Source of the DNA: a virus
IMG/VR virus record: IMGVR_UViG_3300042991_000439
Span: 1 to 40,831 of that record
Length of the DNA: 40,831 nt
Reading direction: 5' to 3' (one strand)
Translations under genes and position numbers: made by a program
Notes under the pieces: generated by a model
Database searches by the model: none
Seen by the model: the letters and a program-made list of their open reading frames with translations, nothing else
What the model was told of the DNA's origin: nothing
In this document: positions 1 to 40,831 of the stretch, piece by piece
Layout of the letters: every line of letters begins with the position of its first letter
How positions within the stretch are numbered: the stretch's first letter is position 1

Positions 1-127
1 TACTCATGTTACAATTTTGTAACTTGGTGGGTTCATAATAACTCAATGTTTTATCTGTAATCGTGTACCAACGTGTCCTGTCATACTTCTTAAGATTGAA
101 CCTACTTATCTTAATCAAACCCTTTTT
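1..127. repeat. Terminal direct repeat (left copy), circular-contig overlap
   Basis: This stretch is identical to 40705-40831. A perfect 127-base overlap at both ends is the usual mark of a circular molecule assembled with a k-mer of 127. It is therefore best read as an assembly overlap, not as a biological terminal repeat. The real circle is about 40,704 bp and the initiator ORF runs across the junction without a frame break. Confidence 0.93.
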
Positions 128-349
128 TTCGAGTTTTTTTATTGCGTATTCGATCTGTCTTTTGTTGAAATATTTCATGTAATTAGTAAATTTTTCAGCA
201 CTATTAAATGTCCAATATTTTCCGTGATGATAATGCTTTTTACTTCTCCCAGCTTCGTTTTGTTTAACCCAATAATAAATGTTATCCAATAAAATTGCTT
301 CTGTTACTCCGTAATCAATCGCAACGAATTCATTAAAATGGTGACTCAT
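1..349 (-). CDS. Phage replication initiator (DnaD-like replisome organiser), N-terminal part
   Basis: This is the first part of a 318-residue initiator that continues in frame at the other contig end (40097-40831). The start is ATG at 349, one base after the stop of the upstream ORF and behind a weak site. Residues 1-100 form a winged-helix DNA-binding domain: YGVTEAILLDNI, the segment KYWTF, and a recognition part RQIEYAIKKLEKKGLIK followed by a WYTIT wing. This is the N-terminal pattern of Gram-positive phage replisome organisers, which bind repeats inside their own gene and load the helicase. The class is clear from the domain order and from the iterons in the same gene. Confidence 0.88.
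   Translation of the reverse strand, partial: MSHHFNEFVAIDYGVTEAILLDNIYYWVKQNEAGRSKKHYHHGKYWTFNSAEKFTNYMKYFNKRQIEYAIKKLEKKGLIKISRFNLKKYDRTRWYTITDKTLSYYEPTKLQNCNMS
8..23. repeat. Palindromic iteron-like site GTTACAA-tt-TTGTAAC
   Basis: This is a perfect 7-base inverted repeat with a two-base centre, inside the initiator gene. The same bases appear at 40712-40727. Its right half matches the TTTGTAACTT core of the tandem iterons at 40596-40660, about 50 bases away on the circle. It is a probable initiator-binding site within the origin. Confidence 0.6.
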
Positions 350-350
350 A

Positions 351-554
351 TTATTTCACCTCTATTACTTTTTTAGATTTTTCGGTTAATTGATTATTTT
401 CGTCTATATATCCAAAATACCTTAAAATTTGCAATTGCTTTTGAGGAGCATCAGAACATTGATGTACTGCGATATCCAACAATATAATTTTTAAATCAGC
501 ATCGATAGTTTCGTCGTACCATAATTCATCGCTAACCCAAATCCCGTACTTCAT
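351..554 (-). CDS. Small winged-helix-like protein upstream of the initiator
   Basis: This is a 67-residue protein. The start ATG at 554 follows AGAGGT at a spacing of 8. The N-terminus (YGIWVSDELWYDETIDADLK) resembles the opening of many phage replication proteins, in which a short beta strand precedes a helix with an aromatic-Tyr-Asp pattern. The rest would be one helix-turn-helix. It is too short to carry the second half of an initiator. Its stop lies one base before the initiator ATG, so the two are translationally coupled. It may help or regulate the initiator; the function is not recognised with certainty. Confidence 0.6.
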   Translation of the reverse strand: MKYGIWVSDELWYDETIDADLKIILLDIAVHQCSDAPQKQLQILRYFGYIDENNQLTEKSKKVIEVK

Positions 555-603
555 TTGTTTATACCTCTTTTGTTAAAATTTTCCATTTTTACCAAAAATT
601 ACC

Positions 604-632
604 ATTAAATTTAGTTAAAAAAAATTTGACAA
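604..632 (-). promoter_or_regulatory. Promoter for the initiator operon (TTGTCA-17-TTTAAT)
   Basis: On the minus strand TTGTCA (632-627) and TTTAAT (609-604) are 17 bases apart. Transcription would start near 597, giving a short leader to the ATG at 554. The -35 box sits on the same bases as the -35 box of an opposing plus-strand promoter (626-653), so one bound repressor could block both. The motif AACCTGTT at 631-638 recurs at 716-723. Confidence 0.6.
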
Positions 633-653
633 CCTGTTTCAATATGATATTAT
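626..653 (+). promoter_or_regulatory. Strong plus-strand promoter (TTGACA-16-TATTAT, extended -10)
   Basis: A perfect TTGACA at 626-631 and TATTAT at 648-653 are separated by 16 bases, with TG at 645-646 giving an extended -10. Transcription would start near 660. No plus-strand gene follows; only a short structured stretch ending in a terminator-like hairpin is present. The promoter points against the surrounding minus-strand genes. Confidence 0.7.
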
Positions 654-659
654 GTATGC

Positions 660-759
660 ATAAACGTGTGTTAAATCTAGTTCGAGATTTAACTGTGAAA
701 TAAAACTTATGTCGAAACCTGTTGTTGCCAAACTCAGTATAGCATAAGTTTTTATTTTG
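660..759 (+). ncRNA. Putative small antisense RNA over the initiator leader
   Basis: Starting at the strong promoter 626-653, the transcript would carry a perfect 9-bp hairpin (arms 670-678 and 685-693, loop AGTTCG). A second stem of 10 bp follows (702-711 with 743-752), closing a 31-base loop and ending in a T-rich tail (749-758), as an intrinsic terminator does. There is no Shine-Dalgarno sequence; the only ORFs are 12 and 15 codons. It lies opposite the leader made from the minus promoter at 736-764. The arrangement resembles plasmid countertranscript RNAs that limit Rep synthesis. This is inferred from promoter and structure only. Confidence 0.55.
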
Positions 760-764
760 TCCAA
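736..764 (-). promoter_or_regulatory. Second upstream promoter for the initiator operon (TTGGAC-17-TATACT)
   Basis: On the minus strand TTGGAC (764-759) is followed after 17 bases by TATACT (741-736) with an upstream TG, an extended -10. The start would be near 729. The RNA would read through the complement of the putative antisense RNA before reaching the 67-residue ORF at 554. Confidence 0.5.
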
Positions 765-772
765 AAATAATT

Positions 773-1015
773 TCACTGATTTCCTAAAGCCGCTATTTCT
801 CTAGCCTCATCAAAAATATTTTCATAACGTTGTCGTCTTTTCTTAGTTTGTCTGTTATTTATAATTGTTGCTATTACAATTAAAGAGCCGACACCAAGTA
901 TAACTCCAACCATTAATCCAATTGCTCCTCCTACAGAGCCTCCTCTAAACCAGTTTTTTAATTTTCCAGTAATTCCCCCACTAACTAACTCCAAATCTTT
1001 TTCTTTAATTTTCAT
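773..1015 (-). CDS. Double-glycine leader peptide with one membrane segment (bacteriocin-like)
   Basis: This is an 80-residue peptide. ATG at 1015 is preceded by AGGAG at a spacing of about 8. The first 14 residues, MKIKEKDLELVSGG, are a textbook double-glycine leader (LELVSGG), the signal cut by peptidase-containing ABC transporters. The predicted mature part of 66 residues holds a glycine-rich hydrophobic helix with several GxxxG spacings (about residues 25-52), then a KKRRQR cluster and a charged tail. That layout fits a class II bacteriocin-like or membrane-inserting peptide. No transporter or immunity gene is next to it. It stands alone between the lysis terminator and the initiator control region. 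Confidence 0.7.
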   Translation of the reverse strand: MKIKEKDLELVSGGITGKLKNWFRGGSVGGAIGLMVGVILGVGSLIVIATIINNRQTKKRRQRYENIFDEAREIAALGNQ

Positions 1016-1072
1016 TTTAAGAACTCCTATATTTTTCTTTTATACAAGAAATATAGTAAAATATTACAAAAA

Positions 1073-1092
1073 ACTCCCCTATTAAGGGGAGT
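1073..1092 (-). terminator. Intrinsic terminator after the lysis genes
   Basis: The arms ACTCCCCT and AGGGGAGT form a perfect 8-bp stem with an ATTA loop. On the minus strand it is followed by TTTTTTG. It lies just past the holin stop and ends the long late operon. The A-rich other flank makes it weaker in the opposite direction. Confidence 0.88.
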
Positions 1093-1100
1093 CTTATTAT

Positions 1101-1361
1101 TTATATTCTATCCATTAAGGCCACAGTATTAGATGAGAGAGATGCAACTATGAATCCATTAAATAGCGACATGGGTATATTTTTGAAATCTTTTTTTAAA
1201 ATATCACTTGATATTAATACCAATGTAGCGACACAGTATGCCCATAATTGTGTAGATATTGGAACATAAGGTTTAGTAAATTGTACCATCAATACTACCA
1301 ATGTACTCAATGTAGTAATATTGCTTATATCTTTCCAAGTGATTAAATTATTTAATACCAT
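1101..1361 (-). CDS. Holin
   Basis: This is an 86-residue membrane protein. I place the start at ATG 1361, with GGGGAGG ten bases upstream; an upstream TTG at 1370 lies too close to that site. Two to three hydrophobic segments are visible (about residues 15-30, 38-52 and 65-80), broken by the basic stretch KKDFK. Holins form the membrane lesions that let the endolysin reach the wall. Its start overlaps the end of the amidase gene by ten bases, and the pair is followed directly by a terminator. The family assignment rests on size, hydrophobicity and position. Confidence 0.75.
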   Translation of the reverse strand: MVLNNLITWKDISNITTLSTLVVLMVQFTKPYVPISTQLWAYCVATLVLISSDILKKDFKNIPMSLFNGFIVASLSSNTVALMDRI

Positions 1362-2005
1362 ACGATACAAGCCTCCCCAAATCCTTTATTTTTTGCGTCT
1401 TGAAGAACAGATTCAGCTTTTTTTTTATCTATGTAATTTGCTAATTGAACCGTATAAGTTTTTTGAGTTTTTGCAAGAAAGGGTATTTTAACAATCTCAC
1501 AGATTGCTTGAGCTATAGCTGTAGCGTAATCAAATATGTATTTGTCGAATAAAGCATTATCATGTTGATTTGTTATAAATCCAACTTCTAATAGCATTGC
1601 TGGCATATTAGTGTATTTAAGGACATAGAAATTACTTTCTTTTACCCCTCTACCTGTCATCTCATTGGTTACTGACATTAATTTATCGTACATTATTTTT
1701 GCGTTTGCCTTTGTTGTTGGTCTTGCATTTAGACATGTCCATACCTCCAAACCATTTGCTTTTAGATCATTAAAAGCATTTCTGTGTATACTTATAAATA
1801 GATCGACGTTTTCAGCATTTGCTTGACTTGCAACCTCACTTAAATTTTCATCTGGATTAGTATTAACCACAACTGTAATCCCGCTGTTTTGCAATAAATC
1901 TGAGACAAGATTCGTCAACATTTGACAATCATCTTTCTCTAATCTAACTCCTCCAACTGCTCCACTATCTCTACCCCCATGTCCTGCATCTAAATATACT
2001 TTCAT
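1352..2005 (-). CDS. Endolysin, N-acetylmuramoyl-L-alanine amidase (Amidase_3) with SPOR-like tail
   Basis: This is a 217-residue zinc amidase that cuts the bond between muramic acid and the stem peptide. Expected Amidase_3 residues are present: H9 in DAGHGG, E23, H74 in ISIHRN and E140 in LLEVGF. The last 35 or so residues, starting TYTVQLANYIDKKKAE, look like a SPOR-type peptidoglycan-binding repeat. There is no signal peptide, so release depends on the adjacent holin. The ATG at 2005 overlaps the stop of the upstream fibre gene (TAATGA). A CAGCGGGA octamer lies at 1879-1886. Confidence 0.93.
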   Translation of the reverse strand: MKVYLDAGHGGRDSGAVGGVRLEKDDCQMLTNLVSDLLQNSGITVVVNTNPDENLSEVASQANAENVDLFISIHRNAFNDLKANGLEVWTCLNARPTTKANAKIMYDKLMSVTNEMTGRGVKESNFYVLKYTNMPAMLLEVGFITNQHDNALFDKYIFDYATAIAQAICEIVKIPFLAKTQKTYTVQLANYIDKKKAESVLQDAKNKGFGEACIVWY

Positions 2006-3960
2006 TAATACATTACTCCTATTTTAAAATAAGTTGATGCGTTAGTTATAGTTGTTGAACCACTGAACGCCTCTGCGGACATTTCTAAATTCTGCGTATT
2101 TCCTGACCCATGAACAATTCCTGTTGCAAATGCACTTGTTACATATCCTGTCGTAAAATTAACTAAATTATAATTATAAATAGGATATATGCTTACAGTT
2201 GCTCCTGCTACATAGTAATATGTTATAAAAATCAACTTTACCGAAGCATGAATTACAATTTTATTCGATGATAAATATACTTTTGTATTACTAGAGTCTG
2301 TTTGAGTATCAAATGTCATATTAGCTCGAGTTGTTGTTATTGTTTCAGTGTTACTAAATCCAAAAGTGTTTTCAGTATAATTTAACAATGTTGATGACAC
2401 TGTTAAAACAGCTACTTCATTTTGATAAATAGTTCCAGCCACATTCATATCTCCGGCAACACTCATATCTCCAGCACTATGAATATCTCCAGCTGCGTCA
2501 ATAGAACCGTCTGGATAGGTATTTGTTGGTACTTTGCCAACCCCTAACAACTTGTTTGCAGTATCTAAAACCAAAGTACCTGCACCAGCGGGAATAGTTG
2601 CCGTTTGTATCTTACTGGATAATCTATCTATAACCTCGATCTCAAACTGATAAGATTTTGAGATATCTAAATCGACAGCATTGTACGAAGTCTTGCTAAA
2701 TGAACCCGAGGCATTTGTAGTCAAAGTAATAGCTGTATAACTGCCATAGGCTCCGCCAACTTCCCTATATCTAAACCTAGCTGTCTGGATACTGTTAGTT
2801 GTAGACAAGCCAGTCCAGTTTGTATAAGTGCCAGAGAATGCAATGTAGATGTCTGCAGCCGAGCCATTCAACCTAGTTACTGAAACACTTGATAGTACTG
2901 GGCTTGAGTATGCAGTCCAATTTGTCAGTGTTTTCGGGATAGTCAATTGTTGTCCACGACTATCTATAACCTTTAAGTTATATGTGCTGTAGCCAATGGT
3001 CGTAAAATTCTTAACAAAATTCAGGGAATCGCTCTGGTTAGCGTACTGAGTGGTCTCGCCCGGCACTTCAAATACATAAGCATTATTTCCAAGAGTAGCT
3101 CCACTTTGGGCTGTAGCTTTGGCACTAACCGTGATCTGGAGGGTACTATATCCTTGTATGAACTTGGTGTTTGAGCCTGTAAGTGCAACAGTTGTGGAAT
3201 TACTATCCAGATGAGTTACTGCACTTGAAGACAGAATTGGTGCCACTCCAGTCAAATATCCAGTGGCTGTTGTTGTAGAAGTAGAGCCAATTTGAGTGCT
3301 TTTGGATGAGTCTGTGTACGTTTTTAGTTCAAATGTAAAAGTTGTACTATTAACGCCACTCATACGAGCATAAATACCAGTCGTTGCTGTTGTTAATTCC
3401 GCATTTGTAAATGTTACATTCCCAGTAACATAATTGTTTCTGGTGGCTACTGTATTCGCTCCAATTTTGATTGTCAGCACATCATAGTATCCGCTGTAAT
3501 ATTTTGTACACGGGACGCTGAAAGCTGAACCAACACCTGATGAACTGTCTATATTAAAATTATTAATATATCCTAATGTTGATCCTGCTGGATCAATTGA
3601 TAAAGAATATGAATAAGTAGCATCTCTACCACTATTGCTATATGCTCTAAAAGAAACATTTGTAGTTCCCGAAGTTTTATAAGGGACTTCATACCAAGGG
3701 GAATCATATACTATAGGTGATGCCCATTGATTGGGCGTAGTGTTTTTTATTTGGACTGTTTCACGCTTAATATATTCAAAGGATAAATCTTGATTGATAG
3801 TATATCCAAATGAAGATGCTCCTGTTACTGCTGAAACTTCTGTTCTAGTTTTGTAAAACATACTAGATCCAGATCGGTATTTATCGTAATAAAAATTAAG
3901 GCGTATTTCGGGCAAAGCGGATGTCCATCTTTCATCTGATAATATCAAAGTCCAAGCCAT
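2005..3960 (-). CDS. Tail fibre / DUF859-like minor structural protein
   Basis: This is a 651-residue, Ser/Thr/Gly-rich, beta-rich protein without membrane segments. The start ATG at 3960 has AAGGAGGTGAG just upstream. Several immunoglobulin-like stretches of about 90 residues can be seen between residues 100 and 460. These are followed by LLGVGKVPTNTYPDGSID and short repeats of the AGDMxVAGD kind (about residues 470-505), which is the fibre-shaft pattern known from DUF859 proteins of streptococcal siphophages. The C-terminal 130 residues would be the tip. It sits between the tail hub and lysis genes, the usual place for a receptor-binding or baseplate fibre. Confidence 0.72.
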   Translation of the reverse strand: MAWTLILSDERWTSALPEIRLNFYYDKYRSGSSMFYKTRTEVSAVTGASSFGYTINQDLSFEYIKRETVQIKNTTPNQWASPIVYDSPWYEVPYKTSGTTNVSFRAYSNSGRDATYSYSLSIDPAGSTLGYINNFNIDSSSGVGSAFSVPCTKYYSGYYDVLTIKIGANTVATRNNYVTGNVTFTNAELTTATTGIYARMSGVNSTTFTFELKTYTDSSKSTQIGSTSTTTATGYLTGVAPILSSSAVTHLDSNSTTVALTGSNTKFIQGYSTLQITVSAKATAQSGATLGNNAYVFEVPGETTQYANQSDSLNFVKNFTTIGYSTYNLKVIDSRGQQLTIPKTLTNWTAYSSPVLSSVSVTRLNGSAADIYIAFSGTYTNWTGLSTTNSIQTARFRYREVGGAYGSYTAITLTTNASGSFSKTSYNAVDLDISKSYQFEIEVIDRLSSKIQTATIPAGAGTLVLDTANKLLGVGKVPTNTYPDGSIDAAGDIHSAGDMSVAGDMNVAGTIYQNEVAVLTVSSTLLNYTENTFGFSNTETITTTRANMTFDTQTDSSNTKVYLSSNKIVIHASVKLIFITYYYVAGATVSIYPIYNYNLVNFTTGYVTSAFATGIVHGSGNTQNLEMSAEAFSGSTTITNASTYFKIGVMY

Positions 3961-3972
3961 AATCTCACCTCC

Positions 3973-5874
3973 TTATCCAATAAAGTATATATCGTCAGAT
4001 ATTGCTGTAATGGACATATTTTTCACAGTAATTTGACTAGTTACAGATCCACTAGTAGCTGTAAATGTATCGCTATATTGAGCGACAGTGGTACTACCGT
4101 TTTTAAACTCTAAAGAATTATCGTCAAATTGGGAATAAAAATCCGTGTTGGAAACATCATAAAGTCTCTGTCCATCAGCGTTTAGAACATAATTTATCCC
4201 CCTCGTTTCTTGAGCATTAGGAGTCCAAATCTTTGAATCTCCATATTGAAGAATTAAATCCGAGATATAAAAATCACTATTGTTACTGTAAATTTGAATA
4301 CTTGAAGTGTTAGCTGTTGACGTGTAGGTATAAGAAAATTCTGTTCGAGTGCTAACGCTTGTGGTCGTACTTAAAATATCCACATAAGTAGACGGAGTTA
4401 AATATAACCTAATATGACTCTCAGAACCACCGTTGTCGGTATGTTTGTACTTTCCAGATATTGTATAAGTTTTATTTAATTCGGTTTGGAAAGTTTGAGT
4501 AAATGTTCCGGCATTAAGCATGAGTTCAGACTTACATGCAGTATTTTCTTGAACTTCTGCACTTTGTGAAATTGTATAAACTGCTCCGCCACTAATAGTC
4601 CATTCTTCCCCATCCAAGTAAAACTGAGTGTTCTTTAAAAGATTAAATCCCCCCACCTGACTAATAGTGTTTGTCGTACTTGTTAAAGTTTGAGAGATTG
4701 TATTATCTAATATCTCTGTTGTTACATAATTGTTCGTTAAATCGCTAGATATATCTTGAGTAATAGTGGCTATTGAAGTTATAGTTTGTTCCTGCTTATC
4801 TACTCTAATTTCTGTCAATTTGTTGGCTTGCAACGCTGTAATTGGATTAGAATATTCTACCGTAGCCTTGATCACAGATGGTGCTTCTAAAGTAATTTCA
4901 GTGGCATTATAAGTAATACGTAAGACAGTAGTTTCCACACTTTCTCCATCTTTATTTATTACTGTAATCTTATCACCACATTCTAGATGAGGATATAAGC
5001 AATTGGTTAACACCATGCTACTATATCCAAACCCAATACAATTAGTATAAATAGCTCCAATTAAGGCTTGCCTCTTAGCTTGAGAATAGGCAAATGGATT
5101 ATCATTAATCTTGAGATAGTTTTCACCATAAAGTAATATCCCAGCTTCCCAACGTTGGACTACATTTTCGCCTTCGATATTTGATACGCCCAACGATACT
5201 ATTGTAATTGGCTGAGTGTCTCGTTTATCTTCAAATTCAACATATTCTCCCGCTGAAATAGTCACTCCTGAATCACTTGGGAACAATAAATATAGTTTGT
5301 CATCTCCCCTTATCTTGGCAAAAGAACCTGCCATTCCTGCTACTGCAGATACTACATTTCCAAAACTAGGAGCTCCATCAAATTGATTAGAATCAACGAT
5401 AAAGTCTGAGTTCGGGAATGAAGTAGTAGCAAGAGTAACTCCACAAGCTGTGCAAACTTCTTGTAATACGTCTAACATAGTAATCGTGCCTAGTGTATAA
5501 TCTAAGCTTGTTACGTAAGGATTAGCAAAAATTAACCCATAATCATAAGCCACTACCTTCACGCTTTCTTTAGTGTCTGATTCGTTAACTTCAGTAACTA
5601 CAAATGTCCCATAACAGATAGATTCCCAAGATCCGTCATATAATTTAAATTCTTTGTATGCTTTGAATTCTTTTCTTTTAAATTCATAAAAATCAGGATA
5701 TTCGAACTCAATACGCTTCATAATGAAGTTTTGAACTATATTCCCGTCTTTGTAGCAATCGTCGTAAAGATCAAACCATAAATATAATCTTTCCCCATCA
5801 ATGATAATATAATCTCGCTCGGTTACGACATCACTTTTTAAAGCTGTAGTTAATTCTGTACTTATATTGACCAC
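3973..5874 (-). CDS. Tail hub / Tal-like tail-associated protein with carbohydrate-binding-like domain
   Basis: This is a 633-residue protein. The start is GTG at 5874 behind GAGGTGG. The first 340 residues have the layout of a phage baseplate hub (gp27/Tal-like beta domains), including ECGDKITVIN near residue 300. A helical linker follows (about 345-400), then a region with a jelly-roll carbohydrate-binding pattern (NLLKNTQFYLDGEEWTISGG through YTISGKYKH). No peptidase or lysozyme motif is obvious. It lies after the tape measure and the small tail protein, as hub genes do, and would close the tail tube and contact the cell surface. Confidence 0.68.
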   Translation of the reverse strand: MVNISTELTTALKSDVVTERDYIIIDGERLYLWFDLYDDCYKDGNIVQNFIMKRIEFEYPDFYEFKRKEFKAYKEFKLYDGSWESICYGTFVVTEVNESDTKESVKVVAYDYGLIFANPYVTSLDYTLGTITMLDVLQEVCTACGVTLATTSFPNSDFIVDSNQFDGAPSFGNVVSAVAGMAGSFAKIRGDDKLYLLFPSDSGVTISAGEYVEFEDKRDTQPITIVSLGVSNIEGENVVQRWEAGILLYGENYLKINDNPFAYSQAKRQALIGAIYTNCIGFGYSSMVLTNCLYPHLECGDKITVINKDGESVETTVLRITYNATEITLEAPSVIKATVEYSNPITALQANKLTEIRVDKQEQTITSIATITQDISSDLTNNYVTTEILDNTISQTLTSTTNTISQVGGFNLLKNTQFYLDGEEWTISGGAVYTISQSAEVQENTACKSELMLNAGTFTQTFQTELNKTYTISGKYKHTDNGGSESHIRLYLTPSTYVDILSTTTSVSTRTEFSYTYTSTANTSSIQIYSNNSDFYISDLILQYGDSKIWTPNAQETRGINYVLNADGQRLYDVSNTDFYSQFDDNSLEFKNGSTTVAQYSDTFTATSGSVTSQITVKNMSITAISDDIYFIG

Positions 5875-6251
5875 GAACCCACCTCACTTGTTTTAGTGAG
5901 TACCACTTCATAATCTGTATATCTTTCACCATTATTTGAACTAATCATTGATACAGGATTTTTAACAACTACAAAATTATATGTTTCATAAGCTCGAGTA
6001 TTTGGATTCCAAACTTGATATTGTCCATCGGTAAGTTGTTCAAAATATTCTTTAATGGTTGCTCCATCTAAATTCCCAAATTTAAGTGAGATAGTGATAT
6101 TTGAATACTGAGCATAAACTGTTTTAATTGTGCCATCTGCTTTCGTTGATTGATTAAGTATTACAGGTTGATAGTCAAAAGAATATCCCTCCGATAAAAT
6201 TTGATTAAATTCATAAGTTCCTTTTTTGATTAAATATGTACTAATAGCCAT
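5862..6251 (-). CDS. Small distal tail protein
   Basis: This is a 129-residue protein starting MAISTYLIKKGTY. I chose ATG 6251 because AGGAGGTCG lies seven bases upstream, inside the end of the tape-measure gene; the longer frame upstream has no ribosome site. The sequence is beta-rich with no catalytic motif. Placed between the tape measure and the hub, it takes the Dit-like position, although it is shorter than most Dit proteins. Both ends overlap the neighbouring genes by about 10-13 bases, so translation is coupled. Confidence 0.6.
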   Translation of the reverse strand: MAISTYLIKKGTYEFNQILSEGYSFDYQPVILNQSTKADGTIKTVYAQYSNITISLKFGNLDGATIKEYFEQLTDGQYQVWNPNTRAYETYNFVVVKNPVSMISSNNGERYTDYEVVLTKTSEVGSWSI

Positions 6252-8304
6252 ATTGGAGCGACCTCCTGTCATTGATTCTGTTAACAGACTTAGTTATAGT
6301 TTCACCGTCTAAATTTAAATAAGAGGTATAAGTACCGTCAACTGTTATAGGTTGAATAGACATTATATTATTATATGAATTCCCAGCTTGCACACTCCAA
6401 TTTAATTTAGCATTTTGAAGATCAATTGCATTGCTCATATCACTATAAATGTTGCCTATTTCTTTTCCAAACCCTATTCCTAATCCTTGTGCTAAATATT
6501 TGCCGTATCCAGCTGTGATTCTTGAAGGAGAATTTTCCCCAAGAGCTTTCATCATTCCCGACAATAATCCACTGCAAAAAGTAGAAACTTTGTTATACAA
6601 CCATCCGGCTGCCCCACTTATACCATTCCAGAGTCCTTTGACAATATCCGACCCCACATTGTAGAGTTTTCCTGGCAATTGCGCGAACCAAGAAACTACA
6701 TTGTTAATAATCCCAGATATCCCACTGCTCATTGTAGAACCCAGATTAGAGATCCAAGCACTAACCTTGCTTACAGTTTCTACAAGCCAAGCCCAAATCT
6801 TACTTGGAAGTTGTTGGAACCAAGTCACCACGGCATTTATTACTTGTGCCATGCCATAATTCATCTTATTTTGTAGATCGGATATCCACGCAACTACTTT
6901 GTTAAAAGTTTCAACTAACCAAGTCCAGATACGACTAGGCATTTCCGCAAACCATTTCACAATCCCATCTACTACAGCTTTAAATTTAGATGGTAATTCT
7001 TGAAACCAAGTCACAGTGGCATTCCAGGTGTCTACAATCCATTTGGCAGAATCTTTAAACATCTGAACAATCTTGTTCCAGATAGCCGTTACAGCGTTTC
7101 TAAAACCTTCATTTGTGTTCCAAAGGTAAATTATAGCCGCTACTAACACTGCAATTATAGCAATTACAATCCCTATTGAATTAGCTAAAAATACAGCATT
7201 TAATGCTGCTTGAGCTTTAGTCCACAAACCTGTTACAAAAGTAACTATTGTAATTTTACCCGTCAATAACGCCACTAAAGTTTCCCAAACTGTTAATGTT
7301 CCGTTAAGTACACCTTGTGCTATTGTTGCCCCATTTGCTGTTGCTGTGTACAAAGCCAATGAAACTTGTGCCAGTTGAAAACTTTGTATAACACTTTGAA
7401 TTATTGCTCCTGTTTTGAAACCTATCATTGCTGCTGTAGCGACAGTAATTGCCAATCCTATTGCCTTTATAGTTTCTAAAAATGCATTCCAATTTCCAGT
7501 TTGAATATCTGCTGTAAGTTGACTCATAAGATTCGTCAGTGCTGGTAAAATTTGATTAGTTATTAAATTATAAAATGGTTGTAAAATTGCACCCGAAAAC
7601 TTCCCGAACGCATCCATAAATGTTGACCAACGTCCACCAAAAGTCTTAGCATATTCATCCATGGCGCCATAAAAACGTCCGCCCTCTGAAGTAGCGTCTT
7701 TAAAGGCTTGGGTGACCATATCTGTGGTTATAGCACCTTTTTCCATTTGATCTTTTAATTCACTCATGGATTGTCCAGTTCGTTTGGATATATATTCCAA
7801 AGGATTGAATCCTACATTAATCATTTGGTAAAAATCTTGAGTCATCATCTTTCCTTGAGCTTGTACCTGCCCAAAAACCAAAGCGAGACGTTGAAAATTT
7901 TCGCTATTTCCCATCGAAATATCGCCTAAATTTTTTAAAATAGGCATTACATCGTTTGCATTTACTCCAAAAGCCAGTAAAGTTTTGGCAGCATTACTTA
8001 CACCTGGTAAATCAAATGGTGTTGAATTAGCAAATCTCTCAAGTTCGGCTAACATATTTTTAGCTTTATCAGCACTTCCCAATAATACTTTAAATGCTGC
8101 ACTTGCATTTTCCATTTGCTTGTTGTAATTAAATCCGGCTACACCAATTGCAGTAGCCGCCGCACCAATAGCAACTCCGATAGTAGTAAAAGCATCTTTT
8201 ATTAAATCCGAACCTTTAGATGCACTTGCTTTCATTTGATTTAAACCTGACTCAAAACCACTTTTATCGAGTTCCGTACTAATTCTTACTTTTCCGTCTG
8301 CCAA
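6241..8304 (-). CDS. Tail tape measure protein
   Basis: This is a 687-residue protein that sets tail length and is ejected ahead of DNA. TTG at 8304 is the apparent start, behind GGGGTGAT. The N-terminal 270 residues match the conserved tape-measure domain (MQASAxFKVLLGSADKA-like, then STPFDLPGVSNAAKTLLAFG and GQVQAQGKMMTQDF). Hydrophobic segments follow (about 275-300 and 375-395). A set of Trp-rich repeats of about 35-40 residues covers residues 420-560 (VTWFQELPSK, VKWFAEMPSR, VTWFQQLPSK, VSWFAQLPGK). At about 1.5 angstrom per residue it suggests a tail near 100 nm, a siphovirus. Confidence 0.93.
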   Translation of the reverse strand: MADGKVRISTELDKSGFESGLNQMKASASKGSDLIKDAFTTIGVAIGAAATAIGVAGFNYNKQMENASAAFKVLLGSADKAKNMLAELERFANSTPFDLPGVSNAAKTLLAFGVNANDVMPILKNLGDISMGNSENFQRLALVFGQVQAQGKMMTQDFYQMINVGFNPLEYISKRTGQSMSELKDQMEKGAITTDMVTQAFKDATSEGGRFYGAMDEYAKTFGGRWSTFMDAFGKFSGAILQPFYNLITNQILPALTNLMSQLTADIQTGNWNAFLETIKAIGLAITVATAAMIGFKTGAIIQSVIQSFQLAQVSLALYTATANGATIAQGVLNGTLTVWETLVALLTGKITIVTFVTGLWTKAQAALNAVFLANSIGIVIAIIAVLVAAIIYLWNTNEGFRNAVTAIWNKIVQMFKDSAKWIVDTWNATVTWFQELPSKFKAVVDGIVKWFAEMPSRIWTWLVETFNKVVAWISDLQNKMNYGMAQVINAVVTWFQQLPSKIWAWLVETVSKVSAWISNLGSTMSSGISGIINNVVSWFAQLPGKLYNVGSDIVKGLWNGISGAAGWLYNKVSTFCSGLLSGMMKALGENSPSRITAGYGKYLAQGLGIGFGKEIGNIYSDMSNAIDLQNAKLNWSVQAGNSYNNIMSIQPITVDGTYTSYLNLDGETITKSVNRINDRRSLQYGY

Positions 8305-8310
8305 TAATTA

Positions 8311-8862
8311 TCACCCCAATATGTTTGCAAAATCTCGTTCCTTTTCTCGATCGCTACGAGTATCGGGTAAACGATATTTAAGTTTTAATTTGCGATAATA
8401 CTTACGTTGTTCTTTATCTTTAATTTTAGATAAATCCATTGCCCTATAACTCATAATCTTGCTAAACAGATGATCTTCATTTAAACCAGTAAACAAAGCT
8501 CTAAATTTCCACCAATGCATATATTTAATTGAATTTAGATCAATGTTGTACTGAGATAAAAAAGCCGAAAAGATATATTCGGCATCATACTCAAATGAAT
8601 AAATTTGTTTATAATTTTCACTACTTTTAGATTCTTTAATATCTTGACCACAAGCATAAAACCATACGATATTTTTAAATGCAGAATTGAAATCTATAAT
8701 TTTGTCTACATAAAACAAATCTAGAGCCAATTGCAATTTCTCTGATTCAAGAACAGTACTATCTTGCATTAATAATTCAAATAAAATTGACACTCGAAAA
8801 TCGCTATTAATTCTTAACCCATCTAAAGATTTAGGTAAATCGTCTAGAATTATGTTTGACAC
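8311..8862 (-). CDS. Gp15-family tail assembly chaperone (GT-like)
   Basis: This is a 183-residue protein that matches the Gp15 family of Gram-positive siphophages by composition and place directly before the tape measure. Its centre has a run of aromatic and acidic residues (MHWWKFRALFTGLNED), and the end is strongly basic. The only possible early start is GTG at 8862, which has no Shine-Dalgarno sequence and lies 32 bases inside the preceding ORF. It is therefore likely made mainly as a frameshift extension of the upstream chaperone, as lambda gpGT is. Confidence 0.72.
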   Translation of the reverse strand: MSNIILDDLPKSLDGLRINSDFRVSILFELLMQDSTVLESEKLQLALDLFYVDKIIDFNSAFKNIVWFYACGQDIKESKSSENYKQIYSFEYDAEYIFSAFLSQYNIDLNSIKYMHWWKFRALFTGLNEDHLFSKIMSYRAMDLSKIKDKEQRKYYRKLKLKYRLPDTRSDREKERDFANILG

Positions 8863-9184
8863 GATTTAAATTGTATTTCTCAAATGATTTATTAGTGTCA
8901 TTTACATCCTCATTAATAGCACTGTACAATTCACCAAAGGCTTTAATACATAACCTCATATCATTTTTATTTGTTATTATTTTGTCTGTTGGTTCTGAAC
9001 CAATTAAATCAACAAAAAACTGGATAATCAATTGACATACATCTTCAGATTTTTGGTAGACTTTTTTATTAGAATTTTCTATCTCTTGAATATCACGGAG
9101 CAATTTTTCATGATTTAATTCAAATGTTTTTAAATTGTTTGTATCGTAATGATTGTATTCAATTTCAATTCCGCAAACTATCAT
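8831..9184 (-). CDS. Tail assembly chaperone (G-like)
   Basis: This is a 117-residue acidic protein between the major tail protein and the Gp15-like ORF. The ATG at 9184 overlaps the stop of the upstream gene (TAATG). It has no visible enzymatic motif and is mostly helical. By position it is the short form of the tail chaperone pair that keeps the tape measure soluble. The last codons (RRFT, stop TAA at 8833-8831) lie in the region where the following frame is already open, so a ribosomal shift there would fuse both products. Confidence 0.66.
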   Translation of the reverse strand: MIVCGIEIEYNHYDTNNLKTFELNHEKLLRDIQEIENSNKKVYQKSEDVCQLIIQFFVDLIGSEPTDKIITNKNDMRLCIKAFGELYSAINEDVNDTNKSFEKYNLNRVKHNSRRFT

Positions 9185-9672
9185 TAGACGCTAGTACCCC
9201 CCGCTGTAAATGTAGCTACAGATTCATCTGCATTTAATGTAGCAGTACCCGTTACTTGTGCAGTTTTAACTTTAAAACTACCACTATATGTATAAGCATC
9301 GGTAGAATCTCCATCGCTATCAGGAACAACGGCATAAGTTCGTTGACTCGCTGCATAAATACCTGAAGTAATTTCATTAGATTTATCTACAACTACAATT
9401 GATACAATCGCAGATGAACCAGTAGCTTCACCATCTATTATTGTAACAAGGGCATCATGTACTGCATCATCTGAATATTGATCAAATGTAAAGTCAAGCG
9501 TTGGAGAGTATCCTGTTACATCTGTATTTTCAAAATCTTCATCTACGTATTGACGATTGTATTCAATAGGATTTTTAGTGTTAGTTAGTGCCGTAAAACC
9601 TGTCATGCGTTTATACTCCCCAGACACTTGCATAAACGCTAACTTATCTGATCTTTTTACTAAAGTTGCCAT
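9184..9672 (-). CDS. Major tail (tube) protein
   Basis: This is a 162-residue protein. I place the start at ATG 9672; AGGAGGTT lies about ten bases upstream and the preceding stop overlaps it (TAATG). The protein is rich in Asp, Ser, Thr and Val and mostly beta strand, with FEVSGEYKRM-like and DFTFDQYSDD segments typical of Gram-positive phage tube proteins. Its position between the tail terminator and the chaperones fits. It would polymerise into the flexible tail tube. Confidence 0.8.
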   Translation of the reverse strand: MATLVKRSDKLAFMQVSGEYKRMTGFTALTNTKNPIEYNRQYVDEDFENTDVTGYSPTLDFTFDQYSDDAVHDALVTIIDGEATGSSAIVSIVVVDKSNEITSGIYAASQRTYAVVPDSDGDSTDAYTYSGSFKVKTAQVTGTATLNADESVATFTAGGTSV

Positions 9673-10100
9673 TATATTGAGCAACCTCCTTGAACATATT
9701 TTTTAAAATAAGTAATTCGCATTTGAATTGCATATTTAGCTGAGTCTGAACTAGTATCTTGAATAGTACCAACATTTAAAATTTCAATTGATTGAATACC
9801 TTCAATATTTGGTAGTATTCCAAGACGATTATTATTTTGAATGCAATTAGTCAAAGTTTCGTAAAACGTGCTGTTTTGCATATTTTCAATTACATCTGAA
9901 CTGTAATATTCTAGAGAACCAAGTTGGAATACATATTGATTAAGTGTTGAACCATCCATATAAGTTCTCAATACTTGAGATACAGGAATTGGCTCTATTA
10001 CATATTCAGTAGGCTTTTCACCAAGATAATCCACATTAATCTGGGCAAATTGATTGATCATTGGTAGACTAACTATATATTCTCTAATTTGCGTAATCAT
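9672..10100 (-). CDS. Tail terminator / minor capsid-type protein
   Basis: This is a 142-residue protein starting MITQIREYIV behind AGGAGGGGATAAG. It has the alpha/beta pattern of tail-terminator proteins (gpU or SPP1 gp17 role): an N-terminal helix, then strands ending in MRITYFKKY. It lies directly before the tube gene. In annotation of related phages this slot is often called minor capsid protein. No catalytic features are seen. Confidence 0.65.
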   Translation of the reverse strand: MITQIREYIVSLPMINQFAQINVDYLGEKPTEYVIEPIPVSQVLRTYMDGSTLNQYVFQLGSLEYYSSDVIENMQNSTFYETLTNCIQNNNRLGILPNIEGIQSIEILNVGTIQDTSSDSAKYAIQMRITYFKKYVQGGCSI

Positions 10101-10101
10101 C

Positions 10102-10428
10102 TTATCCCCTCCTAATGTAGTTTTCTAAATCTTGGTATAACTGCGAACCTTCGGCACTTAGCATACGTTTATCCCAAAATTTACCCCTAATACCCATACC
10201 TCTATTTTCATAATATTGTCGACGAGCATAAGGAACCAAATAATCAATTCCATCTGCTCGAACGTCAACTGTGTCTCGTAACGCTCCTGTTTTAAAAGGC
10301 ACGTATTTACTTTGTCTACGATACGTTTCATTTGCTAAAAATAACTGTGCTCTACCGTTTGTATTAATTCCCAATCTTCTTTCAATAATATCTGCACTAT
10401 TTAATTCAACTGTGATTTTAAAACTCAT
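10102..10428 (-). CDS. Minor capsid / HK97 gp10-like head-tail joining protein
   Basis: This is a 108-residue basic protein. ATG 10428 overlaps the previous stop (TAATG) and follows GGTGG. The pattern YRRQSKYVPFKTGALRDTV, followed by VPYARRQYYENRG, is the hallmark of the Minor_capsid_2/HK97-gp10 group, whose members join the tail to the neck. It lies in a tight run of small neck genes. Confidence 0.75.
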   Translation of the reverse strand: MSFKITVELNSADIIERRLGINTNGRAQLFLANETYRRQSKYVPFKTGALRDTVDVRADGIDYLVPYARRQYYENRGMGIRGKFWDKRMLSAEGSQLYQDLENYIRRG

Positions 10429-10829
10429 TACACACCACCAATTTCTAAGTGTTGTGTATTTGCACTACCGCTCAGGTTAGACATGAGATAGGTTACGTTG
10501 TATGCATTTGTGTATTTGTTTTCTAACTCACTTTGTTTAGTAATCACATCAGTCACCGTGCCTTTGACAATTATGTCGCCATTTTGAATAGTCCAATAAC
10601 CCAACGGATTTTCTCGAAATGTAATAGGGTCAACATAATAAGTCATATAATTCGTATTGAATGGTATATAAACTGTGACCTTATCATTTTGATTTAATCC
10701 CCTAGCAAAAGTTGCTCCACTTGTAGATTGCCAAAACACTTCCTTTATTACATGGCGTTGCCATTTGTCTAAACGAGTAATTGGATCTATGTATTTGTTG
10801 TAAATGGTCATTGAACTATTCGTTTTCAA
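10428..10829 (-). CDS. Head closure / minor capsid protein
   Basis: This is a 133-residue protein. The start is read as TTG at 10829, because GGAG lies ten bases before it; the internal ATG at 10811 has no ribosome site. The sequence has strands around TVYIPFNTNY and a GDIIVKGTVTDVITKQSEL motif, typical of Minor_capsid_1-type head-closure proteins of clostridial and streptococcal phages. Its position between the connector and gp10-like gene agrees. Confidence 0.66.
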   Translation of the reverse strand: MKTNSSMTIYNKYIDPITRLDKWQRHVIKEVFWQSTSGATFARGLNQNDKVTVYIPFNTNYMTYYVDPITFRENPLGYWTIQNGDIIVKGTVTDVITKQSELENKYTNAYNVTYLMSNLSGSANTQHLEIGGV

Positions 10830-11167
10830 TTTACATACACTCCTGTTGCTAGCAATCCTGTATTACCTAAATATTGCAATGCAAGTTCATATTCTCGATA
10901 TGGTTGAATAGCGTAACTTACACTGTAATTTCCAACACTCTCATTTGTGAGAACCTTCCCGCTGTTCAAATCACACTCATAATAGTAGTCGGCAATTTCA
11001 CAAACGGCTAGATTATATTGCCTTTCAAACTGGTCGATAACTATTCTGTTTTGAGTCAGAGTTTTAAGGTTATAATCTGCTTTCTCTGCATATTTACTGA
11101 ATAAATCAGCAGGGATATCCTCACCATGATATTCTTCAATATAAAAAGTGTAATCAGGTAATGCCAT
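10826..11167 (-). CDS. Head-tail connector (adaptor) protein
   Basis: This is a 113-residue acidic, helical protein starting MALPDYTFY. Its ATG overlaps the stop of the major capsid gene (TAATG). It follows the capsid gene directly and precedes head closure, which is the slot of the gp6/SPP1 gp15-type adaptor bound to the portal. It is Tyr-rich (YYYECDLNSGK). A CAGCGGGA octamer occurs at 10957-10964. Confidence 0.66.
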   Translation of the reverse strand: MALPDYTFYIEEYHGEDIPADLFSKYAEKADYNLKTLTQNRIVIDQFERQYNLAVCEIADYYYECDLNSGKVLTNESVGNYSVSYAIQPYREYELALQYLGNTGLLATGVYVN

Positions 11168-12015
11168 TAAATACTCACACTTCCATTAAGTTTTACTTGT
11201 ACTGCTAATGCATTTGTAACTACATCTTTGTAGATCATTCGACCTTGCAATGCAGAAGCTCCAATATGCACACCATCTCTTAAATCCACAATGTTTGGCA
11301 TTATTTTCCAAGAATCAATAGCTTGACACCAAATTGGAGAATATACGATGTACTGCACGTTTGCAGGCATTATGTAATTAGCTTTTACGTTAACTCCATT
11401 GATTTTGCCGATTACTCCATCTCTGATTAATTCAGCACCAAGTTGGCCAGATGTATTTGCAAACTTGTCATCAGTCAAAAGTAGCAACTCAGTATCTGCC
11501 GAAACTGCAACTCTCAAATCTGTTGCCATAATTCCACGTGCTTTTAAATTTTTAATTGATGTTGCAATTGTGGAGTATGCTGTAGAAGTACTTAATGCAC
11601 TAGTATCTAATTCTGTAGTTCCGCCATCAATAAGAGCATTAATTGCCGATAACTCCAAAGTTTGACCAATCACATAAGATGCTGATTCTAATCTTTGAGC
11701 AACAATATTATCAGGAACTGCAACTGCTTCATAACCATCAATCAGTTCATTTAATGCTTTGTGATTGTCTACAAGAATTTGAGTATAAGTTGTAGATGAT
11801 TGAGTTAACGATACACCGTGTAGGATGTCGTAGTTGGATAAAGTTATGTCGCCACCACGTACTGGAATGTTGACTGCCCCGAATATCGGATTTCCTTCAA
11901 AATCTCTACTAAAATCATTTCTTATATTGAATTGCTGACGCATTAATTTTATTATCGCGTTAGCATATTGCTCTTGTCTATAATGAGTACCATTAATTGC
12001 TATTGGATTTGCCAT
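11167..12015 (-). CDS. Major capsid protein
   Basis: This is a 282-residue protein. ATG 12015 follows AAGGAGTG. It starts MANPIAINGTHYRQEQYANAI. It contains the stretch NIPVRGGDITLSNYDILHGV, a long helix around residues 90-130, and a C-terminal strand region ending AVQVKLNGSVSI, compatible with an HK97-fold shell protein. It follows the scaffold gene and precedes the neck genes, as expected. The short length suits a separate scaffold and no protease. Confidence 0.86.
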   Translation of the reverse strand: MANPIAINGTHYRQEQYANAIIKLMRQQFNIRNDFSRDFEGNPIFGAVNIPVRGGDITLSNYDILHGVSLTQSSTTYTQILVDNHKALNELIDGYEAVAVPDNIVAQRLESASYVIGQTLELSAINALIDGGTTELDTSALSTSTAYSTIATSIKNLKARGIMATDLRVAVSADTELLLLTDDKFANTSGQLGAELIRDGVIGKINGVNVKANYIMPANVQYIVYSPIWCQAIDSWKIMPNIVDLRDGVHIGASALQGRMIYKDVVTNALAVQVKLNGSVSI

Positions 12016-12020
12016 TTAAT

Positions 12021-12530
12021 TCACTCCTTAAATACGTTAGGATGTTTTCTTCTTAAAATCGATAAATAACCATCTTCATCGTTTGATAAAGCGGTAGTTT
12101 TAGATATTACTCCTGTGTTTTTCACAGTGCTTATTTGCCCTAAAAATCTTGGATTTTCGGTTAGAAAAGACTTAAGATTATCTTCAAATTCACCATCAAG
12201 TTTAGAGATTTTGTACATGACATAGTCTGCGTCATCATAATTTACACCCGACTTCAACACGATATTCTCTCGTTTAAGATTCTCTTTTTCAGATTGTAAT
12301 TGATGATACTCTTGTTCTCGCTGAGCTAGCTTTTCAGCTTCTGTTTTCTGACTTTCTTTCCATTGTTTGAATGCCTCAATCTCTTCTTTGTTTGGCATTT
12401 GTTTTTTTGCTCTTGCCAATCTAGATTCAATTAAGTTATCTACCTCTTCCTGAGTGAATGTTTTAACTCCTGATTGTGTTGATTCAACTTCATTTTCAAC
12501 AACTTCAGTAATTTGTTCTTTTTCAGACAA
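12021..12530 (-). CDS. Capsid scaffolding protein (DUF4355-like)
   Basis: This is a 169-residue, highly charged protein. The start is TTG at 12530 with AGGGGAT about ten bases upstream. The centre is a long coiled coil (FKQWKESQKTEAEKLAQ through ENLKREN), preceded by FTQEEVDNLIESRLARAKK, the DUF4355 signature, and followed by a small C-terminal domain that would bind the shell protein. It lies immediately before the major capsid gene and is expected to be lost from the mature head. Confidence 0.87.
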   Translation of the reverse strand: MSEKEQITEVVENEVESTQSGVKTFTQEEVDNLIESRLARAKKQMPNKEEIEAFKQWKESQKTEAEKLAQREQEYHQLQSEKENLKRENIVLKSGVNYDDADYVMYKISKLDGEFEDNLKSFLTENPRFLGQISTVKNTGVISKTTALSNDEDGYLSILRRKHPNVFKE

Positions 12531-12620
12531 AATAAAAAATCCCCTTTCTTTTTAGACATTAAGTTGGTCAATAATACCAATATAAAGCCAAGAAATAGAG
12601 ATTTAACACAAGATTTACAC

Positions 12621-12675
12621 AACAAAAAAGATCTGCTAAACTAATAGGTGATAGCCAATTAGTTAGTAGCAGATC
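12621..12675 (-). terminator. Long hairpin terminator closing the moron island
   Basis: Perfect arms of 9 bp (12630-12638 with 12667-12675) and 7 bp (12639-12645 with 12658-12664), joined by a two-base bulge, form a 16-bp stem. On the minus strand it runs straight into TTTTTTGTT. It would stop transcription from the peptide island before the scaffold gene. Its size and partial symmetry also allow a protein-binding role. Confidence 0.8.
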
Positions 12676-12719
12676 CAACAGTTATTATCTGTGATTTGTT
12701 ACTCACTGTCAATATAGAG

Positions 12720-13001
12720 GTGAGTATTATTTTTTATTTTAATCCAGAGTTTGCAAAAAAGTATGGTCTTCATGAAGCTATTGTATTTGAAGTAATAAAT
12801 AAACTGAATAATTTTACAAATAACAAATTTTATTTAAATAAACATTGGGTAGAATTAACAGGTTATACATATAACATAGATTTGTATTTCATACCTGAAA
12901 ATGAAGTAGATTATGCAATTGCTAATTTAGTTAAACGTAATGTATTAGAAGAATTATATATAGATGATCGTTATTATTACACTATACTAAAACGTGACTG
13001 A
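12720..13001 (+). CDS. Plus-strand winged-helix protein, paralogue of the initiator N-terminus
   Basis: This is a protein of about 93 residues on the strand opposite its neighbours. GTG at 12720 or a nearby weak start fits AGAGGTGAG; the longer frame from TTG 12696 has no ribosome site. It aligns by eye with residues 10-100 of the initiator: YGLHEAIVFEVI against YGVTEAILLDNI, then KHWVELT, DYAIANLVKRNVLEEL against EYAIKKLEKKGLIKI, and RYYYTI against RWYTIT. The helicase-loading half is missing. It may bind the same iterons and act as a decoy or regulator. The start codon remains uncertain. Confidence 0.66.
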   Translation: MSIIFYFNPEFAKKYGLHEAIVFEVINKLNNFTNNKFYLNKHWVELTGYTYNIDLYFIPENEVDYAIANLVKRNVLEELYIDDRYYYTILKRD

Positions 13002-13044
13002 AAAATTAGACAAAATAAAAGCCACCTAAATGGTGACTAATTTT
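13002..13044 (+). terminator. Possible terminator after the plus-strand winged-helix gene
   Basis: AAAATTAG (13002-13009) pairs perfectly with CTAATTTT (13037-13044) around an inner CACC/GGTG hairpin. It begins directly after the TGA at 12999-13001 and ends in T residues. The structure is loose, so its strength is uncertain. Confidence 0.4.
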
Positions 13045-13087
13045 GAATCGTATATGTTTATGATGATAATGTCATTAGTTAATTTAT

Positions 13088-13414
13088 TTAGTTTGATTCT
13101 CTAAAAGTCACGTATTCTTCTTCTGTACTAGGTAACAAAATAGGAATGGTTCCTTTTGGTAAAACACCGTAATATCCAACTGATCTTATAATCTCAATAT
13201 TAAAATTTCTTTTTTTTCTCTCTTGTTCATCGAAATACTTTTTCTCTTCTGCATCAAGACGTTTTGACGCGGCATAAGCTTCAACTAAAGTGTTAATAAT
13301 GTGAAAGCTAGCACGCATTGCCCAAACCATCAATACACTACTACCCAACAAAACGATAATCGTTTTACAAATACATTTACCGCCAACTACTTGTGCTAAT
13401 TGTTTATCTGTCAT
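13088..13414 (-). CDS. Double-glycine leader protein with one membrane segment
   Basis: This is a 108-residue protein. ATG 13414 follows AAGGAGA at a spacing of about 6. The start MTDKQLAQVVGG is a short double-glycine leader (LAQVVGG). After it comes KCICK and one hydrophobic segment (about residues 17-35), then a charged helix with EAYAASKRLDAEEKKYFDEQERKKR and a non-helical tail. If cut at GG, the product would be a 96-residue peptide with two cysteines near its start and a membrane anchor. No homologue of known function is recognised. It has no partner transporter in the genome. Confidence 0.62.
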   Translation of the reverse strand: MTDKQLAQVVGGKCICKTIIVLLGSSVLMVWAMRASFHIINTLVEAYAASKRLDAEEKKYFDEQERKKRNFNIEIIRSVGYYGVLPKGTIPILLPSTEEEYVTFRESN

Positions 13415-13470
13415 TTATTTTCTCCTTTGTGAATTATCACATTATCATCTCTTATTTGCTTTTCTAAAGA

Positions 13471-13492
13471 TAGTCACCCAAGAGGGTGACTA
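13471..13492 (-). terminator. Hairpin terminator between the two island peptide genes
   Basis: TAGTCACCC and GGGTGACTA form a perfect 9-bp stem with an AAGA loop. On the minus strand it is followed by TCTTTAG, a weak T tract. It overlaps the stop codon of the 38-codon ORF upstream and separates that unit from the gene at 13088-13414. Confidence 0.55.
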
Positions 13493-13606
13493 TAAACTAA
13501 CATTTATTCTTTCAATCAATATTGAAGATACTTCATCATAATTTGCTTTAAATCTATCTGCAATTTCTTTCAGGCTTGGTCTTCCTTCCTTTTCATAATA
13601 CCCCAT
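13490..13606 (-). CDS. Small helix-turn-helix-like ORF (38 residues)
   Basis: This starts at ATG 13606 and reads MGYYEKEGRPSLKEIADRF, then a second helix ending at a TAG inside a hairpin. RPSLKEIADRFKANYDEVSSIL resembles a helix-turn-helix core. No Shine-Dalgarno sequence precedes the ATG. The frame is open further upstream (KKAHQLYMGYY) but meets the end of the gene at 13626 in another frame. It may therefore be the lost or frameshifted C-terminus of that gene. It could be a remnant. Confidence 0.4.
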   Translation of the reverse strand: MGYYEKEGRPSLKEIADRFKANYDEVSSILIERINVSL

Positions 13607-13625
13607 ATAAAGTTGATGTGCTTTT

Positions 13626-13901
13626 TTAAAATGTATGAGTATATAAATCTAATGCTTTGTCATATTCTGCCTTACAACCATCTATATAGAATTTAGGATA
13701 ATTTCCACTTAAAGCATCTTCATAAACTGATTTAGCTTTAAAAAACATTGCTGATACTTCTTTCGATTTAGTCCCACTACTAGGTAATGTAAAATTAGTA
13801 TTACTTGGTGTCATAGTCTTACGTCCTGTATAAAATCCTTGTGTAGTCATACCACCTATTACTTCAGTTAATTTATTTAATTTTAGTTCTCTGTCTTTCA
13901 T
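13626..13901 (-). CDS. Double-glycine leader protein, soluble mature part
   Basis: This is a 91-residue protein. I chose ATG 13901, nine bases after AAAAGGAG; the ATG at 13910 overlaps that site. MKDRELKLNKLTEVIGG is a double-glycine leader (LTEVIGG). The predicted mature part of 74 residues has no membrane segment: a Thr/Ser-rich start, then two amphipathic helices (MFFKAKSVYEDALSG and CKAEYDKALDLY) like a small helical repeat, with one cysteine. It differs from the two membrane-type peptides of this phage. A secreted signal, toxin or adhesin is possible. The function is unknown. Confidence 0.6.
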   Translation of the reverse strand: MKDRELKLNKLTEVIGGMTTQGFYTGRKTMTPSNTNFTLPSSGTKSKEVSAMFFKAKSVYEDALSGNYPKFYIDGCKAEYDKALDLYTHTF

Positions 13902-13921
13902 AATAATCATCTCCTTTTATT

Positions 13922-13960
13922 TTATTTGATTACCTGTACCCACCTACTTAATGTAATCAT
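13922..13960 (-). CDS. Candidate 12-residue peptide ORF
   Basis: ATG at 13960 opens a 12-codon frame (MITLSRWVQVIK). Only a weak GGGTGGG site precedes it. The bases before and at its start (GATTG, ATGATTACA) repeat those of the 41-residue ORF upstream, so it may be the stump of a duplicated gene. There is no further support for translation. Confidence 0.25.
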   Translation of the reverse strand: MITLSRWVQVIK

Positions 13961-13977
13961 CAATCCCACCCTTTGAT

Positions 13978-14103
13978 TTAAACCACCTCCTTAATTTTTG
14001 ATTTTGGTGCAAAGACTTTATCAAACCATCTGCGTTCAAATTCAAAGCCTTGTCTTGGTTTGAATATTACTTTAACTCTGTCTAATGTTTTTACTGTAAT
14101 CAT
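13978..14103 (-). CDS. Small basic protein (41 residues), first gene of the peptide island
   Basis: ATG at 14103 follows a near-perfect AGGAGGTGA at a spacing of about 5, which makes translation likely. The product starts MITVKTLDRVKVIFKPRQGF and continues with FERRW and a Lys-rich end. It has no membrane segment and no known motif. The ribosome site of the next frame (AAGGAGGTGG) lies within its last codons. It is the first gene after the island's putative control region. Confidence 0.55.
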   Translation of the reverse strand: MITVKTLDRVKVIFKPRQGFEFERRWFDKVFAPKSKIKEVV

Positions 14104-14175
14104 CTCAATCACCTCCTCTTATAATTTATACTTTTATTTACTTTTCAATCTTCAGTTTATTTGTTTTTGTATTAT

Positions 14176-14213
14176 ATTATACACTTGACTTACCAAAATA
14201 TTACAGATATTAC
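14176..14213. promoter_or_regulatory. Divergent promoter candidates of the peptide island
   Basis: On the plus strand TTGACT (14185-14190) and TATTAC (14208-14213) are 17 bases apart, facing away from the island. On the minus strand TATAAT (14181-14176) could serve the 41-residue ORF, with a poor -35. A third, extended -10 plus-strand element (TGTTATACT, 14293-14301) lies nearby. No plus-strand gene follows, only a terminator-like stem at 14331-14358. Confidence 0.35.
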
Positions 14214-14254
14214 ATATTTTAGGTGACAAAATTTAAGCTTATTTCACATAGATT

Positions 14255-14273
14255 TTTGTGCAAATTGCACAAA
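14255..14273. promoter_or_regulatory. 19-bp palindrome, candidate operator
   Basis: TTTGTGCAA and TTGCACAAA are perfect 9-base arms around one central A, in the non-coding stretch upstream of the peptide island. The length and symmetry suit a dimeric repressor site. No matching copy was noticed elsewhere in the genome. The rest of the 14104-14352 gap is AT-rich without other clear structure. Confidence 0.45.
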
Positions 14274-14330
14274 GAATATTTGAATATTGATATGTTATAC
14301 TATAAAAAGTTAAAGTGATACCTTGAGTGA

Positions 14331-14358
14331 AATAAAACACCTAACGAGGGGTTTATTT
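14331..14358. terminator. Two-way terminator after the minor capsid gene
   Basis: The stem ACACCT/AGGGGT with one mismatch and an AACG loop is extended by AATAAA/TTTATT. It has T-rich tails on both strands (minus TTTTATTT, plus TTTATTTTATT). It overlaps the TAA of the minor capsid gene at 14353. It would stop the packaging and portal operon and any short plus-strand RNA from the island control region. Confidence 0.6.
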
Positions 14359-15525
14359 TATTGATACTCTCTTATAACCAGGCACTCGCATTCTTTCCAT
14401 TTGAGTAGGTATTCCCGCACACTTACTTAAAATTCTATATTGGTTAGTCAATCTAGTAATGTTCTGTTGAGCTTTAGCAATTGCTTGTTTATTATTTGAT
14501 GCAACTGCTATGATTTGAAAATCTTTCTGTTTTCTTATTTCTGTTTCGAGTTTTCGTTGAACTTGAGTTAATTCATATTTAGTATAAGTTTGCCCTTTAT
14601 AATTCATCTTTTCTCGACTTTGTAACTGAAAATCTTTAAGTTGAGAACGTGTATAACTAGGACTAGATACTCCCAAAACGATACTGTAAGCGAAATGCTT
14701 GCAATTAAGCGTGCCTATAGGTCGAGCTAAACTATTATTTAATTCTTCGTATGCTTGCTTAGTGTATTGTCGTCCTTGATATGGTAAGTGATCTTCAGCA
14801 CACAGAGGATGTGCCGATATTTCAACACCATCAGCACCAAATTCATAACCTATTTGATTTTGAATTCCTTGGTTTACTTGTCTTACACCTTCAAGTAAAT
14901 TCATTCTGACACTTGTATCCAATCGTCTTGAATAGCCCGTTGGATAGTCCATAGTGTGTATACCTTGATCTGCATAATTCTTAATCAACTTATACATATC
15001 GTCTTGATAACTAGTAAATCCATTACTAACCGAGGTTACCGCTTGATCTATACCATTTCTGTAACCAGACGCTAAGTTATACCAAATGTTTTTACCTGTG
15101 TAATTAGAAGGCAAATTAAATCCAGTCGTTCGTGATGCATTTTCAAACGATCCAGCTGTCAAATCAGCCCAAGATTTAACCTGTCGCTGAAGTCTTATAT
15201 TATCTGCATACGGAATATAACTAATGTTTCGATAATCATATAATGGTTTAGCAAGCGACGTACTTTTACTAGCAATTTGATCGTAAAGAGGATATATATC
15301 GTCTATATTCTTACCAGTTGCAATTGCTAATTCTTTAGTTATTTTATTAATATCTCCGCCAATCTCAACACTATTAGCAAGTGCATAAGCATCATTGGAG
15401 CTGAGTTGTCCAATTTGTTTTATTCTCAATCCCAATTTTTCTAACATAAAAGTAATTACAGTATTTACACGCCCCGTGAACCTAGCATCTATTAATTCTA
15501 ATACCTCTTCGGATAATACTGCCAT
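14353..15525 (-). CDS. Minor capsid protein (Phage_min_cap2-like)
   Basis: This is a 390-residue protein directly after the portal, which it follows by one base. The central stretch ISAHPLCAEDHLPYQGR, followed by LNCKHFAYSIVLG, is the conserved His/Cys region of the Phage_min_cap2 family, related to the SPP1 gp7 and Mu gpF class. These proteins sit inside the head near the portal and help DNA ejection or assembly. The N-terminal half is helical and the C-terminus is strongly basic. Its start ATG is at 15525. Confidence 0.85.
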   Translation of the reverse strand: MAVLSEEVLELIDARFTGRVNTVITFMLEKLGLRIKQIGQLSSNDAYALANSVEIGGDINKITKELAIATGKNIDDIYPLYDQIASKSTSLAKPLYDYRNISYIPYADNIRLQRQVKSWADLTAGSFENASRTTGFNLPSNYTGKNIWYNLASGYRNGIDQAVTSVSNGFTSYQDDMYKLIKNYADQGIHTMDYPTGYSRRLDTSVRMNLLEGVRQVNQGIQNQIGYEFGADGVEISAHPLCAEDHLPYQGRQYTKQAYEELNNSLARPIGTLNCKHFAYSIVLGVSSPSYTRSQLKDFQLQSREKMNYKGQTYTKYELTQVQRKLETEIRKQKDFQIIAVASNNKQAIAKAQQNITRLTNQYRILSKCAGIPTQMERMRVPGYKRVSIK

Positions 15526-15526
15526 A

Positions 15527-16942
15527 TTATGCTCCTACTAATTGCTGAACAGTAGGTTCATTTGCACTTATTTCCTCTATTTTTTTACGAGCTAAGATTT
15601 CATCTTCATTGTAAACTTTCATTCTATATTCCACTTTGCTCGTAATTCCAGCATTCACTTCTTGCATCAATCTTTGTTGCTCTGCAGAATCATTTTTAAA
15701 TCTAGAATAATCTGTAATTACTTCAACTGTATTGGTTTGAATTCCCGCAAGATAACAAACCACTTTTACTAAATTCTCAACACATTCAATAAGTACAGAA
15801 TCATAGTTATCTTTAGTTCGGTATGCATCACTATCCCTCGACATAACCTCAGTTGCTGTCATAGGCTGATTCCCGCTGAAACTGTAGAAATTCTCTCCAA
15901 ATCCAATGTTTGAGGATAGCCAATTGAGTTCACTCTGAATACTTTCGATATGTTCTTGGTATCTCAATTTGAAGTCAATATCTTTGATTGGTTGCTGATC
16001 CATACCCCTCAGAGCAACATAGGTTGTGTCATTTTTATCAAAATACATCGCAGTGGTTACATTTCCAGCATCATCCACACTAGGTAATCCTTTAAGAGCT
16101 GAAGCATCAACCAAAATACGCTTTCTACCTGAAACGAACTCGTTATTAAAGCTGTCATATTTAGTATCAATTGTTTTTAATCTATCTACACTATTACCAT
16201 AGATACTAATTCCCATTGGATTATCTAAATCATAGTTATTAACAATTGGGAATTTTAAAACTTGAAAGTGTGGATAATCTATATTGGTATAAATTACTTC
16301 TTCCTGTACATCAGGGAACATAAGATTAAATGGTATTTTTGTTCCTAGTTTATTTTGTATTTCGGAACGATACAACGCATTATACTTTGTATAAACGCGA
16401 TTCTTGTATTCGTGATAAACCAAATGAATATAATAAATCACTTTCCCATTTTCCATTCTAGTAAAAGGATTTACAGTAACAAATCCTGTGATCTGAGCAT
16501 TACAATATTGAAAAGGTATTATCCTCGTTGGATCTCCAATATACTCAATCATCACTTGATTATCATACAAAAACTCACTAAATACGACAGTTCCGAGAGC
16601 TGAACATAGTTCCAATTGTCTTGGAAACATTACCTCAAAATTATTTCTTTCTAGTATTTCCCATAATTGCTCTGTTTTCGATTCATCGTCTAAATTAATT
16701 TGCACTTTGTTTGACCAAAGTAACTTGGACATATCTTCACTCACTTTCTTAGCTAGGTTCATTGTCATTTTTTCTTTTAAAACTGTAGTTCCATCTGCCA
16801 ATTTGACGTTATATAAGTGAAAATCTGAAACTAAACCTTTATACCAATCTTTCCAATAATCTATTTTGGAATAATAAGCTGAGTTTATACTATTTAATCC
16901 ATCTTTCATTAATTCTTGAATAATTTGTTCATTTATTGTCAT
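15527..16942 (-). CDS. Portal protein (SPP1 Gp6-like)
   Basis: This is a 471-residue protein starting MTINEQIIQELMKDGL behind GGAG. It has the features of the SPP1-type portal family: WKDWYKGLVSDFH near the start, AKKVSEDMSKLLWSN (about 65-80), the long central NEFVSGRKRILVD (about 275-290), and SGNQPMTATEVMSRDSDAYRTKDN before the C-terminal helices. Twelve copies would form the DNA channel at one head vertex. A CAGCGGGA octamer lies at 15871-15878, where it encodes FSGN. Confidence 0.93.
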   Translation of the reverse strand: MTINEQIIQELMKDGLNSINSAYYSKIDYWKDWYKGLVSDFHLYNVKLADGTTVLKEKMTMNLAKKVSEDMSKLLWSNKVQINLDDESKTEQLWEILERNNFEVMFPRQLELCSALGTVVFSEFLYDNQVMIEYIGDPTRIIPFQYCNAQITGFVTVNPFTRMENGKVIYYIHLVYHEYKNRVYTKYNALYRSEIQNKLGTKIPFNLMFPDVQEEVIYTNIDYPHFQVLKFPIVNNYDLDNPMGISIYGNSVDRLKTIDTKYDSFNNEFVSGRKRILVDASALKGLPSVDDAGNVTTAMYFDKNDTTYVALRGMDQQPIKDIDFKLRYQEHIESIQSELNWLSSNIGFGENFYSFSGNQPMTATEVMSRDSDAYRTKDNYDSVLIECVENLVKVVCYLAGIQTNTVEVITDYSRFKNDSAEQQRLMQEVNAGITSKVEYRMKVYNEDEILARKKIEEISANEPTVQQLVGA

Positions 16943-16944
16943 TA

Positions 16945-18264
16945 TTAATCTCCAAATAAAGCTCTGTTTTGAGCTGTATCTTCATACATATAATTTGCAA
17001 AGGCTGTCCAATTTGTAGCATTCTGATAAACGCTTAAAGAACCAACAGGAACATATACTCGTAGTTGAGCATTAATACTACTACTATTATTAATAGCTAA
17101 AGTTGTAATATCGGAAGGTGAATTAAAACGCTTAAGAGTTATTACTGTTAAATAATTACAACCATAAAATACGTATTCTCCTATGTTTGTTACAGTACTA
17201 GGAACCGTCAGAATATTAAAATTTACACAATTAGCAAAAGCATAATCATAAATATTAGTAATACTATTTGAAAAAATCACGTCTTTTAATTTGGCACAAC
17301 TATTAAAAGTTGATACTGGAATTGTTGTTAAATTATTGGATAATTGAACTTTTATTACACCGGAACTGGAAACCAGGAATGAACTTACACTATTTACAGA
17401 ATTAGGCATTATAAACTCTGACAAAGAATAAGTATCATATAAACAAGCTTGTCCTAAAGTTGTGAGACCATATCCAAAAATTGCATGTGATAGACTTACA
17501 CAATCAGCAAAACAACTATTATTTAATAATGTACACTCAAATGGCGTTATAATATATTCGATATTTCTACAAGAACTGAATACATATTTACCTATACTAG
17601 TTATAGTATTTGGAATATTTACTATATTAAGATTAACTGAATTTACTAACGCATAATCTTCGAGTGTAGCTTTTTCACCAATAAATAAGTTTTCTAAACA
17701 TCTTATGTAATTGCTATTATTACCACCAACAAAACTATAACTACTTGATTTATTTCCAAAAGAATATGTTCCGGAGCCAGAACTTATCCATATCGTTATT
17801 TCATATTTACCTGCAGTACTATAAGTATGAGAAGTATTTAAATTTCCAGATGATGTCGTTGTATAATTAGCAGAACCATCACCCCAAGAAATTGTAAGTG
17901 TTGAAGTATCAGATTTGTTGAAATAAACTGGTACACTTAATCCGGTACCTGCAGTTGTTATTATAAAAGCTGAAGTTTTACGTATTCCATCACTAGTTAC
18001 ATTCCTATATACTGCACCAACATCTAAATCTTGAGTGATATTTGTAAGATTAGAATTTGAATGATTCCAAGAAACAAATTCCAGAGCACAGGATCTTGTT
18101 GTAGCAGCTAAGGTTTGAGGTATGGCAGGGGGTATAACCGTACCACCTGAATTAACATACTTTTCTAATATTTTATAATCTAATACACCATTTGTAATAT
18201 CTAAATAAAAGAATCTAACCTTATAAGCTCCGGTACTCTGAAATACTTTAGGTTTCACAATCAT
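16945..18264 (-). CDS. BspA-type leucine-rich-repeat fibre / adhesin
   Basis: This is a 439-residue protein. ATG 18264 overlaps the stop of the preceding gene (ATGA) behind AGGAGGTG. A PKD-like beta domain covers about residues 105-170 (LTISWGDGSANY, HTYSTAGKYEITIW). From about 185 to 390 come BspA/LRR_5 repeats of about 23 residues (IPNTITSIGKYVFSSC, VPSTVTNIGEYVFYGC). Such repeats bind host proteins or glycans in gut bacteria and appear in some phage tips. There is no signal peptide. Its place beside the other fibre gene, before the portal, is unusual. It is probably a virion receptor-binding protein. Confidence 0.75.
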   Translation of the reverse strand: MIVKPKVFQSTGAYKVRFFYLDITNGVLDYKILEKYVNSGGTVIPPAIPQTLAATTRSCALEFVSWNHSNSNLTNITQDLDVGAVYRNVTSDGIRKTSAFIITTAGTGLSVPVYFNKSDTSTLTISWGDGSANYTTTSSGNLNTSHTYSTAGKYEITIWISSGSGTYSFGNKSSSYSFVGGNNSNYIRCLENLFIGEKATLEDYALVNSVNLNIVNIPNTITSIGKYVFSSCRNIEYIITPFECTLLNNSCFADCVSLSHAIFGYGLTTLGQACLYDTYSLSEFIMPNSVNSVSSFLVSSSGVIKVQLSNNLTTIPVSTFNSCAKLKDVIFSNSITNIYDYAFANCVNFNILTVPSTVTNIGEYVFYGCNYLTVITLKRFNSPSDITTLAINNSSSINAQLRVYVPVGSLSVYQNATNWTAFANYMYEDTAQNRALFGD

Positions 18265-20252
18265 AATGCACCTCCTGAAACTGCTTTAACTACTGCAATT
18301 CCCAAACTGAGAGTAATTAAAGGTGTGACGGTGACTGTAAATGTTATTGAACTTCCCGATTGGGTGTATAACAAACCGTAGTCAACATAATAAGAATCTG
18401 GAGCTTGAATGGTCACAAAATCAGCGTCAACTAATCCTGTTATAGACTGAGTAAATGAGTTAGTTGACCAATCACTTGTTAAAATGTCTAGCGTATAAGT
18501 TTTATTTAATCTTGCATCAAATTCTGCCTGTACATTAGTAAGTACATCTCCACCATTATCATAACTAATTGCACTCGCTGGATGAGAGTTTGTAGCATCT
18601 CGATTAATTAAAGCATTATGGTCAGTAGTACTTGCTGAAGTAGGAACACCAGTCTGTACTGTTCTAAAGTCTGCACTCTCAATATAACTTCCCGCTGGAG
18701 TGCCTGTAGTTCTTTGATAAATAACTCTGTAAATTAATTTCCATTCTGCTGTACTTAAATTTATTGTAGGGGCTGAGGCATTCCTTGCGTTAGTCAGATT
18801 TGAATAATCACCTTGACCAATTACACAATATATAGGCTCTGTAGGGTCATTTGTAGCATATACCCAGTTTGTAGCATATCTATTGTTAGTTACATCTTGT
18901 AGAGTGCCTGAACCGTTGTCATACTGAAGAATACCACCAATACTAACAGCCTTAGCATAATTTGAACCACGAGTAAGTCTCATACCAGTTGTAGCATTTC
19001 TATGCCACAATGAACACGTAGTTCGAGTACTACCCGTGTCTGCTTTTAAATCTTCATCATAAATAATACCTTGAGTAACACTCAATGTTGAAGTAGCAAA
19101 AGTACCAGTCAAACCAGATTTATACATTGCTCCAATGTTATTGTGTGCCCAATAGTGCCACGCCTTGTTCCTTTCGTATCCGTGTCTTTCATCAGTTAGT
19201 GAATAGGTTGAACCGTCTTTAAATACTATTGCTACCGGAATGTTGTAACCGCTAGTTAAGTCCCACGCGGTGATACTCTTTTGCAATACTCCAGCTGAAT
19301 CCAAATAAACATAAGTTATCGTTTGATCTTCCGTTACTGTGACTGTTTGTGTATTTGCTAAGACATGTTTAGTACCCATTGTGTACACAGTAAACGAAGT
19401 AGTTGTAGGAGCTAACGTAACAACACCAGAGCCATTTACTGAAATTGTTGAATCTGTACGATTCACAAAACCTGCGAATGTTTTAGAAACATCAAATGTT
19501 TTATTCGCCCAACCAGTACCTGTATAGTAAGGAAAATCATTACTTGCAGGTGTTGTGATTGTTACATCACTTAATTCATCAAAAGTATAACTTGGTTTGG
19601 TTGGCTCTTTTGCCCAAGCAGATACAGTTGGATCAACTTCCTCTGTTAAATAGTTTCCAGCTGGTTGGATGCCTAAATCAGCAGAAGTTTTGTTTCCTGT
19701 TAACTCAATATCATTTACACTTGGTTTATTAGTTAATTGTGTGTAATCAGTAGTTCCACCTGAACCACCTGCTTTATATGTACCATCATCTGCTAAAAAT
19801 TTAGTACCATCACCTGTAGTATCCAAAATGGAGGTGATAGTATATAACTCTGCTATTTGAGCAGTATGAGTGGCAATGATGTCAGGATTCTCTTCAGCTG
19901 TGATTTCGGATATATTTAAAGCATTATCTATTGTTAGTAAATACTTTTGCCATTGTACTTTTACAATATCGTCTCCATTAACAATTGTTGCCCATAATTG
20001 CAATTCTAAAGTACCACTTAAGGTTAAAGAATCATCTAATTCAATTGTGTAGCTCGTTTCGCCTGAACCTAATGAGTATTGTTTTGTTATTGTACCGTTC
20101 TGACAATCCATCACAAAACTAAAATCTTCATAATCTTCAGGAACTGTTATATTTATAATTGTTCCTAAGTTTTCGTTATCAAAAGTATGTACTGTATTCT
20201 GATTGTATACTGCTCCATTGAGCAAATATGTCAGAGTTAAAGTTTTAAACAT
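18261..20252 (-). CDS. Tail fibre / upper baseplate-like receptor-binding protein
   Basis: This is a 663-residue protein. ATG 20252 follows AGGAGGTCTC. The first 130 residues form a two-part beta domain (LNGAVYNQNTVHTF, QYSLGSGETSYTIELDDSL, KVQWQKYLLTIDNALN) like the BppU N-terminal adapter of lactococcal baseplates. A short shaft follows with collar-like repeats (TDYTQLTNKPSVNDIELTG), common in phage fibres. The rest is a large beta-rich C-terminal tip. It is likely a virion protein that positions or contains the receptor-binding tip. It is encoded unexpectedly between large terminase and portal. Confidence 0.72.
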   Translation of the reverse strand: MFKTLTLTYLLNGAVYNQNTVHTFDNENLGTIINITVPEDYEDFSFVMDCQNGTITKQYSLGSGETSYTIELDDSLTLSGTLELQLWATIVNGDDIVKVQWQKYLLTIDNALNISEITAEENPDIIATHTAQIAELYTITSILDTTGDGTKFLADDGTYKAGGSGGTTDYTQLTNKPSVNDIELTGNKTSADLGIQPAGNYLTEEVDPTVSAWAKEPTKPSYTFDELSDVTITTPASNDFPYYTGTGWANKTFDVSKTFAGFVNRTDSTISVNGSGVVTLAPTTTSFTVYTMGTKHVLANTQTVTVTEDQTITYVYLDSAGVLQKSITAWDLTSGYNIPVAIVFKDGSTYSLTDERHGYERNKAWHYWAHNNIGAMYKSGLTGTFATSTLSVTQGIIYDEDLKADTGSTRTTCSLWHRNATTGMRLTRGSNYAKAVSIGGILQYDNGSGTLQDVTNNRYATNWVYATNDPTEPIYCVIGQGDYSNLTNARNASAPTINLSTAEWKLIYRVIYQRTTGTPAGSYIESADFRTVQTGVPTSASTTDHNALINRDATNSHPASAISYDNGGDVLTNVQAEFDARLNKTYTLDILTSDWSTNSFTQSITGLVDADFVTIQAPDSYYVDYGLLYTQSGSSITFTVTVTPLITLSLGIAVVKAVSGGAL

Positions 20253-20275
20253 GAGACCTCCTAATTCTTATAGAT

Positions 20276-21652
20276 TCATTCACGTAACCCCAATTTATTT
20301 AAATTATCTTTTATATAATATTGAAAAGCATCTACTGTATGATCAGCATAATAATAAGTGTAATCTTTGGCGTGGGTATTGTAATAAAGTTCAGTAGAAG
20401 GTAGTTCTTTCTCAATTTTATCAGGCATTGGTTTCCCTTTTTCCACAGATTCTACACACCACATATAGTTTGTTATTTCTTTTATAAACATCTTATTATT
20501 TGAGTTGTCTATGATTCTAAATTTCCCTCTAGCTATAAAATCCTGAGAGAATTCAATCAATTCCTCTTTATTTTTGCCTTTGTTTACGGGATAAAGTCTT
20601 ATTCCATAATCTTTGTAATATTGGTTTCTTAATGCACCCTCTGCACTGTCTATAGTTTCTCGATCTACAGTTGCAGAATATTCTCGTTGTATGTCACATC
20701 TGAATTTAAAAATATCTCTAGCTAGTTCTGTAGGAGCCTTTTTGACCTGTTTCTCATTTGGAGAGTAATAATAAGTGTCTAACAGATACCAATTACCATC
20801 ACTTGCATATCCAAAACATAATGATGTTGTCGCTGAAGTTTGGTGACCTGTGTCGATTGCAAAGTCCAAATATAAGATTCTTAATTTGTTGTCTTTGAGA
20901 TGATTTGGAGAAACGATTTGTAATAGATCTGGATTGTAGATTAGTCCATCAATACCTATAACTTCACCTAAATATATCCATCTGTAACGCTTTTCATCGT
21001 ACTTTTTAAGGCGTTCTGCCTCTTCTATAAATGAATTCCCAAGCCAATTATGAGGAACTGCTCTATAATCTGTACTTGTTACTTGTATTCCTTCCCGCTG
21101 TCGTTGATTTTCGACCCAGATATTAACCCAGTGGTATCGATTCTTGGGCGGATTGTAGGAATAAAGTGAGATGAACCAATCCATGTTGCCACGACTAAAT
21201 GTAGCAATAATTTGGTCTAGTATATCTTGATTATCAAACTCAGTTAACTCTTCAAACCAAACTATCTTAATCGGATTAGATTCATCAATCATACCTTTGA
21301 GGCGTTCATAGTCATCTCCACCAGCAAAATAGATATTATTACCATTGGCAAGTCGTATGTACATTGGAGATAAGTAGCACCAATAGTCCATGTTTTCAAC
21401 TTGGCCAAGACGTTTTAATGCTCTCTTAATCTCTTTGTAAACGCTGTTCCTGATAGTGTTCTGATACCTCTTCAAAATAATTGCACTACAGTTTTTCTCT
21501 TGAAGACAGTGAAATACAACTTTGATGGCATTCTTGCTAGTCTTAGTTGATGCTCTACCACCTAAATCTATTTGATGAGGTTGTTTGGATAGAAATGTAC
21601 TCCAAAAGTGTGGAGCTATTATTTCTTTTAATTTTATTTTATTTATAGACAT
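20276..21652 (-). CDS. terL: Terminase large subunit (PBSX family)
   Basis: This is a 458-residue packaging motor and nuclease. ATG 21652 overlaps the hsdS stop (TGATG). Walker A is GGRASTKTS (31-39), Walker B with the catalytic Glu is IVWFEELTEF (about 130-139), and the RNase H-like nuclease begins at LYLDFAIDTG (about residue 255). The length and motif style belong to the PBSX/SPP1 group, which packages by headful. That agrees with a circularly permuted genome that assembles as a circle. Confidence 0.95.
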   Translation of the reverse strand: MSINKIKLKEIIAPHFWSTFLSKQPHQIDLGGRASTKTSKNAIKVVFHCLQEKNCSAIILKRYQNTIRNSVYKEIKRALKRLGQVENMDYWCYLSPMYIRLANGNNIYFAGGDDYERLKGMIDESNPIKIVWFEELTEFDNQDILDQIIATFSRGNMDWFISLYSYNPPKNRYHWVNIWVENQRQREGIQVTSTDYRAVPHNWLGNSFIEEAERLKKYDEKRYRWIYLGEVIGIDGLIYNPDLLQIVSPNHLKDNKLRILYLDFAIDTGHQTSATTSLCFGYASDGNWYLLDTYYYSPNEKQVKKAPTELARDIFKFRCDIQREYSATVDRETIDSAEGALRNQYYKDYGIRLYPVNKGKNKEELIEFSQDFIARGKFRIIDNSNNKMFIKEITNYMWCVESVEKGKPMPDKIEKELPSTELYYNTHAKDYTYYYADHTVDAFQYYIKDNLNKLGLRE

Positions 21653-22992
21653 CAAACAATCACCTTCCCTGTAACCGCTTCACTTATTACGCTCTTGCGG
21701 TATTCTTTTAATAACTCAATTAACTTTTTCTGATCTTCAATAATAGAGTCAATTTGTGAAGTTTTGAGGTCTAGATAATTGGCTATAGATTGTTGGATAT
21801 TAATTTTAGGAATTGCGCATTTCTCATTGAAGTACTCTGAAATATTTAGATTTTGTATTCCGGTGGTCTGGTTGATACTTTTGTTATTTAATCCAATAGA
21901 ATAAAGTACCGAGAACAAGTAATTAATAAAAACATTATCATTATTTTGATTTACTTTAATTTTCTCAATAAAATTAGAACACAATGATTTAATATTTTTA
22001 TTAAAAATAACTACTCTTCCTACCGGAAAGTTTTTACCACCGCCCGATTTCTCGATGATTAAATCATTTTTATTCAGAATTAATTTAATTATATTTACAC
22101 TATCATCATAATTTCTAATAGTGTACTCATTATCCTTTATGCTCAGACTATTATAATCAAAATCAGCAACTCTGATACAAATGCAATCATTATTATTGCC
22201 CGCTGGCGCATTTCCCCAAGAACCTGTACAATGGTATTCTATACATAGTTTTATTTTTTTAACTTCCCAATCTTCAGGTATCTGACCAATCCAAGGAATC
22301 CCGCTGTCTTTCATTTTTACAGTCTTATCTAAACCTTTTGTCACAGCTTCGCTTATTAGGCTTTTCCTGTACTCTGACAGCTTTTTGTTTTGATTGGTTA
22401 AATTAGAAATAATAGAGTCAATTTGTGAAGTTTTAAGATCTAGATAGTTGGCAATGGCTTGTTGGGTTTGAAACGAAGGTACTGGTAATGAAATAATATT
22501 TAATTTGGACATTGATATTCTCATACGGATTTCAAGAATACCATTTCCTAAACCTTTTAAACTTTTTTGCAGAACTTCTGATTGGAAAATATAGTTATAG
22601 AACTCGATATTATATTTGTCTATATTTCTTGAGTATAACATGTAATAAACAGGACTAACGCAACCAAAGTAATTTGAAAGACCAACAGAACCGATAACAA
22701 CATTCATACTGTTTACGACAATATCGTTAGGATATGCCAATTTATAACATGTTAAATCCTCTTTTGCTTTATTTCCTATATCTCCTTTTTCGCTATACAA
22801 AATTACTCCACGAGTGTTTGTTAAAGATAATATTTCTTCTGTCTTAATTGGATTATTATTTTCTTTTCTCTCCGCTAAAATAGCCTTCAATGGTTTTACT
22901 TCCCAATCTTCAGGTATCTGACCAATCCAAGGAATCCCGCTGTCTTTCGTGTTGTGTTCTTCGATGTCTGTTCTATTACTAAAACAGCTCAT
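21652..22992 (-). CDS. hsdS: Type I restriction-modification specificity subunit HsdS
   Basis: This is a 446-residue protein. ATG 22992 fits GAGGTAGGTG; an in-frame GTG lies nine bases earlier. It has two target-recognition domains, each introduced by KDSGIPWIGQIPEDWEV (about residues 17 and 230) and each followed by a conserved helix pair (QAIANYLDLKTSQIDSII, then EYRKSLISEAVT). The full two-half architecture is intact, so it should recognise a bipartite site. It overlaps hsdM by 14 bases and is next to it, but no hsdR is present in the genome. The two halves share a perfect 51-base DNA repeat. Confidence 0.94.
   Translation of the reverse strand: MSCFSNRTDIEEHNTKDSGIPWIGQIPEDWEVKPLKAILAERKENNNPIKTEEILSLTNTRGVILYSEKGDIGNKAKEDLTCYKLAYPNDIVVNSMNVVIGSVGLSNYFGCVSPVYYMLYSRNIDKYNIEFYNYIFQSEVLQKSLKGLGNGILEIRMRISMSKLNIISLPVPSFQTQQAIANYLDLKTSQIDSIISNLTNQNKKLSEYRKSLISEAVTKGLDKTVKMKDSGIPWIGQIPEDWEVKKIKLCIEYHCTGSWGNAPAGNNNDCICIRVADFDYNSLSIKDNEYTIRNYDDSVNIIKLILNKNDLIIEKSGGGKNFPVGRVVIFNKNIKSLCSNFIEKIKVNQNNDNVFINYLFSVLYSIGLNNKSINQTTGIQNLNISEYFNEKCAIPKINIQQSIANYLDLKTSQIDSIIEDQKKLIELLKEYRKSVISEAVTGKVIV
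22262..22312. repeat. Perfect 51-bp direct repeat within hsdS (copy 1)
   Basis: This copy is identical to 22898-22948 and encodes the same KDSGIPWIGQIPEDWEV segment at the start of the second recognition domain. Recombination between the copies would delete about 636 bp, one whole recognition half, in frame. Exact identity suggests recent exchange or strong functional matching. Confidence 0.9.
22898..22948. repeat. Perfect 51-bp direct repeat within hsdS (copy 2)
   Basis: This is the partner of 22262-22312, at the start of the first recognition domain. It also contains one of the CAGCGGGA octamers (22935-22942), as does the other copy (22299-22306). Confidence 0.9.
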
Positions 22993-24274
22993 AAAAAACA
23001 CCTACCTCATCAACAGAGAAAAACTCTTGACTTATTTTATTCTGAAGCTCTTTTATTTCAGCTAATATGTCTTCGCTATTTCTGAGAGGAGTAAATTTGT
23101 AGAAATATCTTGTAAAAGGAATTTCATAGCCTACTTTTGTCTTCTTCTCATCAATCTGAGCATCTGGTACATGTGGTAAAACTTCTCGAGTGAAATACTC
23201 TTTTATGTCCTCTTTCAGCGGGACTCTTTCTGTATCTTTACCATTAGTTTTACTATTGATAGTAATCTTGTGATACCCAAAATCTTTATTATCAAATTCA
23301 ATATAATCTTCATGAGGTTCAATCATTGAATAAAGTTTGACAATATCTTCTCTGTTTTTGTCGCTTATTACATTTCGTTTGTTTCCCAGAGATTTTCTCA
23401 TCTTCTCAAAGTAGGACACGCCATTTACTAGTCTAATCTTGCCTTTTCTTAGATCTGGTTTTCGATTTGAAAGTATCCAAATATATGTAGAGATTCCCGT
23501 GTTATAAAACAATTGATCTGGTAGGGCAATAATTGATTCAAGTAGATCGTTTTCTATTATCCATCTTCGGATTTCGCTTTCTCCGCTACCTGCATCTCCT
23601 GTAAATAAGGGCGAGGCATTTAAGACTATTCCTAATTTCCCATCGTCTGAAAGTTTTGAAATACAGTGCAATAAAAAAAGCATTGAACCGTCTGAAGTTC
23701 GAGGATAGCCTACTTGAAATCTGATATCTTCTTTAACTTTTTTTTCATATTTTTTCCAATCCAAACCAAATGGTGGATTTGATAAAATTAAATCAAATTT
23801 ATTATCTGTAAATTTATCCTCAGTTAATGTATTACCGCATTTTATATTATCGCCTAAATACATAAGAGCGATATTAGTAGTATCTGGATTTATTTCTTGT
23901 CCAAATAATTTAGCATTTTTATATTTATGTTTAGCTGTTGATAAAAACCCACCAGTACCACAGGTAGGATCATATATAGATTTTGGGTTGTCAATGTTTA
24001 CTAAATCAATAGTCAATTTACGAATATCCTCGGGAGTATAAAATTCGGCAGTTGTTGTCTCTGCAAAATAAGTTAAAAAACATTCGAATAAATCACCTAA
24101 ATTGGATAAATCTATATCATACATAATAATTAAATCATTTAAAGTTCTTTTTATCACTTCATTTTTAATAATATCCTCATCACCGCATAAAAATGGCAAT
24201 ATTATTTTATGATATTCATGGGGGGAATAATCAGAGCGTAATAAATCCGAACATGCTTTTACAAAACTTTTCAT
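22979..24274 (-). CDS. hsdM: Type I DNA methyltransferase subunit HsdM (shortened N-terminus)
   Basis: This is a 431-residue N6-adenine methylase. ATG 24274 follows AAAGGAC. The AdoMet-binding motif DPTCGTGGF is at 102-110 and the catalytic NPPF at 166-169. The family usually has about 150 residues before motif I; here the N-terminal helical domain is cut to under 100 (SDLLRSDYSPHEYHKIILPF, then a direct join). With HsdS it would form the methylating complex. Without HsdR it can only modify DNA, which would protect the phage from a host type I enzyme. It has its own putative promoter and operator. Confidence 0.93.
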   Translation of the reverse strand: MKSFVKACSDLLRSDYSPHEYHKIILPFLCGDEDIIKNEVIKRTLNDLIIMYDIDLSNLGDLFECFLTYFAETTTAEFYTPEDIRKLTIDLVNIDNPKSIYDPTCGTGGFLSTAKHKYKNAKLFGQEINPDTTNIALMYLGDNIKCGNTLTEDKFTDNKFDLILSNPPFGLDWKKYEKKVKEDIRFQVGYPRTSDGSMLFLLHCISKLSDDGKLGIVLNASPLFTGDAGSGESEIRRWIIENDLLESIIALPDQLFYNTGISTYIWILSNRKPDLRKGKIRLVNGVSYFEKMRKSLGNKRNVISDKNREDIVKLYSMIEPHEDYIEFDNKDFGYHKITINSKTNGKDTERVPLKEDIKEYFTREVLPHVPDAQIDEKKTKVGYEIPFTRYFYKFTPLRNSEDILAEIKELQNKISQEFFSVDEVGVFYELF

Positions 24275-24331
24275 TTTTTTGTCCTTTTAGGATGGTATTT
24301 ATTTTCAATACATACTAAATATAGAAAATAT

Positions 24332-24361
24332 ATTCTATTAGTACACTAAACAGAGTGTAAA
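24332..24361 (-). promoter_or_regulatory. Promoter and operator-like repeat before hsdM
   Basis: On the minus strand TTTACA (24361-24356) and TAGAAT (24337-24332) are 18 bases apart. The inverted repeat TACACT/AGTGTA (24342-24347 and 24354-24359) overlaps the -35 and spacer. This gives hsdMS a start separate from the long upstream operon, possibly repressed by a bound dimer. Confidence 0.45.
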
Positions 24362-24386
24362 TACTATATTACTAGGGTAACGTCTA

Positions 24387-24710
24387 TTAATACTCTTTTC
24401 CATGTCTGTATTCTCGTTGTGAGTTATAATTAAGTTTCTCTAAAATTCTGTCTTCTAAATCAATACCATAATTACCACACATATCAAAAATTCTAATTAC
24501 CGTATCTGCTAATTCACTTGGAACACCACAAGGTTTATTAAATTCGTAGTATGTAAAGTTTGGTTCAAAACCTTGTCTGTGTTCTTCCAAAGTTTCTGTA
24601 ATTTCCGAATGTATTAAAGCAATCATCTCACCAAAATTACGCTCTTTATCCCAAAATCCTTTTTGTTTAGCTAAATTATGAGACATTCTAATCAAATCAT
24701 TTAGATGCAT
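24387..24710 (-). CDS. MazG-like nucleotide pyrophosphohydrolase
   Basis: This is a 107-residue protein starting MHLNDLIRMSHNLAKQKGFW. The MazG metal-binding pattern is visible: EITETLEEHR (about 37-46), then GVPSELADTVIRIFDMCGNYGIDLED (about 62-87) and a final YNSQREYRHGK. Family members hydrolyse (d)NTPs or alarmones to monophosphates. In phages they can adjust nucleotide pools or the host stress response. Its start overlaps the end of the upstream membrane gene by 14 bases. It belongs to the nucleotide-metabolism part of the operon together with thymidine kinase. Confidence 0.88.
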   Translation of the reverse strand: MHLNDLIRMSHNLAKQKGFWDKERNFGEMIALIHSEITETLEEHRQGFEPNFTYYEFNKPCGVPSELADTVIRIFDMCGNYGIDLEDRILEKLNYNSQREYRHGKEY

Positions 24711-24942
24711 TTAGATTTTCCTCGATCTTCTTCCAATTTATGAATCCAAACACACACAAACACGTTTGAACAAAGAAAAGGGCAAATCGAGCAAAATTAT
24801 GATACATTATTAAATCCATTAATCCGTAACTTGTATTTGTAAATATCCAAATTGCAAATCCCCAGCGTTTTTGTTTCGCATTTCCCCAAGTGCCAAGTAA
24901 ACACAAAGCTGTTAAAAACCAATTAAATAATATTAATGACAT
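24697..24942 (-). CDS. Small PnuC-like membrane protein
   Basis: This is an 81-residue protein with three hydrophobic stretches (about 2-18, 29-45 and 52-70). The segment KRWGFAIWIFTNTSYGLMD resembles the core of PnuC-type nicotinamide riboside transporters, but the protein is only about a third of a full PnuC. Oligomers or a role in cofactor uptake are possible. The ATG at 24942 overlaps the thymidine kinase stop. The identification is by pattern only. Confidence 0.6.
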   Translation of the reverse strand: MSLILFNWFLTALCLLGTWGNAKQKRWGFAIWIFTNTSYGLMDLIMYHNFARFALFFVQTCLCVFGFINWKKIEENLNASK

Positions 24943-25487
24943 AATTTCCCTTCCTTAAAATGTTTTCGACAAAGAGCTATGTAAGATTCATTACCACCTA
25001 TTTGAATTTGACTTCCATCTTTGATAACCTGACCATCTTTAATTCGAGCATTGTAAATACCCTTTCTTCCACACCAACAAGTTGTTTTGAGTTCTTCCAA
25101 TTTATCTGCACAAGCTAACAACCAATAACTACCCTCAAAAAATTTACCTTGAAAGTCTGTCTTCAAACCATAACAAAAGACTCTAATTGAATATTTGTCA
25201 ACGATATAAGTGAGGAAATTAATATCCTCTTTTGTTAAGAACTGCACTTCATCAACAATTATCACATCGTAAAATTGCCAATCTGTATAACGTATGTTTT
25301 CAAAATTCTCACATGTTGATTCAAGTCCACAACGTGATTTTAAAACACCAGAATCATCTCTTGTATCTAAAACAGGTTTAGCTAAAAGTACCTTTAAGCC
25401 ACGTTCTTCAAAGTTATATTTAAGCATTAACGCTTGTGCTGTTTTACCTGAGCCCATACACCCATGACGAAAATATAATTTACTCAT
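24933..25487 (-). CDS. tdk: Thymidine kinase
   Basis: This is a 184-residue type II thymidine kinase. ATG 25487 follows AAAAGGAGG. The P-loop GCMGSGKT is at 9-16, the DE box VDEVQF at about 78-83, and the GLKTDFQG loop at about 122-129. Zinc-type cysteines are present (TTCWCGRKG and the CRKH near the end). It phosphorylates thymidine to dTMP and would feed phage DNA synthesis by salvage. It overlaps both neighbouring genes by a few bases, part of one translationally coupled operon. Confidence 0.96.
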   Translation of the reverse strand: MSKLYFRHGCMGSGKTAQALMLKYNFEERGLKVLLAKPVLDTRDDSGVLKSRCGLESTCENFENIRYTDWQFYDVIIVDEVQFLTKEDINFLTYIVDKYSIRVFCYGLKTDFQGKFFEGSYWLLACADKLEELKTTCWCGRKGIYNARIKDGQVIKDGSQIQIGGNESYIALCRKHFKEGKLCH

Positions 25488-26763
25488 TCGTAACCTCCTT
25501 TTTTCTTACTTTCCAAACTTGGAATCCAACATCAATATCTTTGTGTTTTGCTTCTTGTAATACTTTTTTACCTGCTCTTCTAATCCTTTCTTTACCTATT
25601 TCACATATGTTTTTATACCCTGCTTTGTACGCTTCACTCTTTTCATCACACAATTCTGGTAATTGAACCATTATCCATTTTCGATTACCGCCATCCTCTG
25701 CATTTAGTTGCATTACTGCATGAGCGGTTGTGCCGGAACCACTGAAAAAATCTAAGATTATATCGTTTTCACGCGTGTAAAGTTGTAGCATTCTTTTTAT
25801 TAATTCAGTTGATTTAGGGTAATCAAAATAAGTTTTGCCGTCAAAAACTTCTTTTAATGCTCGCATAGCGTCTTGTGAATGTCCAATTTCTGTATATTTC
25901 CACAATGTCATAGGTGTCATTGTTTGTTTTACTTCAGATAAAAATTTTTTAACTCTTGGGATACCATTCCCATCTCCAAATGAAATTCTATTGTCAGCAA
26001 CCATCTCTTCAAATCTTTGTTTTGTATATAACCAGCAGCGTGCATTGGGAGGTAAAACTTTTCTGCCACTTGGCAAAGTTATTTCATAAACTTTTTCTTT
26101 AACAACAGGACCAACAGTACAATCTGTAGATTTCCAAACTCCCCTTAAATCATCATCTGGATTTGAGTATCTATCATTTGCTTCATTACTTCTTGGCAAC
26201 CCATTACATACTAAATTTCCAACAGATTTTGCATAACATAAAATGTAATCATGACTTTCGGAGAAGTGCTTTTTAAGATTTATTGGGGAATATGCTCGCT
26301 CCCAAATTATCTGCGCCACAAAATTCTCTTCACCGAAAATCTCATCACATATTTTTCTTAGATTATGTACTTCATTATCATCAATAGAAATAAATATAAC
26401 CCCATCATCGCGAAGCAAATCCCTGGCCAGATATAACCTGGGATACATCATGTTGAGCCAATCAGAGTGCTTACAACCTGTAATATCTCCAAAATCATCC
26501 TTATACTGTCTACTTTTACCAGTGTTGTAAGGAGGATCTATGTAAATGCATTTCACTTTATTTAAATGAGTCGTTTGAAGATATTTAAGAGCATCTAGAT
26601 TATCACATTCAAAGAATAAGTTTTCAGTTGTATCAAAATTAACACTTTCTTCAGGACAAGGAATAAATTCATACTGTAAAGGTTCCTCTAAACAATCTAA
26701 ACATGTTTCTTTACCTTCCCAATTTAAAGTGCATAAATTCTGTCTTTTTTTACGTTTCGCCAT
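25480..26763 (-). CDS. Orphan Mod-type DNA methyltransferase
   Basis: This is a 427-residue beta-class methylase. The catalytic DPPYNTG is at 76-82 and the AdoMet motif DFFSGSGTT at about 343-351, the order seen in type III Mod and related N6-adenine enzymes. The N-terminus begins with a basic stretch (MAKRKKRQ) and two Cys pairs, CLDCLEEP among them. Recognition probably lies in the middle part (about 150-300). No Res partner is present, so it is an orphan methylase, probably for protection against restriction. It overlaps the tdk start and the small-terminase-like gene. Confidence 0.92.
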   Translation of the reverse strand: MAKRKKRQNLCTLNWEGKETCLDCLEEPLQYEFIPCPEESVNFDTTENLFFECDNLDALKYLQTTHLNKVKCIYIDPPYNTGKSRQYKDDFGDITGCKHSDWLNMMYPRLYLARDLLRDDGVIFISIDDNEVHNLRKICDEIFGEENFVAQIIWERAYSPINLKKHFSESHDYILCYAKSVGNLVCNGLPRSNEANDRYSNPDDDLRGVWKSTDCTVGPVVKEKVYEITLPSGRKVLPPNARCWLYTKQRFEEMVADNRISFGDGNGIPRVKKFLSEVKQTMTPMTLWKYTEIGHSQDAMRALKEVFDGKTYFDYPKSTELIKRMLQLYTRENDIILDFFSGSGTTAHAVMQLNAEDGGNRKWIMVQLPELCDEKSEAYKAGYKNICEIGKERIRRAGKKVLQEAKHKDIDVGFQVWKVRKKEVTNE

Positions 26764-27103
26764 TTATGTCCCCCAAATCATTTACTATAACAACCCTATC
26801 ATTATTGATGTTCTCTACAATGTCCCGCTGTCCAAGTAACTGTTTACCAAGCCAAATAGCCATACTCGTGTTCTTTTCTGCTAACTTATATTGAATTCTT
26901 CTCAGTGACATTTTTCCGCCATCAGAATACTTTTTATAGGCATTCGAAAAAGTCTCGTTGTATTCATCTTTTATCATGCGATCTAAAGTTTCAGTATCAA
27001 CATCCAAAACGCTACAGATTTCATGTTTTGGACACTGTATGTAACATAACTTTTCGAATAACTCTCGGTTAAATTCTTTCTTAGGTCGACCCATTACCGC
27101 CAT
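26750..27103 (-). CDS. terS: Probable terminase small subunit
   Basis: This protein has 117 residues from ATG 27103, eight bases after GGAG. It begins MAVMGRPKKEF, then a helix-turn-helix-like part (CPKHEICSVLDVDTETLDRMI). The stretch KKYSDGGKMSLRRIQYKLAEKNTSMAIWLGKQLLGQRD is highly characteristic of small DNA-binding proteins found with terminases in clostridial and streptococcal phages. It would recognise the packaging site. It is unusual that about 5 kb of cargo lies between it and the large subunit. A generic DNA-binding role cannot be excluded. Confidence 0.72.
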   Translation of the reverse strand: MAVMGRPKKEFNRELFEKLCYIQCPKHEICSVLDVDTETLDRMIKDEYNETFSNAYKKYSDGGKMSLRRIQYKLAEKNTSMAIWLGKQLLGQRDIVENINNDRVVIVNDLGDINGET

Positions 27104-27108
27104 ATTAC

Positions 27109-27882
27109 TCACTCCATAACTATTCTTTTTTTAGCAATATCAACATAGTTTTCATTAATATCGATCCCAATAAAACGCCTATTCAATTGTTTAGCCATTT
27201 TTCCAGTTGTGCCACTGCCCATCATTGGATCTAAAATTAAATCTCCTTCATTTGACCAACTGATTATGTGATCATGGGCTAATTGTTCGGGGAATGTAGC
27301 AGGGTGATTACCAGTAGACCCAATTTTGCTTCCAGTAACATATTCCCAAACATTACCTTTGTATTTTTTTTCTTTAGTTACAGTGATCTCATGCCTATTT
27401 CTAGTAGCAGATTCTTTTACTCTGCCAGTTTGTATTCTATTGTTACATACACCAATGGTTTTACATTTTTCCAAGATTGGATTAAATGTTTTTATTTTGC
27501 ACTTGCAAAAAACAAACATGTATTCGAAATGCTGTTCGTATCTCTTATGAGTTAATGGTATTGGATTAATTTTCTTATAAATCATTGTGTCGTGTAAATT
27601 AAAACCAATATCTTTAAAATATAGAGCTTGCTTAAAACTAGAACCACTCTCACTACCTTTGATTGTTTGATCTCCTACAACCCATACCAACACGCCTCCA
27701 TTTTTGGTCACACGATATAATTGATCAGCTATTTGCTTGAATACCTCAAATGACCAATTGCATTTGCCTTCGTATGTTCTTAAAGAATCATAAGGAGGGC
27801 TAGTCAGTGTCAAATCAACAATCTCATCATCAAAATCTTCTAAAACCTCCAAACAATCTCCACAAATTAAATTATCAACCAA
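27109..27882 (-). CDS. DNA methyltransferase, SPPY-type (probably N4-cytosine)
   Basis: This is a 257-residue beta-class enzyme. The start is TTG 27882 with GGAGTGAT seven bases upstream, five bases after the previous stop. The catalytic TSPPYDS is at about 27-33 and the AdoMet motif [11 protein letters not shown] at about 218-228. The SPPY box favours N4-cytosine methylation, though some N6-adenine enzymes have it too. Basic insert residues around 125-190 would read the target. It has no restriction partner and is the second of three methylase systems here. Confidence 0.9.
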
Positions 27883-27886
27883 GCTA

Positions 27887-29551
27887 TCACTCCAATATCT
27901 CTACAAATTTTCGATTCAAATGATTCTCGCCTAATAAAACTTTTACTCTATCTGCAGTTGCATCAAAACATTCACCAACTTTAATATCCCGCTGCTCTAC
28001 GGTGTCAAAATAATTAGTAATAGCTTTAACAATGATCCCACCTTTTTCATCGTACTTATAATCTGATTTAGAGCCTTTACCAAGTAGTTTTTTCCACTCT
28101 AAATGAGATGGAATAACATAATCAAGATAAGAAAATTTGGTTTCATACATTCGCTGAATAACTGAATCTAGATTAACTAAATCACGATTAAGTATGAATC
28201 CGTTCTTTCCATCTTTGAGTTGTTCAAAAGCACTAGGAAAGTCTGTTAGAATCATTGGTGTGCTTGCAAGTAAAAACTCAGTGGCTGTACAACACCAAGA
28301 TTCTGTTTCACTGAGTTGAATTCCATAATCATAAGAACTCATATAATCTGCAATATCTAAACGAGGTTTCCTAAAATACATTCCGTCAATATCTTCATTA
28401 GGTTTATCGTTTGTGAAAACATCCCAAGTAAATGGCATTTTGAGTTCATTCATTCTTTTAGCCATTTTCTTCATACGATCATAGCCTTTCTCCCAACTGA
28501 GACGAGAAGCTGTCATTAACCTTAAAACTCGCTTACGTTCAGGATTAGAAAATACATTATGGAGAACATCACATTTAAGATTAGGATATGTTTGATTAAA
28601 AACATCAGCAGAATTTTTAGAATCTGCAAATATTTTAGTCACCCTACAATCAACTTGAGTTGCTAAATTAACACCTTTAATATCACAACAGATTTGTTGA
28701 ATAATTTCTTTTGAAGTAACATTATCTAGAATTTTAGTAGGATTAAAACCATACATGATGAACTTATCGCAATGTATTTTCTGATTATCGTACTTCACAC
28801 ATTTGACTAATTTTTTAAGACGAAACAATTGATTTATGTCTGCTGTATCGTACATGAATGTGATGTTATAATCTTTATGCAGAGTTTTACATAAGTTATA
28901 TATCGCTGTCTCTATCCCGCCTAACATACTAAGATAACTGCGATATATAACTATTTTTCCTTTAATATCCATACTTCTGCTTATTTCACCTCTGCAATAC
29001 TTTTTAGTTAGACTATCTTCCCGCTGTTTGTTGTAGATATATAAGACTTTTTTTAGATTTTCTTTTTTACCTGTTCGAGCAATTCTATTGAACTCGATCT
29101 CTTCGCCTATTTGCTTTGTTTCATCAAACTGTGGACATTTATCACGTCTGTAAATACAATTCCAAACGGCTGTATTCCACTCCGGAGGATCTCCTAAGAT
29201 TTCTATATCGCCACAAATAGATCTCCAACCGAAAAAACAATAATCAAACTTTTCACTATTTATTTTCTTGCAAATATCACTAACATAACTAGAATGAATA
29301 TTATCGTCAGAATCAACGAAAGTAAGAAACTCCCCAGATGCTTCCCGCATTCCGATGTTTCTCGCTCTTGATACTCCTCCATGAGTTGTTTGTATAACTT
29401 TAATTTTGTATTGTTTAAAATCATCGTCATAGCTACCATCATCAACTAATATCACCTCTACTTCATTTGTTAATTGAGAACATAATTGAGATAATAAATT
29501 TATAGTAATTTCCTTGGTATAAAAATACGGGATTATTATTGAGAGTTTCAT
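27887..29551 (-). CDS. Two-domain glycosyltransferase (GT2 + GT4)
   Basis: This is a 554-residue protein. Residues 1-190 are a GT2 enzyme: [11 protein letters not shown] start, VDDGSYDDD (36-44), and the metal-binding VDSDD (80-84). Residues about 193-540 are a GT4-type GT-B enzyme: [15 protein letters not shown] start, [17 protein letters not shown], and the sugar-nucleotide site around [24 protein letters not shown]. Two transfers by one protein suggest building of a short glycan. It sits between a UDP-sugar dehydratase and DNA methylases. The acceptor could be host wall or capsule, virion protein or DNA; the sequence does not decide. Confidence 0.9.
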
Positions 29552-30195
29552 AGTAATCCCTCTTTCTTTAAGAATTTAACACACTCATCTGTTAATTTTC
29601 CTTGCTTTACTCCAAATTCTTGACCTGTTCTGTAGCCGTTATCTATTATGTAATTCCCGCTTGTGTTGATAAGGTAATCATATCTATTGTTAACAGGTGT
29701 TAGTTCCCATTCCCAAGCATTCTGATCTTTTTCTAATTGTTCAATAAGTATCTGTTTATTCCAAAAAGATGGCTGTGTACTATTTAAATAAACTTGACCT
29801 TGTCGTTGTTTCTGCCATTCTTTTTCATCCATGTAAGGAACCGTGTCAGCAGATCTATAATTTTGTTCAAAATTTAAAACTGCTAAATTTGGGTTTAAAT
29901 TACATACAACTTCAAGATAATGCAAAGTTGATTGATTTACAGGCTGTCTAATGAAATAATCTTCAAGCATAACAATCACATAGTCAGATTTAATCTGTTT
30001 CAATGATTCTCTAAACCTCGTTGTCCAAATAGGTGAATTGATATTAATGGTTTGGCAATATTCACATGTTTTCGTTTCAGTTACTAAGTACGTCGCATAA
30101 GGGCAATTCTTCCAATATCTTTTTTTACAAGCGAAGAACCAATCCCAGTATTTGCTGTAATTATCACAGCTCAGGACAACTACACTAGCACTCAT
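29548..30195 (-). CDS. Putative glycosyltransferase
   Basis: This protein has 215 residues from ATG 30195, which follows AGGAGGTT within the end of the dehydratase gene. It starts SASVVVLSCDNYSKYWDWFF, and SDYVIVMLEDYFIRQPVN (about 70-87) resembles an acidic metal-binding region of GT-A enzymes. The rest includes a conserved-looking WNKQILIEQLEKDQNAWEWEL part. Its neighbours are sugar genes on both sides with overlapping reading frames, which supports a glycan role. The precise family is not recognised. Confidence 0.62.
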   Translation of the reverse strand: MSASVVVLSCDNYSKYWDWFFACKKRYWKNCPYATYLVTETKTCEYCQTININSPIWTTRFRESLKQIKSDYVIVMLEDYFIRQPVNQSTLHYLEVVCNLNPNLAVLNFEQNYRSADTVPYMDEKEWQKQRQGQVYLNSTQPSFWNKQILIEQLEKDQNAWEWELTPVNNRYDYLINTSGNYIIDNGYRTGQEFGVKQGKLTDECVKFLKKEGLL

Positions 30196-31093
30196 CAATT
30201 AACCTCCTAAGTTCTTCTGTCTCAAATCTCTTAGCATTGTCGCTGGTTAGAGCTTCTTTGTGGGCTTCAGAACTAATGATGTTTTCATTGACTCTGTAAT
30301 ACTTGCCCAAATCTTGACTGTGATTCAATTCAATCTTAGTTAAGAGAGCTTCATCTGTTTTCTCTGACTTAGTTCTACCAACAATGATTTGATCATCACT
30401 AATGCAATCTGCAATCATCTTCACAGTTGCAGTTTTGTTCTTAGTTGTAAACAAATCACCATGTTTGCCAAATTTTAAAGCATAAAGAACAAGTTCAACT
30501 GCTTCATCTATGTGCATTACGAATCTGGTCATGTTCGGGTCGGTTAGCGTTAAAGGTTTGTTTTCATCTCGTAGTCTTTTAAAGAGAGGAATAACCGATC
30601 CAGAACTCCCCAATACATTTCCGTACCTTGTGAGTATTATCTCTGTATTCTTGCGTTCTATTCCTATCGCTAATCTTTCCATTAGATACTTGGTTGCACC
30701 GTAACAAGTACTTGCATTTGCACTTTTGTCTGTGCTTAAACAAACCAATTTCCTCACATTGTTCTCGATGCTCGCAAGCATAACATTCATACTGCCTATA
30801 ACATTTGTGTTTATAGCCTCTATGGGTTGTTTTTCGCATACGGCGACATGTTTTAAAGCGGCACTGTGGATAACATAATCCACTCCTTTGATGGCTGAAA
30901 AGATTGATCCATAATCTCTAACATCTCCTATTATCATCTTTAAACGATTGTCATCAAATCGCTTGCTTGTTTCCCATTGCTTGTTTTCATTACGACTAAA
31001 AACCCTCACTTCTTCAACATCTGTTTTTAGTACGTGTGAAATCATAGCTTGAGCAAAAGTTCCATTTCCTGTAATTAAAATCTTTTTGTTCAT
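30185..31093 (-). CDS. NAD-dependent UDP-sugar 4,6-dehydratase/epimerase (PseB/CapD-like)
   Basis: This is a 302-residue short-chain dehydrogenase. The NAD loop TGNGTFAQA is at 8-16. SAALKHVAVCE (78-87), CLSTDKSANAS and YGATK (131-135) match the FlaA1/CapD/PseB group, as does TRYGNVLGSSGSVIPLF. These enzymes turn UDP-GlcNAc into keto-deoxy sugars, feeding special glycans. No Shine-Dalgarno sequence precedes the ATG at 31093. A possible promoter (TTGTGT, TACTAA) ends just before it, so the message may be nearly leaderless. It opens the cargo operon. Confidence 0.92.
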   Translation of the reverse strand: MNKKILITGNGTFAQAMISHVLKTDVEEVRVFSRNENKQWETSKRFDDNRLKMIIGDVRDYGSIFSAIKGVDYVIHSAALKHVAVCEKQPIEAINTNVIGSMNVMLASIENNVRKLVCLSTDKSANASTCYGATKYLMERLAIGIERKNTEIILTRYGNVLGSSGSVIPLFKRLRDENKPLTLTDPNMTRFVMHIDEAVELVLYALKFGKHGDLFTTKNKTATVKMIADCISDDQIIVGRTKSEKTDEALLTKIELNHSQDLGKYYRVNENIISSEAHKEALTSDNAKRFETEELRRLIDEC

Positions 31094-31130
31094 AAATATA
31101 GTTTAGTATTTGATTTCACACAGAAAACAC

Positions 31131-31156
31131 AAAAAAACTACCTTGCAAGGCAGTTT
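31131..31156 (-). terminator. Intrinsic terminator ending the replication operon
   Basis: The stem ACTGCCTT/AAGGTAGT around a GC centre (one wobble pair) is followed on the minus strand by TTTTTTTG. It lies beyond the origin-like repeats and before the dehydratase gene, and separates replication from cargo transcription. Confidence 0.75.
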
Positions 31157-31250
31157 CAACACATTCTTCAACAAATACCGAATTCATTTTTATTTTAAAT
31201 ATGGATTGATACGGTAAAACACAAGAAAATTACAATTAGAAATAAGTTTT

Positions 31251-31505
31251 CATCTGTAACCGGTAAAAATGGCTTTAAATAGACACTTTGAATTATATTC
31301 AGGTTACAGGTTACAGGTTACAGATGATTTTTAAAACTTTTTTAAATATTTATTATTCTTGTATCTGATTCTCCCCCTAAAGCTATAATATATATATATA
31401 TAATATATTTTAATAAGAAAGAATAACTGTAACCATCTGTAACCTAGCATTGTAGAGCCATTTTATCTGTAACTTATCTGTAACCATCTGTAACCATCTG
31501 TAACC
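31251..31505. other. Probable replication origin: phased CTGTAACC repeats around an AT core
   Basis: This is the main content of the 416-bp non-coding stretch 31094-31510. One CTGTAACC lies at 31254-31261. Three reversed units GGTTACA sit in tandem at 31302-31322. Then come an AT-rich stretch (31331-31420, with TATATATATATA at 31389-31402) and six direct copies starting at 31427, 31437, 31467, 31478, 31488 and 31498. Their spacings of 10, 30, 11, 10 and 10 keep them on one helix face. It directly follows the primase-helicase gene. Opposed iterons around an easily melted core are typical of an origin. The initiating protein is inferred. Confidence 0.7.
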
Positions 31506-31510
31506 TTTTT

Positions 31511-33373
31511 TTACTTTTTGAATATAATACGAACAGTTTTGCCGTCTATTTTTGTAATTTTGTTATCAAACCCAATATTTTTTAATCTTTTTCCGAATTC
31601 TACTTTTGCCATTTGTCTTATACCTGATTCTGATCCCCAAAGATTAAAATTCTGATAAGCATGTGAAACACTCTGACCTTCTATGTCTTCACCTGTATCT
31701 TCTAACCAGTACAACATTGGATCACTTTCGATCATATATTGCGTTTTAGTTTCTTGAGCTTTCTTGGAATAAGATACTTGCATTTTGTTAGCTTTGAATC
31801 TCTGAACACCTTCTATTGCTAATTTCAATATGTACTGTTTAGCACTGTTGCTACTCAATTTGTCCAATAATTCATAATCTTTAGTTTCATCTGTTATGGT
31901 ATTTCCAAGGTGAATAATATTAAGTCGTCGAAACAATCCATGGCTTTTGTCCTTCCAAATAGGTGCTCTGTTAGCAGTGAATAACAATGTTGTTTTAACA
32001 TCAACGTGGTATGTATCCTTATAAAGTGTCTTCATCTCTAACTCTCCACCATTAGCAATAACCTTTAGTGCTTTAGAGTCTTCGATATAGTCAGGATCAA
32101 TATCATCTGCTATGTTAACTAGATTGCCGACCATACGAACTATAGAATTAGGATTACTGAAGTTTTTGATGTCAACATAAGAAGTCAAACCTTTAGAGAA
32201 TTCAGCTACCATATTCAGGAATGTACTTTTACCATTTTCACCCTCACCAGTAATCAAGAAAAAAGCATGAGGGGCATTTTCTGTTAATATAATATGACCA
32301 AACATTTCCTCGATAACATTTTGCATGTCCCTATCGTTCATGGATAACCAATTCAGGAATTTATCCACATGTTCGTCGTAAGCCTCTGGATCGTAAAAGA
32401 TAGGAAGATAATAAGGTGTGAACTCATCTGTTTCTAAATCGGTATATTCTCCATTGTAGATTCCTCCATTGTTAATTTTGATATGATTTTTATGGTCGTC
32501 AGGAATACGAATACCTTTGTTAATATTGAGTTTGAATAATATTTTTTTCCAGTCTGTCTCGTTAACATCCATAGTTTTATTTAGTTCTCCCGCTAATAAT
32601 GTTTCATCTGCAATATATCTCAAACCATCTCTGTGCCATATTTTGCCTTTATAGATTTTTACATTGAACTGATTAATCAACCAATCTGAAACATTCTGAG
32701 ATTGCTTAACACTTTTAATTCCAGTATTTTCGAAGTCATAATTTCCGCCAGAAATTGTTTCTACAACATCCTTTAATTCTTCTAAAGGTAATTGTTCTGC
32801 AAAAATCATGGTATTGATGATATGAGTTATTTCACCAATATCTACACCAAACAAGCGAGCATGAACTCGAGATAAAAAGGTGAATAGAGATATTTTTCTA
32901 CCATCTCCCTCTTTCAAACCAATTAAATCAATAGGGTCATCTTTTGCTTTATTTGGGAATGGTAGTAACCAATCAGGAAGAATTGGAAGTTTATCAAAAT
33001 CATAATCCCATGAACCAGTTCTGAGCACACCGTCTCTTTTAATCACACCATATCTTCCACAACAGAAATCAAAGATAAGACCGCAAGTAGACATCCTTTT
33101 TGATTGGTGTTTCAGCTTATGTTTCACAGGTTTCTTAAAATAGAAATGAGTCCCCCTTGTTGTGTCTATCCAACTGTCAGGAAATTTCTCCTTAATTTTG
33201 CTAATGTAAAGCTGTTCATTGCGGTTATGACCATCAAAGTCAATGAACATTACGTCTTTCGGTAAAAATAAACCTGCATCAGATAACCCTTCCATTGAGT
33301 CTACACAATTTGATTCGATTTGCTTTAATGTAGATTTTTTGGTACAATTATCTAGTGATAAGAATTTATTCAT
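31511..33373 (-). CDS. Primase-polymerase / SF3 (D5-like) helicase
   Basis: This is a 620-residue fusion enzyme. ATG 33373 follows AAGGAGAAAC. The N-terminal third is a prim-pol domain: acidic motif FIDFDGHN (43-50) and TRGTHFYFK (72-80). The C-terminal half is a superfamily 3 helicase: Walker A ITGEGENGKST near residue 370, Walker B LVNIADDIDPD, and the sensor part LLFTANRAPIWKDKSHGLFRRL. It would open DNA and lay primers at the phage fork. It is the last gene of the replication operon and abuts the candidate origin. Confidence 0.93.
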   Translation of the reverse strand: MNKFLSLDNCTKKSTLKQIESNCVDSMEGLSDAGLFLPKDVMFIDFDGHNRNEQLYISKIKEKFPDSWIDTTRGTHFYFKKPVKHKLKHQSKRMSTCGLIFDFCCGRYGVIKRDGVLRTGSWDYDFDKLPILPDWLLPFPNKAKDDPIDLIGLKEGDGRKISLFTFLSRVHARLFGVDIGEITHIINTMIFAEQLPLEELKDVVETISGGNYDFENTGIKSVKQSQNVSDWLINQFNVKIYKGKIWHRDGLRYIADETLLAGELNKTMDVNETDWKKILFKLNINKGIRIPDDHKNHIKINNGGIYNGEYTDLETDEFTPYYLPIFYDPEAYDEHVDKFLNWLSMNDRDMQNVIEEMFGHIILTENAPHAFFLITGEGENGKSTFLNMVAEFSKGLTSYVDIKNFSNPNSIVRMVGNLVNIADDIDPDYIEDSKALKVIANGGELEMKTLYKDTYHVDVKTTLLFTANRAPIWKDKSHGLFRRLNIIHLGNTITDETKDYELLDKLSSNSAKQYILKLAIEGVQRFKANKMQVSYSKKAQETKTQYMIESDPMLYWLEDTGEDIEGQSVSHAYQNFNLWGSESGIRQMAKVEFGKRLKNIGFDNKITKIDGKTVRIIFKK

Positions 33374-33397
33374 AATTAGTTTCTCCTTGTTTATTAA

Positions 33398-35086
33398 TTA
33401 AGTGGGATGGAATTTTGAAATTTCATCTTGAATCAGTTGATAGTAATAATCCCTATCAATTTGAAGTCCATCATAATTTGAGCCATTCCACACAGTACTT
33501 TTCTCACTGGTATTAGCTATCTTATCCCGCTGACCATTCTCTTTAACCTTATAAATAGGAAACCCTGTTTTAGTAGCAAAGACTCGATTTACGTTTTGGA
33601 TTTTCTCTCCATTAAATTCAACATGTTTATATGTACTACCTTTTTTGGCAATTGTTTGAAAGTCTAAGACATCAGCTGAAAGTACAGTATCCAGTACATT
33701 TCCACCTCTAAAGAAGTGATCATGCAAACCTTTGGCTATAACATTAAGAGAATTGTTCTCCCAATTTTTGAAATCAAAAATGCCTTTTGACTTGATTTTT
33801 CCATTTGCATACTGGACAGCGTAGTTGTTAACATCTCGTTGAACAATCTTGTTAATTCTAGTTTTCGAAAAAGTAAGATTAAATCTATTACCGAAATCTT
33901 CAAGAACGTTATTTATTCCATCAATATCTTTAATTTGAACAATAATACCGTCTGTATTAGATTGAATTAACCTACAATATGGCTTTAATTCAGTGATTAA
34001 TTGAATTAAGATTATTTGCCCATTGACACAAATGTTATTTGCCATTCTAGGGTCAAACATCTTATTGTATTTAGCTTTGGTTGCACCAAATGTGCTATTT
34101 AGAATAATTTTGTAAATATATTCACGAGAATCTCCTGCCTTTTTTAAAGCAAATCTAGTGTCTCTTATTTCACTAAATTTTTCAGGATTTTCACATGCTC
34201 GAGATATCCAGTTATTATTAATCATTAATGCTGGGTAGTAAGAACCGACATCAATGTGAATAAAATTGCCTTCTTTCACATAATATTTAATAGCTCCATG
34301 AATACCCCCAAATCCTAGTTTGTGAGATATTCCACCAATGAAAACAAATAATTTGCGATTTCTTTCCATTTTCTCTGGATTTCTACCTTTTTTGTAATCT
34401 AGTTCTACTTCATCGAAAAATTCTCTTATTCGAGGTGGTATGAGTTTCCAATTGATATTAGGATCGTATTGAATATAAAGTCTATCTTTTGGAGGTTTGT
34501 AATTTGATTTTGCCCCCAAAACTGTAGCAGATAAAGAGGCTTGTGTTTTCTTAATATCAAGAGTATCTAAATCAAATTCTTTAACCAAATTAGATTTTCC
34601 GCTAAAATAATCTTCTCTTAATTCAAATATTTTCATCGTTGCATCAACATCATGTTCGCAATATTTAGTAACTTCGATTAATTCTTCCTGAGTCAAAGGA
34701 CGCTTTATATCCCAAGGAACCGAGCACTCTACTATATCCCAACCAAGATATCCTTCAATAGCCTTCAGAGATAAATTCATATCTAACTCTTGACGGGTAT
34801 CTATGGTTAATATAGGCATCTCTATAAATTGCTCTAATTTGTCACCTATAATTCGATTTGAAATACTATGCAAATCCGCAGGCGTACATATTTCTCTTGA
34901 TAACAAATTAAATAAAATTTTGTCATCATAATGATAATTATTAAAACCAACGAGTATAGGTTTATTTTCTCTAATCCAATTTTTCAATTTATTCTGATCA
35001 TTATGAAATATAACGGTAGACTGGTCGTTCTTAAAAACAACCAGCCAATCATGTTTGAACACCTCAAAGTCGTATGCCCAAATCAT
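33398..35086 (-). CDS. Family B-type DNA polymerase
   Basis: This is a 562-residue protein. ATG 35086 follows AAAAGGAGAT. The exonuclease motifs are YDFEVF (5-10), GFNNYHYDD (47-55) and YCEHDVDAT (142-150). The polymerase motifs are HIDVGSYYPALM (277-288, motif A), KIILNSTFGATK (326-337, motif B) and QSNTDGII (375-382, motif C), in which Asn replaces the first Asp of the usual DTD. It is short for family B, as is common in this group of Gram-positive phages. It replicates phage DNA with the primase-helicase encoded next to it. An octamer CAGCGGGA lies at 33525-33532. Confidence 0.92.
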   Translation of the reverse strand: MIWAYDFEVFKHDWLVVFKNDQSTVIFHNDQNKLKNWIRENKPILVGFNNYHYDDKILFNLLSREICTPADLHSISNRIIGDKLEQFIEMPILTIDTRQELDMNLSLKAIEGYLGWDIVECSVPWDIKRPLTQEELIEVTKYCEHDVDATMKIFELREDYFSGKSNLVKEFDLDTLDIKKTQASLSATVLGAKSNYKPPKDRLYIQYDPNINWKLIPPRIREFFDEVELDYKKGRNPEKMERNRKLFVFIGGISHKLGFGGIHGAIKYYVKEGNFIHIDVGSYYPALMINNNWISRACENPEKFSEIRDTRFALKKAGDSREYIYKIILNSTFGATKAKYNKMFDPRMANNICVNGQIILIQLITELKPYCRLIQSNTDGIIVQIKDIDGINNVLEDFGNRFNLTFSKTRINKIVQRDVNNYAVQYANGKIKSKGIFDFKNWENNSLNVIAKGLHDHFFRGGNVLDTVLSADVLDFQTIAKKGSTYKHVEFNGEKIQNVNRVFATKTGFPIYKVKENGQRDKIANTSEKSTVWNGSNYDGLQIDRDYYYQLIQDEISKFHPT

Positions 35087-35088
35087 AA

Positions 35089-35466
35089 TTATCTCCTTTT
35101 TAATTTGTAGTTATAGTTACCAAATGAGCCAGTCACTGTTATATAAACATCTATTCCGCACAATTCAGTTAATAAATCACAGAGATAATCCATTTCTCGT
35201 TCTTCTAATTCTTTGAAATCTATTGTCAAATTAAATTCTCTACAAATTGCTTGCACATCTCTAAATGCTCTTTTATAAGCCTTTTCTGTAAAAAAGAATT
35301 TTAAATACACTTTTCCAATTTCGGCAGATTCGCAACCAATAGTAATCCAACGTGTACCTTTTTCATTTTCACGTTGTTCTATATCCACGATTACGCCTTC
35401 ATATTCCCCCTCTTCGATAAACTTTGTTTTATTTTCTTTTACAATATTTTGAAAAACATTTACCAT
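35089..35466 (-). CDS. DUF669-like protein (possible single-strand binding partner)
   Basis: This is a 125-residue protein with the pattern FIEEGEYEGVIVDIEQRENEKG followed by alternating strands (WITIGCESAEIGKVYLKFFF), helices, and a final VTGSFGNYNYKLKRR strand pair. DUF669 proteins stand next to recombination ATPases and nucleases in Gram-positive phages and are thought to act on single-stranded DNA. The gene lies between the Sak4-like ATPase and the polymerase. The role is inferred from this place. Confidence 0.68.
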   Translation of the reverse strand: MVNVFQNIVKENKTKFIEEGEYEGVIVDIEQRENEKGTRWITIGCESAEIGKVYLKFFFTEKAYKRAFRDVQAICREFNLTIDFKELEEREMDYLCDLLTELCGIDVYITVTGSFGNYNYKLKRR

Positions 35467-35477
35467 TTATTAAATCC

Positions 35478-36110
35478 TCACTTTTTAATTAAATTTTGAA
35501 CATTACTAAGCACTTTGAGTATTCTGTCATCTTTGATGTCATCAACGGCATAAAGTTGTCTTTTGCGATCGCATTGTCTAATGTAGTTCTCACCAATCTT
35601 TTTACATCGAATAGCGACATCACATCTGCCCATACACACATTAAGATCTCGCTGAGGTAAAGATGGACGTTCTATTTCTTGAACTTCAATTATGTGGGAG
35701 ATAAAAATTATGTTGTACTTAAGTTGAGATAACTTAGTCATTATTTTTTGCCAAGTATCTTTAACCTCGCTCGTTGCTTTCCCATAGGGAACATCTGCTA
35801 AAGTACGCACTTTATACCGCTTACACACGGATGTAGTTAACATTGTCTTGATGTCATCTACAAGATCGATAATTATGGACTCATAGGTATGTCCTCCTTT
35901 CTCAATTTCACCAATAACCGCATTAAATGTATCAAAGTCGCATATATCAACAGATGGAGTCGCCACTTTTACAGCGTTACCATCGGTATTAAGCAGTAAT
36001 GGATTAGGGAACTGTGTAGCTAGATATGTTTTACCAGCCATACTCTCGCCCCAAATTAAATAATTCTTGGGTGTAATATTTACTTCTTTAGGTTCATTAG
36101 TTGGTAACAT
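35478..36110 (-). CDS. Sak4-like RecA-fold ATPase (recombination)
   Basis: This is a 210-residue protein. Walker A is GESMAGKT (21-28), and a Walker B-like strand YESIIIDLVDD lies near 75-85. KYNIIFISH and the later RCDVAIRCKK part fit the AAA_24/Sak4 group. Such proteins pair single-stranded DNA during phage recombination. It overlaps the exonuclease gene by 14 bases and stands beside the DUF669-like gene, forming a likely exonuclease-annealing pair. Confidence 0.88.
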   Translation of the reverse strand: MLPTNEPKEVNITPKNYLIWGESMAGKTYLATQFPNPLLLNTDGNAVKVATPSVDICDFDTFNAVIGEIEKGGHTYESIIIDLVDDIKTMLTTSVCKRYKVRTLADVPYGKATSEVKDTWQKIMTKLSQLKYNIIFISHIIEVQEIERPSLPQRDLNVCMGRCDVAIRCKKIGENYIRQCDRKRQLYAVDDIKDDRILKVLSNVQNLIKK

Positions 36111-36936
36111 GTTTTTTTCTCCTAATTTTTATTTGATTTCGTTTTGTAACTATTTTGTAATCTTTGAAAATATCTGGATTTTCTTCAGATAGTTTTTTTG
36201 TGTCGATAGTAATTTCTCGTATTTCAGTACGAGTAAGAATTACATCTCCTATTTGAACCTTTCTAATGTCTTCTTTTTCACAAAGTTTTTCTAAATATTT
36301 TGTTTCTTGATATTGCTCAACTGTTTCGACAAGCTTTTTTCCATACATGATAATGTTGAAATCTCTCTCAGTTAAATTACGATTCATACGCAATGTTTGG
36401 AGAGCTTTTGCAAATTTTCTAGCTTTCCTATCTATCTTTTTCCATAATTTCGGATTGTGTTGAATTTCATAAATTTCTAATCTATTTAGATCAAATTCAA
36501 GATTGTATGATTGTCTACTTGTGATGTCTCCCCAAGTGAAAAAATTATTAGGTCGTTCGTATGTAACTAAATAAGCTGTTTTCACATTAAATAAATTCAT
36601 ATAACATTGTACTTGAGGGAGATGATACTCTAACTTTTGATTTCCCCCATGTGTTTTTATTTCGATCAACTTACCTATGTGGTAATCTATTCCATCACAA
36701 TTACCTCGGTAAGGATGATTGATAAAAGTATCAGGTTGGTAATCAGCGTCAAAATGGTAATTTATATATTGACGAATGATCGGCTCCATGAATTGACCAT
36801 AATAGGTGTATTCATTGCCTTCAAAGGTTGGTTGTAACTTTTGTTTTGCAAATTTATATAAATTAGGTTCAGTCATTATCTTAGTGCAATCAGAACCTCC
36901 GATATATCGGTCTCTATTTTTTGTTACGTTGTCCAT
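36097..36936 (-). CDS. YqaJ-like recombination exonuclease (PD-(D/E)XK)
   Basis: This protein has 279 residues from ATG 36936, six bases after GGGAGG; the longer frame upstream lies in the helicase gene without such a site. It begins MDNVTKNRDRYIGGSDCTKIM, the YqaJ opening. The nuclease core is GNCDGIDYHIGKLIEIKTHGG (78-98), with D81, E92 and K94 as metal ligands, then QVQCYMNLF. Enzymes of this kind make 3' single strands for annealing. The C-terminus is basic. It overlaps the helicase end by 23 bases. Confidence 0.88.
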   Translation of the reverse strand: MDNVTKNRDRYIGGSDCTKIMTEPNLYKFAKQKLQPTFEGNEYTYYGQFMEPIIRQYINYHFDADYQPDTFINHPYRGNCDGIDYHIGKLIEIKTHGGNQKLEYHLPQVQCYMNLFNVKTAYLVTYERPNNFFTWGDITSRQSYNLEFDLNRLEIYEIQHNPKLWKKIDRKARKFAKALQTLRMNRNLTERDFNIIMYGKKLVETVEQYQETKYLEKLCEKEDIRKVQIGDVILTRTEIREITIDTKKLSEENPDIFKDYKIVTKRNQIKIRRKKHVTN

Positions 36937-38092
36937 TATTGGCCTCCCAAAGGTCGAATGAAAAATCCTGCTTATTGTTGAGAGCATAGTAAATATCTAC
37001 CTCTATAGTGTTTTGAGTAATAAATCTGTACGCTGTAACTTTATTTGTTTGGCCCAGTCTGTGGCATCTGCCTAAACTCTGGTAATATTCCGTGTAAGAC
37101 TCAGATGGCGAAAAATAGATTATTATGTCGGCATATGTAAATTCAACACCCTCACTACCAGATTTGTAGTTAGCAAGTGTGACGCTATTAGTTACATTAT
37201 CTACAGTGCTAGGAAATCGCTTAGTATGGCCGTTACAAGCATATATAGTCTTATTGTTAATATGTTTTATGAGCAAATCTAACTCAAATTGATAGTTGTA
37301 AAATATAACTACATTTTGTTTCGTAGATTCCAGAAAATCCCTTAGATACTCTATTTTTGCACTATTGGAACAATTCTGACGTAATCTGTGTCTAAACGAC
37401 ATATTGTTATCTAATGCGACACCCTTTGACACTCGAGTTTTAAATATCTTTTTATAATCTGCTGTAACATCAAAATGTATGTCTTTAATAATCAACTCAG
37501 GCAAATCCAAGCAATCCTCTTTATTGAGACGTTTAGAAATAGATTGCCACTCGTTTAATAACGTCTTAGTATTACGCCATCCAACAATCTCTGTATAACC
37601 CCAACGGTTGCTTGTTACTGCAAATCTTTGCAAAAACTGAGTCTTATTCTTAGTGATACCAAATATCTTGAAATAATTGATTGCATCTGCCCAATTGTTG
37701 GGCATTGGAGTAGCTGAGAGAAATATGTATCCTGAAGATTGACGACAAATTTTGTATGCTGATTTGCCCCAGACTCCAGTGCTTTCTTTGATTCTATGGC
37801 ACTCATCCCAAATTATAAAATGCTTGTCTAACTCTCCTGCGAATTTAGGCATTAAGTTATACGAAATAAATTTGACTTTTAATTTTGGACACATTAACTC
37901 ACAAGTTCTCTGCCAACCTTGTTCTTTAATCTTTGACGCTGGGGCTATTACACAAAGAGGAGCATTGTTGCCATGTATTCTGTAATGGGCTAATGCCATA
38001 ACTGTCTTGCCTACACCACAATCTGCGTCGAAGATGTAATTCGACTTTGCTGTACGAAGATATTCCAATTGATAATCATAAAGGGTTAACAT
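36914..38092 (-). CDS. SNF2-like DEAD/DEAH helicase
   Basis: This is a 392-residue superfamily 2 helicase. ATG 38092 follows AAGGAG. Motif I is DADCGVGKT (22-30), motif II WDECHRI (95-101), motif III SATPMPN (126-132) and motif VI YQSLGRCHRLGQ near 345. The pattern GSEGVEFTYAD belongs to the C-terminal lobe. Phage members of this group support replication or recombination. It is normally adjacent to VRR-NUC; here an HNH gene separates them. Confidence 0.93.
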   Translation of the reverse strand: MLTLYDYQLEYLRTAKSNYIFDADCGVGKTVMALAHYRIHGNNAPLCVIAPASKIKEQGWQRTCELMCPKLKVKFISYNLMPKFAGELDKHFIIWDECHRIKESTGVWGKSAYKICRQSSGYIFLSATPMPNNWADAINYFKIFGITKNKTQFLQRFAVTSNRWGYTEIVGWRNTKTLLNEWQSISKRLNKEDCLDLPELIIKDIHFDVTADYKKIFKTRVSKGVALDNNMSFRHRLRQNCSNSAKIEYLRDFLESTKQNVVIFYNYQFELDLLIKHINNKTIYACNGHTKRFPSTVDNVTNSVTLANYKSGSEGVEFTYADIIIYFSPSESYTEYYQSLGRCHRLGQTNKVTAYRFITQNTIEVDIYYALNNKQDFSFDLWEANNGQRNKK

Positions 38093-38562
38093 TTTATTAA
38101 CTCCTTATGAATTAAAATAAACTTCTTTTTAAATTTATAATTGAAAAGTATTTCTCTTAATGTTCGTCTGGGATCAATTTGTAAACTTTGTGCTAATTCT
38201 CTTCCGCTGGTGTACATTATGAATTTACCAGTTGAAATTTCTCTAACAATAATTAGCCAAGTGTGTTTTAATCCTTTTACTTGGTTTTCTCTTCGTGTTA
38301 TATATTGTAAATTGCTCACATGATTATTTTTTTTATTACCATCGATGTGGTCTATTTCATAACCAATTCTTTCTGCTAAATCATTAAAAGTGAAGAATAC
38401 TAATTTATGAATTAACTTGTTTTTGTTATAAGATAAATCTACACGCAAATATCCTTTATAATCTTCCCTTGGGGTTAATATTTTTTGTCGTTCAATATGT
38501 CTAACAATCCCTGTTTCTGACACTTCATATTTTGGGTAATCTTTACATATTCTCCAGCGCAC
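38086..38562 (-). CDS. HNH endonuclease (NUMOD4-like, free-standing homing type)
   Basis: This protein has 158 residues. I choose GTG 38562, because GAGGAGG lies seven bases upstream, inside the VRR-NUC gene; the longer TTG frame overlaps that site. The N-terminus WRICKDYPKYEVSETGIVRH is a NUMOD4 module. YEIDHIDGNKKNNHVSNLQYITRRENQ (68-94) is the HNH core with D71, H72 and the Asn ligands. The C-terminus carries a weak NUMOD-like helix-turn-helix (GRELAQSLQIDPRRTLREIL). It looks like a homing element inserted between VRR-NUC and the helicase, using the existing overlaps. Confidence 0.88.
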   Translation of the reverse strand: MRWRICKDYPKYEVSETGIVRHIERQKILTPREDYKGYLRVDLSYNKNKLIHKLVFFTFNDLAERIGYEIDHIDGNKKNNHVSNLQYITRRENQVKGLKHTWLIIVREISTGKFIMYTSGRELAQSLQIDPRRTLREILFNYKFKKKFILIHKELIKC

Positions 38563-38821
38563 TTTGTACCTCCTCAACTGATCTAGCTACTAATGCAATA
38601 CCGCCAGCTCGTTCAATTTGCTCTAAGTTAATTTTTTGTATTTCACTTAATTTGCCATCTGGTCGCTTAACCTCTATTCCGATAAAACGACCATTAAGGC
38701 AACAAACTAAATCTGGGACACCCGCCTTTGAGAACTTGCAACCAAAATGCTTAAAATAGTAAGCACCTCGGTCTGCTAATAACCGCTTGATCTTGTTCTC
38801 GATCTGTTTTTCTGTTAACAT
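38543..38821 (-). CDS. VRR-NUC nuclease
   Basis: This is a 92-residue protein. The single-domain VRR-NUC core is complete: KAGVPDLVCCLNGRFIGIEVKRPDG (32-56), with D36, E50 and K52 as expected catalytic residues, and an N-terminal helix EKQIENKIKRLL. Phage VRR-NUC proteins are structure-selective nucleases thought to resolve replication or recombination branches. Its last codons hold the ribosome site of the HNH gene. Confidence 0.9.
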   Translation of the reverse strand: MLTEKQIENKIKRLLADRGAYYFKHFGCKFSKAGVPDLVCCLNGRFIGIEVKRPDGKLSEIQKINLEQIERAGGIALVARSVEEVQSALENM

Positions 38822-38836
38822 ATAAAATTAATTCCT

Positions 38837-38950
38837 TTAGATGAAATCTGACGCACTATAACCATTGTCTTCCCATTCATCAATTTCGGGTTCGTCTATG
38901 TCATAATCATCCCAAAATCGATCTTGTCCATCGATTAGGGATATTTGCAT
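38837..38950 (-). CDS. Very acidic 37-residue protein coupled to a 3-codon mini-ORF
   Basis: ATG at 38950 opens MQISLIDGQDRFWDDYD, followed by a stretch with Asp or Glu at about every second place, and ends SASDFI. It has almost no basic residues. The good AAGGAGG (38971-38977) is not spaced for this ATG. It serves ATG 38963, whose frame is ATG-AGT-GAA-TAA and stops one base before ATG 38950. The protein would thus be made by re-initiation. It is the first product of the replication operon. A DNA-mimic or anti-defence role is possible but not shown. Confidence 0.5.
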   Translation of the reverse strand: MQISLIDGQDRFWDDYDIDEPEIDEWEDNGYSASDFI

Positions 38951-38951
38951 T

Positions 38952-38963
38952 TTATTCACTCAT
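38952..38963 (-). promoter_or_regulatory. Mini-ORF (3 codons and stop) with an optimal ribosome site
   Basis: ATG 38963 stands seven bases after AAGGAGG. The frame encodes only MSE before TAA, one base ahead of the next ATG. This minimal leader ORF could set or regulate the yield of the acidic 37-residue protein. Confidence 0.45.
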
Positions 38964-38988
38964 TTATGCACCTCCTTGCGATATTTAT

Positions 38989-39018
38989 ATTTTATCATAA
39001 TTAGTACCTTAGTGTCAA
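38989..39018 (-). promoter_or_regulatory. Strong promoter for the replication operon (TTGACA-18-TAAAAT)
   Basis: On the minus strand a perfect TTGACA (39018-39013) is followed after 18 bases by TAAAAT (38994-38989) with an upstream TG. It lies inside the 3' end of the regulator gene at 39001-39366. Transcription would begin near 38982, only a few bases before AAGGAGG. Confidence 0.7.
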
Positions 39019-39366
39019 CCCCAAAATATCAGAAAACTTTATGAAAAAATCTCTTTCCCAGTTTCGGACAGTATTAACATGTACGTAATGTTTTAAAGCG
39101 AGTGCGTCATGAATTAAATGTCTAGAATACCAATACATGTCTTTGATTAACTTAACTTTTTCCAAACCCATGAATTCTTTTTCTGTAATTTCAAGACTCA
39201 TATCAATTGCTTTGACAATATTTTCCATGAAGTTATATTTACGAGTTGTCAATTGCTCGGTATTTTCAATCATTTTTTTAGTTTCATGATAACAATACAT
39301 TTCGATACGCAAATAATAAAGCCTATATTTAGATATTTTCACTTTGTTCATAGTACTACGATTCAT
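39001..39366 (-). CDS. ArpU/RinA-like phage transcription regulator
   Basis: This protein has 121 residues from ATG 39366, which follows AAAGGTGG; the longer TTG frame is not supported. It starts MNRSTMNKVKISKYRLYYLR and is basic and helical. Its C-terminus (KDMYWYSRHLIHDALALKHYVHVNTVRNWERDFF) has the sigma-factor-like helix-turn-helix seen in ArpU and RinA late regulators. It is divergent from the recombinase-fold gene across a shared palindrome. It may switch on late genes. It could also be a different small helix-turn-helix protein. Confidence 0.7.
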   Translation of the reverse strand: MNRSTMNKVKISKYRLYYLRIEMYCYHETKKMIENTEQLTTRKYNFMENIVKAIDMSLEITEKEFMGLEKVKLIKDMYWYSRHLIHDALALKHYVHVNTVRNWERDFFIKFSDILGLTLRY

Positions 39367-39382
39367 ATGTACACCACCTTTA

Positions 39383-39403
39383 TTAGTTGATGTAATCAAC
39401 TAA
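39383..39403. promoter_or_regulatory. 21-bp palindromic operator between divergent regulators
   Basis: TTAGTTGAT and ATCAACTAA are perfect 9-base arms around GTA. The repeat covers the -35 box of the plus-strand promoter and lies 17 bases before the minus-strand ATG at 39366, where it would block either gene. It is a probable site for one of the two adjacent DNA-binding proteins. Confidence 0.7.
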
Positions 39404-39415
39404 ATATGATATAAT
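39387..39415 (+). promoter_or_regulatory. Promoter of the recombinase-fold regulator (TTGATG-17-TATAAT)
   Basis: TTGATG (39387-39392) and a perfect TATAAT (39410-39415) are 17 bases apart, with TG at 39407-39408 giving an extended -10. It starts about 13 bases before AAGAGG of the gene at 39436. Confidence 0.72.
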
Positions 39416-39435
39416 TTATATAAGAGGTGATAATA

Positions 39436-39939
39436 ATGAAATTCGGTTATGCTGACAACAAAGATGAAAACTTAGATGTAGACAAGATGTACAACGATGA
39501 TGTCAAAGTGACTAACAGATCTCGTACTGAGTTGAATAAAATGATTGAGCAATTACGAGAAAATGATGTCGTATATGTCAAACATTTAGGTCAACTTTAT
39601 TGGAGTGCACGAGATGTCGTACATTTGTTGTCGATTTTAATGTCAAAGAATGTAAATTTAATCTCTATAGATGACGATTTTAATTTATTTAAGTCGCAAG
39701 ATGTCATTAGAGCTTTCAAAAAAATTGAATCATATAAACTCACTGCAATTAAAAAAAATACGTGGAAAAATGCAGGAGCTAAATGCAAACCTATCGATGA
39801 AAACCTCTGGACCTCATACTATAACTTATGGAAAAATAAGTCAATAACAAAAACACAATGGGGGAAAATGATGAATATTCCACCAGATCGTTTTTCACGT
39901 ATTTTCAAAATGCGACATATTTTGAATTCTAAGGGGTAG
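39436..39939 (+). CDS. Catalytically dead serine-recombinase-fold protein with helix-turn-helix
   Basis: This protein has 167 residues from ATG 39436, eight bases after AAGAGG. The first 85 residues follow the resolvase plan: MKFGYADNKDENLD against the usual GYARVSTxDQNLD, then RTELNKMIEQLRENDVVYVKHLGQLYWSARDVVHLL and NVNLISIDDDFN. The catalytic Ser and Arg of ARVST are Asp and Lys here, and the Arg residues of the LDRLGRS box are lost (LGQLYWS). The C-terminus (SITKTQWGKMMNIPPDRFSRIFKMR) keeps a resolvase-like helix-turn-helix. It most likely binds DNA as a dimer without cutting, as a regulator or organiser. Confidence 0.72.
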   Translation: MKFGYADNKDENLDVDKMYNDDVKVTNRSRTELNKMIEQLRENDVVYVKHLGQLYWSARDVVHLLSILMSKNVNLISIDDDFNLFKSQDVIRAFKKIESYKLTAIKKNTWKNAGAKCKPIDENLWTSYYNLWKNKSITKTQWGKMMNIPPDRFSRIFKMRHILNSKG

Positions 39940-39959
39940 TTTCTAATTCAAACATGAAT

Positions 39960-40100
39960 TTATACTACCTCGTCCTTAGACGGGTCATTTTGAACTTGTA
40001 AATGCTCGTAATTTTGATTCTCACACTTACATTCTTCCTCAACGTAAGAATCTAACAATAAATTCTCATTGAAATCATCATCTTTCATTTTTAAAATCAT
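39960..40100 (-). CDS. Small acidic protein after the initiator
   Basis: This protein has 46 residues. ATG 40100 overlaps the initiator stop (ATGA), a classic coupled start. It reads MILKMKDDDFNENLLLDSY, then EEECKCENQNYEH and an acidic end. It has two cysteines two residues apart and no known fold. It converges on the plus-strand regulator gene, whose stop lies 20 bases away. The function is unknown. Confidence 0.5.
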   Translation of the reverse strand: MILKMKDDDFNENLLLDSYVEEECKCENQNYEHLQVQNDPSKDEVV

Positions 40101-40831
40101 TTTTCTATCCCCATTCTAATCAATTCTACATAGGTAAATTTTGCTTTCAATTCTTCTTTGGTTAACTTTAAAACTTCGTTAGCAGAACATTTTTGTTCAC
40201 GAACTGCAGCCGCTTGTAACATCATTAAATCTTTATCAATATTAATCCGCCCGCAAGAATTCTCAGTAGGAGCAACGTAAACCTTTGAGTCTGGACGCTT
40301 TGGTTCAACTTTTGCCACAGTTTTGCTACCAGATTGAAAATTGTTTTTAGCCCACATTGATACTTTTAAACGATAATTTGATTTTGTTATTAATTTCCCT
40401 TGACTATCTATCCATTCATTGTTACAATAATGATCGTAGAAATCTTTAGCATTTATGCTAAGTTCTTTCTCAGCGATAAAGCTTTCAATTTCGTCAAGAG
40501 TTGGGGGCTTTTTTCGTTCTTCGTTTTTTAAAAAAAATTTTTCAGCCATATATATATCTGAGTTTATGGATGAGTTTACGGATGGTATAGGTGAACAAAT
40601 TTTGTAACATCCATGTGACAAATTTGTAACTTCCATGTGACAAATTTGTAACTTGTCTGATGAAGCATCTTTTGATTCTTTTTTTAATTTATAATCCGCT
40701 TCATTACTCATGTTACAATTTTGTAACTTGGTGGGTTCATAATAACTCAATGTTTTATCTGTAATCGTGTACCAACGTGTCCTGTCATACTTCTTAAGAT
40801 TGAACCTACTTATCTTAATCAAACCCTTTTT
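40097..40831 (-). CDS. Phage replication initiator, C-terminal part (continues at 349)
   Basis: This is the remainder of the initiator that begins at 349. After the winged helix comes a Cys/His/Asn-rich linker encoded by the iterons (KLQICHMEVTNLSHGCYKIC). The C-terminal domain follows, PPTLDEIESFIAEKELSINAKDFYDHYCNNEWIDSQG, then YRLKVSMWAKN, the typical helicase-loader half of DnaD-like phage initiators. A short basic linker and a helical end close it. The stop TGA is at 40099-40097. The whole protein has 318 residues. Confidence 0.88.
   Translation of the reverse strand, partial: KKGLIKISRFNLKKYDRTRWYTITDKTLSYYEPTKLQNCNMSNEADYKLKKESKDASSDKLQICHMEVTNLSHGCYKICSPIPSVNSSINSDIYMAEKFFLKNEERKKPPTLDEIESFIAEKELSINAKDFYDHYCNNEWIDSQGKLITKSNYRLKVSMWAKNNFQSGSKTVAKVEPKRPDSKVYVAPTENSCGRINIDKDLMMLQAAAVREQKCSANEVLKLTKEELKAKFTYVELIRMGIEK
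40508..40560. other. AT-rich stretch beside the iterons (possible unwinding element)
   Basis: A run of T and A including AAAAAAAATTTTT, and then TATATATATC, lies just beside the tandem iterons within the initiator gene. It would be easy to melt and may be the duplex-opening part of an origin located in the gene. Confidence 0.4.
40596..40660. repeat. Tandem iterons inside the initiator gene
   Basis: Three direct repeats of 22-23 bases occur at 40596-40618, 40619-40640 and 40641-40660. The first two have the form CAAATTTGTAAC, two bases, CCATGTGA; the third keeps only the first half. A related palindromic copy follows at 40712-40727. The spacing is about two helical turns. In Gram-positive phages with this initiator type, such repeats in the coding sequence are the initiator's binding sites and the origin. 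Confidence 0.75.
40705..40831. repeat. Terminal direct repeat (right copy), circular-contig overlap
   Basis: This is identical to bases 1-127. Joining the two copies restores one open initiator gene, one palindromic iteron and a genome of about 40,704 bp. Confidence 0.93.

Follow-up and report, generated by a model that had tools for sequence, protein, structure and literature searches.

A putative antisense RNA opposite the leader of a phage initiator operon

Ahead of the replication initiator operon of an AT-rich phage, two predicted promoters point towards each other within a 161-bp site (positions 604 to 764), and the one directed against the operon would give rise to a short, structured RNA complementary to the operon's leader. 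We propose, with a probability of about one in two, that these opposed promoters and the antisense RNA restrain the initiator operon, both by interference and through a leader duplex. In such a scheme the minus promoter, starting near position 729, would produce the initiator-operon message, while the stronger plus promoter, starting near 660, would fire against it and yield a non-coding RNA of about 98 nucleotides with two hairpins, complementary to the first ~70 nucleotides of the message. RNA polymerases from the plus promoter could thereby run over the opposing promoter, and the duplex could mark the leader for cleavage, so that antisense RNA would accumulate and operon output would fall as phage copies increase; a leader hairpin beside a run of eight uridines (U8) probably adds a second control point. 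We infer that both RNAs are made, that the net effect is negative and that the module has a role in replication. The anatomy itself appears largely real and unusual, if ordinary in kind, and its expression is predicted.

Genomic setting and the initiator operon

The window analysed here is the whole 40,831-nucleotide stretch of an IMG/VR virus record, which has a GC content of 33% and carries a 127-bp repeat at its ends, so that the map closes into a circle of 40,704 bp. Nearly all genes lie on the minus strand, and PHROG profile matches cover both structure and lysis (portal, terminase, head, scaffold, tape measure, tail and endolysin) and replication and recombination (polymerase, primase-helicase, RecE-like and Sak4-like proteins). 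Among the proteins scanned there was no integrase, repressor or partition protein, and a tRNA/tmRNA search gave none. We take the virus to be a tailed, AT-rich, circular-mapping phage with a Bacillota-type host. Among its other genes, several encode DNA methyltransferase-like proteins within 22979-27882 (27109-27882, 25480-26763 and 22979-24274), and a resolvase-like protein (39427-39939, plus strand; Pfam PF00239) has its N-terminal catalytic motif apparently replaced, with YGYADN for YxRVS; its gene is opposite in strand to the other genes in relatives too (L004 5031-5540 and L006 2222-2728, both minus).

The site is flanked by an 80-aa ORF 3' of the lysis genes and by a 67-aa ORF 5' of the initiator. 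Small proteins encoded at 773-1015 (minus) and, in the relative L006, at 1573-2244 (minus) bear a double-glycine-type, bacteriocin-like leader at the N-terminus (KEKDLELVSGG, LSEKQLDLVQGG), and in both of these related phages their genes adjoin those for lysis. The gene directly downstream of the leader is the 67-aa ORF, whose codon usage resembles that of the phage's genes and which has no family; the initiator comes after it and matches PHROG 11233 (DnaD/O-like) through its N-terminal domain (E 4e-28). Since iteron-like repeats lie inside the initiator gene, the replication origin is probably there, and we dropped the antisense site as a candidate origin in favour of these iterons.

Table 1. 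Features of the antisense site and the initiator operon (window coordinates)
Feature	Position	Strand	Details	Basis
Plus promoter of putative antisense RNA	626..653	+	TTGACA-16-TATTAT, TG-extended -10	11/12 consensus
Putative antisense RNA, ~98 nt	660..757	+	10-nt 5' tail, stem-loops I and II, T-rich tract 750-758	fold prediction
Likely initiator-operon promoter	736..763	-	TGGACA-16-TATACT, TG; predicted start ~729	10/12 consensus
Weak second minus promoter	604..632	-	TTGTCA-17-TTTAAT, without A at -11	sequence; absent from promoter scan
Leader hairpin, possible attenuator or terminator	617..729	-	GGCAAC (729-724)/GUUGUC (633-628) plus GUUUCGA/UUGAAAC; encloses stem I	fold
67-aa ORF, first gene of initiator operon	351..554	-		SD AGAGG at 568-564
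Initiator, 318 aa, PHROG 11233/DnaD-like	5' part 1..349, rest 40097-40704	-	across circular junction	profile match
Iteron-like repeats, probable origin	40598..40730		CATGTKACAAATTTGTAACTTS; within initiator gene	sequence
45-aa ORF, coding status ambiguous	639..776	-	GTG start overlapping stop of 80-aa ORF	codon score

Opposed promoters and the predicted plus-strand RNA

The promoter matches, the stems, their geometry and the leader hairpin can be read directly from the nucleotide sequence. A preliminary description of the site had posited a near-consensus plus-strand promoter that serves no gene, and both points hold: at least 11 of 12 consensus bases together with TG occur at just two sites in the whole circle, where Markov genomes lead one to expect 0.05, and all plus-strand ORFs before position 1150 are of 25 aa or fewer. 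The other such site (minus strand, 39018-38989) precedes a series of replication genes. Of the two minus-strand promoters assigned to the initiator operon in that description, the upstream one is retained as a good match, albeit one of a quality expected about twice per genome, whereas the one at 604-632 is weak, and a transcript from it would have no overlap with the small RNA. Furthermore, a local promoter scan returned 6 promoter-like sites against 10.1 in shuffled sequences, so weak promoter sites in this region carry no weight.

With the two promoters face to face, their predicted starts are only ~70 bp apart. Such proximity would also suit transcriptional interference alone, with a plus RNA devoid of function, a mode of action proposed for lambda pO in the control of replication; interference is reported at lambda pR/pO, and oop RNA levels affect replication little (PMC3985674). 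We consider this unlikely here, as the plus RNA has more structure than expected by chance and carries a terminator-like element at its end, near its promoter.

Concerning that RNA, the preliminary description had proposed about 100 bases with two stems and a terminator-like end. The stems are well supported: stem I (670-693) has 9 bp and a loop of 6, stem II (698-757) a loop of ~31, and the plus RNA of 98-101 nt folds significantly, at -20.7 kcal/mol for ~660 to ~757 and with a z score of -3.3 for 660-760; it ranks in the best 2.4% of equal-GC windows from the same genome. The terminator is present but not rare when taken alone: the structure at 706-748 with its T tract is one of four such plus-strand sites, where chance gives one to five, and it combines a good T tract with a stem of only two G-C pairs. 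It is notable only because it lies ~90 nt past the plus promoter. If transcription read through beyond ~757, the next plus-strand terminator-like site would be that at 1073-1092, and the RNA would then be antisense to the 80-aa ORF too. A search against Rfam gave no match near the gathering score.

The minus transcript had been expected to be fully complementary to the small RNA, but the -10 element at 741-736 sets its start near 729, and the overlap is therefore confined to 660-729, or ~70 of ~98 nt, over which the two predicted RNAs would match perfectly as complements. The loop of stem II (716-730) lies opposite the 5' end of the minus leader, which we count in favour of antisense restraint. 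As in plasmid countertranscript systems, then, a convergent promoter is predicted to yield a short structured RNA able to pair with the leader of a replication operon.

Counted against antisense restraint, besides the commonness of such terminators and the two G-C pairs of the stem, is a 45-aa ORF, overlooked previously, that covers most of the site. Were the region partly coding, a 45-aa protein would be GTGA-coupled to the 80-aa ORF, and the promoters and stems would be coincidental. The overlap of stop and start, with an SD-like AGGA ahead, would fit such coupling, yet the codon score of 0.008 corresponds to the 15th percentile of true genes and is reached by 24% of shadow frames, the ORF has no homologue, and both the rarity of the promoter and the leader fold would be left unexplained. 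We therefore regard this coding alternative as highly improbable.

The leader hairpin and the sign of control

The preliminary description had also missed a hairpin in the minus leader, which is followed by AAA and thus separated by 3 nt from U8 (624-617). From position 729 to U8, the leader folds at -20.3 kcal/mol, as compared to -10.0 ± 2.5 in 300 shuffled sequences, none of which was as low (0/300), and its first 18 nt, which provide the 5' arm, contribute 9.7 kcal/mol, a gain matched in 0.3% of shuffles (P 0.003). When the downstream leader is included, the outer hairpin pairs with a probability of ~0.3 and an inner one with 0.5, so the leader hairpin would be one of several states. Leader pairing also accounts for the octamer AACCTGTT, which had been put forward as a motif shared by the control elements (631-638 and 716-723). 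As a shared motif it is weak: any such 8-mer would occur twice in 161 bp with P ~0.07, and further copies are found at 7227, 12857 and 25371. The two local copies sit at both arms of the leader stem, and no operator is needed to explain them; we accordingly set aside an operator role and take the octamer as part of the leader stem. A type I toxin-antitoxin arrangement was likewise rejected, as no toxin-like ORF with an SD sequence was seen in the leader.

The stems could alternatively serve mainly as a barrier that terminates transcription and separates the initiator operon from the lysis-side 80-aa ORF, with the promoters lying within it and no regulatory antisense RNA of importance. Stem II is indeed almost symmetric, and its ends are U-rich on either strand; read-through from the 80-aa ORF could lengthen the leader stem to 9 pairs that run right up to U8 (UUUGGCAAC/GUUGUCAAA). 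Of the read-through constructs folded, however, the longest (from 775) does not have the extended stem as its minimum-energy form. As a barrier would, in addition, leave unexplained why the genome's best promoter is aimed away from any gene, we view it as very unlikely.

The small RNA would pair ~100-170 nt 5' of the first start codon. When 660-729 is masked in the fold models, the hairpin ahead of U8 is lost, and the 67-aa ORF has a more accessible SD and start (0.68, up from 0.47); pairing that opens both the U8 hairpin and the ribosome-binding site would argue for activation and against restraint. The leader hairpin and U8 might thus be a default attenuator of the initiator message, with the plus RNA acting as an activator that pairs with the 5' arm and lets transcription through. 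The significance of the hairpin, its distance from U8, the fact that the plus RNA covers the 5' and not the 3' arm, and the outcome of masking all agree with such a role. Nevertheless, a stem spanning ~100 nt would form slowly by the standards of a terminator, its outer part pairs at the low probability given above, convergent transcription would work against activation, and the sign would be opposite to that of all plasmid countertranscript systems compared. An activating plus RNA is, in our estimate, distinctly unlikely, and very little likelihood attaches to a switch in which hairpin and U8 stop transcription by default while an RNA dosed by copy number captures the 5' arm, permits read-through and causes replication to rise with copies.

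Known systems and relatives

Restraint by antisense RNA is well represented among plasmids: in pT181, pIP501 and pSK41, the antisense RNA induces a terminator or an SD-sequestering stem (PMC5703833). Like pT181 RNAI, pIP501 RNAIII and pSK41 RNAI, the predicted RNA is short, structured and directed against the leader of a replication operon, and pSK41 RNAI, with ~83 nt, two stem-loops and a 5' tail, likewise has its target ~100 nt ahead of the region where translation starts (PMC5703833). Unlike these plasmid RNAs, whose initiators are unrelated, the fold prediction yields no induced terminator or SD-sequestering stem, and pairing would instead remove a hairpin and free the SD. The effect of pairing being the reverse, the plasmid-type countertranscript control of Rep proposed earlier is kept as a layout, a convergent short RNA against a leader, and given up as a mechanism. 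We consider interference between convergent promoters combined with duplex formation likelier than the plasmid mechanism as described.

A parallel in layout among phages is lambda, where pO/oop faces pR just before gene O and convergence lowers pR output (PMC3985674). In lambda (PMC3985674; PMC12197685; PMC6022878), oop is a short antisense RNA whose promoter lies just 5' of the initiator and converges on an early promoter, and the origin lies inside the initiator gene; the predicted convergent promoter 5' of the initiator, short transcript and weak terminator of our phage follow the same plan. Whereas oop is antisense to the upstream regulator gene cII, there is no cII-like gene here and the RNA covers the operon's 5' leader; unlike in lambda, moreover, the start of the opposed promoter is only ~70 bp away. 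The P1 lytic replicon, which has an unrelated initiator (RepL), is reportedly controlled by an antisense RNA on a phage replication operon as well, to judge from a cited title (Heinrich et al. 1995, in PMC9948254). Finally, Bacillus subtilis ArrA similarly overlaps an initiator 5' UTR, that of dnaA, and lowers dnaA expression (PMC12112137), although ArrA is chromosomal and its production is inhibited by DnaA. Given P1, as far as that title goes, and lambda pO/oop, the earlier suggestion that such control had not been described goes too far if it is taken to cover phages at large; among open-licence papers, no report was found for phages whose initiator is of the present type (PHROG 11233, DnaD/O-like). 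Antisense control of phage replication is thus not new in kind, and the present site is a plausible further case. If the RNA is made, antisense control of initiators, as in plasmids, P1, lambda and dnaA, would extend to DnaD/O-like phages of AT-rich hosts, in a compact module of two opposed promoters and a leader hairpin, and the predicted conflict in sign with the plasmid systems poses a clear experimental question.

We looked for relatives in IMG/VR, GTDB genomes and phage and plasmid records, using the initiator, the polymerase, the endolysin, the nuclease and DNA patterns as queries, and found none with both the initiator and the region. The nearest initiators share no more than 48% identity over the N-terminal ~100 residues. 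Among phages, the nearest relatives found are L006 (endolysin 79%, helicase 77%) and L004/L007 (endolysin 62%). They retain the genes that flank the initiator cassette on either side, but other genes stand where the cassette itself would be; these records are fragments, and no initiator match was found elsewhere in them. This pattern is consistent with the initiator and leader coming and going as a block, as a self-contained replication cassette would.

Antisense promoters as a general trait of the initiator family were not convincing, being present at 6 of 86 loci as compared to 7 of 197 control genes. Individual initiator homologues on other viral contigs have strong antisense promoters (11-12 of 12) followed by hairpins (L061 1054-1154, L075 2452-2552 and L103 3900-4001), the promoters lying at -20 to -25 relative to the start codon; those of L103 and L061 may serve divergent operons instead. 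In L004, which lacks the initiator, an early-type promoter (1830-1880; TTGACA-17-TATACT) holds a palindrome (ATAACAACAATTGTTGTTAT) in its spacer, and an IS607-like pair of a serine recombinase and a TnpB-like protein (2690-4913) occupies the position of the cassette.
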